A stretch of DNA of 36,472 nucleotides from a virus: positions 1-36,472 of IMG/VR virus record IMGVR_UViG_3300025115_000033; one strand, 5' to 3'. Positions 1 through 36,472 of the stretch are shown in pieces (the stretch's first letter is position 1; each line of letters begins with the position of its first letter). Below the pieces are notes generated by a model that saw only the letters and a list, made by a program, of their open reading frames with translations, did not search any database and was not told where the DNA came from. A program made the position numbers and the translations under genes.

Positions 1-5
1 TGGCG

Positions 6-215
6 ATGCTGCTCCTGAGCTTCTTCCTCGGCTGGGCCATGAATCTGTCAGCCGACGTGGTGCGCATCGACACCAACCAGCGCACGGTGATGGCGACGAT
101 CAAGGAGATGGCCGACAGCGCCAAGGATTTCGTCCAGTCCGTGAGCGACCTCAAGGAGAGGCTGGGCGTGACCGAGACCAAGGTCGAGGCGCTGGAGCAA
201 CCACGGGGGCGATGA
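6..215 (+). CDS. Small membrane protein with coiled coil, holin-like (5' end may be cut; frameshifted 3' end)
   Basis: The 69-residue product opens with one hydrophobic segment (residues 2-14). A charged, heptad-like stretch follows (about 20-64: VRIDTNQRT...LKERLGVTETKVEALEQ), typical of a small membrane-anchored coiled-coil protein. It lies upstream of another small membrane protein and an endolysin, so a lysis role such as holin or holin partner is inferred from context. The reading frame is open to the window edge, so the true start may lie outside. The frame stops at 213-215 just after a GGGGG run, while the neighbouring frame continues with good coding sequence to 333. The gene may therefore be longer. 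Confidence 0.5.
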   Translation: MLLLSFFLGWAMNLSADVVRIDTNQRTVMATIKEMADSAKDFVQSVSDLKERLGVTETKVEALEQPRGR

Positions 216-333
216 CGATGACTCCGTGCGCGTCCGCAACGGCGCGACGGAGTGGCTGCATCCGGTGATCGGTTGGTACGACCCGGACGCCATCGACCCT
301 GACAACAAGATGTTCCTGCGGAGGTTGAAGTGA
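211..333 (+). other. Likely 3' part of the preceding gene in the +1 frame
   Basis: This frame reads DDDDSVRVRNGATEWLHPVI and goes on to a stop at 331-333. It looks like real protein (Trp, Tyr, Asp/Pro-rich turns) but has no good ATG; the first GTG is at 226. Removing one G from the GGGGG run at 205-209 joins it smoothly to the preceding gene and gives a product of about 108 residues. Either a homopolymer sequencing error, a genuine mutation or a +1 frameshift would explain this. Confidence 0.45.
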
Positions 334-548
334 ACATGCTTTGGATTCTCACCGGCGCTCTGGGCGCGGTCGTGCTGCAGAAGGCGGTGCGCTACGTCGT
401 GACACCAAAACTCAGCCTGGGCGAGATTCAGGCGCATGTGGCCGACGAGGCCAATGTGGGCGTTGACAAGGCCAGCGCGGTCCTCAAGGTGGTCCGCGAG
501 AAGCCGTGGGTGTTCTATGCCATGAAGAACAAGAGGGGACTGGACTGA
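330..548 (+). CDS. Small membrane protein, putative holin
   Basis: The 72-residue product has one N-terminal membrane segment (about residues 4-18, LWILTGALGAVVLQK) and a polar C-terminal domain with a helical region. The GTG start at 330 overlaps the upstream stop (GTGA) and sits 5 bases after GGAGG at 320-324; an ATG at 336 is the alternative. Position directly before the endolysin supports a holin or lysis accessory role, but there is no family-defining motif. The last eight residues, MKNKRGLD, recur almost exactly as a tiny reading frame at 34101-34127. Confidence 0.6.
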   Translation: MNMLWILTGALGAVVLQKAVRYVVTPKLSLGEIQAHVADEANVGVDKASAVLKVVREKPWVFYAMKNKRGLD

Positions 549-958
549 TGGAACGTCCGTCATGTCTCACGGCGCTTGACATCCAGCGCCTGCAAGAAGT
601 GCATCCCGACCTGCGATGGGTGGTCGTGGAGCTGAGCCGCTACATGGTGATCCGTGTCACATGCGGCCATCGCAGCAAGGCCGAGCAGGATGCCGCCGTG
701 GCGGCGGGCAAGTCGAAGACTCCGTGGCCGAAGTCGAAACACAACTCACTGCCATCCTTGGCCGTTGACGTCGTGCCTCTGGAAGGCAAGCGCATCGACT
801 GGAGCGACAGGGAGCGCATGACCCTCATGGCGGGCATTGCTATCGGCCTTGCCGCCGCCAAGGGCATCGCCATCCGCTGGGGCGGTGACTGGGATGGAGA
901 TGGAGAAGTCAAGGACAACAACTTCGACGACCTGCCGCATCTCGAATTGAAGAAATAG
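548..958 (+). CDS. Endolysin, M15 (VanY/L-Ala-D-Glu) peptidase
   Basis: The 136-residue product is the size of phage M15C endolysins that cut the peptide stem of peptidoglycan. The family zinc signature is visible: a His near residue 65 (KSKHNSLPS), Asp74 in LAVDVVP about nine residues later, and the C-terminal His131 in PHLEL. GHRSKAEQDAA (40-50) matches the conserved segment before the first ligand. The ATG at 548 overlaps the upstream TGA (TGATG). There is no signal peptide and no separate wall-binding domain, so release through a holin is expected. It closes the lysis module and is followed by a terminator. Confidence 0.88.
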   Translation: MERPSCLTALDIQRLQEVHPDLRWVVVELSRYMVIRVTCGHRSKAEQDAAVAAGKSKTPWPKSKHNSLPSLAVDVVPLEGKRIDWSDRERMTLMAGIAIGLAAAKGIAIRWGGDWDGDGEVKDNNFDDLPHLELKK

Positions 959-1078
959 CCTCAACCCGCTTGAACAGCAGGATCAAGACGCTCAGAAGCA
1001 CGAAAACCTGCTGTGGAAGCGGCCTCAGCGCGTGTCACGAGACGTGAAATAGCCGAAAACCACGCCAAACCACCACAA

Positions 1079-1104
1079 AGCCGCCCGTTGAGGGCGGTTT
1101 TTTT
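1079..1104 (+). terminator. Rho-independent terminator after the lysis genes
   Basis: The stem CCGCCC/GGGCGG (1081-1086 and 1092-1097) has a GTTGA loop and is followed directly by a run of seven T. This is a textbook intrinsic terminator closing transcription that has passed through tail and lysis genes. Confidence 0.9.
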
Positions 1105-1464
1105 CATCTCGGAAACCGTTGTCAATCAATCGGTTTGAAAATAATTCGGAGAATCTCGCGAATTTTCGAGTGAAGGCGATTGATTTCACCATATCAGGTG
1201 AGATACTTGGGCCAAGGTCATTGACAGCGTGAGGGTAGGGCGACAGAGCCGAGGGCGCATAGAGCGACAAGCCTCCTACCGCACGCGAGTCCGCACCAAC
1301 CCGAAAGGGGAAGGCCAGCAGCGGGCGACACTGTTCTTTCACATAGCGAGTCGGTCAGTAGGGAGTCGGGCAACAAGTGACACCGACGAACGAAAGCCGA
1401 AGCTGGTGGTTCGCTTCCTTGTGTGACACGCCCAGCAGGAGCCGCCACGTCGTGAGACGTTGCG

Positions 1465-1482
1465 CCTGCTTTCGAAAGCAGG
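1465..1482. promoter_or_regulatory. Perfect 18-bp palindrome, possible operator
   Basis: CCTGCTTTCGAAAGCAGG is its own reverse complement, with no central gap. It lies about 60 bases upstream of the ribosome-binding site of the gene at 1542, next to a second dyad (ACGTC-GTGA-GACGT, 1447-1460). It could be bound by a dimeric regulator or fold into an RNA hairpin; there is no following T-run, so it is not a simple terminator. Confidence 0.5.
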
Positions 1483-1541
1483 ATGGGCAATGCGGGTCAC
1501 AAGCTGCCACAACGGTAGCAGGCACCGCAAAGGAGAACAAG

Positions 1542-1655
1542 ATGAAGACGAAGACGAAGCAGACGCAGAAGCAGCAGCCGCAGCGCAGCACGCGCCGCGA
1601 CTTGATTGACATCCTCCGCGAACACAGCAGCGAAGGTTGCGGGGTGGCACGATGA
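1542..1655 (+). CDS. Small basic protein of unknown function
   Basis: A 37-residue product rich in Lys, Gln, Thr and Arg (MKTKTKQTQKQQPQRSTRRD) with a short helical tail (LIDILREHSSEG). The start is well supported by AAAGGAGAACAAG just upstream, and the stop overlaps the next gene (ATGA). The basic N-terminus suggests nucleic-acid contact, but no family is recognised. It is the first gene after the dyad-rich region and so likely early. Confidence 0.6.
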   Translation: MKTKTKQTQKQQPQRSTRRDLIDILREHSSEGCGVAR

Positions 1656-1846
1656 CAGTGCAATTCTACGTTCTGCAAACGCGGCGCGGCCTGTTCTTAG
1701 GTGACGCGCTGTGCGGATGGGGCGAGACGAAAACCCGCAGCCTAAACCGGGCGCGCAAGTTTTCGACAGCACGGTCAGCCACAGCGGCACGAAAGGACAC
1801 CAGCAATCCCGACCAATGGCACGTCGCCTGTGTTGAGATTGCTTGA
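1652..1846 (+). CDS. Hypothetical protein
   Basis: A 64-residue product beginning MTVQFYVLQTRRGLFLGDAL, with aromatic and basic residues through its length. It reads like a small beta-rich phage protein in which a displayed value or sequence-context domain could sit, but I recognise no family. The ATG overlaps the preceding stop (ATGA), so the pair is probably translationally coupled. A tRNA-like stem structure starts at its stop codon. Confidence 0.6.
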   Translation: MTVQFYVLQTRRGLFLGDALCGWGETKTRSLNRARKFSTARSATAARKDTSNPDQWHVACVEIA

Positions 1847-1897
1847 CTCGAGCGCGGTACCCAAGCCGCCCGCCCCGGTTCGAGGCCGGGGCGAGTC
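1845..1897 (+). other. tRNA-like stem structure, too short for a tRNA
   Basis: A T-arm-like hairpin, GCCCCGG-TTCGAGG-CCGGGGC (1872-1892), carries the canonical TTCGA loop start. It is flanked by complementary GACTC (1845-1849) and GAGTC (1893-1897), as an acceptor stem would be. Only 22 bases lie between the 5' arm and the T-arm, so D and anticodon arms cannot both fit, and no CCA follows. It may be a decayed tRNA or a structured leader for the gene at 1969. Confidence 0.3.
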
Positions 1898-1916
1898 ATC
1901 CCAGCGAAGGTCGACA

Positions 1917-1934
1917 GCCTGCAAAACAGCAGGC
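1917..1934 (+). promoter_or_regulatory. Hairpin in the leader of the next gene
   Basis: GCCTGC-AAAACA-GCAGGC forms a perfect six-pair stem about 20 bases before the ribosome-binding site of the gene at 1969. There is no T-run, so a role in RNA stability or translation is more likely than termination. Confidence 0.35.
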
Positions 1935-1968
1935 GGGCACGGAGCGGGAACAACACAAGGAGCGAGAG

Positions 1969-2694
1969 ATGAAGAAGCAGACCACCGCCAAGGCCGACAC
2001 CACCGTGAAGGCCACCGAAGTCGTCGCCACGGCCAAGAAGGTCCCGATGACTGCCGAGGAGCGGAAGGCCAAGCAGCAGGCGCGCACGAAGGCGTATCTG
2101 GCGGAACAGAAGGCCAAGCGTGCGTCCATGACACAGGAAGAGCGGCGTGCCGCCAAGCGGGCCGCTGCCGCCCAGCGAGCCAATCGTGCGCCGAGCGGCT
2201 GGAGCCTGATGGGCGAGTTGAAGAAGTCGAAGAAGGTCCGCGAGGTCACGCTTGTTGAGGGCGTGAGTGCCGATGGTCGTGTCACCGCGAAGATCGAGTG
2301 CCACGAAGGCGACTACCGCCTCACGGTGTCGGGCGCGGGCGTGAACGCCAATGTGCCGGGGCTGTCGATCAGCGCGGCCAAGGCGCTCGCCAAGCGCATG
2401 ACGGGCCGTGTCATCGACTGGGATGTCGTCGGCACCAACAAGAGCGACGAGGCGACGAGCAGCGGCCCCCGCACGTTCTTCCGCGAGTTCGGCAATGCCG
2501 AGGTTCGCGTCGTGTTCGACACCGATGTTCACAGCGAGGACCGCGCCGAGGTGCAGGTCATCGAGCCGAATGAAGACGAGGTGCTTGTCTACCTCGTCGC
2601 GATCCGGAGCAGCCTGCGTGCCACACTCATCGCCGTCGACAACCAGTTGACGAGCGGCATCCTGCTGGCGCTGGACACGGTCAGCCGCCAGTAG
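1969..2694 (+). CDS. Hypothetical protein with Lys/Ala-rich N-terminal helix
   Basis: The 241-residue product has a long, highly charged helical N-terminal half (about residues 1-75, repeated EERKAKQQ and EERRAAKRAAAAQ). A mixed beta domain follows (VTLVEGVSADGRVTAKIECH and onward). The N-terminus resembles histone-tail-like or linker segments in phage DNA-binding proteins, but no family is recognised. The start is set by AAGGAG in the leader. It ends just before a strong terminator, making it the last gene of this short early unit. Confidence 0.7.
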   Translation: MKKQTTAKADTTVKATEVVATAKKVPMTAEERKAKQQARTKAYLAEQKAKRASMTQEERRAAKRAAAAQRANRAPSGWSLMGELKKSKKVREVTLVEGVSADGRVTAKIECHEGDYRLTVSGAGVNANVPGLSISAAKALAKRMTGRVIDWDVVGTNKSDEATSSGPRTFFREFGNAEVRVVFDTDVHSEDRAEVQVIEPNEDEVLVYLVAIRSSLRATLIAVDNQLTSGILLALDTVSRQ

Positions 2695-2735
2695 ATCGAC
2701 AGGAAGCGAACCACCTACTCGCTATGTGACACCAC

Positions 2736-2775
2736 GAGGCCCCGTTCCCACTTGGGTTCGGGGCCTTTCTTTTAC
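2736..2775 (+). terminator. Rho-independent terminator
   Basis: AGGCCCCG (2737-2744) pairs with CGGGGCCT (2759-2766) around a loop of about 14 bases, followed by TTCTTTT. It closes the unit 1542-2694. A copy of the GTGACAC motif (2726-2732) lies at its upstream foot. Confidence 0.85.
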
Positions 2776-2783
2776 CTTGCCTG

Positions 2784-2805
2784 ACTTGATATAATCCAAT
2801 CAAGT
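2784..2805 (+). promoter_or_regulatory. Extended -10 promoter overlapped by an inverted repeat
   Basis: TGATATAAT (2787-2795) is a perfect extended -10 element, just downstream of the terminator and about 100 bases before the DUF932 gene. No good -35 box lies at the usual distance, as is common for extended -10 promoters. The inverted repeat ACTTGAT (2784-2790) and ATCAAGT (2799-2805) overlaps the -10 and the expected start site, a likely operator. GTGACAC (2726) and GTGTCAC (2840, 2869) flank the promoter. Confidence 0.7.
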
Positions 2806-2893
2806 TCCTATTTTCCCCAACTTATCAGAAGGCCCCGGTGTGTCACGCATGGGAGCGTGGTGTGCGCGGTGTCACAACGCAAAGGAGACGACG

Positions 2894-4126
2894 ATGGAAC
2901 GCGAATGGAAGCCGGGAGAGCGTGCCTACCACCACGGGCGCGAAGGCTACGAGGAGACGTTGGCGAAGGCCGCTCCGATCGTGCAGGAGCGGTTGGACGC
3001 GATGGTGGATCGTGCGCGCGGCGAGAGCGGTGCGGTCGTGGAGAAGCTGATGGCGGAAGCGACCTCGCGTCGTGACTTCCTCCTCGCTGGAGACGAACTC
3101 GACTGGGGTTGGGATGGCAGCGATGTCGTGGTGAGCCACAAGCGCGTGACACAGGCGACAGAGCTTCCGCATCTGCGGGCAACCGACTGGGCGCGCGGTC
3201 AACTCGGCCAGCGCCTGCGTGTTCCCGCTGCCTTCATGGAGGGCCTTGTGGAGGAGGCACGACAGACCTTCTCGGACGGCCAGCCGAAGCCTGTGGCCGT
3301 GATGGCACGTGGCACACTCCACGATCTACTCGACGGCCTGAAGTACCGCTGGGACGACAAGCGCGTGCTTCTGCGTGAGGTGGATGGCGCGGTGCGCGGC
3401 CTCCTCTCCGACTCCTATCAGCCTGTCGACCAGAGCGCCCTCGTCAAGGGCTTCGTTGAGACGTGTCACGCGGTGGGCAGTCGTGGCGGCGTGGAAGTGC
3501 TGCCACTCAGCGGCTCCTACATGACGGAGAAAGCCTACGGCCTGCGGGCGCTGCGTGCCGAGATCATCGAGCCGCTTCCCAACGAGCCGATGGTGCTGGG
3601 CGTGCAGTTGAGCAGCAGCGAGTACGGCGCGGGCAGCACCGAGATCAAGCTCACGCTGACTCGGATGTGGTGCACGAACACGGCCATCGGCGAGTCGGTT
3701 CTGCGAAAGGTCCATCTCGGCGCGGGTCTTCGTGAGAGCGGTGGTGGCCTCATTGAGTTCTCGGAGCGCACGCTGCGTCTCAACAGCGCGGCGGTGGTGA
3801 GCGGGATGCGCGACGCCGTTGCCAGCGTCCTGTGCGAGGGCGGTCGCGACAAGGTGGTGGCACAGATCAGGGAAGCCGCCGACTCCAAGGTGGACGCGAA
3901 AGCGTTGGCGGAAGGCGCGGCCCGACGTGGCGTGCTTCGCAAGTCGGACGTGGAGCGAGTGGTCGACCTCGTGAAGAACGAGGATCGCTTCGACATCCTG
4001 CCCAACACCACGAATCGCGAGAGCCGCCTCCGCTACGCCAACGCCCTCACGTGGTTTGCACACGGCAAGCCCGCCGACGAGCGGCTGTCGCTGGAAGCTG
4101 AGGCTGGACGAGTGCTGGTCGGCTGA
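2894..4126 (+). CDS. DUF932-family phage/plasmid protein
   Basis: The 410-residue product matches the DUF932 (phage/plasmid-like TIGR03299) family in size and layout. It shows an N-terminal helix, a GDELDWGWDG segment, the LLSDSYQPVD motif typical of the family, and MWCTNTAIG, where family members have an R-x-W-C-x-N motif. Family function is unsettled; members are often early genes beside replication and recombination functions. The ATG at 2894 has a strong AAAGGAG site; an in-frame ATG at 2840 would add 18 residues but has no such site. Transcription probably starts at the extended -10 promoter, leaving a leader of about 90 bases. Confidence 0.75.
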   Translation: MEREWKPGERAYHHGREGYEETLAKAAPIVQERLDAMVDRARGESGAVVEKLMAEATSRRDFLLAGDELDWGWDGSDVVVSHKRVTQATELPHLRATDWARGQLGQRLRVPAAFMEGLVEEARQTFSDGQPKPVAVMARGTLHDLLDGLKYRWDDKRVLLREVDGAVRGLLSDSYQPVDQSALVKGFVETCHAVGSRGGVEVLPLSGSYMTEKAYGLRALRAEIIEPLPNEPMVLGVQLSSSEYGAGSTEIKLTLTRMWCTNTAIGESVLRKVHLGAGLRESGGGLIEFSERTLRLNSAAVVSGMRDAVASVLCEGGRDKVVAQIREAADSKVDAKALAEGAARRGVLRKSDVERVVDLVKNEDRFDILPNTTNRESRLRYANALTWFAHGKPADERLSLEAEAGRVLVG

Positions 4127-4143
4127 CGACTGGCGTGACACAA

Positions 4144-4190
4144 CGAGGCCCCGGCGACTCCAGAAGCGAAAGAGTCTGCCGGGGCCTGTC
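4144..4190 (+). terminator. Strong GC hairpin without T-run
   Basis: AGGCCCCGGC pairs with GCCGGGGCCT around a roughly 20-base interior that itself contains GACTC/GAGTC. It resembles the terminator stem at 2737-2766 (same AGGCCCC core) but lacks a T-tract. It may attenuate transcription or protect an RNA end rather than terminate fully. Confidence 0.5.
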
Positions 4191-4213
4191 AACCCTGTGC
4201 AGGAGGTTCGACC

Positions 4214-4510
4214 ATGAGTGTAGCACATCGGCAGCAACGGTGGTACTCGCGTGACACCGTCCGCATGAAGATCGAGACAGCGACCACGGCCCGCGAGGCT
4301 GCGGATGCCTTGTGGATTGCCAGCAGCCATCGTGACTGCGAGCGCACAGATCACACCAACGGATTCGAAGTCGACGGCGTTGACGCCGTGATCGAGCGGG
4401 AAGCCCGCATCCGCTACCAACGTGTCACCGCCCGCCCAGCCCCAGCGGTTCTCACCATCGGCTGGCTGTTCTCCCACCAAGACAACGGAGGCCCATCGTG
4501 CGAAAGCTGA
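4214..4510 (+). CDS. Hypothetical protein
   Basis: A 98-residue product beginning MSVAHRQQRWYSRDTVRMKI. The centre (ATTAREAADALWIASSHRDC) is predicted helical, followed by a DGVDAVIEREARIRYQR segment. The start is well set by CAGGAGG. The C-terminus overlaps the next gene by 13 bases. No family is recognised. Confidence 0.65.
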   Translation: MSVAHRQQRWYSRDTVRMKIETATTAREAADALWIASSHRDCERTDHTNGFEVDGVDAVIEREARIRYQRVTARPAPAVLTIGWLFSHQDNGGPSCES

Positions 4511-4968
4511 CACCACTCACCATGAGCGCAATGGACGAGAGCTTCTACGCCAAGGCGTTCTCCGGCCACCGCATCCCGGCTCGACTCAAGGCCGCTGTCA
4601 TCCGCATCTGCAACTCCTACGGCCTTCGCAGCGTGGTCGACCCTCTCCACATCTGCAACATCATCGCCTTCGAATGTGGCACGGGTGATGGTGAAGGCGT
4701 GTTCTGGGAGGAGGTTGGCAAACGCTATCGCTGCGACCGTGTTGGCAACGCTTGGCTCGTCGTGGACACGAGCGACGAGAGGGTTGTGACACGCTGGGAG
4801 GCCAACGAGGACTGGAGCATCCGTCAAGCGATGTCTGCCGCGATGGCGGACGCACTTCGCCGAGATGAGATGTGGCTTTCCTCGTGGATGGAGATGCTTC
4901 GTGTTGAGCGTGGTGCAATCGGTGTTGGACGCGAGTGGGTGTTCGCAAGCATGAAGGAGCAGCGATGA
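4498..4968 (+). CDS. Hypothetical protein
   Basis: A 156-residue product with an aromatic-rich middle (FWEEVGKRYRCDRVGNAWLV) and a helical C-terminal half (SIRQAMSAAMADALRRDEMW). I chose the GTG at 4498 because GGAGG lies seven bases upstream; ATG at 4522 is possible. The gene overlaps both neighbours, consistent with one operon from the 2790 promoter. No family is recognised. Confidence 0.65.
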   Translation: MRKLTPLTMSAMDESFYAKAFSGHRIPARLKAAVIRICNSYGLRSVVDPLHICNIIAFECGTGDGEGVFWEEVGKRYRCDRVGNAWLVVDTSDERVVTRWEANEDWSIRQAMSAAMADALRRDEMWLSSWMEMLRVERGAIGVGREWVFASMKEQR

Positions 4969-5408
4969 ACACCGAGGGCGAGATCCACAAAGGCACAGGC
5001 ATCCTCGACATCCTGATGAGGACGCTTGAGCAGCGGCTTGTCGCTTATTCGCGCATGGTGCGAGACATCGACTTCTTTCTCGACAACAGAGGTGAAGGGC
5101 CTCGCGACATGAGGCTACAATCCATTCACCTCGAGGGTTGGAACAGCAGCAAGCATCCAGACGCAAGGATGCTCTGCAGCGTATACATCGACGAGCTTCC
5201 GCCGAGCGTGAGCCTCGGCATGGTCTATTGGCTTCGCGGGATGATCGTGTCACAGATTGGCGCGACGGCCTACGAGATCGAGACGCTTGCGAAGACGATG
5301 CCGATTCTCCAGCCCGAGGAGAAAGAGGCTATCATCGCACGCACGCACCGCCGCTCACAGGTCTCGCCGCCAGTGGTGGAGCGGCCCGACAGCAACGGAG
5401 GTGCATGA
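4965..5408 (+). CDS. Hypothetical protein
   Basis: A 147-residue product with two amphipathic helical stretches (ILDILMRTLEQRLVAYSRMV near the start; YEIETLAKTMPILQPEEKEA near residue 110) and a Pro/Ser-rich tail. It starts on ATGA overlapping the previous stop. No family is recognised; helical content suggests a protein-protein interaction role. Confidence 0.65.
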   Translation: MNTEGEIHKGTGILDILMRTLEQRLVAYSRMVRDIDFFLDNRGEGPRDMRLQSIHLEGWNSSKHPDARMLCSVYIDELPPSVSLGMVYWLRGMIVSQIGATAYEIETLAKTMPILQPEEKEAIIARTHRRSQVSPPVVERPDSNGGA

Positions 5409-5635
5409 TGTCGCGAGTGAAGAACAAGGTTCAACTTCGCCGTGATCCATTCGCCCGCAGGACGCTGCTGCGAGAGCGTGTTACACACGAAAACCGAACG
5501 TGCAACTGGTGTGGAAGCCGTGCCCGCTTCGTCTACGGCTGGGAGTCTGACGACAGTCGCGGTGGTGTGTCACACACGCACGCCTTCTGCGGTGTCGACT
5601 GCTGGGAGTCCTACTGGGACGAAAGGAGGGCCTGA
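5405..5635 (+). CDS. Small zinc-ribbon-like protein
   Basis: A 76-residue product with Cys pairs CNWCGSRARF and FCGVDCWESYW. This CxxC...CxxxC arrangement is typical of small treble-clef or zinc-ribbon proteins. Two adjacent ATGs (5405, 5408) overlap the previous stop; I give the first. A nucleic-acid or protein binding role is inferred from the fold only. Confidence 0.65.
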   Translation: MMSRVKNKVQLRRDPFARRTLLRERVTHENRTCNWCGSRARFVYGWESDDSRGGVSHTHAFCGVDCWESYWDERRA

Positions 5636-5925
5636 TGAACTGCAACGAGTACGTCAGATGCCTCGGCTGCAACGGCGAGTGGATCGTCATGCCTTGCCGC
5701 ATCATGGCAGACAGCGTGACACACGCTGGTCGCAGCGCACGCATCTCGGTGCCAGAGATGAACGGCGAGTGGCTGATCTCGCCAGAAGGCATGTTCGGCA
5801 ACGTGGGCGGCAACGACTGGGCCATCTACACTCTTCATCCCGACGACTGTGCCCGCCTCGTCGCAAAGGCAGCAGAGGGTATGAACCCGCTTCCGCATCG
5901 TGTCGCGCTTGGTTCTCTATCTTGA
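5635..5925 (+). CDS. Hypothetical protein with N-terminal CxxC
   Basis: A 96-residue product starting MNCNEYVRCLGCNGEWIVMP, with Cys at 3, 9, 12 and 20 that could bind one metal ion. The rest is Gly/Trp-rich and probably beta (GEWLISPEGMFGNVGG). TGATG overlap with the gene before. The last gene of the unit upstream of a new promoter. Confidence 0.6.
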   Translation: MNCNEYVRCLGCNGEWIVMPCRIMADSVTHAGRSARISVPEMNGEWLISPEGMFGNVGGNDWAIYTLHPDDCARLVAKAAEGMNPLPHRVALGSLS

Positions 5926-5944
5926 TCTTATTATATTGTGACAC
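5909..5944 (+). promoter_or_regulatory. Promoter with GTGACAC abutting the -10
   Basis: TATATT (5932-5937) is a 5/6 match to the -10 consensus. TTGGTT (5909-5914) stands 17 bases upstream as a weak -35. The local sequence is the most A+T-rich of the area. A copy of GTGACAC (5938-5944) begins on the next base and so covers the expected transcription start. It would drive the ribbon-helix-helix gene and the recombination genes beyond. Confidence 0.55.
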
Positions 5945-5977
5945 TCTGGAAACCCACTAACAGAAGGGACTCAGACG

Positions 5978-6205
5978 ATGAACAGCGAGATGAGAACCCG
6001 ACCGGGGCCGAAGCGAAAGGAGGTGAGACTCAGCGAGAAGGTGGTGGTATGTCTCACGCCCATCGCTCTCATGCGAGTAACAAGAGCGGCCATTCTGCAA
6101 GGAAAGTCGATCTCGGAGTTCTGCCGTGACTCTGCGAGTGATCGAGCCGAGAAGGTGCTGGCCGGGGCAGCGGCTGGCGATAGCAAACGTGCAGGGAGGA
6201 ACTGA
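5978..6205 (+). CDS. Ribbon-helix-helix (Arc/CopG-like) DNA-binding protein
   Basis: The 75-residue product shows the pattern of a ribbon-helix-helix repressor. A short strand (KEVRLSEKVVVCLTP, about residues 14-28) is followed by helix A (IALMRVTRAAILQGK), a turn (SIS) and helix B (EFCRDSASDRAEKVL). The spacing fits the Arc/MetJ/CopG fold, which binds operators as a dimer. It sits directly after the 5932 promoter and could regulate it. It is also a candidate to bind the palindromic GTG(A/T)CAC sites, though nothing in the sequence proves this. Confidence 0.7.
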   Translation: MNSEMRTRPGPKRKEVRLSEKVVVCLTPIALMRVTRAAILQGKSISEFCRDSASDRAEKVLAGAAAGDSKRAGRN

Positions 6206-6969
6206 TGGCGAGGACGAAGAAGGGCGAGGCGACCGAGTCGCTTCCGCTGGTGGATGAACAGGTCGCAACGACCGAGGCCGTGGCTGAGGTGTCACAGCCC
6301 GATGTGCTGCTGCCGTCCGAGGACGATCAAGGTGGTCGTGTGGTCTTGCGCCCACGCGACGAGGTGACTGCCGAGATCGAGGCGGCTGCGTGGGATGAGC
6401 AGACGCTCTTCCAGATCATCTGCGATGTGGTGGAGCCGTTCAGGCCTGAACTCGGCTGGACCTACGCCCAGCACCTTGAGTTCTCCGATGCGCTGCCGGA
6501 ACTGCTGGAGAAGGCTGTGGGCATGGACCTCGACGTGCGCCCGTTGCAGGAGTCGTTGGCCGCTCAAGTCGCTGGACTCGAGGCACAGGCCAGTCACTAC
6601 CACGACACGGCTCGTGGATTCGAGGCGAAGGCGCGGGCGCGTGAAGACGTGCTTTCGATTCTCGACAACGCACTCCTCAGCGTTGTCCAACAGAACGGCA
6701 GCGAGTTCGGCAAGGCCGGGAACAAGCGCCTCACGCTCGGTGGCACGGATTACAAGACGGCCAGCAGTCAGAGCCTCGTCGTGAACCAGACGAAGCGTGA
6801 CGAGGTGGAACTCGATCATCCCGAGTGGCTTGAGGAGCCAAAGGAGCCGGGAATCTCCACCAGCAAGGTGAAGGCCGCGCTGAAGAGACTTGCCGAGAAC
6901 GAGCAGCGCGAGGCGATCCGCAAGTACGGGTTCGTCATCAACACGAAGTGGCGGCTGGACTACAAGTAG
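6205..6969 (+). CDS. Siphovirus Gp157-like protein
   Basis: The 254-residue product has an acidic, low-complexity N-terminus, a long helical middle (about residues 100-160, DVRPLQESLAAQVAGLEAQA and onward) and a C-terminal half with a family-like layout. That half reads KRLTLGGTDYKTASSQSLVV, then DHPEWLEEP, then STSKVKAALKR. This order resembles Siphovirus Gp157 proteins, linked to phage resistance and replication or recombination modules. It is the first gene of a recombination operon (annealing protein and SSB follow). Gam-like nuclease inhibitors share a similar helical layout, so that is the alternative. Confidence 0.55.
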   Translation: MARTKKGEATESLPLVDEQVATTEAVAEVSQPDVLLPSEDDQGGRVVLRPRDEVTAEIEAAAWDEQTLFQIICDVVEPFRPELGWTYAQHLEFSDALPELLEKAVGMDLDVRPLQESLAAQVAGLEAQASHYHDTARGFEAKARAREDVLSILDNALLSVVQQNGSEFGKAGNKRLTLGGTDYKTASSQSLVVNQTKRDEVELDHPEWLEEPKEPGISTSKVKAALKRLAENEQREAIRKYGFVINTKWRLDYK

Positions 6970-6980
6970 GAGCGTGACAC

Positions 6981-7937
6981 ATGGACATCTCTGTGCAGGA
7001 ACTCAGGGAGGGTGTGGCCCGACTCTCTGAGATCATCAAGTCGATGGGCGTCGACACCGACGCTGGCGAACCCATCGGCAACCTTCGCCTCTATAACCGC
7101 GTGAGACAGCCGCCGGGGACCGCGCTTCGGCAGATCAGCGGCGGGCACCTCAACGGCAAGACCGACATCAATCCGCAATGGCGCATCGAGGCGCTCACGG
7201 CGGTGTTCGGCCCCGTTGGAATCGGCTGGGGTTACCGCATCCTCAAGCTGTGGAACGTCAAGCCGAGCGACAAGAGCGGCGTTGTCCTCGCCTTTGCGAG
7301 GATTGCGTTGTGGTACCGCGACCCTGTGACACACCAGCGGAGCGAAGACATCGAGGGCATCGGCGGCAACGAGATGGTGAGTGTCGAGGGTGGCTTCGTT
7401 CAAGACCCTGACAGCCCTCGCGACAAGATGCGCGTGGCGATGGCTGAGAAGCCCAACGACGAGTGCTACAAGATGGCCGTGACCGACGCCATCAGCGTGT
7501 GCGCGAAGACCATCGGCGTTGCTGGAGACATCTACGCTGGCGCGTGGGACGGCAGCAAGTATACTCGCGAGATTCCTTCCGACAACGCGGAGCCTCGCGA
7601 GGTCATGCGGCCTCCAAGTCAGCAGAAGCCGCAACCGCAACCAGCCGCACAACAGAAGGCGCTCTCCGACGAGGAAACCAACCAACTAACAGAGAGCGTT
7701 CTCGGCAAGGTGATGGCGTGTGCCACGGTCGACGCTGCGAAGGCGGCAGCGAATGCGTGCCTCCCGATGGAACTCATGCAACTCAAGCGGAGGCCGAAGG
7801 AGCGGGCGAGTGTGATGGCAGCGATCCAGCAGCACATCTCCAGTCTTGAAGCCCTTGCCGCTGCTGGTGTCGAAGGCCCGCACGGTGTTGGACACGGGAG
7901 CCGTGTCCTTCGCAGCGAAGAAGGAGGGCAGTCCTGA
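6981..7937 (+). CDS. Single-strand annealing protein, Rad52/ERF type
   Basis: The 318-residue product carries recognisable annealing-protein features. INPQWRIEALTAVFGPVGIG (near residues 56-75) matches the Rad52/Sak-type start. Next comes a strand-rich core (WGYRILKLWNV, ALWYRDP). Then KMAVTDAISVCAKTIGVAGD with IYAGAWDG matches the A-x-TDA-x-K...G motif shared by Rad52, ERF and DUF1071 families. The C-terminus is Gln/Pro-rich and variable, as usual. It would coat and pair single strands during phage recombination. GTGACAC abuts its ATG (GTGACACATG), and SSB follows on ATGG overlap. Confidence 0.85.
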   Translation: MDISVQELREGVARLSEIIKSMGVDTDAGEPIGNLRLYNRVRQPPGTALRQISGGHLNGKTDINPQWRIEALTAVFGPVGIGWGYRILKLWNVKPSDKSGVVLAFARIALWYRDPVTHQRSEDIEGIGGNEMVSVEGGFVQDPDSPRDKMRVAMAEKPNDECYKMAVTDAISVCAKTIGVAGDIYAGAWDGSKYTREIPSDNAEPREVMRPPSQQKPQPQPAAQQKALSDEETNQLTESVLGKVMACATVDAAKAAANACLPMELMQLKRRPKERASVMAAIQQHISSLEALAAAGVEGPHGVGHGSRVLRSEEGGQS

Positions 7938-8368
7938 TGGCACTCGATCACAACCTCATCATCCTCTGTGGACGCTGTGGCAAGGACGCTGAGAACCGCG
8001 TGACACAGGGCGGCAAGAGCATCACCAGCCTCAGCGTTGCCACCAGCGCAGGCAAAGACAAGACCGACTGGCACAAGATCATCGTGTGGGACGGCCACGA
8101 CAGCGTCCGAAACGCACGCAAGGGCGACACGATACTCGCCGAAGGTCGCCTCACCTACAACGAGTTCGAAGACAAGGAAGGCCGCAAGGTTCGATTCGCC
8201 GAGGTGGTGGCCTTCCGTTGCAGCGTGTTCTCGAAGCACGAGGTGGACTACGACACCGGGGCTGGTGTGTCACGTCCTGCGGCAGCGACAGGAAACTACG
8301 GCCTCAGTCCTGACGGCACCGATCCCACTTGGCAGGGCGGCGGCGACGCTGATGACCTTCCGTTCTGA
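7937..8368 (+). CDS. ssb: Single-stranded DNA-binding protein
   Basis: The 143-residue product is a typical SSB. The N-terminal OB-fold includes NLIILCGRCGKDAENRV, SVATSAGKDKTDWHKIIVWD and the strand GDTILAEGRLTYNEFEDKEG. A Gly/Asp-rich linker ends in the acidic tip DADDLPF that recruits partner proteins. It overlaps the annealing-protein gene, the usual pairing in phage recombination modules. Confidence 0.95.
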   Translation: MALDHNLIILCGRCGKDAENRVTQGGKSITSLSVATSAGKDKTDWHKIIVWDGHDSVRNARKGDTILAEGRLTYNEFEDKEGRKVRFAEVVAFRCSVFSKHEVDYDTGAGVSRPAAATGNYGLSPDGTDPTWQGGGDADDLPF

Positions 8369-8379
8369 GAACTCCACGA

Positions 8380-8412
8380 GGGAGCGGCTGGCCGATACTG
8401 CTGGCCGCTCCC
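8380..8412 (+). terminator. GC-rich hairpin after ssb, no T-run
   Basis: GGGAGCGGC (8380-8388) pairs perfectly with GCCGCTCCC (8404-8412) around a 15-base loop. No T-run follows, so it may slow rather than stop transcription. It separates the recombination genes from the replication initiator. Confidence 0.5.
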
Positions 8413-8434
8413 GCTATCAACGCAGGAGGATCGC

Positions 8435-9223
8435 GTGGGGTTCAATCTCGTTCCAGATACCACGCTCGACCAACTTGTGAGCCTTGAGCCGCACGCACGG
8501 CTCATCGTCCTCTCCTGCTGGTGCCTTCCAGATCGCCGCTGGGGCGGTCTGTTCACGGTGAGCGCAAAGCGTCTCGCACACTACACAGGTCTGAGCGTGT
8601 CACAAGTCGAGAACTCTCTACTCAGAGTGTCGGAGTCAATCGTGGAGTGGGATGCCGCTCTCGACTTGCTGTGGGTTCCCGGCATTGCAGTCGCCGACAT
8701 GGCACGATGCTCCAACGCGAAGCAGTTGAAGGGCCTCGCCACCAACATCAAGCAGGCCCCGGCGTGCCCGTTGAGGGAGAGGGCCGTTGCGTACCTCATT
8801 GCCCTACCTCACGCCCTATCGAATGACCTATCGATAGCCCTATCGAATGACCTATCGATAACCCCACCGATAGGCCCCGTTGGCGTAGGCGTTGGCGTAG
8901 GCGTTGGGAAACCCTCCCAAGCGCCCGCTCCAGTAGAGGCCTCCGACGAGGAGTGTGATGCCGCTATGGCTGCTGTCCACGAATGGACTCGCATTCTCAA
9001 AGGCACACGACACGCGGTGACACAGGAACAAGTCGACGCCTACTCCGATGAATTCATCCGCGTTGTGGCCTCTGTGACACAGGAAGAGGCGAAACGCATG
9101 GCGCTCGCCGTGCGTGCGAACAAGTGGCTCCGCGAGGAGGCTGGTGTGGTGAGCTTCCCGTGGGCGATCAAGAACAAAGAGCGGCTTCTCCGTGGTGAGT
9201 GGTCGCCAGATTCCAAGAGGTGA
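8435..9223 (+). CDS. Replication initiator / replisome organiser carrying internal iterons
   Basis: The 262-residue product has an N-terminal winged-helix-like domain (SLEPHARLIVLSCWCLPDRR, then VSAKRLAHYTGLSVSQVENS). A low-complexity linker follows (ALSNDLSI twice, then a VG repeat), and then a helical C-terminal domain (DAAMAAVHEWTRILKGTRHA to SFPWAIKNKERLLRGEW). This resembles lambda O or DnaD-like phage initiators, where DNA binding and helicase-loader contact are split by a linker encoded by the origin. The linker DNA here holds tandem repeats (8814-8910). GTG at 8435 has CAGGAGG upstream. No phage helicase or polymerase is seen, so host replication proteins are presumably recruited. Confidence 0.7.
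   Translation: MGFNLVPDTTLDQLVSLEPHARLIVLSCWCLPDRRWGGLFTVSAKRLAHYTGLSVSQVENSLLRVSESIVEWDAALDLLWVPGIAVADMARCSNAKQLKGLATNIKQAPACPLRERAVAYLIALPHALSNDLSIALSNDLSITPPIGPVGVGVGVGVGKPSQAPAPVEASDEECDAAMAAVHEWTRILKGTRHAVTQEQVDAYSDEFIRVVASVTQEEAKRMALAVRANKWLREEAGVVSFPWAIKNKERLLRGEWSPDSKR
8814..8875. repeat. Iterons, candidate replication origin
   Basis: Two adjacent 24-bp direct repeats (8814-8837 and 8838-8861) differ only at the last base. Each contains CCTATCGA twice, giving four evenly placed copies 12 bases apart. An inverted half site, CGATAGG (8869-8875), follows. They lie inside the initiator gene, as the lambda origin lies inside O. The surrounding DNA is not strikingly A+T-rich, so the melting site is not clear. 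Confidence 0.7.
8883..8910. repeat. Short tandem repeat GGCGTAGGCGTT
   Basis: Two exact 12-bp units plus a partial third directly follow the iterons and encode the alternating Val-Gly linker of the initiator. It may be part of the origin or simply a slippage-prone linker. Confidence 0.7.
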
Positions 9224-9225
9224 GC

Positions 9226-9510
9226 ATGACCGAGATCGTGGCACTACCACCAACGGAGCCGCTTTCGCTCCACGTTTGGGGATTGATGAAGCGGCTGGGC
9301 ACAGGCGACCGCGAGATGATTGAGGCGCTCATAGCGTTCCACGGACGCAAGGAAACTCCAGCGGGCATCAACGTCGAGATGGTGAAGAGGGCACAGAGAA
9401 TCCTCTCAGCACTTGTGTCACGCCTCGATGAGACTCAGTTCGCAGCCAGCGGAAGATTCAAGGTCGAGCGATCGCCGTACTTGGGTGTCCTCTACATCGT
9501 GAAGAGGTGA
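9226..9510 (+). CDS. Hypothetical protein downstream of the initiator
   Basis: A 94-residue product with a helical centre (SLHVWGLMKRLGTGDREMIE, then GINVEMVKRAQRILSALVSR) and a strand-like end (RFKVERSPYLGVLYIVKR). The position after an initiator is where phages often keep a helicase loader, but this protein is short and has no Walker motif. It looks more like a small winged-helix protein. ATG at 9226 is preceded by GAGGTGAGC. Confidence 0.55.
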   Translation: MTEIVALPPTEPLSLHVWGLMKRLGTGDREMIEALIAFHGRKETPAGINVEMVKRAQRILSALVSRLDETQFAASGRFKVERSPYLGVLYIVKR

Positions 9511-9513
9511 CCC

Positions 9514-9699
9514 GTGACGGTGAAGATGACACGAAGGCAGAGCGACATCATGGCGTGCGCTCCTTGTGGTGCAGCCGCTCGGGCGGTAGAGCATGCGATC
9601 ATCAAGAAAGCGCAGAAGGCGAAAACAACGGTCGGCAGCGAGACGCTCGTGGTAACAGACTGCGAGGGCCGCGTTGCATGGACAGTAGTGCTGAGGTGA
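9514..9699 (+). CDS. Small hypothetical protein
   Basis: A 61-residue product (MTVKMTRRQSDIMACAPCGA...) with a central helix and one CxxC. GTG at 9514 is chosen because GAGG lies upstream; ATG at 9526 is an alternative. Its TGA stop is inside a GTGACAC motif whose last C directly precedes the next ATG by one A-free junction (GTGACACATG). No family is recognised. Confidence 0.5.
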   Translation: MTVKMTRRQSDIMACAPCGAAARAVEHAIIKKAQKAKTTVGSETLVVTDCEGRVAWTVVLR

Positions 9700-9702
9700 C
9701 AC

Positions 9703-9975
9703 ATGGAGTGCAGGAACTGTGGTGAGAGGCTTCGAAGCATCAACATCTGTGGCCTCATGGCGGAAGAAGAAGAGCTTGGCCTCAACAGCATCGCGTGTCC
9801 TCGAAACGGCATTCGAGGCGATTGCCCGCTCCCGCAGGAGCAGCGGGCGGCTGTGACACACGCAACACCGCTCGTCAACACATGGTGGCCGAGTGGAACA
9901 CGAGTGGAGATCTCCACCACGAGAACTCGTGGCGGGGAGTCGATGGGCACAACGCAGCTTGTGCTGGAGGTGTAG
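9703..9975 (+). CDS. Small Cys-rich protein
   Basis: A 90-residue product beginning MECRNCGERLRSINICG, a CxxC typical of zinc-ribbon starts, with more Cys at 16, 32 and 41. The C-terminal half is beta-like (GTRVEISTTRT). No family is recognised. It starts immediately after a GTGACAC motif. Confidence 0.55.
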   Translation: MECRNCGERLRSINICGLMAEEEELGLNSIACPRNGIRGDCPLPQEQRAAVTHATPLVNTWWPSGTRVEISTTRTRGGESMGTTQLVLEV

Positions 9976-9976
9976 T

Positions 9977-10210
9977 GTGCAGCATCTCATTGCAGCCGAC
10001 TGGCAGGAGTTCGCCAAACGCTTCCCCGAAGCGAGGGTGTGGTTGCGTGGCCGTGGACTCTGGCGAGAACGCGAGGCGTTGGAACACGAGGCGAAGTGGA
10101 GTCATGAACCGCCGTGGCACGTGAGAAAGCGGGCGGAATGGGTGCAGCAGCGGCTCGCCGATCTCAGGCCGCTCGATCTCAGCGCAGACGAACCAAAGGA
10201 GACGACATGA
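9977..10210 (+). CDS. Hypothetical protein
   Basis: A 77-residue, Trp/Arg-rich product (DWQEFAKRFPEARVWLRGRG...), mostly helical and basic in the middle. I chose GTG at 9977 because GGAGG ends eight bases earlier and the previous gene stops at 9975; longer in-frame starts would overlap that gene fully. No family is recognised. Confidence 0.5.
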   Translation: MQHLIAADWQEFAKRFPEARVWLRGRGLWREREALEHEAKWSHEPPWHVRKRAEWVQQRLADLRPLDLSADEPKETT

Positions 10211-10431
10211 GTAAGCTGAAGAAAGAACTCGACCGCTGCGGGCCTTGTGTTGAGAGGGTCGCTGAGAAGGCGAAGACATGCCGTGCGTGTGGCACACCAG
10301 TTCAGCCGGGATTCACGCTCTGTGATCCATGCTGGCAGCGAGAGTACGGTGTCGACTTCTGCGAACCCGACAACAGGCCGCGAGAGCGTGAAGGAGGAAA
10401 CGATGGCTCGCCGCAATCTTCTCCACGTTGA
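10207..10431 (+). CDS. Small zinc-ribbon protein
   Basis: A 74-residue product with three Cys pairs: CGPC (11-14), CRACG (26-29) and CDPC (about 42-45). The last two, 12 residues apart, form a classic zinc-ribbon knuckle (TCRACGTPVQPGFTLCDPCW). ATGA overlap with the previous gene. Such small ribbons often bind nucleic acid or a polymerase, but the target here is unknown. Confidence 0.65.
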   Translation: MSKLKKELDRCGPCVERVAEKAKTCRACGTPVQPGFTLCDPCWQREYGVDFCEPDNRPREREGGNDGSPQSSPR

Positions 10432-10675
10432 CAAGCTCGACGACTTCAAGGCGTTTCTCACGTGGGCCGGATACGCCTATCGCGACGGACGAGGCTACTT
10501 CCAAGTTCTTCAGATTCGTGTCGAACGGTTGTGGTCGCGAGGTTTCGTGTGGCACTCAATCTTTCGGAAGCTGCCGCGAGAAGGTGCCCAGCACTACACG
10601 GTGCCGGAGCCGCTTATCCCTCTCGTGCAGTCTTACATCGACCACAGAAATCGGGAGAAGTTGTGTCACAAGTAA
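10403..10675 (+). CDS. Hypothetical protein
   Basis: A 90-residue product (LLHVDKLDDFKAFLTWAGYA..., then GYFQVLQIRVERLW). The start at 10403 has AAGGAGG upstream, inside the previous gene, so the two overlap by 29 bases. Aromatic-rich and probably globular; no family is recognised. Confidence 0.6.
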   Translation: MARRNLLHVDKLDDFKAFLTWAGYAYRDGRGYFQVLQIRVERLWSRGFVWHSIFRKLPREGAQHYTVPEPLIPLVQSYIDHRNREKLCHK

Positions 10676-10923
10676 TCATCCGTCGCTGTGCTGTGCTGCC
10701 ATACAAGGTGCGGCCCCGAAAACCAGCGGAGGCCAAGTATCGAGTGGACGGCGAGCAGCGGTGCCGCTTCTGCGCTCCGACCTACCGCGATGGTCGTGAC
10801 ACGGCGGTATGCGGAAGCATGTGGAAGGGCAGCATCTGCACTCGTCCTGCTGGGCACAGAGGAGAGCACGTTGCTTGCGGCAACAACCACTGTGACTTGA
10901 AGCGATGGAGGAACGTGCTGTGA
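10663..10923 (+). CDS. Small Cys-rich protein
   Basis: An 86-residue product from a GTG that is the first codon of a GTGTCAC motif. Residues 35-80 hold CRFC, then C, C and C/H positions (AVCGSMWKGSICTRPAGHRG, then HVACGNNHC), consistent with one or two zinc sites. The overlap with the gene before is 13 bases. The frame extends further upstream, but those starts would overlap the previous gene heavily. Confidence 0.5.
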   Translation: MSQVIIRRCAVLPYKVRPRKPAEAKYRVDGEQRCRFCAPTYRDGRDTAVCGSMWKGSICTRPAGHRGEHVACGNNHCDLKRWRNVL

Positions 10924-11183
10924 CACAAAAGAGGCAGCGTGTCGCTGGGAGGTTGTTGAGTCGGAGCGAACTCCGGCTGATTCTCCATCAGGGCGGCTAC
11001 TCGAAAGTCGGTGACAAGGAACTCGATGACCTTGAGGCCGCGATGCGTGAGACGCTCGCCTCTCGCATTCGTGCCGCTCGTGGTTACCGAGCGACGAAGA
11101 AGCGTGGATGGAAGCTCACCAGTGGAGAGGCCGTGTTCATTGGCGGGCTTCCCACACCGAAGGCGAAGGAGGTGACACGGTGA
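10920..11183 (+). CDS. Hypothetical basic protein
   Basis: An 87-residue product (VTQKRQRVAGRLLSRSELRL...), basic and mainly helical. GTG at 10920 overlaps the upstream stop as GTGA, is part of a GTGACAC motif and lies seven bases after GGAGGA. ATG at 10905 would add five residues but has a poorer site. No family is recognised. Confidence 0.55.
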   Translation: MTQKRQRVAGRLLSRSELRLILHQGGYSKVGDKELDDLEAAMRETLASRIRAARGYRATKKRGWKLTSGEAVFIGGLPTPKAKEVTR

Positions 11184-11428
11184 GCGTGAACCGCAAAACA
11201 GCCGAGAAGCAATGCGAACAGTTGTTGGAGCTTCTGCGCGAGCAGCCGGTGACACAACTCGACGCAATCCGTGAACTCGGCTGCATGAGGCTCGCCAGCC
11301 GCATCTACGACTTGCGCCGTCGAGGTCACATCATCGACACGCATCGTGTCCTCATGCTGGGCCGATTCGGCAGCAATCGCATCGCCGAGTACCGCCTCGT
11401 CAGGGAGTGGAATCATGGCCGACCCTGA
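11180..11428 (+). CDS. Helix-turn-helix protein, HTH_39-like
   Basis: The 82-residue product matches the small phage winged-helix type of HTH_39. EKQCEQLLELLREQPVTQLD forms helices 1 and 2, then AIRELGCMRLASRIYDLRRR is the recognition helix, and GHIIDT starts the wing. Such proteins are common in phage early operons and presumably bind DNA. GTG at 11180 overlaps the previous stop (GTGA). Confidence 0.7.
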   Translation: MSVNRKTAEKQCEQLLELLREQPVTQLDAIRELGCMRLASRIYDLRRRGHIIDTHRVLMLGRFGSNRIAEYRLVREWNHGRP

Positions 11429-11618
11429 TCTCCAGCGTGTCATCGTGAGCGTGCGAAGAGGGTTCTCTCTTGAGATCACTTGCGACTTCGCCTCGTGGAT
11501 GACGCATCAGGCGGCTGCAACCGTTGCGAGGGAGTTGTCTGTGGCAATGGGCGTTGAGGTGGTTCTACGCCGAGCGGTCGTAGAACAGGGCGGGGACGAT
11601 GTTCCACGTGGAACGTGA
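11415..11618 (+). CDS. Hypothetical protein
   Basis: A 67-residue product with a strand-helix pattern (LQRVIVSVRRGFSLEITCDF, then HQAAATVARELSVAMGVEVV). It overlaps the previous gene by 14 bases. Its stop is inside a GTGACAC motif (11615-11621). No family is recognised. Confidence 0.55.
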   Translation: MADPDLQRVIVSVRRGFSLEITCDFASWMTHQAAATVARELSVAMGVEVVLRRAVVEQGGDDVPRGT

Positions 11619-11645
11619 CACACGGCCAAAGTGCAGGGAGTTGAG

Positions 11646-12050
11646 ATGCAACAACAGGATCGAGAGAACGTGCTGGCTTGGGCTGTCTACTTGAACGGCG
11701 CTGAGAGCCAGATGATGAAGGCCGCAGAAGAGATGGCCGAGGCGGCAGCGGCCATCATCCGCCTCGTGAACTTCCGCCGCTCCGATAGCTTGGAGCATGT
11801 GCAGGAGGAACTGGCAGACGTGCGGATCATGCTCGACCAGATCATGCCGCTCGTCGGTGTGGCACCTGTGAAGAGCTTCGAGGACGCCAAGCTGGTGCGA
11901 CTCCACAAGCGCCTCCTTGCCGAGACACGCCGTCGTGTCAATGAGAATCACCAGTTGCGCGGCTGCACGACCTCAGCCGAAGAGATTGCCGCCGAGGCCG
12001 AGATCGCGCTGTCGATGTCACCCACCGAGTACAACAGGAGGGGCATGTGA
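11646..12050 (+). CDS. MazG-like nucleotide pyrophosphohydrolase
   Basis: The 134-residue product has the helical metal-binding signature of MazG-type enzymes: KAAEEMAEAAAAI (about residues 25-37) and EELADVRIMLDQI (54-66), that is ExxE...ExxD. These enzymes hydrolyse nucleoside triphosphates to monophosphates. In phages they may act on alarmone-linked pools or clean non-canonical nucleotides. The C-terminal half is longer than the minimal domain and not recognised. ATG at 11646 follows GGGAGTTGAG. Confidence 0.7.
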   Translation: MQQQDRENVLAWAVYLNGAESQMMKAAEEMAEAAAAIIRLVNFRRSDSLEHVQEELADVRIMLDQIMPLVGVAPVKSFEDAKLVRLHKRLLAETRRRVNENHQLRGCTTSAEEIAAEAEIALSMSPTEYNRRGM

Positions 12051-12253
12051 CACGGAAGCTCGGCAGAGATGTAGAGGTGGGCGACCTCGTTGTCACCATG
12101 TACTCGCCGGGGAGTGCCCGCCGCGTGGAGCGCATCGAACCCTATCGTGGGCCGTATCGGAACGAGGCAGCTTTTCTCGGCTGTCGTGTCGCCGACTTTG
12201 AGAACGGCGGTGGGGTCACGCTCTTCGCAACTGAAACCTACGAGGTGCTGTGA
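12047..12253 (+). CDS. Small hypothetical protein
   Basis: A 68-residue product, probably beta-barrel-like (DVEVGDLVVTMYSPGSARRV, then VADFENGGGVTLFATETYEV). The pattern resembles small SH3-like or KOW-type domains, but this is weak. GTG at 12047 overlaps the previous stop and coincides with a GTGACAC motif. Confidence 0.5.
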   Translation: MTRKLGRDVEVGDLVVTMYSPGSARRVERIEPYRGPYRNEAAFLGCRVADFENGGGVTLFATETYEVL

Positions 12254-12990
12254 TGAGCCAGAAGTTCAAGGTTGGCCGACATCTCTGGCGGAAGGTCGGC
12301 AGCGGCTGGGTGGAGATGGTGGTCATCGGAGTCAGCACCAACATCGGCCTCATCACGAACGGGCCGTCGAGCGCGTGGGCACATCCTGTTGACAAGCCAG
12401 ACGAGGCTGAGATGTGGCCCGCTCTGGTGGTGCGGACATGGCGTCTCACGAAGCCAAGGCCCACGGCGCGGGAGCATGGTGTGACACACAACCTCCTCGT
12501 CGATCTCGGTCGCAAGTGGCTGATGAGCCGGGGCTGCGTGGTGGTCGTCACAGAACCCAGAAGCGGCTGGAAGAACACGACCAACGAGGAGCCGGATGTC
12601 ATCGGCTGGGAAGCTGATGGCACATGCTGGGTTCTCGAAGCGAAGACGAGCCGCAGCGACTTCCATGCCGACCGCAAGAAAGAATGGCGTGACACAGGGG
12701 TTGGACTTGGGAATCGAAGGTGCTACGTTTGCCCCGAAGGACTACTCAGGGCCGAAGAACTGCCTTTCGGCTGGGGACTGATCGAACTCCCGGTGTCCAA
12801 TGACTACCGCAATCCAAGACTCAAGCAGCGTCACCACGGCCAAGCGTTTGAACACAACGAACGCGAGAGCCTGATCTCCCTTGTCTCTGCGTGTCGTCGA
12901 ATCGGCAGCAGAGATTCTCGTGTCACATGCACGCACTACCGCGTGTCCAACAAGGGCAAGACATCTGTGACAACGGAGGACGAGGAGTGA
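12253..12990 (+). CDS. PD-(D/E)XK nuclease-like protein
   Basis: The 245-residue product has a PD-(D/E)XK core at residues 110-145. PDVIGWE (Asp115) is followed by WVLEAKTS, giving Glu129-x-Lys131, with a supporting His/Asp helix (SRSDFHADRKKEW). A helical segment before it (LLVDLGRKWLMSRGCVVVVT) supplies the usual first strand and helix. Phages use such enzymes as recombination exonucleases or repair nucleases. The N-terminal 70 residues look like an extra small beta domain. ATG at 12253 overlaps the upstream TGA. Confidence 0.75.
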   Translation: MSQKFKVGRHLWRKVGSGWVEMVVIGVSTNIGLITNGPSSAWAHPVDKPDEAEMWPALVVRTWRLTKPRPTAREHGVTHNLLVDLGRKWLMSRGCVVVVTEPRSGWKNTTNEEPDVIGWEADGTCWVLEAKTSRSDFHADRKKEWRDTGVGLGNRRCYVCPEGLLRAEELPFGWGLIELPVSNDYRNPRLKQRHHGQAFEHNERESLISLVSACRRIGSRDSRVTCTHYRVSNKGKTSVTTEDEE

Positions 12991-13220
12991 AACTCGACAG
13001 GCCCTATCGAATCGTCTGGCAAGGTCGTGATCGTGTGTGTCACGAGAGCTTTGCTGACGAGGACTCGATGAACCAACGCTTTCGAACCCTTGAGCAGATT
13101 CTCACACGCGAGGCCGCTTCCACTTTGCATCGGGAGTATCCGAAGCAGAAGCAGCAGCGCACCAATTCAACCGGAGATATGTTCTCCATGGAGGTTCCTC
13201 ATGACGAAGCCGAAGAGTGA
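12987..13220 (+). CDS. Small hypothetical protein
   Basis: A 77-residue product (VKLDRPYRIVWQGRDRVCHE..., then FRTLEQILTREAASTLHREY) with a polar C-terminus. GTG at 12987 overlaps the stop of the nuclease gene (GTGA) after GAGGAC. It may act with that nuclease, but no family is recognised. Confidence 0.5.
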   Translation: MKLDRPYRIVWQGRDRVCHESFADEDSMNQRFRTLEQILTREAASTLHREYPKQKQQRTNSTGDMFSMEVPHDEAEE

Positions 13221-13749
13221 CAAGGGTGGTGGCACGATGAAGACCGTGCAGCGCGTCGACGCCCACAGCAAGCATGTCCCCAAGGCCCCTGATGAAGGCG
13301 TGGAGGTGGTGGCCGCTTCCATCGTGCCGAAGGAGGAGCAGGCCGGGAGCGACCTCGCTCCCTATTACCGCGAGGTCTGCGCCATCGTCGACTCCGCTGA
13401 GATGACGGCCACGGGCGGCTGGGCTGAGTTCTGGCGGATGATGCGCGGCATCGAGAAGAAGGCCCGCGAGGGCCTCGTCACCGCCGAGAAGATGAACGAG
13501 GTGCTGCGGATGCAGGCCGCGATCCAGTTCGTCGAACACAACGTCGAGTGGTTGTCCGAGCGCGTGGACAGCGTGAACGGCTGGGCCAAGCGTGCGCCGC
13601 TGTTTGCCGACTCCTACTGCTACGAGGCCAAGGTCAGCGAGGAGGATGGCGTTCTCCGTGTCACGGTCGTCAACACGAAGAGCGGCGAGATCATGACCGG
13701 TAAGTCGGCGCTGCCCTCCGAGGTGGTGGCCGCTGCCGTGAAGGAGTAG
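13201..13749 (+). CDS. Hypothetical protein
   Basis: A 182-residue product with a disordered, Lys/Pro-rich N-terminus (1-45), a helical middle (WAEFWRMMRGIEKKAREGLV, then MNEVLRMQAAIQFVEHNVEW) and a beta C-terminal part. GGAGG before the ATG at 13201 fixes the start. Codon use is smoother and more G+C-rich than in the small genes around it. No family is recognised. Confidence 0.65.
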   Translation: MTKPKSDKGGGTMKTVQRVDAHSKHVPKAPDEGVEVVAASIVPKEEQAGSDLAPYYREVCAIVDSAEMTATGGWAEFWRMMRGIEKKAREGLVTAEKMNEVLRMQAAIQFVEHNVEWLSERVDSVNGWAKRAPLFADSYCYEAKVSEEDGVLRVTVVNTKSGEIMTGKSALPSEVVAAAVKE

Positions 13750-13753
13750 GGGC

Positions 13754-14248
13754 GTGGCACGTTGCATCCTCGGCGTCGATCTCGGCACGACCTTCGGATG
13801 GGCGTTCTCTGCTGGGACTGTGATCCACAGCGGTAGCGCCTACATCGGAGTTCGCAAGGGAGAGTCGCCGGGGATGCGCGGCCTTCGATTCTGGCAATGG
13901 CTCGACGGCCTTCACTCTCAGGGGTGGAGGCCGTTTCTCGTTGCCTACGAGAAGGTTGAACACCACGGCCAGCGTGGACACACCAACACGCAAGCGGCCC
14001 ACATCTACGGCGGGCTGGAGATGATTCTGCAAGCGTGGTGCGCCCAGCACAACATCCAGCACACGCACTTCACTCCGTCCGAGATCAAGAAGCACGCAAC
14101 AGGAAAGGGCAACTGCGACAAGGAGAAGATGATCGGCGCGGCGAAGCTCCGAGGCTGGAGGCCAGTCGACGACAACGAAGCTGACGCGCTGTGGATTCTC
14201 GATCTTGCGTGCCACACTTATCCACAAGCCAAGGAGATCGGATCGTGA
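13754..14248 (+). CDS. RuvC-like Holliday junction resolvase
   Basis: The 164-residue product has RNase H-fold resolvase features. ILGVDLGTTFGWAF gives catalytic Asp9. FLVAYEKVEHH places Glu66 at the second acidic site. AAHIYGGLEMILQAWC matches the family helix, TPSEIKKHATGKGNCDKEKM the K-x-A-TG-x-G-x-A-K region, and DDNEADALWIL the last acidic pair. It would cut branched replication and recombination intermediates before packaging. GTG at 13754 follows GGGGC. The gene ends in GTGA overlap with the next. Confidence 0.88.
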   Translation: MARCILGVDLGTTFGWAFSAGTVIHSGSAYIGVRKGESPGMRGLRFWQWLDGLHSQGWRPFLVAYEKVEHHGQRGHTNTQAAHIYGGLEMILQAWCAQHNIQHTHFTPSEIKKHATGKGNCDKEKMIGAAKLRGWRPVDDNEADALWILDLACHTYPQAKEIGS

Positions 14249-14484
14249 CACAACAGGACATCGACAAGGAGCGAGCCACCACGGAGCTTGCCATCCTCAC
14301 GCTGCTGAACGACTTGCAGCGCAAGACCGGACAGGCCGTTGGTTACATCAGCGCATCCTCCGCTCCCGGTGAAAGCCTGTGGCGCGTGGAATCCCAGCAG
14401 GAAACCACAGGGCGGCCCGCCCCGCAGATGACACCGAAGCCGCTTCGCGGAGTCCACATCAGCCTCCAGACTCCGAGGGCGTGA
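14245..14484 (+). CDS. Small hypothetical protein
   Basis: A 79-residue product with a helical N-terminus (DKERATTELAILTLLNDLQR) and a polar tail. GTG at 14245 overlaps the RuvC stop and coincides with GTGACAC; its own TGA stop also lies inside GTGACAC (14481), directly before the next ATG. No family is recognised. Confidence 0.5.
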   Translation: MTQQDIDKERATTELAILTLLNDLQRKTGQAVGYISASSAPGESLWRVESQQETTGRPAPQMTPKPLRGVHISLQTPRA

Positions 14485-14487
14485 CAC

Positions 14488-15072
14488 ATGGCGAAGACAG
14501 GCAAGAAACAAGACGCCGTGGTTGTGGAGCGAGTGGCGACCGACTCCCTCATCATCGACCCCAGCAACCTCAGGCAACACAACGAGCGGAATCTCGAAGC
14601 CATCAAGGGGAGCCTCGCCCGCTTCGGCCAGCAGCGTCCCATCGTGGTCGGGGCCGACAACGTGGTGATCGCTGGCAACGGCACACTCATCGCGGCTCGT
14701 GCGTTGGGGTGGGTGGAGATCGATGTGGCACGCAGCAGGCTATCGGGGAGCGAGGCTGTTGCATACGCCATCGCGGACAACCGAACCGCCGAGCTTGCCG
14801 AGTGGGATTTCGGCTCGCTTGCGGCAACGATCCAGAAGCTCGAAGACGACCTGTTGGCGGCGACTGGTTTCAGCGAAAGGGACATCGATGAACTCATCGC
14901 TGGCACCTCCCGGCATCCGGCCAAGCTGGACATTGAACCCTACGACCCAACAAGTGACACGAAAAGCGTGAAGATCGAAGGCATCCCACAGAACCTCGGA
15001 AGTGAAGTCGAGTCCGCAATCCGTGACACGATGGAGCAGAATGGGTGGGGCTTCAAGGTGGTTCTCTACTGA
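14488..15072 (+). CDS. ParB N-terminal-domain-like protein beside dpdA
   Basis: The 194-residue product begins with a ParB/Srx-like domain. SLIIDPSNLRQHNERNLEAI (20-39), RFGQQRPIVVG (45-55) and VIAGNGTLIAARALGWVEID (60-79) match the family pattern, with SEAVAYAIADNRTAE following. Phages often place such domains beside DNA-modifying enzymes, as single proteins without partition partners. The C-terminal half is short and lacks the usual helix-turn-helix of chromosomal ParB. The next gene, dpdA, starts on the TGATG of its stop, so the two are coupled. It could help recruit the transglycosylase to DNA, but this is inference. Confidence 0.75.
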   Translation: MAKTGKKQDAVVVERVATDSLIIDPSNLRQHNERNLEAIKGSLARFGQQRPIVVGADNVVIAGNGTLIAARALGWVEIDVARSRLSGSEAVAYAIADNRTAELAEWDFGSLAATIQKLEDDLLAATGFSERDIDELIAGTSRHPAKLDIEPYDPTSDTKSVKIEGIPQNLGSEVESAIRDTMEQNGWGFKVVLY

Positions 15073-15986
15073 TGCAAGACCCCAACCATGTTCTCATCAG
15101 CTACGCCTACTTCGGCGACCTTCCTGACGAAACGCTGCAGGCCATGTTCGAGAGGCCGGGGTTCTTGTGGCTCCTCGACAGCGGTGGATTCACAGCACTC
15201 AACGCTGGATGGACGATCAAGCTCGACGACTACATGGCCTTCTTGCACAAGTGGGGCAGCTACCTTCACGGCTACATGGCGCTCGATGTGGTTGGCAATC
15301 CCGAGGCGACAGCAGAGAACCTCCGTGTCATGTTGTCCGAAGGGCTGAAGCCCGTCCCCATTCATGTGTGGGGAGACGACGAGCAGCGTCTCGATGAGCT
15401 TTTCGAGTTCAGCGAGTACGTGGCACTTGCTGGACTGCGAAGGCCACACCGACTGCATTCGCCGAAGTCCTATGTGGCACTCAAGCACTCGTGGTCAAGA
15501 GGTCGGCGAGTTCATTGGCTCGGCTACACCAATCACGACATGCTCTGCAGGTTCCGGCCCTATTCGTGCGACTCGTCGAACGCGGTGAGCGGCTACCGCT
15601 ATGGACTTCTCACAGTCTACACGGGCGGTGGAGTTTTCGACACCGAGAGGCCGAGCGGCAAGGTGTTCAAGAGAATTCCGTTGACGCTCTCACAGAGGAG
15701 AGCGTTGGCGACAATGGGTGTCACATCTGCTGATCTCGAAAAGCAATCGAACCGCTATGGGAGCAGCCATCACAGGCTTCCAGATGAGTTTCGAAAGCTC
15801 TCTGGAGGCAAGGATGAACCCAAGGATGAAAACATCATGGGCCGTGTCACGTTGAGGTCGAACATCCGCTACTCTCGTTTCATGTTCAGCCGCTATGGTG
15901 TTCGCGTGTTCAATGCGATGTGCCACACCAAAATCGGACGCTATCTCTTCGAAGCCGAAGAAGAAGTGAGGAGCCCGTTCGAATGA
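15072..15986 (+). CDS. dpdA: DpdA-type DNA guanine transglycosylase
   Basis: The 304-residue product resembles phage DpdA, a TGT-fold enzyme that swaps guanine in DNA for a 7-deazaguanine base. LLDSGGFTALNAG (34-46) matches the TGT DSGGFQ loop, with Asp36 the family's conserved acid. LDVVGNPEATAENLRVM (71-87) and GLKPVPIHVWGDDEQ (91-105) follow the expected barrel order, then EYVALAGLRRP. SCDSSNAVSG (166-173) places Asp167 where the nucleophile is expected. The C-terminal 90 residues are basic and may bind DNA. Its neighbours make and import the precursor. Calling it DpdA rather than a tRNA enzyme rests on this context and size. Confidence 0.85.
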   Translation: MQDPNHVLISYAYFGDLPDETLQAMFERPGFLWLLDSGGFTALNAGWTIKLDDYMAFLHKWGSYLHGYMALDVVGNPEATAENLRVMLSEGLKPVPIHVWGDDEQRLDELFEFSEYVALAGLRRPHRLHSPKSYVALKHSWSRGRRVHWLGYTNHDMLCRFRPYSCDSSNAVSGYRYGLLTVYTGGGVFDTERPSGKVFKRIPLTLSQRRALATMGVTSADLEKQSNRYGSSHHRLPDEFRKLSGGKDEPKDENIMGRVTLRSNIRYSRFMFSRYGVRVFNAMCHTKIGRYLFEAEEEVRSPFE

Positions 15987-16330
15987 ACACGAGAATCATC
16001 GTCGCCACCGAGTTCTTCGCTTCACATGCGTGGACAACCGCACCCGACCATCGAGCCTACTTGAGGTGTCAGCACTTCCACGCTTTCCGTGTTCGATTCG
16101 AGGCTGTGGTGTCACACGAAGAGAGAGAGCTTGAGTTCCACGACGTTCGTGAACGACTCGACGCTGTGATCCGAGGCCTGTTGCGTGACAACAGCGAGAC
16201 GCCTCGCTGGTCGTGCGAGACGTGGGCGCGGAACATCATGGAAGCGATGGGGTCGATGTGTGGCTGTGACACGGCGTGCGAGGTTTGGGAGGACCACGCT
16301 CACGGCGCAAGGGTGGAGGCTTTCCGATGA
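15983..16330 (+). CDS. Divergent QueD-like (tunnel-fold) protein
   Basis: The 115-residue product aligns by eye with the 6-carboxytetrahydropterin synthase family. FFASH supplies a His (15). RCQHFHAFRV gives Cys29 and a His-x-His (31, 33), as in the HGH zinc motif. RELEFHDVRERLDAVI (48-63) parallels GMVLDFADVKRAVKGW of the QueD gene downstream. SCETWARNIMEAM parallels PTAEGMAEHL, and VWEDHAHGARV parallels the final E-T segment. The Cys-to-His spacing differs from QueD, so the chemistry may too. It is shorter than QueD and sits directly after dpdA. A role in altering the deazaguanine precursor is inferred. Confidence 0.65.
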   Translation: MNTRIIVATEFFASHAWTTAPDHRAYLRCQHFHAFRVRFEAVVSHEERELEFHDVRERLDAVIRGLLRDNSETPRWSCETWARNIMEAMGSMCGCDTACEVWEDHAHGARVEAFR

Positions 16331-16839
16331 ACACCGCGTGGATCATCGTTCTCTATCTATCATCGGCGGTAGCTGCGAACATGGTTGTCAACACCTACGG
16401 CCAGTCTGCGCTCCCGTTCACCGCTTTCGTGTTGATACCATTCGACCTCACGGTTCGTGACACGCTGCACGAGAGGTGGCGAGGGCCTTCGTTGTGGAGC
16501 CGGATGGCAATGCTGGTGGCTGGAGGGTCGGTGTTCTCCATGCTCGCGAACCCCTACTCATGGCGTGTCGCCGTCGCCTCGTTCGTGAGCTTCGCTGCCG
16601 CTGGAGCCGCTGACGCCTTTGTGTACCACGGCCTCAGTAACAGAAGCAGGGCGTGGCGGATGAACGCCTCGAACGCTGCTTCTGCGGCTGTCGATTCCGT
16701 GGTGTTCCCGCTCGTCGCTTTCGCTGTCATCGTCCCTGCGCTTTCAATCCAGCAGTGGGCTTACAAGTTCGTCGGTGGCGTTGCTTGGGTCTTCATTCTC
16801 ACCCGTGTCACCAAAACCAAAAGGGGCCAAACATGCTGA
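16327..16839 (+). CDS. YhhQ/VUT-type queuosine-precursor transporter
   Basis: The 170-residue product is a polytopic membrane protein with about five to six hydrophobic segments (residues 4-22, 29-40, 60-76, 80-97, 115-137, 145-160). FVLIPFDLTVRDTLHERW (34-51) matches the hallmark of VUT/YhhQ proteins, which take up queuosine precursors such as preQ0 or preQ1. NASNAASAAVDSVVFPLVA is the family's second conserved region. Its place between two pterin-synthase-fold genes in a deazaguanine cluster supports this. It is shorter than bacterial YhhQ. ATGA overlap with the gene before. Confidence 0.78.
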   Translation: MNTAWIIVLYLSSAVAANMVVNTYGQSALPFTAFVLIPFDLTVRDTLHERWRGPSLWSRMAMLVAGGSVFSMLANPYSWRVAVASFVSFAAAGAADAFVYHGLSNRSRAWRMNASNAASAAVDSVVFPLVAFAVIVPALSIQQWAYKFVGGVAWVFILTRVTKTKRGQTC

Positions 16840-17300
16840 CGATCACCCGACGCATCCCGTTCTGTGCTGGGCACCGACTCCCGCTGCACAAGGGCGGATG
16901 CCGCAACCTCCACGGCCACAACTACGTCCTCCGTGTCACCATCGTGGCACCCGAGACGAAGGAGGGCATGGTTCTCGACTTCGCCGACGTGAAGCGGGCC
17001 GTGAAGGGGTGGATTGACGAGAACTGGGATCACGCTTTCATCGCCGACCGGACCGATCGAGATGTGTTGAACCTCATCGACTCGATGGACATGCGTCGCT
17101 ACATCATGCCGGAAGGCCCGCCGACCGCCGAGGGCATGGCCGAGCATCTGCTCTGTGATGTGCTGCCCGACCTACTTGGCCCGCTGGGTTGCGTGTGCAT
17201 CCGTGTGGAGATCGAGGAGACTGAGAACTGCGTCGCGTCCTGCTCCTTGGACAACGCCGAGGAGATGATGTTGCCGCGACACGGAGGTGCCACAGCATGA
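16833..17300 (+). CDS. queD: 6-carboxy-5,6,7,8-tetrahydropterin synthase
   Basis: The 155-residue product has the complete QueD layout. His14 in FCAGHRLP and His27 and His29 in NLHGHNY form the zinc site. Cys23 is the catalytic cysteine before HGH. VLDFADVK follows, then WDHAF (Asp66-His67), PTAE (97-100) and the closing Glu segment EIEETENC. It converts 7,8-dihydroneopterin triphosphate, the FolE product, to 6-carboxytetrahydropterin. ATG at 16833 follows AAAAGGGGCC and overlaps the transporter end. Downstream queE overlaps by four bases. Confidence 0.92.
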   Translation: MLTITRRIPFCAGHRLPLHKGGCRNLHGHNYVLRVTIVAPETKEGMVLDFADVKRAVKGWIDENWDHAFIADRTDRDVLNLIDSMDMRRYIMPEGPPTAEGMAEHLLCDVLPDLLGPLGCVCIRVEIEETENCVASCSLDNAEEMMLPRHGGATA

Positions 17301-17959
17301 GCGACCGCTATCACTTGACCAGCGTGTTCCTCAGCATCCAAGGCGAGGGATCGAAAGCCGGGGAGCCGACCGTGTTCGTCCGCTTCGCTGGCTGCAACCT
17401 CTGGGACGGCAACGAACACCATCGCGCCGAAGCCAAGTGCCGCATCTGTGACACCAACTTCAAGCGGAACTTCTCCGACACCTTGGATGAACTGGTGGAC
17501 CGCATCCGCAACGCGGCAGGCCACATTCGAAGCGTCACCTTCACGGGCGGAGAGCCGCTGCTGCAACTCGATCAGCCCCTCGTCGACCGTCTGCGAGCAC
17601 TCTACTTCAAGATCAACGTGGAAACCAATGGCACCGTGTCACCGAAGTTCCGGCGCGTGGCGAGCATCCACATCGTCTGCTCTCCGAAGACGCTGGACAA
17701 CCTCATCCTCGGCTACTGCCACACGCTGAAGCTCTTGTGGCCGTGGCTCCCGACACCGGACGGGCGGACTGTCAATCCTGAGACTGTCGGCATCAAAGCC
17801 GATGCCCACTTCATCCAGCCCATCGACGTGACACACGGCAAAGGAGAGGTGTCTGCCTCTCGTGACTGCTGGGTCGCAGCGCAGGAACTGCTTTCCAATC
17901 CCGACTTGGCCGGCTGGCGTCTGAGTCTGCAAACCCACAAGCTGATGGGGCTGGAATGA
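17297..17959 (+). CDS. queE: 7-carboxy-7-deazaguanine synthase (radical SAM)
   Basis: The 220-residue product has the QueE-specific cluster motif CX14CX2C: Cys33, Cys48 and Cys51. SIQGEGSKAGEPTVFVRFAG before it is the family signature, and VTFTGGEPLLQ (80-90) is the SAM-binding GGEP motif. It turns 6-carboxytetrahydropterin into 7-carboxy-7-deazaguanine (CDG). The next bacterial step, QueC to preQ0, has no gene here. It overlaps queD and folE by four bases each. Confidence 0.93.
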   Translation: MSDRYHLTSVFLSIQGEGSKAGEPTVFVRFAGCNLWDGNEHHRAEAKCRICDTNFKRNFSDTLDELVDRIRNAAGHIRSVTFTGGEPLLQLDQPLVDRLRALYFKINVETNGTVSPKFRRVASIHIVCSPKTLDNLILGYCHTLKLLWPWLPTPDGRTVNPETVGIKADAHFIQPIDVTHGKGEVSASRDCWVAAQELLSNPDLAGWRLSLQTHKLMGLE

Positions 17960-18522
17960 ACGACAAGGCTGCTCTGGTGATCGCCTCCGCTTTGGTGCGA
18001 CTCATCGAACCTGTGGCACGAGGTGGACTCGAAGAGACACCGAAGCGCGTCGCGAAGGCTTGGGGCGAGTGGTTCGGTGGATACGACGAGGACGTGGAGA
18101 GCGTCCTCAAGGTGTTCGAGGACGGTGCTGAACACTATGTCGGCCAACACAGCCAACTGGTTGTCGTCCGCGACATACCCATCTACTCGCATTGCGAACA
18201 CCACCTCGCTCCGTTCTTCGGAGTCGCTGACATCGGATACATTCCGCAAGGGAAAGTGGTGGGCCTCAGCAAGCTGACTCGCGTGTCACGAGTCTTCGCA
18301 CGCCGCCTGCAAGTGCAAGAGCGCCTCGGCAATCAGATTGCTGATGCCTTGCAGAAGAATCTGGAGCCGCTTGGGGTGGCCGTGGTACTCCGCTGCCGTC
18401 ACTTGTGCATGGAGAGTCGTGGGGTCGCTACACAAGGCCAGCAGACGGTCACGAGTGCCCTTCGTGGCATCTTCATGACAAGCGAATCGGCGAGGTCCGA
18501 GTTCACCGCTCTCATTCGCTGA
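17956..18522 (+). CDS. folE: GTP cyclohydrolase I
   Basis: The 188-residue product shows the FolE signatures. ETPKRVAKAW starts the domain, IYSHCEHHLAPFFGVADIGY carries Cys80 and His83, and CRHLCMESRGV carries Cys151, the third zinc ligand. GLSKLTRVSRVFARRLQVQE is also conserved. It converts GTP to 7,8-dihydroneopterin triphosphate, the first step of the deazaguanine path. A phage copy raises flux for DNA modification. It is the last gene of the cluster and overlaps queE by four bases (ATGA). Confidence 0.94.
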   Translation: MNDKAALVIASALVRLIEPVARGGLEETPKRVAKAWGEWFGGYDEDVESVLKVFEDGAEHYVGQHSQLVVVRDIPIYSHCEHHLAPFFGVADIGYIPQGKVVGLSKLTRVSRVFARRLQVQERLGNQIADALQKNLEPLGVAVVLRCRHLCMESRGVATQGQQTVTSALRGIFMTSESARSEFTALIR

Positions 18523-18536
18523 GGTTTCTACCTGTC

Positions 18537-19028
18537 ATGGCAAAGCCAAAGCAGCCCGAACCCAAGCCCGTGAGACGGAGCCGCAAAGCTGCCGCCAAGG
18601 ACGCTACGAACCTTCCTGTGACACCATCTGCGATCAAGCCTCGGAAGCCGCACGTTCAACTCACGGATGAACGCCTCGAATTGATACTGAGAGGCATTCA
18701 AAGCAGTCTCAGCATCGACGATGCCTGCTTCCTTGCAAACGTCGTGCCAGACACACTTGCGAAGCGGCGACAGCGTGACGAGGCGGTGGACTTCCTCGTG
18801 AGACAGGCCCTTGCACAAGCGAGGGCCCTTGTTGTCACGGCTGGCCTCAAGCTGGTGCGTGGCGGCGACGGCCCGATGATCCGCTACTGGCTTGACCGCC
18901 GCAACGCCCACTTCAATCCCGAGATCGTGGACCAGCAGAGGCGGGCCGGAATTGGAGACGAGCCGAGCGATGCGGTTGAGGTTGTGGGCTTCAAGTTCGT
19001 GCCACGCAAGACGAAGGACGAAGCATGA
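18537..19028 (+). CDS. Terminase small subunit (putative)
   Basis: The 163-residue product has a basic, disordered N-terminus and then a helix-turn-helix-like region (LTDERLELILRGIQSSLSID, DACFLANVVPDTLAKRRQRD), followed by a helical segment (AQARALVVTAGLKLV). Size and place directly before the large terminase, with a four-base overlap, fit a small terminase that recognises the packaging site. The ATG at 18537 comes just after the folE stop. Confidence 0.7.
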   Translation: MAKPKQPEPKPVRRSRKAAAKDATNLPVTPSAIKPRKPHVQLTDERLELILRGIQSSLSIDDACFLANVVPDTLAKRRQRDEAVDFLVRQALAQARALVVTAGLKLVRGGDGPMIRYWLDRRNAHFNPEIVDQQRRAGIGDEPSDAVEVVGFKFVPRKTKDEA

Positions 19029-20401
19029 GCCGCGCCGTGGATGCGCTGGTGGAACTCAATCCGACGCAGATTCAATTCGCAGAGTCGGACGCCAAGCACG
19101 GCCTGATGGTAGCTGGCATGGGTGCTGGCAAGTCTCACGGCCTGCGCGCGAAGCTGCTGCGTCGCATCGAGCAGAACCACCGCTACATGAGCCGCAAGTC
19201 GCCGGGAGTGTACCTCGCGCCCACCTACGACATGATCTCCAACCTCGTGCAGCCGAACTTGATGGACCTGTTCGACTCCTACCGCATCCCGCACCACTAT
19301 AAGCAAGACGACCATCTGTTGACCTTCACGTTTGGCGGGCGCGAGTGTCACATGCGCCTGCTCTCTGCCGAGAATTACGACCGCTACATGGGGCCGGGCT
19401 TCCCGTTCATCCTCGGCGACGAGATCGAACTGTGCTTCCGCACGCGGGTGTCGAAGATCGAGGTGATGTGGAAGAAGATGCTCTCGCGTCTGCGTGTGCC
19501 GGGAGCCACCAACAGCTTCGACATCGCTGGCACACCAGAGGGCTTCGGCTTCTTCTGGGAGTGGTGGGAGTCCCGCCTTGTGACACGGCCCGAGCTTGCG
19601 ATGCACTACCAACTCTTCCGCGCCAGCACCTACGAGAACGCGGACAACCTTCCGCCGGACTACATCAACGACCTCATGAGGGACTACGACCCGCAGCGCA
19701 TCAAAGCCTACATCTTCGGCGAGTTCGTGAACCTCACGACGGGAGCCATCTACTCCGGCTTCCGGCGCGACAAGCATGTGGCACGCGGTGTCTACGAGAT
19801 GCGAGACCCCGACTTGCCTATCGAGTTCTGCTTCGACTTCAACGTGAATCCGATGACGATTGTCGTGACACAGTATCAGCATCCACGGCTGCTCGTTCTT
19901 GCGGTGCTGCAACCGCGCTCGTCCAGCACAGAGGATGCGTGTCACGTTGCGCTCAAGGAGTTCGGGCACCATCGTGGCCCATGCCTGATCTACGGCGACG
20001 CCACAGGGAAGGGCCATCGCAGCAGCGGTGCCGCAGGACGAAGCGACCGCGACATCATCGGCGTCTCTGCTGGCAACGGTGTGATCGGCACAGCGTGGCA
20101 CGCGAAGGGCCGTGGCTACGACACGCGATGGATGAAGACGAACCCGTGGCAACCTGATCGCCATGCGGCTGTGAACGCCTTTGTGTCCAGCGATCGGCTA
20201 CTGGTGGACGAGGAGCGTGGAAAGCCGCTGGTCACCGACCTTGTGAGACAGACCTATCGCGAGGGCACGCGAGAAGAGGATGACCAGAAGGGCACGCTGG
20301 GACACGCGGCTGCGGCTCTCGGCTACCGCATCTTCCGCGACTGGAAGGCTGGCCCGACAATCGAGGAGCGCATGAGCGGCAAAGGCAGGAGGGCAGCATG
20401 A
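19025..20401 (+). CDS. Terminase large subunit
   Basis: The 458-residue product is a packaging motor. The ATPase half has Walker A in GMGAGKSHG (31-39) and Walker B FILGDEIE (128-135, hydrophobic-DE). The nuclease half begins after about residue 240, with FCFDFNVNP (Asp270) and IYGDATGKG (Asp324) as metal-binding acids. GEFVNLTTGAIYSGF (231-245) is the usual domain border. It cuts and pumps DNA into the prohead. The lack of a Gly-rich P-loop lysine variant is not an issue: Lys36 is present. ATGA overlap follows. Confidence 0.95.
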   Translation: MSRAVDALVELNPTQIQFAESDAKHGLMVAGMGAGKSHGLRAKLLRRIEQNHRYMSRKSPGVYLAPTYDMISNLVQPNLMDLFDSYRIPHHYKQDDHLLTFTFGGRECHMRLLSAENYDRYMGPGFPFILGDEIELCFRTRVSKIEVMWKKMLSRLRVPGATNSFDIAGTPEGFGFFWEWWESRLVTRPELAMHYQLFRASTYENADNLPPDYINDLMRDYDPQRIKAYIFGEFVNLTTGAIYSGFRRDKHVARGVYEMRDPDLPIEFCFDFNVNPMTIVVTQYQHPRLLVLAVLQPRSSSTEDACHVALKEFGHHRGPCLIYGDATGKGHRSSGAAGRSDRDIIGVSAGNGVIGTAWHAKGRGYDTRWMKTNPWQPDRHAAVNAFVSSDRLLVDEERGKPLVTDLVRQTYREGTREEDDQKGTLGHAAAALGYRIFRDWKAGPTIEERMSGKGRRAA

Positions 20402-20670
20402 GTAACAAGACGCTCCGCGCTGCTGCTGTGCTGGCAGAGGCCGGGATCATCAGCCAGTCGAAGCTCCGTCGCATCCGCATCCATTGCAGCTACTGGGCGC
20501 TCCGTGACACAGGTCTCGCTGTTGCGGATGCACAGGAACTCGTCGCCGACAATTTTGGTACCACATGCGACTGCGTGGCCGTCTACGCCCGCCGCCGCGA
20601 CCGCTACTCCGTCCTCGATCCTCTCACCGAAGACACCACCACACCAGACGGCGAAGCTGAGGCCGAATAG
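20398..20670 (+). CDS. Hypothetical protein between terminase and portal
   Basis: A 90-residue product with helical N-terminal half (LRAAAVLAEAGIISQSKLRR) and an acidic tail (LTEDTTTPDGEAEAE). A small protein at this place is common in phages but has no known universal role. ATGA overlap with the terminase gene. Confidence 0.6.
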   Translation: MSNKTLRAAAVLAEAGIISQSKLRRIRIHCSYWALRDTGLAVADAQELVADNFGTTCDCVAVYARRRDRYSVLDPLTEDTTTPDGEAEAE

Positions 20671-20708
20671 AATCGCTCCTTGCGAAACGAGAGGCTGTTG
20701 AAGCACCT

Positions 20709-20733
20709 TCGTGACACGCGCACACAGTCACGA
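20709..20733. promoter_or_regulatory. Dyad containing GTGACAC before the portal gene
   Basis: TCGTGAC (20709-20715) and GTCACGA (20727-20733) form a seven-pair inverted repeat with an 11-base loop. It lies in the short gap between the gene ending at 20670 and the portal start. A GTGACAC motif covers its left arm. It may be a hairpin or operator; no T-run follows. Confidence 0.4.
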
Positions 20734-20743
20734 GGGACACGTA

Positions 20744-22276
20744 ATGCCAATCCCCGGCGTCGGCATGGACAAAGCCTTCCAGCTTCAGGGCCTTGCGGCA
20801 GCCGAAGAGGAGGCTCGTCGTGAGCGTGCGGCTGAGATGCTCAATGTGTACCACGGCTTCCGCGAAGAGGTGCTGGAGCTTGTGGACGCGGAACTCCGTC
20901 GCGTCTCCGACGTGGATATCGAGAAGATTCCTCGCCTGCTGGTGAACATCACGAGGCGCGTGGCCTCGCAGATCGCGATGGTCTACAAGCGACCCGCCCG
21001 CCGCTACTTCACCGACGGCAAGGACGAGGCCAGCGAGCGGCTCAAGGAAATTCTCGTCAAGAGCGACATCGACAGCGCCAGTCGCTCGTGGGATGCGCTG
21101 GGCTTCCTGTTCAACACGGTTCTCGTGCGGCCCGTGGTGGATGGCTTCGTCGGCAAGATTCCCGTGGTGCGCTTCCTGACCTACAATCCCGCTCACACCG
21201 ACGTGAAGGGCCTCGACGCCGACTACCTCAAGCCGGAAGCGGTGCAGTACTACACGCAGATGGTCAGCGAGTTCGGCGCGAAGTCGTGGCATGTGACACG
21301 CTGGACGGCAACCACGGCGGAAGAGATCACGACTACTGGTGTCACAGGCCTCGATGGTAGTGACGACACGGCCAACAAGTACGGCATGCTTCCGTTCGCC
21401 GTGCTGCGCATGGAGGACATGGGCGAGTTCTGGGGTGCTGGTGCCGACGACCTCGTGGACGCCAATGTGCAGTTCATCGCCCAGCTTGCGTTGCTGCTGG
21501 AGAATGGGATGCAGCAGGGGTTCTCGATCCCGTTCGGCGTGAACACGGGCCTCGGTCGCAAAGTCACGGTGCAGTCGGAGACGAGCGGCGGTGTCACGAA
21601 CCAGCAGCCTTCTCGTGGGCTTGGCCCTCGCGTGGGCATCTTCGTGGAGGATGTGGCCGAGGGTGAAGTGCCGCCGAGCCTGTCCTTCGTGACACCCGAT
21701 CCTCTGCTCGATCCCATCAGCAAGATTCTCAACATGCTGGTGGGCTTCATCTCATGGCGCTACGGCCTCAGCAGCGAGCGCGTCGCCAGCGTGGTCAACG
21801 CGGCCGTCGACAACAAGAGCGGCGTGTCGAAGCAGATGGACAACGCCGACCTCGAGGAGATTCGTGAGCAGCGACTGGAGTCCTTCCGGCGCTTCGAGGC
21901 TGATCTGTGGACTGTGTTGCGCCGTGTGCTGGAAGTCGATGGCGGTGTCACATTCGAGGAGAGTCTCGTTTACCACGTCGACTTCTCCGAACTGGACGTG
22001 AAGCCCAGCACGGCAGACGTCGTGCAGTTGCAGCAACACCAGATCGCCAACCACATCCGCACGCCAGTCGACTTCATCATGGAACTCAATCCCGACCTCG
22101 ACGAGAAGGCTGCGATGGAGCAGTTCCGCAAGAACAAGGCGATCAACGATGAACTCCTACTCGCTCGAAGCGTCGAAGACGCACTGGGAGGCGGTGACAC
22201 GTCTCCACGAGAGGGTGAGGGCGGCGATGCTGGAAGCGGCGAAGACGATCAAGCCGGAGATGCTGGCAACGCCTGA
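20744..22276 (+). CDS. Portal protein
   Basis: The 510-residue product fits phage portals by size and place (terminase, portal, head genes). The N-terminal wing region starts with a long helical segment (AAEEEARRERAAEMLNVYHG). RVASQIAMVYKRPARRYFTD is typical of the family's early part. The centre has strand-rich segments (VVRFLTYNPAHTDV). The stem/clip part includes LLDPISKILNMLVGFISWRY. The tail is acidic and Gly-rich. I prefer ATG at 20744, as the GTG at 20711 lies in the dyad. Confidence 0.85.
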   Translation: MPIPGVGMDKAFQLQGLAAAEEEARRERAAEMLNVYHGFREEVLELVDAELRRVSDVDIEKIPRLLVNITRRVASQIAMVYKRPARRYFTDGKDEASERLKEILVKSDIDSASRSWDALGFLFNTVLVRPVVDGFVGKIPVVRFLTYNPAHTDVKGLDADYLKPEAVQYYTQMVSEFGAKSWHVTRWTATTAEEITTTGVTGLDGSDDTANKYGMLPFAVLRMEDMGEFWGAGADDLVDANVQFIAQLALLLENGMQQGFSIPFGVNTGLGRKVTVQSETSGGVTNQQPSRGLGPRVGIFVEDVAEGEVPPSLSFVTPDPLLDPISKILNMLVGFISWRYGLSSERVASVVNAAVDNKSGVSKQMDNADLEEIREQRLESFRRFEADLWTVLRRVLEVDGGVTFEESLVYHVDFSELDVKPSTADVVQLQQHQIANHIRTPVDFIMELNPDLDEKAAMEQFRKNKAINDELLLARSVEDALGGGDTSPREGEGGDAGSGEDDQAGDAGNA

Positions 22277-22454
22277 AGGCCGCGCACGCGCCTTCGCGCA
22301 GTTGGAGCGCGTGGCGGTTGATGTGACACGCCGGATGCTCATTGAAGCACGCGATGAAGGCAAACGCTACGGCAAGGAAGTGAGGCGAGAGTGGCGAAGC
22401 CGAAAGCAAGCTGGCCGCAACTCAAGCTCAAAGGCGTCCTCTCCAACGTCGTGA
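22149..22454 (+). CDS. Hypothetical protein overlapping the portal gene
   Basis: A 101-residue, mainly helical basic product (THWEAVTRLHERVRAAMLEA..., then AFAQLERVAVDVTRRMLIEA). It fills the gap between portal and the next gene. With ATG at 22149 it overlaps the portal by 128 bases; ATG at 22227 has a better GAGGG site and overlaps by 50. The next gene starts 64 bases before its stop. Overlaps on both sides make it less certain. Confidence 0.45.
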   Translation: MNSYSLEASKTHWEAVTRLHERVRAAMLEAAKTIKPEMLATPEGRARAFAQLERVAVDVTRRMLIEARDEGKRYGKEVRREWRSRKQAGRNSSSKASSPTS

Positions 22455-22915
22455 GCATGGTTGTCAAGCAGATGAAATCCTACGTCCGAAGCCGCCGCGC
22501 TATCGACGGAGGCACAGTTCATCCGCTTCGAGAGTCTACACTGCTGGCACGGAAGGCCCACGGCATCATCGGCAGCACGAGGCTTCGTGCCACAGGCGCT
22601 CTCCTCGACAAGGGGATCAAGAGCGAAGTGAAAGACATGAGCCTCCTGATCTATCTCAGCGACGAGACGCATCCCGGCCTTCCTGCAAATGGCAAGCGCA
22701 AGGCCGTGAAGAGTGGAGCGACTTTCGCTGAGGTCGGAGCCTACAACCAGAAGGACAACCCTGATGTCAACACGGGGGCTGACACGCACAACTGGTGGGG
22801 TGTCACAGATGAGACGAACAACATCTCGTACCACCTTATCCGTGAGGAAGTGTTGAAACAGCTATCGAATGGAGCAAGATTCAGCGGCGAGATCCCTGTG
22901 AAGCTGAAAGTGTGA
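22391..22915 (+). CDS. Virion morphogenesis / neck-like protein
   Basis: The 174-residue product has a pattern seen in gpG-like and HK97 gp10-like tail-completion or virion morphogenesis proteins. PLRESTLLARKAHGIIGSTR then LRATGALLDKGIKSEVKD resembles their L-x-x-x-T-x-x-x-K...TG-x-L-x-x-S motif. A later Gly/Asn-rich part (ADTHNWWGVTDETNN) follows. GTG at 22391 has GAGGCGA upstream. It probably joins head and tail, but family assignment is by pattern only. Confidence 0.5.
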   Translation: MAKPKASWPQLKLKGVLSNVVSMVVKQMKSYVRSRRAIDGGTVHPLRESTLLARKAHGIIGSTRLRATGALLDKGIKSEVKDMSLLIYLSDETHPGLPANGKRKAVKSGATFAEVGAYNQKDNPDVNTGADTHNWWGVTDETNNISYHLIREEVLKQLSNGARFSGEIPVKLKV

Positions 22916-22921
22916 CACGCT

Positions 22922-23380
22922 ATGTTGACCGCACCGCTCACCATCGCCTTGACAATTCGAGACGTTCGGCGCGTGTCACGCAACGCTGCCGAGTCCGTGT
23001 CTGGTGACGTTGCCATGATGGCAGGAAGCGGGATGACGCAGCGACAGATCACAGCATGGATGCGCGACAACGCAGAGGAGAGACTCGAAGCAGCAGCGTC
23101 CGCGATGACACGCGAGATCATGAGCGGCATCAACGCCATGACGTACTCGGCGAGCTTCGGAGAGGTGCAGCAGGAGTCGCCGTACTTCCGCTGGACATGG
23201 GAACCAACGGCGAAACATTGCGCTGACTGCACGGAGCGCAACAACAAGGTTGGCACAGCAGCGGAGATGGTGGCGAAGGGCATGCCCGCAACGGGAACCA
23301 CGAAGTGTCACCACAACTGCCGCTGCCGTCTCGTGCCAATCACCCGCGAAGAGTACGACGCGGGCACGAAGATTCTGTGA
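22922..23380 (+). CDS. Minor head protein, SPP1 gp7 / Mu F-like C-terminal domain
   Basis: The 152-residue product ends with the Cys pattern of the head-morphogenesis family. WEPTAKHCADCTERNNKVGT gives Cys100 and Cys103, and KCHHNCRCRLVPI gives Cys129, 133 and 135. The usual W-x-x-x-x-D-x-x-C-x-x-C form is changed slightly. Full-length family members are about 300 residues, so this is a short version with only the helical arm and the zinc end. Its place between portal and scaffold fits. Its stop lies in a GTGACAC motif (23377). Confidence 0.75.
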   Translation: MLTAPLTIALTIRDVRRVSRNAAESVSGDVAMMAGSGMTQRQITAWMRDNAEERLEAAASAMTREIMSGINAMTYSASFGEVQQESPYFRWTWEPTAKHCADCTERNNKVGTAAEMVAKGMPATGTTKCHHNCRCRLVPITREEYDAGTKIL

Positions 23381-23412
23381 CACATCGCAGCCGACTGGCG
23401 TTGAGTGTCGGG

Positions 23413-23458
23413 GCCGCAGGGCTGAAACCTGATGTCGCCGCAGGGCGGAAAACTGATG
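23413..23458 (+). repeat. Two tandem 22-base units with small hairpins before the scaffold gene
   Basis: Copies at 23413-23434 and 23437-23458 match at 20 of 22 bases. Each holds a GCC-GCAG-GGC mini-hairpin followed by GAAA and CTGATG. The second CTGATG directly precedes the GGAGG of the scaffold gene. Between copies, CTGATG, a four-pair stem and GAAA occur in the order of a hammerhead ribozyme core, but key features are missing. Confidence 0.6.
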
Positions 23459-23468
23459 GAGGCTCGAC

Positions 23469-24095
23469 GTGAAGGACTGGTGGAACAAGCGTCTCATGAC
23501 CGAAGCTGGCGACACCGATGGCGGTGGCGGTGGCGACAAGGGCGACAAGGGCGACAAGGGCGGCAGCGAGAACATGGTGCCGCAGAGTCGCCTCAACAAG
23601 ATCATCGAGAAGCACGGAGCCGAGAAGGCCGAGCTTACTGCGAAGGTCACCGACCTCACGAAACAGGTCGAGACGCTGATGGAGGCTGACGCTGCTCGTC
23701 GCGGTGACACGCAGGAACTCCTGACGAGGACGAAGGGCGAACTCCAGACAGCCAACGCCGAGTTGGAGCGGCTTCGCAAGGTCGAGGAGAGCGTGAACAA
23801 GGAGCGCTCGAAGCGGTGGAAAGCCCTCGCCGAGAAGCACAAGGACGACCCCAAGTTCAAGGGCGCGATGGACAAGGGAGTTTTCCGCGACGGCGAGGAG
23901 GTGGCCGACATCGAGTTCAATCTCGATACGTTCGAGCGACTGAGCGAGGCGGGACTCTTCGCCGACGATGGCGAGGAGGCTCCCAGCGGTAGCGCGGGCC
24001 GCAGCCGACCGGGAAGGCCGGACACGACCAACGGTGAGACATCCCGCGACAAGTTCGAGCGGCGACTGCGGAAGCAGTACGAGGGCAAAGCCTGA
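23469..24095 (+). CDS. Scaffolding protein (putative)
   Basis: The 208-residue product is charged and mostly helical. A Gly/Asp/Lys low-complexity N-terminus is followed by a long coiled coil (about residues 45-125, QSRLNKIIEKHGAEKAELTA and onward), an acidic region and a basic C-terminal helix (DKFERRLRKQYEGKA) that could touch the capsid protein. It lies directly before the major capsid gene, where scaffolds belong. GTG at 23469 has GGAGG upstream. Confidence 0.8.
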   Translation: MKDWWNKRLMTEAGDTDGGGGGDKGDKGDKGGSENMVPQSRLNKIIEKHGAEKAELTAKVTDLTKQVETLMEADAARRGDTQELLTRTKGELQTANAELERLRKVEESVNKERSKRWKALAEKHKDDPKFKGAMDKGVFRDGEEVADIEFNLDTFERLSEAGLFADDGEEAPSGSAGRSRPGRPDTTNGETSRDKFERRLRKQYEGKA

Positions 24096-24144
24096 GCGAA
24101 AGCTGCTGCCGCGCATGTGACACAACGCAGACAAGGAGAACCCC

Positions 24145-25041
24145 ATGCCCGAGTTCATTACCCTCGCCGAGATGGCGAAGCGCGAAGAGGTGGGCTTCAT
24201 CGCCGAGCAGCTCAACAAGCTGTCGCCGATCATGCAGTTCCTGCCCTTCGAGAGGTGCCCCGGCGGCGTGAAGAAGTACGCCGTGCGCGAGGCGCTGCCC
24301 ACCATCGGCTTCCGTGGCATCAACGACACCATCACTCCCAGCGTGAGCGTCGTCAATCCCTATCAGGAAGGGTGCGCGGTGCTGGAGAACAACCCATGGA
24401 TTGACCGCGCGGCCATCACCGGGAACCCCGCCGCCGCGATGGCGGACGAGTTGATGGCTTCCGCCGAGGTCATCAAGCAGACGTTCTGTGACGCCTTCTT
24501 CTACGGGGATCGCGGTGTCAACCCCAAGGCGTTCGACGGCCTGAACACGCGCATTCTCTCCAGCGGCGGGCAGTTCGTGTCGGCGGCGGGCAGCGGCAGT
24601 GACACCTACTCCGTGTGGATTCTCGCCCTCGGCCCGAACAAGGTGCAGGGCATCATCCCCAAGGACGAGGACTACCTCGACGCCCGCATGATTCCCGGCC
24701 TGCAGAAGCACGAGACGAAGAAGACGATGGGCTACCTCGGCCACGCCTTCTTCAAGGCGGGCATCGCCGTGGTGTCGCCGCGTGCGCTGTGCCAGTATGG
24801 CAACATCAAGAACGCGGGCAGCAGCAACATCTTCGACCTCGACCAGTTCGACGATGCGCTGTCCCGCGTGGACAACCCGACGATGGTGGTCATGCCGCGC
24901 ACGGGCTTCCTGCAGTTCCAGAAGAAGGCCCGCGCCGCCGTGAGCCTGCGCCGCGACGAACTGGGCCGCTGGTTCTCCGACTACGGAGGCCTGCCCATCT
25001 ACATCGACGAGAACCTGCTGACCACCGAGACCAACAAGTAG
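24145..25041 (+). CDS. Major capsid protein
   Basis: The 298-residue product follows the scaffold and has a strong AAGGAG start, as expected for the most abundant virion protein. The N-terminal helix (FITLAEMAKREEVGFIAEQL) precedes FLPFERCPGGVKKYAVREAL, which resembles the start of HK97-fold proteins in podo- and siphovirus relatives. The ending has a strand pattern (GGLPIYIDENLLTTETNK). DNA here is unusually G+C-rich with strong codon bias, consistent with high expression. No decoration domain is fused. Confidence 0.85.
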   Translation: MPEFITLAEMAKREEVGFIAEQLNKLSPIMQFLPFERCPGGVKKYAVREALPTIGFRGINDTITPSVSVVNPYQEGCAVLENNPWIDRAAITGNPAAAMADELMASAEVIKQTFCDAFFYGDRGVNPKAFDGLNTRILSSGGQFVSAAGSGSDTYSVWILALGPNKVQGIIPKDEDYLDARMIPGLQKHETKKTMGYLGHAFFKAGIAVVSPRALCQYGNIKNAGSSNIFDLDQFDDALSRVDNPTMVVMPRTGFLQFQKKARAAVSLRRDELGRWFSDYGGLPIYIDENLLTTETNK

Positions 25042-25123
25042 CTCGGTGACACCTTCGTCGGTGTGACACGTCGACCCTGTGCAGGGGCTGTGACACACGA
25101 CAACGAAAAAAAGGAGAGGCATC
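25042..25123. promoter_or_regulatory. Intergenic stretch with three GTGACAC copies and a small hairpin
   Basis: GTGACAC occurs at 25046, 25063 and 25090, the densest cluster in the window. CCCT-GTGC-AGGG forms a short hairpin at about 25076-25087. AAAAAAAGGAGAGG is a strong ribosome-binding site for the next gene. No promoter is clear. The hairpin may be a processing or attenuation site between capsid and decoration genes. Confidence 0.5.
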
Positions 25124-25549
25124 ATGCTCAGCAAGATCGGCACCGACATTCGGGCGCGATATGCTCCGCCCGTCGACGCTGCCAGCGTGTCCCTCGACGC
25201 CGTGGCCCTCGCCGGAGCCGCCCTCAACGGCAGCTTCATCGATCTCGGCAGCGCGGCTCCCGGTGCGCCGACGAAGCTCTACGCCTACTTCAACCCCGCC
25301 GGGGTCTTCGCTGGTGGCACCAGCGTGGTGTTCAGCGTGGAGATGGACGCGGATGGCGTGGCGGGCAGCGGCTTGACTGTCAGAAGCACCGAGGCCGTCA
25401 CCCTCGCCAAGCTCAACTCCGGCGATGGCCACACGCGCATCGAGATCCCCAGCGGCAAGGGCCTGCGGTACCTCCGACTCGTCGCGACGCCCTCCGGCAC
25501 TTTCACGGGCGGTCTGGGCAAGATCACGGCGTGGATCGGCAGCGAGTAA
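25124..25549 (+). CDS. Capsid decoration-like protein (Bbp16-type, putative)
   Basis: The 141-residue product is beta-rich (LNGSFIDLGSAAPGAPTKLY..., then TSVVFSVEMDADGVAGSGLT, then KGLRYLRLVATPSGTFTGGL). This pattern, just after the capsid gene, resembles Bbp16-like or head-fibre/decoration proteins. The start site is among the strongest in the window. No family signature is certain. Confidence 0.6.
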   Translation: MLSKIGTDIRARYAPPVDAASVSLDAVALAGAALNGSFIDLGSAAPGAPTKLYAYFNPAGVFAGGTSVVFSVEMDADGVAGSGLTVRSTEAVTLAKLNSGDGHTRIEIPSGKGLRYLRLVATPSGTFTGGLGKITAWIGSE

Positions 25550-25569
25550 TCGCCCCCCGGTTCTGGCAG

Positions 25570-25620
25570 ACGGCGGCGGGCACTCCCTCCGCTGCACGGT
25601 AGGCAGCAGCCCGTCGCCGT
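25570..25620 (+). other. Long GC-rich stem-loop in an intergenic gap
   Basis: ACGGCGGCGGGC (25570-25581) pairs with GCCCGTCGCCGT (25609-25620) with one mismatch in twelve. Inside, GCTGC and GCAGC form a second stem. It lies between the decoration gene and the next small gene and has no T-run. It may separate highly and weakly expressed transcripts. Confidence 0.5.
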
Positions 25621-25668
25621 CACGCCGGAACCTGTGACACATCAAACCAAGACAGCGGAGAATGACCG

Positions 25669-25905
25669 ATGGCACAGGAAGTGAAGCGCATCAACCCGAA
25701 GACGAAGCAGCGTGAGACACGCATCATCGGCGACTGTTATCTGCCCGCCTACCTGAAGGAAGGCTGGGAGTTGGTCGGCGTGCAGACCAGCGTGGCCCCG
25801 TCGCTGAAACAGCAGGAAGAGCCGAACCCCAGCCTCGGAGATCCTTCCATCGTGAAGGATGCCGTGGACAAGGCGAACGGCGGCGAGGGTGGCGAGGGCG
25901 AGTAG
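25669..25905 (+). CDS. Small hypothetical virion-region protein
   Basis: A 78-residue product with a basic N-terminal half (VKRINPKTKQRETRIIGDCY) and an acidic Gly-rich tail. It could be a head-tail connector accessory by place. CGGAGAATGACC before the ATG is a fair ribosome-binding site. No family is recognised. Confidence 0.55.
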   Translation: MAQEVKRINPKTKQRETRIIGDCYLPAYLKEGWELVGVQTSVAPSLKQQEEPNPSLGDPSIVKDAVDKANGGEGGEGE

Positions 25906-25931
25906 TGCTGCTGAAGGTGAGGGCGTGAGAC

Positions 25932-26339
25932 ATGGCACTCGTGAACAACGTGACATCCTCAATGCTCAGCGCTTTGTGGCCTTCGTGGGCGCGCTATGGC
26001 TACGCAACCTCAGACCTCACGACCTACTCTGCTGCTGCGTTCGCCTACGTTCAAAACCTGTTGCGAGAGCAGGGAGTTGATCCCGACACGGTTGTCGAGG
26101 ACGACTCCTCGCACTTCAATCGTGTCATCGGATTCAAGGCGTTGGAGCTTCTGCATCAGGACTTGCAGACTGGTGCTGGTGGTTCGGCTGACGAGCGCTT
26201 CGCTGAAGTGCAGGCCGACTACGAGGAGCGCTTCAACGAGGCATGGCCGAACATCAGCTATCGACTGATGGAAGATGGCAACGAGGATAACGCAACGACC
26301 GTGGACGCTGGGCCTCTGACACGACTCGGAAGGGCGTGA
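25932..26339 (+). CDS. Head-tail connector-like protein
   Basis: A 135-residue helical product (ALWPSWARYGYATSDLTTYS, then FAYVQNLLREQGVDPDTVV, then NRVIGFKALELLHQDLQTGA). A four-to-five-helix layout at this place fits Gp6/gp15-type connectors that extend the portal ring. No definitive motif is seen. Confidence 0.55.
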   Translation: MALVNNVTSSMLSALWPSWARYGYATSDLTTYSAAAFAYVQNLLREQGVDPDTVVEDDSSHFNRVIGFKALELLHQDLQTGAGGSADERFAEVQADYEERFNEAWPNISYRLMEDGNEDNATTVDAGPLTRLGRA

Positions 26340-26342
26340 GAC

Positions 26343-26810
26343 ATGCCTGTGACACCGAACCAAGTCAATCACGCGACCTATCTCAGCGACATCATCGGAG
26401 AGGTGATCACTGGCGTGGTAGCCGCGAACGGACTTCAGTTCGTTGTCGTCGCGCTTGTTGGCGACGCACAACCTACGGCGCAGCAGCAGGCAAACCACTT
26501 CTGGTTGGAGGCCCTTCCGCTGATGCCGCAAACCGATGACAGCAGCTCTCCGACGTGGCTTCAGCCCTTTGATGTTTGGGTGAGCCAGAAGGTCTCTCGG
26601 AAGAGCAGTTCACGGCTGGCTGCTGTCGACATCGTGACACAGGTGATGCTGCTGCTCACGGTGCCACACAAGTGCCCGTCCAACGCCTATCACAGGGGTC
26701 GCTGCGACTTCATCGAGTCCGATGTCGAGGTCGACGACAGCGATGTGCTGTGCGTGAGGCTTCGCATGGCGTACTGGTGTCGCGGCGTGTGGCCGAAGCC
26801 CGCGAAGTAG
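26343..26810 (+). CDS. Tail terminator/completion-like protein (putative)
   Basis: A 155-residue product with alternating strand and helix (DIIGEVITGVVAANGLQFVV; AVDIVTQVMLLLTVPHKCPS; VLCVRLRMAYWCRGVW). Place between connector and tube protein fits a tail-terminator or head-closure role. A GTGACAC copy falls on codons 3-5. Confidence 0.5.
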   Translation: MPVTPNQVNHATYLSDIIGEVITGVVAANGLQFVVVALVGDAQPTAQQQANHFWLEALPLMPQTDDSSSPTWLQPFDVWVSQKVSRKSSSRLAAVDIVTQVMLLLTVPHKCPSNAYHRGRCDFIESDVEVDDSDVLCVRLRMAYWCRGVWPKPAK

Positions 26811-26823
26811 AAGGGAGACGACG

Positions 26824-26988
26824 ATGCCGAGAACCGCTTTCCGAGCCGCCAACGGCGAACTCGTGAACGCGCTGCCCGTCGAAGATGACGGGCCGCAGGA
26901 TCAGCAGCAGCCGCCCGCTGCGGAAGGTGGCGGTGACACGCCCGAGCCGGATGACGGCGACGGCGAAGATGAAGGAGGCCAGCAGTGA
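26824..26988 (+). CDS. Small acidic protein
   Basis: A 54-residue product with an ordinary N-terminus (MPRTAFRAANGELVNALPVE) and an acidic, Gln/Pro/Gly-rich tail (PDDGDGEDEGGQQ). GGGAGACGACG lies before the ATG, and the stop overlaps the GTG of the tail tube gene. It is too short to assign to a family. The charge suggests a disordered accessory or chaperone-like role. Confidence 0.6.
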   Translation: MPRTAFRAANGELVNALPVEDDGPQDQQQPPAAEGGGDTPEPDDGDGEDEGGQQ

Positions 26989-28004
26989 GCCTGCACATTC
27001 CCAATCGGGTGTTCGTAGTCGCCCAGCGCGAGGTGACCTACGGCGTGGACAGCGCGCCAGCCGGTGGCGGCCTCATCGAGGTCTACGACCTGAAGAGCAG
27101 CCCGTCGCTGGAGACGATCTCGCGAACGACCAACAAGGCGAACATGAGCGCCGAGAAGTCTCTGGTGGGCAAGCGCAGCGGACAGGTGACGTTCAAGACG
27201 CCGCTGTGGGGGCCGAGTGGTGCCGTCGCCACGGTTGGGAGCATCCCGCGCTGGACGCGCTTCATCAAGGCGTGCAGCATGGTCGAGACGTTCGTGGCCA
27301 ACGCCAGCGACACTCTGGCCTGCAGCAGCCTCACGCCGCCGCAGACGAACGGGCCGGACTCGATGTCGATCTGGATTCTCGACAGCCCGCAGTCCACCAA
27401 CATCGGCACGGTGTCGAAATTGCAGGGCTGCGTTGGCTCGGCGAAGATCGTTCTCACCAACGGTCAGTTCCCCTACATCGAGTTCACGTTTCAAGGCAGG
27501 TGGAACACGCCCACGGCCTACGCTGGCCAGGTCTACACCGGCAGCGAGGAGACGACGCAGGAGCAGGCGTGGCTGGGCACGACGCTGACTCTCATCAAGG
27601 ACGTCGGCGGCACCAACACCGACGTGTCGAGCAGCATGGGGCCGGTGCAGTCGGTCGAGATCGACCTCGGCCTCAGCGTGCAGATGCGCGAGGACTGCCA
27701 GCAGGCCAGTGGCGTCCTGGGCTTCCTCATCACCGCCCGTGCCGCCAAGATCACGTTCACGCCCGAACGGCTGACGCCCAGCGCGGCGATCAACTGGTGG
27801 TCGCTGATGACAGCGGGCACGCCGCTGTCGCTGAAGGCGCTGTTTGGTGCGGGCGCGACGTGGCAGCACTATGTGAAGGCCAACACCTTCGTCATCACCG
27901 GCATCAGCGGCGAGGAGCGCAACGGCGTCTCGGTGGACAAGATCGAGGGAAGCCTCTACGGCAACGACAACGAGATGACGATTTTCCTGGACTGCGCGGC
28001 GTAG
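26985..28004 (+). CDS. Major tail (tube) protein
   Basis: The 339-residue product is beta-rich with regular turns (SGQVTFKTPLWGPSGAVATV; CVGSAKIVLTNGQFPYIEFT; NTFVITGISGEERNGVSVDK). Size, strong codon bias and place before the assembly chaperone and tape measure fit the tail tube subunit. Part of it (about 105-170) may be an added surface domain. GTG at 26985 overlaps the acidic protein's stop (GTGA). Confidence 0.75.
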   Translation: MSLHIPNRVFVVAQREVTYGVDSAPAGGGLIEVYDLKSSPSLETISRTTNKANMSAEKSLVGKRSGQVTFKTPLWGPSGAVATVGSIPRWTRFIKACSMVETFVANASDTLACSSLTPPQTNGPDSMSIWILDSPQSTNIGTVSKLQGCVGSAKIVLTNGQFPYIEFTFQGRWNTPTAYAGQVYTGSEETTQEQAWLGTTLTLIKDVGGTNTDVSSSMGPVQSVEIDLGLSVQMREDCQQASGVLGFLITARAAKITFTPERLTPSAAINWWSLMTAGTPLSLKALFGAGATWQHYVKANTFVITGISGEERNGVSVDKIEGSLYGNDNEMTIFLDCAA

Positions 28005-28038
28005 CCAGCGCCAGCGCCAAACCGACAGCGGAGGATGG

Positions 28039-28560
28039 ATGAAGCTCGCAGCGTTGAAAACCCAAGTGGTGGAAGTGGAGGGCGCGGCGTTCACCGTCAG
28101 CGCCCTGCCTTCCTTCGTGAACATGGCGATCAGCCAGGCCGCGCTGGACATGGACACCCGCAGCCCCGACTTCGGCAGTCAGTATCGCCCCGGCGGGCTG
28201 GCGGGCCTCTACACCGACGCCACGGCGTTCGGCCTCGTCGCGTGGGAAGGTGTCGAGGACGAACAGGGCCAGCCCGTGCTGCTCGAACGTCGTGCCGTCA
28301 CCATCGGCACCTCGAAGGTCGAGCGCGTGGTTCCCGACCTGCTCCGGCGGCTCCCCGTGGAGGTCATCCGACAGCTGGGTGAGACGGTGCTGGCGCTCAG
28401 CAGCCTCGACTTCGCCACGGCGGTAAAATCTACTGCGTCCTCCACGCAGGGAGCCTCCAGCGATGGAGAGGAGGACGCTCCGAGCGTCTCACCTGCGCCG
28501 GCTGCACCGAGCATCGAGAGCGGGGATGCGGGTTCCACGGATACCACGCAGACCCCTTGA
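28039..28560 (+). CDS. Tail-assembly chaperone, short (G-like) form
   Basis: The 173-residue product has a structured N-terminal domain (VVEVEGAAFTVSALPSFVNM..., then PDLLRRLPVEVIRQLGETVL) and a low-complexity Ser/Thr/Pro tail. This gene pair before the tape measure fits lambda G/GT, where a -1 slip makes a longer fused protein. The -1 frame is open from 28383 and continues to 28862. The A-run AAAA at 28425-28428 (codons GTA AAA) is the likeliest slip site. ATG at 28039 has GGAGG upstream. Confidence 0.65.
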   Translation: MKLAALKTQVVEVEGAAFTVSALPSFVNMAISQAALDMDTRSPDFGSQYRPGGLAGLYTDATAFGLVAWEGVEDEQGQPVLLERRAVTIGTSKVERVVPDLLRRLPVEVIRQLGETVLALSSLDFATAVKSTASSTQGASSDGEEDAPSVSPAPAAPSIESGDAGSTDTTQTP

Positions 28561-28862
28561 ATCGACGCCACATGGCGTGGCCGTGGCCCGACTGGTTCAA
28601 GCGGTCACACGGACAGCCGATTGGCGAACTGCCCGACAACCGCAGTGAGTGGCAGACGCAATGCCCGCTGAGTCTGATTGACGACCGCAGCGTGGCGTTG
28701 GTGAAGGCGGTGCAGGCAATCGACGGCGGGCAGCTTACAATCGGCTGGAGCGAGGCCGATCTGGTGCCCGAGATCGTGTGGCAGGCCGCAGACTACGTTC
28801 ACGCGCTGCAACGGCAGCAGCAAGAGGAGGAGGCGCGAGAGCATGGCCCTGACCCTCGGTGA
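28425..28862 (+). CDS. -1 frame part of the tail-assembly chaperone (T-like)
   Basis: After a -1 slip at AAAA the frame reads KIYCVLHAGSLQRWRGG and continues through LTCAGC...GCGFHGYH (a CxxC/CxxH zinc-like pattern). The conventional part starts at ATG 28572 (MAWPWPDWFKRSHGQPIGEL) and ends in a Gln/Glu-rich helix. If no frameshift occurs, 28572-28862 would be a separate 96-residue gene, though I see no strong ribosome-binding site for it. The stop lies 19 bases inside the tape measure gene. Confidence 0.55.
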   Translation, partial: KIYCVLHAGSLQRWRGGRSERLTCAGCTEHRERGCGFHGYHADPLNRRHMAWPWPDWFKRSHGQPIGELPDNRSEWQTQCPLSLIDDRSVALVKAVQAIDGGQLTIGWSEADLVPEIVWQAADYVHALQRQQQEEEAREHGPDPR

Positions 28863-31509
28863 ACGCGGTCTCAAAATCGTGGTCGATCTCGACGACTCCG
28901 CGGCCAAGAAGGCGTGGGAGCGGCAGGAGAAGATGGCGACGGCGCTGGGCAACAAGCTCAAGACCGCTTTCGCCGCTGCCGCTGTTGCCACGGGAGGCCT
29001 CGTTGTCGCGTCGGCGAAGGTCGGCATCGCCTTCGACTCCAGCATGAGCCGTCTTGCCGCCAACGTCGGGGCGACAGGCCAGCAGTACGACCAGCTCAAG
29101 AAGGCGTCGATTGCGGCGATGGAGACGACCATTTTCGGCGCCAATCAATCCGCGGACGCCCTCTACAATCTCACCAGCGCGGGCTTGTCGGTGGAACAGG
29201 CCATCGGCACACTCGGTCCCACTCTGCAGATGGCGCAGGCCGAGAACTACGGCCTTGCTGAATCCGCCACGCTGATGACGAACACGCTCGGCCAGTTCGA
29301 GATGAGCATTGGCGAGGCCGACCGCATCAGCAACGCGCTGGTGGCCACCGTGGTCGCGGCGAACATGGAGATGCCGCATCTCAGCGAGGCGCTGAAGATG
29401 GTGGGCGGGCAGGCCCACATCACCGGCCTCGGCTTCGAGGAGACGCTCGCCGCGCTGTCGGCGTTCTCGACGTTCGGTTACAAAGGCAGCCAGGCTGGCA
29501 CGACGTTCGCTGCCGCGCTGCGCGAGCTGCGCGACACCGGCGGCAAGCTCGGGCCGTACATGAAGGATGTGAACATCGCCAGCGACGGTCTGGCGGTCAC
29601 GCTCGACAAGCTGAAGGCGAACGGCCTCACGGCGCAGGAGGCGCTGACCCTGTTGGGAGCCGAGGGCGGCAACGCCGTGGCGCTTCTGATGCAGGCTGGC
29701 GGCGATGCGATCCGCGACTACACCGACAAGGTGACGGACACGACGTTTGCTGCCGACAAGGCTGCGGTCAGCTTCGACAACATGGAAGGCGACCTGCTGA
29801 AGTTGCAGAACACGGCGGGGCTGGCCGGCATCACCATGTGGGACGCCATGAAGCCCGCGTTGCGTGAAGCCGTGCAGCTGCTTACCGACAAGGTGAAAGA
29901 GCTGGCGGGCTGGTTCGACAAAAACAAGGACTCCATCGCCAAGATGGTGGAGAAGATCACCACGGGCCTTGTCCAAGCCTTCTCGTGGCTGATCGAAAAC
30001 TCGCGCATCCTCATCACCGTGCTTGGCGGGCTGGTTACGACCTTCGTCGCGCTCAAGATCGGGGCCCTCGTCCAGCAGTTCATCGGATTCGTTGGCGTTC
30101 TCAAGACCGCCAAGACCGCCACGCAGCTGTTCAATCTCGCGTGGAAGGCGAACCCTCTTGGAATCGTCGCTACCGCCATCGGCCTTGCCACCACCGCCAT
30201 TGGCTACTTCACCACGGGCGTGAAGGAGAACAAGGAGGCAGTGGTCGAGGCCACGACTGCGCTCGATGACTACAGGACGAAGCTGGAGGACATCACCAGC
30301 GTGACTGGTCTGACGGCGGAGGTCGAGTCGTTGACGACCGCCGTCCGTGAGCGGCAGAAGATCATCGACGGGATGCTGGGCAAGTACGACGAGTGGAGGT
30401 CGGCGGGCAAGACCGTCATCGAGCAGGTTGCGCTCGCCACTTCCACGGGCTTGAACGATCAGATCAACAAGGAGACCGAGCTGCTTCAGCTCGACAAGGA
30501 CAGGCTCAAGTTGGCGATTGCTCGACTCGCGCTCGTGAAGCCGAAGGGTGACGCTGGAGCGAGCAATCCGGCGACAGACCCGAAGGTGACACACAACAAA
30601 GCCGTGCTCAAGTTAATGACCAGTGATAACGTGTCGTGGTTTGCCAGCGACCTCTCCGCTCGTGAGGCATGGCTGGGGGAGAGCAATAAGATCACGATCG
30701 ATAAGGTCGAGGAGGTGAAGGTCGCCACCAAAGACCTCGTGGCGGTCTACGACGAAGCCTACTCCGAGATAGAGAGCCGCGACAGGTTCTTCCACGACTC
30801 GATGTTCTCGGCAGCGCAGACGGCGGGCCAGATGATGATTGGCGGCGAGAAGAAGTGGGGCAACATCCGCAAAGCCCTCCAGCACCAGCTCCTCTCGTCG
30901 ATGCTCAGCAAGCTGTTGAGCACAATGAGCGCGGAGATGATCGCTAAGGTGTCCCACGAGGCCGGCATGAAGGCGGTGACCATCGCCAGCGAGCAGGCGA
31001 AGTCCTTTGCTGCGGCTGGTGGCGCGAGCTTACGCACGGCTGTCCGCGCCAAGGAGGCCACGGCGTCGGGTGCGAACACGGCCAAGCAGACCGTGGAGAC
31101 GGCTTCGGGTGTCACAGCGTTCTTTGCCCGCCTCGGCCCCGTGGGCCTCGTCGCTGCCGCTGCGGCGATCGGGATGTTCGTGGCAATGATCCGCAACGCC
31201 GCTCGTCGCGCTGGTGGTGGTCTGCTGGGCGGCGTGGGCGGTGAGCGCGAGGATCGCAACCTCATGCTCTATTCGCCTGGCGAGTACGTGGTGCAGGCGT
31301 CGAGCGTTCGGGGCGTGGGCGTGGGCACGCTGAACCACATCAACCGCACGGGCACGCTTCCTGGCGGCGGCGGGGGCGGCATTGTCGTCAACGTCGATGC
31401 CCGCTCGGAAGTCACGAAGGAGGCGATCCGTCGCTACTTCACGACGCAGGACGGGGCGAGGTTCTTCCGCGAGCTGATGGAGCGGGAGTCGGTGCTTTCA
31501 GCAGGCTGA
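28843..31509 (+). CDS. Tail tape measure protein
   Basis: The 888-residue product is the longest in the window, as expected for the protein that sets tail length. The N-terminal part (GATGQQYDQLKKASIAAMET; ALYNLTSAGLSVEQAIGTLG) matches the TP901-type tape measure core domain. Hydrophobic stretches near residues 385-415 and 430-460 and another at 760-785 may insert in the host membrane. The middle is helical and Lys/Glu-rich. The C-terminus is Gly-rich (GGVGGEREDRNLMLYSPGEY). GAGGAGG precedes the ATG. Confidence 0.93.
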   Translation: MALTLGERGLKIVVDLDDSAAKKAWERQEKMATALGNKLKTAFAAAAVATGGLVVASAKVGIAFDSSMSRLAANVGATGQQYDQLKKASIAAMETTIFGANQSADALYNLTSAGLSVEQAIGTLGPTLQMAQAENYGLAESATLMTNTLGQFEMSIGEADRISNALVATVVAANMEMPHLSEALKMVGGQAHITGLGFEETLAALSAFSTFGYKGSQAGTTFAAALRELRDTGGKLGPYMKDVNIASDGLAVTLDKLKANGLTAQEALTLLGAEGGNAVALLMQAGGDAIRDYTDKVTDTTFAADKAAVSFDNMEGDLLKLQNTAGLAGITMWDAMKPALREAVQLLTDKVKELAGWFDKNKDSIAKMVEKITTGLVQAFSWLIENSRILITVLGGLVTTFVALKIGALVQQFIGFVGVLKTAKTATQLFNLAWKANPLGIVATAIGLATTAIGYFTTGVKENKEAVVEATTALDDYRTKLEDITSVTGLTAEVESLTTAVRERQKIIDGMLGKYDEWRSAGKTVIEQVALATSTGLNDQINKETELLQLDKDRLKLAIARLALVKPKGDAGASNPATDPKVTHNKAVLKLMTSDNVSWFASDLSAREAWLGESNKITIDKVEEVKVATKDLVAVYDEAYSEIESRDRFFHDSMFSAAQTAGQMMIGGEKKWGNIRKALQHQLLSSMLSKLLSTMSAEMIAKVSHEAGMKAVTIASEQAKSFAAAGGASLRTAVRAKEATASGANTAKQTVETASGVTAFFARLGPVGLVAAAAAIGMFVAMIRNAARRAGGGLLGGVGGEREDRNLMLYSPGEYVVQASSVRGVGVGTLNHINRTGTLPGGGGGGIVVNVDARSEVTKEAIRRYFTTQDGARFFRELMERESVLSAG

Positions 31510-31516
31510 GGAAGCC

Positions 31517-31882
31517 ATGTACCTCTACGACGGTGACTCTGTTGGCGTGGCCTTTGATGGCGTTGCCGAGATCCCGATTGAGACGCCGGGAAACGCGGTC
31601 GTGCTGATCGCCGAGAACGGGAAGGCGCGCAGCTACGTCCGCAGCAGCCCGACCGAGCGGGTGTTCTCCGTGGTGACGTCGCCCATGACCTCTACCATGT
31701 TCGATGCCCTCTACGCCCACGTCAGCGTCTTCGACTTCGCAGGCTTTGTTCACTGGTGGTATCCCGATGCGAACTCCGCGACCGGGACGGTCTACAGAGT
31801 GCGGGTGATGTCCTTCGATTCCCGCAAGGCGGGCCTGTTCTACTTCGTCACGATGAAGCTGCGCGAGGAGATTACCTTGTGA
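31517..31882 (+). CDS. Minor tail protein
   Basis: A 121-residue beta-rich product (AVVLIAENGKARSYVRSSPT; FDALYAHVSVFDFAGFVHWW; VYRVRVMSFDSRKAGLFYFV). A gene of this size directly after the tape measure is commonly a minor tail or distal-tail adaptor protein. No motif decides its exact role. The stop overlaps the next gene's GTG. Confidence 0.6.
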   Translation: MYLYDGDSVGVAFDGVAEIPIETPGNAVVLIAENGKARSYVRSSPTERVFSVVTSPMTSTMFDALYAHVSVFDFAGFVHWWYPDANSATGTVYRVRVMSFDSRKAGLFYFVTMKLREEITL

Positions 31883-34104
31883 GAACGCTGAGCACGAACG
31901 TCACCAACGGCATTGCCGGCGACGTGGGCAGCAAGCCTGTGCTGCTGTTGCTCGTGACGCTCGCTGACGGCACCATCTTCCGCTGGTCTACCAAGAGCAC
32001 CGCCGACTTCATCGACTGGACGGGTGATACCTTCGTCGGCGACGTCATCAGCCACGTGAGCAGCATCAGCACCGAAGTTGACATCCCACGCTTTGGGAGC
32101 CGCAACATCCTCGGCAACTTCGACTTCGATCTCGTGAACGCGGCCTACTCCGGCACCACCCGATTCGACGAGTATCTCGTGGACGAAGGGGTGACGATGG
32201 AGGGCGCAACGGTCGAGGTGCGGCTGATCTTCGACGCAACGAATGCCACGTGGACGGCTGCGGCGATCATCGGCTACGGCAAGGTGGTGAGCACCAGCTT
32301 CGATCTCGACACCTACAGCGTCAACGTGCAGACGGACGGGAAAGACGGCTACGTGCAAGTCCCTGTCTCGGTCGTGCGAGACGTTGCCGGCTGGGACGGC
32401 GATCCAGAGTATACCAAGGGTGAGACGGAGATCCCGTTCGTCTACGGCAACGTCGCTGATCTCTATGTTCCCTCCGTCGTGACCATCACCACGTTCGGCG
32501 AGCAACGGGTGCAGATCGACACCGAGAAATGCTACGGCCTGTCAAGCCTGTGGGTGAGCGGCTATCGTTGCGACCGCGACATGGTGGAGATCGCTGCGGA
32601 CAAGAACTACATCGACTGGATGCCCGTCAGCGCGTCGGCACCGCCTAACGCCGGTCTTGTGCCGCTGGAGGGCGTCTACGACACAAGCCCGACCGGCTGG
32701 ACCAATGAGGCGTACACCTTCTGGTTTATTGGGACGACGCAGGCCAACGTCTACGACGACAATCTCAGCACCAGTGCGCGGGTCAACGGCACGATTGGTG
32801 CGCCTCCCTACAACTCACACCGCGTTGATTTCACCGGCATGACCCACGGCCTCGACAGCGACAGCCCCATCTTGAGAGACCTGTGGGGCGTCGCTGTGCG
32901 TGTCAAGACGCGGAACGTGGCGACCTACAATCATCCGTGGTTCAAGTTCATGCTGGCCGACAGCGGCTCCTCGTGGTCGGCTGGGCTGACGGTCGGCGAC
33001 AACGTGGAACTCGACGGCTTCGAGCCGCACGAAAAGTTCTTCTTCGGCGTCTCCGCTGGCGACTGGACGTTCGCCGGTCTCGTGGCGCGCGGAATGCGCG
33101 TGGCCAGGGAGAGCGGCAACGACGTGACCGTGGAGCGATTCACCGACCTGTTCGAGATCAAGATGGATTGGGTTGTCGCCGAGTCTTTCAGTTCCGCTGA
33201 TTTTCTGTCACTCGGCGTCTACGGCAGAGAGTACAACAACACCGACATGGCTGACGGCGTGCGCTACGGGGCTGATCCAAGCACGCTCTACATCTCGTCA
33301 CCCGTTGCCGCCATCGAGCATCTGCTGCGGTTGTATCACCCTCCTGCGCTGTCGGAGATCAACGAGACCTCTTTCAATCAGGCCTACACCGACTGCAACG
33401 CCTGGGGCAGGGCGGCGACGGAGATCGAGGACGAGTGGGCGATTGGCGGCTGGCAGACGAGAAAGCAGAACCTGCGCGACTGCATCGAGGACATCTGCGA
33501 AGAGTTCGGCCTCGCCTACCTGCAGGGTTTCGACGGCACGATCAAGCTGGCGATGGTGCAGCCGCAGACCAGCGTCTACGAGTTCGACCTCGGCGACATC
33601 CTTGCCGGGAGCCTCGTGCTCGACGCCACGCGACTCAGCGAGGTGCGGAACAGCTTTGTCCTTCGCTACGGCTACAACGAGTCCACGCAGCTTTGGAGCA
33701 GCGTCAGCATCAACAAGGACAGCGGGATCGTCGAGGGCTCCTCGTGGTTCTATCTGCAGCGTGCCTGTCAGGAGAGCTTCGACGCCTACGGCGTGACACA
33801 GGAACTCAAGATCGACCTGAAGTGGATCGCCTCGGAGAATGCTGCACGAAAGGCTCTGGATTGGCACGTTTGGCGGCGGCGGAAGTGCCCCAAGCTGGCG
33901 CGCTGGAAGTCGAGCGGAATCCAATCCCTTGCGGTCGAGGTGATGGATTCGGTGACGGTCAAGCACCCGCTCACCGAAGCGACGGTGGGCGAAGATTTCA
34001 TCGTCTACTCCGTCGTGTTCGACTGGCAGCGCATGACTATCGAGTATCGTGGGATCAGGGTTGAGGACATGAACAGGGACAGCGGACCAGTCCCCTCGCC
34101 ATGA
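31879..34104 (+). CDS. Tail tip / hub protein (putative)
   Basis: The 741-residue product is mostly beta and carries the pattern of tip-attachment proteins. The N-terminal part (VLLLLVTLADGTIFRWSTKS; TEVDIPRFGSRNILGNFDFD) looks like a phage hub domain. The middle section (about 280-480) has lectin-like or jelly-roll segments (RDLWGVAVRVKTRNVATYNH). The final third (RKQNLRDCIEDICEEFGLAY; YEFDLGDILAGSLVLDATRL) resembles the conserved hub core that closes the tail tube. GTG at 31879 overlaps the previous stop. Motif GTGACAC is nearly absent here. Confidence 0.65.
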   Translation: MRTLSTNVTNGIAGDVGSKPVLLLLVTLADGTIFRWSTKSTADFIDWTGDTFVGDVISHVSSISTEVDIPRFGSRNILGNFDFDLVNAAYSGTTRFDEYLVDEGVTMEGATVEVRLIFDATNATWTAAAIIGYGKVVSTSFDLDTYSVNVQTDGKDGYVQVPVSVVRDVAGWDGDPEYTKGETEIPFVYGNVADLYVPSVVTITTFGEQRVQIDTEKCYGLSSLWVSGYRCDRDMVEIAADKNYIDWMPVSASAPPNAGLVPLEGVYDTSPTGWTNEAYTFWFIGTTQANVYDDNLSTSARVNGTIGAPPYNSHRVDFTGMTHGLDSDSPILRDLWGVAVRVKTRNVATYNHPWFKFMLADSGSSWSAGLTVGDNVELDGFEPHEKFFFGVSAGDWTFAGLVARGMRVARESGNDVTVERFTDLFEIKMDWVVAESFSSADFLSLGVYGREYNNTDMADGVRYGADPSTLYISSPVAAIEHLLRLYHPPALSEINETSFNQAYTDCNAWGRAATEIEDEWAIGGWQTRKQNLRDCIEDICEEFGLAYLQGFDGTIKLAMVQPQTSVYEFDLGDILAGSLVLDATRLSEVRNSFVLRYGYNESTQLWSSVSINKDSGIVEGSSWFYLQRACQESFDAYGVTQELKIDLKWIASENAARKALDWHVWRRRKCPKLARWKSSGIQSLAVEVMDSVTVKHPLTEATVGEDFIVYSVVFDWQRMTIEYRGIRVEDMNRDSGPVPSP

Positions 34105-34127
34105 AAAACAAGAGGAGACTGGACTGA
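34101..34127 (+). other. Eight-codon frame MKNKRRLD, copy of the end of the gene at 330-548
   Basis: This tiny frame starts on ATGA overlapping the tail-tip stop. Its 27 bases match 522-548 at 25 positions, where MKNKRGLD ends a putative holin. It is too short to be a credible gene and may be a recombination scar or shared junction. Confidence 0.5.
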
Positions 34128-34154
34128 GGCCCTGTCTGATCGGAGGAGGTCGAG

Positions 34155-34445
34155 ATGCCTTTCAAGATGAGCGGCGACGAGTGTCTGCGGGCCAGCCTCG
34201 GTGCCTACGGCGTTCGCAAGTTCACGGACACCAACGCCCACGTGGGGCAGGCGGTGGCGGTCAAGGCGGTGGGCGGCGACGTCACCGTGACACTGATCGA
34301 CGATGGCGGGATCACTTGGAGCGGCCACGTCATCAAGGACGGCGACGTGCTTCCCGGCTGCTGGACGAGTGTGCAGCGGACGGCTGGTGGCACGGGCATC
34401 ATCGTGTTCAACGCGCCGGGGCAGACCTACAGCGCGTGGACGTAG
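34155..34445 (+). CDS. Small tail-region protein
   Basis: A 96-residue product, probably beta (GDVTVTLIDDGGITWSGHVI; GGTGIIVFNAPGQTYSAWT). GGAGGAGGTCGAG makes a very strong start. By place, a tail-tip or fibre accessory; no family is recognised. Confidence 0.6.
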   Translation: MPFKMSGDECLRASLGAYGVRKFTDTNAHVGQAVAVKAVGGDVTVTLIDDGGITWSGHVIKDGDVLPGCWTSVQRTAGGTGIIVFNAPGQTYSAWT

Positions 34446-34454
34446 GAGGTCGCC

Positions 34455-35993
34455 ATGATGCTGAGTAGCGGGCTGCTTCTACAACAGCGCCGGCTGGGCG
34501 ACGACGTGATTGCCGCCGGGCTTGTCCACGACTGGAGGATGGACGAGGAAGCCGCCGTCTCCGACCGCATGGGCGCCCGCAACCTCACCTCGTCGTGCGG
34601 GCAGGCGCTGGACTTCAGCGGTGACACGGCAGACGTCAACTGGCTGTGGGACACCGGTGCCACGGACTACCAGATGGCGTTCGTGGACAACAAGCCAACC
34701 ATGAGCATCGGTGCTGTCTACAACGCTGACACGGTACACGATGGGCATCTCTATGGTGGGTGGTACGGTAGTGGAGGCGCTCCCGCGTCGGTTCGCGTTC
34801 GCAACGTGGCGGCGGTGCTGAAGTGCCAGCTCTCGTTCTGGGTGACTCCTACGGCCATTCGTGCCTTCAGCGTGACACCGCCAACGGCAGGGAATTGGAC
34901 AAGGGTGTGGTGGCAGCTGGACACCTCGCAGGCCACGGAACTCGGCACGTCTGCTGGAGTCGCGGCTCGTGTTCGTTGCTGGGTGAACGGCGTGGAGCAG
35001 AACGTCGTGAAGGATGGCGCGACCGTCGTGCAAGGTGACACCCTCGACGTCAGCGGGACTGTGATCCGAAACCGCCTGAGCATTGGCGGTGGATGCTACG
35101 ATCCGTCTGCCATCGTGCGCCCCGATCAGTTCCCGTTCAATGGCAAGATTCAGCGCGGGTTCGTCACCAGCCAGCTTGTGACACAAGGGGAGGCCGAGAC
35201 GCTGCTCACGGGCCACCCCTACCAGTTCCCGACGCTTGGCGACGGCCACATCCACGTCCTCGACGATGGAACGGGCACGGTGGCGACGTGCTACCGCGAC
35301 GGCACGTCGCTGACGGCGTATCACGAGGGGGGCATGCCCATCAACACCGCGTGGGTCAACGCCACGGCCCAGCAGGCTCCTTGCCCGCAGACGCTGTTGC
35401 GTCGCCACGGCACGGCTGCGGCTCCCGGCATGGGTGGGAGTCAGACGCTCATCGCTGGCGGTGGAGCCTTTGATCCCACGGCTGGCTTCGACATCGGGGC
35501 GGGCGACTGGACCTACATGCTGGTGTGTCGCAGCCCCGAGGCGACAAGCCTGCAGTCGCGCATCTTCACCCAACGCAACACCGCGAGTCCGCAGAACGGA
35601 TTTACCATCTGGACATCTCCGACGAACGGCCACGTCTACATCTTTGGAGTCAATCAATCTGGTGGCAATGGTACGAGCTACATCTATCGTGCGCTCCACG
35701 AGGGGGATTGGGTGACGATTGCCATTGTGTCACGAAGCGGCTCGGCTGTGGTGAAATGGGCGAAGGCGAGTCAGGATGTCCTCAGCAATCCCAGCACCAA
35801 CAGCCTGACGGCGGCTCTGCCGATGGGCGGCTCCAGCAATCAGCGGGTTCGCATGATGAGCGCCAGTATCGCCCTGGACGGCGTGGTACAGGTTGGGAAG
35901 AACCTGCTGGGGCGCGTGGTGTTCTACAACAGGGCGCTCACCGACGACGAGCTGCTGGTCAATCACAAAGCCATGAGGGGGCAGTATGTCTGA
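34455..35993 (+). CDS. Tail fibre / receptor-binding protein with LamG-like lectin domains
   Basis: The 512-residue product seems to hold two concanavalin-like (LamG) beta-sandwich domains. The first spans about residues 20-250 (LVHDWRMDEEAAVSDRMGAR; FNGKIQRGFVTSQLVTQGEA) and the second about 320-510 (GDWTYMLVCRSPEATSLQSR; GRVVFYNRALTDDELLVNHK). The phrases H-D-W-R-M-D-E and the R-x-x-x-x-N-R-A-L-T-D-x-E end are typical of these domains. They bind sugars and would recognise host surface glycans. It follows the tail-tip gene and precedes the lysis module. Confidence 0.78.
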   Translation: MMLSSGLLLQQRRLGDDVIAAGLVHDWRMDEEAAVSDRMGARNLTSSCGQALDFSGDTADVNWLWDTGATDYQMAFVDNKPTMSIGAVYNADTVHDGHLYGGWYGSGGAPASVRVRNVAAVLKCQLSFWVTPTAIRAFSVTPPTAGNWTRVWWQLDTSQATELGTSAGVAARVRCWVNGVEQNVVKDGATVVQGDTLDVSGTVIRNRLSIGGGCYDPSAIVRPDQFPFNGKIQRGFVTSQLVTQGEAETLLTGHPYQFPTLGDGHIHVLDDGTGTVATCYRDGTSLTAYHEGGMPINTAWVNATAQQAPCPQTLLRRHGTAAAPGMGGSQTLIAGGGAFDPTAGFDIGAGDWTYMLVCRSPEATSLQSRIFTQRNTASPQNGFTIWTSPTNGHVYIFGVNQSGGNGTSYIYRALHEGDWVTIAIVSRSGSAVVKWAKASQDVLSNPSTNSLTAALPMGGSSNQRVRMMSASIALDGVVQVGKNLLGRVVFYNRALTDDELLVNHKAMRGQYV

Positions 35994-36318
35994 TGTCCGC
36001 AAGGTCGGCACCTACGTCGTGCTGGCGGCTTCGCGTTTGACGCAACCGCTCACGCTTCCCAGCTACACCAGTCCCATCAACGGCGAGGTCGTGCCTGCCT
36101 TCGACTTCACGGGCGGCCTTCCGCTTGGCGAGGTCGTGTCTCACACGGAGAGCGTGGACGGCACCCTGACGCGCTTCGGCGGCGAGTGGACGGCCCATCA
36201 GATGTTCGCGCTGTCCATGCTGTCTCACGCGGATGGCACGGGCGGGAAGGTGCTGACGCACAGCGAGGCCCTTGCCTTGCAGGCGACGCCAGAGTGGCTG
36301 CGCGAATCCGAGGAGTAG
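35986..36318 (+). CDS. Hypothetical tail-fibre accessory protein
   Basis: A 110-residue product (GTYVVLAASRLTQPLTLPSY; ALSMLSHADGTGGKVLTHSE). It overlaps the fibre gene by 8 bases, suggesting coupled translation and perhaps a role as fibre chaperone or structural partner. No family is recognised. Confidence 0.6.
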   Translation: MSDVRKVGTYVVLAASRLTQPLTLPSYTSPINGEVVPAFDFTGGLPLGEVVSHTESVDGTLTRFGGEWTAHQMFALSMLSHADGTGGKVLTHSEALALQATPEWLRESEE

Positions 36319-36323
36319 TAGCC

Positions 36324-36472
36324 ATGAGCGAGAAGCGAAGCCCTAATGAGCACGGCGAGCGGCGAGGCGAGCAGCGGGAACTGTGCCGCCTTCGCGAACG
36401 CGAGCTTGACCTGCTCCAAGGCAACATCGCCGCACTCACGGCGGAAGTGGGTGCGTTGAAGAAAACACCGTG
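36324..36472 (+). CDS. Small coiled-coil protein, cut at the window edge
   Basis: At least 49 residues, charged and helical (RRGEQRELCRLRERELDLLQ, then GNIAALTAEVGALKK), like a coiled-coil lysis or structural accessory. The frame is open to the last base. If the molecule were circular here, the frame would run into position 1 in a register different from the gene at 6-215. Confidence 0.55.
   Translation, partial: MSEKRSPNEHGERRGEQRELCRLRERELDLLQGNIAALTAEVGALKKTP

Follow-up and report, generated by a model that had tools for sequence, protein, structure and literature searches.

Does a short tandem array in the middle of a phage gene mark a replication origin, or is it a regulatory site, a stretch of DNA selected only as protein, or some other phage element? 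The question is raised by IMG/VR virus record IMGVR_UViG_3300025115_000033, whose 36,472-base contig, analysed over its full length, is the window referred to here. Iteron origins inside genes are a known kind. In lambda O, the segment between the DNA-binding N-terminal part and the C-terminal part is encoded by direct repeats that lie mid-gene, with a second element following (PMC7466680), and gp38 of SPP1 binds oriL repeats located inside gene 38 (PMC6316719). We infer that the present locus adds to lambda O/ori and SPP1 oriL: judged from its sequence, the array is probably where a phage replication origin, lying within the gene of its own initiator, is recognized.

Iterons in the linker of a putative initiator gene

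The open reading frame that carries the array lies directly downstream of a single-strand DNA-binding protein (SSB) gene (Table 1). Terminase-like genes are found at 18405-20401, about 10 kb from the array, and the contig also has tape-measure and endolysin-like genes. Among the contig genes scanned, which are a part of the genes on a contig that may be incomplete, we recognized no helicase, primase or polymerase, and no helicase-loader gene adjoining the putative initiator. A cluster at 15045-18522 resembles a 7-deazaguanine DNA-modification pathway.

Table 1 Features of the window, with the basis for each assignment
Feature	Position	Strand	Basis
Exonuclease-family gene, upstream of SSB	6981-7937	+	phrog_7792 E 8.5e-37; phrog_7838 (exonuclease) E 1e-31
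SSB gene	7937-8368	+	Pfam SSB E 4e-16; phrog_44 E 8e-20
Putative replication initiator gene, 262 aa, GTG start	8435-9223	+	ORF; N-domain similarity; one full homologue (L002)
N-terminal domain, proposed iteron-binding, winged-helix type suspected	8435-8815	+	sub-threshold HTH_36; similarity to L324 N-domain
Degenerate first 12-bp unit CTACCTCACGCC	8804-8815	+	12-bp register
24-bp repeat copy 1	8813-8836	+	sequence, TRF, motif positions
24-bp repeat copy 2, same as copy 1	8837-8860	+	sequence, TRF, motif positions
Inverted half site CCTATCGG; counterpart ACCGATAGGG in L002	8867-8874	-	motif positions
Period-6/12 tract CGTTGGCGTAGG x2.5, encoding VGVGVGVGVG; proposed opening or helicase-entry element	8878-8907	+	TRF; counterpart (GTAGAC)x5 in L002
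C-terminal domain, proposed contact with host helicase or its loader	8930-9220	+	71% identical in L002
Queuine tRNA-ribosyltransferase-like gene	15045-15986		phrog_887
QueD-like gene	16653-17300		
QueE-like gene	17297-17959		
GTP cyclohydrolase-like gene	17956-18522		

The two 24-bp repeats are identical, and each carries the iteron twice, giving four exact copies of CCTATCGA at 8815, 8827, 8839 and 8851 with a spacing of 12 bp; copy 1 has the iterons CTATCGAATGAC and CTATCGATAGCC. Because a degenerate unit stands at each end of the array, CCACCGATAGGC closing it at 8864-8875, the 12-bp register extends to six units (8804-8875), in the order CTACCTCACGCC, CTATCGAATGAC, CTATCGATAGCC, CTATCGAATGAC, CTATCGATAACC, CCACCGATAGGC. 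The inverted half site falls within the last of these. TRF reports a 24-bp period at 8813-8864, whose score of 97 is the highest in the contig, a 12-bp period at 8815-8858 and a separate 12-/6-bp period covering the tract that follows. With the same settings, arrays in mid-ORF are absent from all other contig ORFs of 180-450 aa, and elsewhere in the contig exact CCTATCGA occurs as single copies only, at 13003 and 19817. The array and the period-6 tract are wholly in frame within the ORF, encoding LSNDLSIALSNDLSI and then the VG repeat. A preliminary description of this DNA had claimed two 24-bp repeats with the iteron twice in each, an inverted half site and a linker-encoding position in a putative initiator gene, and all three hold. 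As a folded single strand, the array exceeds shuffles in stability by a small margin only (z -1.8 and -2.4). TRF also detects a 24-bp x1.9 repeat and a GGCGACAAG x3.4 repeat at 23413-23562, in the structural-gene half of the contig.

The linker is constrained as DNA

A single full homologue was found, on one contig (L002, IMGVR_UViG_3300005077_000062), at 73% identity and within a collinear region of 70-75% nucleotide identity. Its linker is built of 12-bp CTATCGAATG units, more numerous and more degenerate than those here, with the same ACCGATAGGG end, so that the comparison with relatives that the preliminary description had suggested finds the array conserved. The iterons of L002 are followed by (GTAGAC)x5, encoding VDVDVDVDVD; thus the hexamer varies, from VG to VD, while the iterons hold. 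We rejected the idea that the iteron word is common to other phages: a search with CCTATCGAN4CCTATCGA returned 24 IMG/VR stretches, nearly all in unrelated contexts by inspection, a number close to chance, on a rough estimate, for a 16-base pattern and a collection as large as this one.

The linker is built from CTA, ATA and GTA, the rarest codons of this genome, which account for 3% of Leu, 2% of Ile and 1% of Val codons in the long ORFs of the contig. Its codon log-likelihood is -69.0, against -39.6 +/- 3.6 on synonymous resampling (0/5,000 as low), whereas the flanks within the gene deviate far less (N-terminal part, -134.9 against -121.7 +/- 6.2; C-terminal part, -113.6 against -97.4 +/- 5.5). 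Scored with the codon usage of this contig, which was applied to both genes, the L002 linker gives -83.8 against -41.2 +/- 3.9 (again 0/5,000) and the L002 flanks show no deviation. Four copies of CCTATCGA never arose in 20,000 recodings of the linker with genome codon usage, the maximum being two. At residues shared with L002, codons are identical at 16 of 18 positions in the iteron linker compared with 89 of 152 in the flanks (45/88 and 44/64; Fisher p 0.009). The easily deformed TpA step is enriched about 8-fold, at 9.2% in the array region against 1.1% in the contig; the figures for L002 are 11.5% and 1.0%. The linker is constrained as DNA.

These results bear on the proposal that the repeats were selected only or mainly as protein, as a low-complexity, slippage-grown spacer with no role as DNA. 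Linkers tolerate such repeats, codon sharing comes free in tandem copies, and the period-6 tract changes freely between phages (VG, VD, QE, NV), as a spacer born of slippage would. Against this, the rarest codons are kept, agreement with L002 is high at the codon level and the inverted half site is also conserved there; we consider selection of the repeats only or mainly as protein very unlikely, and a further argument from more distant phages is given below.

The N-terminal domain weakly resembles phage replication proteins

No family model matches the protein at the cut-off. Its sole Pfam match is a sub-threshold one to HTH_36 (E 0.013, residues 17-62), neither Pfam nor PHROGs gives a Phage_rep_O-type or O-like match, and a PDB sequence search returned nothing relevant. 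AlphaFold models of the full protein and of the N-domain were unusable (pLDDT about 45 for both), and no whole-protein relatives were found among annotated phages and genomes.

Profiles were more informative. When a profile of the N-domain, made from this protein and L002, was run against 5,033 ORFs, those of the loci collected up to that search, the best non-self matches were L324/L325 (E 0.0016; next, 1.2). In the reverse direction, a profile of three N-domains placed the putative initiator first among the contig ORFs (E 0.008; next, 0.62), and BLASTP aligns its N-domain with that of L324 at 26% identity over 113 aa (E 2e-8 for a single comparison). L324, which had been collected as a relative of L243 and not through likeness to this protein, matches phrog_25210, phrog_1701 (DnaD-like helicase loader) and phrog_345 (replication initiation O-like). 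The N-domain thus appears akin, weakly yet reciprocally, to phage 'replication protein O / DnaD-like' proteins, and the gene is a probable replication initiator gene; any likeness to O-like families runs solely through L324. For the C-domain, no relatives beyond L002 were detected, including with a C-domain profile of L315-L326; by eye, and despite the absent profile match, its ending resembles theirs (W..K..G-aromatic).

A two-part layout in other phages

Four collections of loci bear on the layout in other phages. The first comprises L315-L326, collected as relatives of L243, nearly all of which match in the C-domain; L315, L316 and L326 are not strictly blind to the linker, because one of the six search peptides, DVDVDVDE, may have caught them. 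Here C-domains are alike and N-domains differ. All nine members with an N-terminal part pass a test for period 5/6 at the join, L321 barely (score 34, cut-off 34), and several have 10-21-bp repeats before the period-5/6 tract.

The second consists of named phages collected by similarity to L324, from which six were chosen that match in the L324 N-terminal part (L331-L336). The six are Acinetobacter, Klebsiella and Escherichia phage proteins of the replication protein O / DnaD-like type (phrog_1701, phrog_25210, phrog_345); the N-domain studied here is weakly related to theirs, and their genes, like this one, have repeats in the part coding for the linker and a period-6 tract after them. Across L324 and four of the six, N-domain identity is 58-75% and C-domains are unrelated but for one pair. 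The same five genes carry a word within two mismatches of the 11-bp GGGGCTTCGAA three to six times per gene, compared with 0.1-0.3 times in simple shuffles. Copies point either way and are found both where the N-domain is encoded and in the linker, with CAGGAA-type repeats immediately following. As the word in either orientation encodes different peptides, it too speaks against a protein spacer, although all these arguments concern the iterons and not the period-6 tract.

The GGGGCTTCGAA-like word lies around codons 58-70 in L324 and L331-L336 before recurring in the linker, and two separated clusters of sites in one initiator gene might permit looping. The gene studied here differs from this group in lacking a second iteron set in the N-domain coding part; the CAGGAA-type tract and the unrelated C-domains of the group are further differences. 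In several of these phages a DnaC-like or replication gene comes next; beside the gene studied here, no helicase-loader gene was recognized. The strongest case for pairing the N-domain with the repeats is that the GGGGCTTCGAA word stays with the N-domain while C-domains differ, an analogy drawn from distant relatives and not from this protein.

Five of the six named phages pass the period test, L332 showing period 12 instead, so that across both sets 14 of the 15 initiators have a period-6 tract. The linker played almost no part in their choice; the 15 are not independent, as L331/L336 and L334/L335 are near-copies and L324 opened the second set.

In the third collection, 48 loci gathered by the exonuclease of this contig, 8 of 238 ORFs of 180-450 aa have a mid-ORF period-5/6 array. 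One is the L002 homologue, and L268, L271, L279, L280 and L313 appear replication-like by sequence and position, L313 being backed by named PHROGs and L268 just by PHROGs without function. The fourth comes from repeat scans. Those for CTATCN7 x4 and GTAGRC x4 gave at least 119 and at least 120 stretches, match counts that are meaningless because many are microsatellites or proline/threonine- and alanine-rich proteins; the ORF-filtered subset alone was used. In a scan of 46 array-bearing ORFs against family models, DUF6291 was matched by 18 and Phage_rep_org_N by 11, and the PHROGs that stand out bear the names DnaD-like helicase loader, replisome organizer and replication initiation; because the scans select on the repeat, they show just where such arrays occur. 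Phage_rep_org_N, surveyed across 199 genomes from a single phylum, gave one match, too few for statistics. Three GC-rich contigs (L101 at about 1350-1410, L108 and L112) have CTATCA-type repeats at 12-bp spacing, those of L101 appearing non-coding and lying upstream of small regulatory-looking genes.

The layout of these relatives helps to weigh two further explanations. The repeats could be an operator through which this protein or another phage regulator controls transcription of the replication genes, with the origin elsewhere. An array of binding sites with an inverted half site would suit a regulator as well as an initiator, and constraint at the DNA level fits both. We nonetheless regard an operator as unlikely: the array lies mid-gene and not at the gene start, no other iteron-like array was found in the contig, and the annotated replication protein O genes of the L324 relatives likewise carry repeats within the linker code. 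Alternatively, the array could be another kind of phage site, such as a packaging site or a recombination junction for exchange of initiator domains. Domain swaps in other phages do fall at the repeat tract, but a mere swap point needs no conserved iteron array with an inverted site, and the 10 kb to the terminase-like genes argues against packaging; a site of this kind seems highly improbable.

The period-6 tract in place of an AT-rich region

The preliminary description had likened the locus to the lambda O arrangement with an unrelated iteron sequence. The likeness to lambda O and ori-lambda, and to their Stx-phage relatives, lies in repeats that sit mid-gene in the linker code with a second element after them, and the iteron is indeed unrelated to that of lambda. 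Unlike in lambda, the spacing is 12 bp, there is no match to Phage_rep_O, and no AT-rich unwinding region adjoins the iterons, 8876-8960 being 66% GC; the comparison is therefore limited to iterons in the linker. The local GC minimum is the array itself (8815-8874, 48% GC, in the lowest 1.3% of the contig). SPP1 resembles this locus in having origin repeats inside the gene of the origin-binding protein, putative here, and differs in its AT-rich unwinding regions and second origin, oriR; family scans reveal no sequence relation.

Where lambda has its AT-rich region, this gene has the period-6 tract. The 12-bp tandem repeat that had been counted with the iterons is real, but it is this separate tract, like those after unrelated iterons elsewhere. 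Because composition differs among phages, CAGGAA tracts having no T and that of this contig being G/T-rich, no single sequence rule was found for it. The recognition element of DnaD is formed by pairs of 5'-TnnT-3' in single-stranded DNA (PMC10201434); by eye, TCCT recurs every 6 nt in the complement of (CAGGAA)n, and no TnnT is present in that of the L002 (GTAGAC)n. The tract is possibly a slippage-grown spacer. We also offer, tentatively and with some doubt, the idea that phage initiator genes generally contain, as the period-6 tract directly after the iterons, an origin element that has no name yet: a strip for opening or helicase entry that is not AT-rich, in which periodicity matters above exact sequence, and which doubles as the point at which an N-module, a domain with its cognate iterons, passes from one C-module to another. 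Open-access papers yielded nothing on such a tract, which is not proof of absence, and within that literature the two-part layout common to initiators with unrelated C-domains may be undescribed so far.

A model for initiation

An iteron-type origin in the initiator gene is the best-supported explanation of this locus, on the strength of the initiator-like N-domain, the replication neighbourhood, the DNA-level constraint, the array in L002 and the layout in annotated replication O proteins; the preliminary proposal is amended in its treatment of the 12-bp tract and of the AT-rich region. GC skew, suggested there as a check, has no clear turning point and gives no clear origin signal. There are no DnaA boxes near the array, and the contig's one exact TTATCCACA (14218-14226) is no excess over chance; near-matches to it are fewer than in shuffles.

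Under an origin at this site, the N-terminal domain would bind the 12-bp CTATCG iterons at 8804-8875 cooperatively. The complex would then strain the TpA-rich array and the adjacent tract at 8878-8907, where strands would open or the helicase would enter, the least certain step. Tethered through the flexible linker encoded by the array, the C-terminal domain would recruit the host replicative helicase directly or via a loader, and host enzymes would complete the forks. The binding of SPP1 gp38 to repeats in its own gene is a precedent for placing the N-domain on the iterons and the C-domain toward the host helicase.

If the guanines of this phage are modified, as the 7-deazaguanine-like cluster could allow, modified DNA would be relevant to iteron binding. 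More broadly, a phage group whose initiator is recognized by no family model now has a probable one, together with a probable origin, and the locus offers a way to find such origins, by screening replication-gene linkers for repeats written in rare codons. Comparison with other phages points to a layout in two parts, iterons specific to each phage and then a period-6 tract, across initiators with unrelated C-domains, and this layout makes directly testable how GC-rich phage origins are opened without an AT-rich region.
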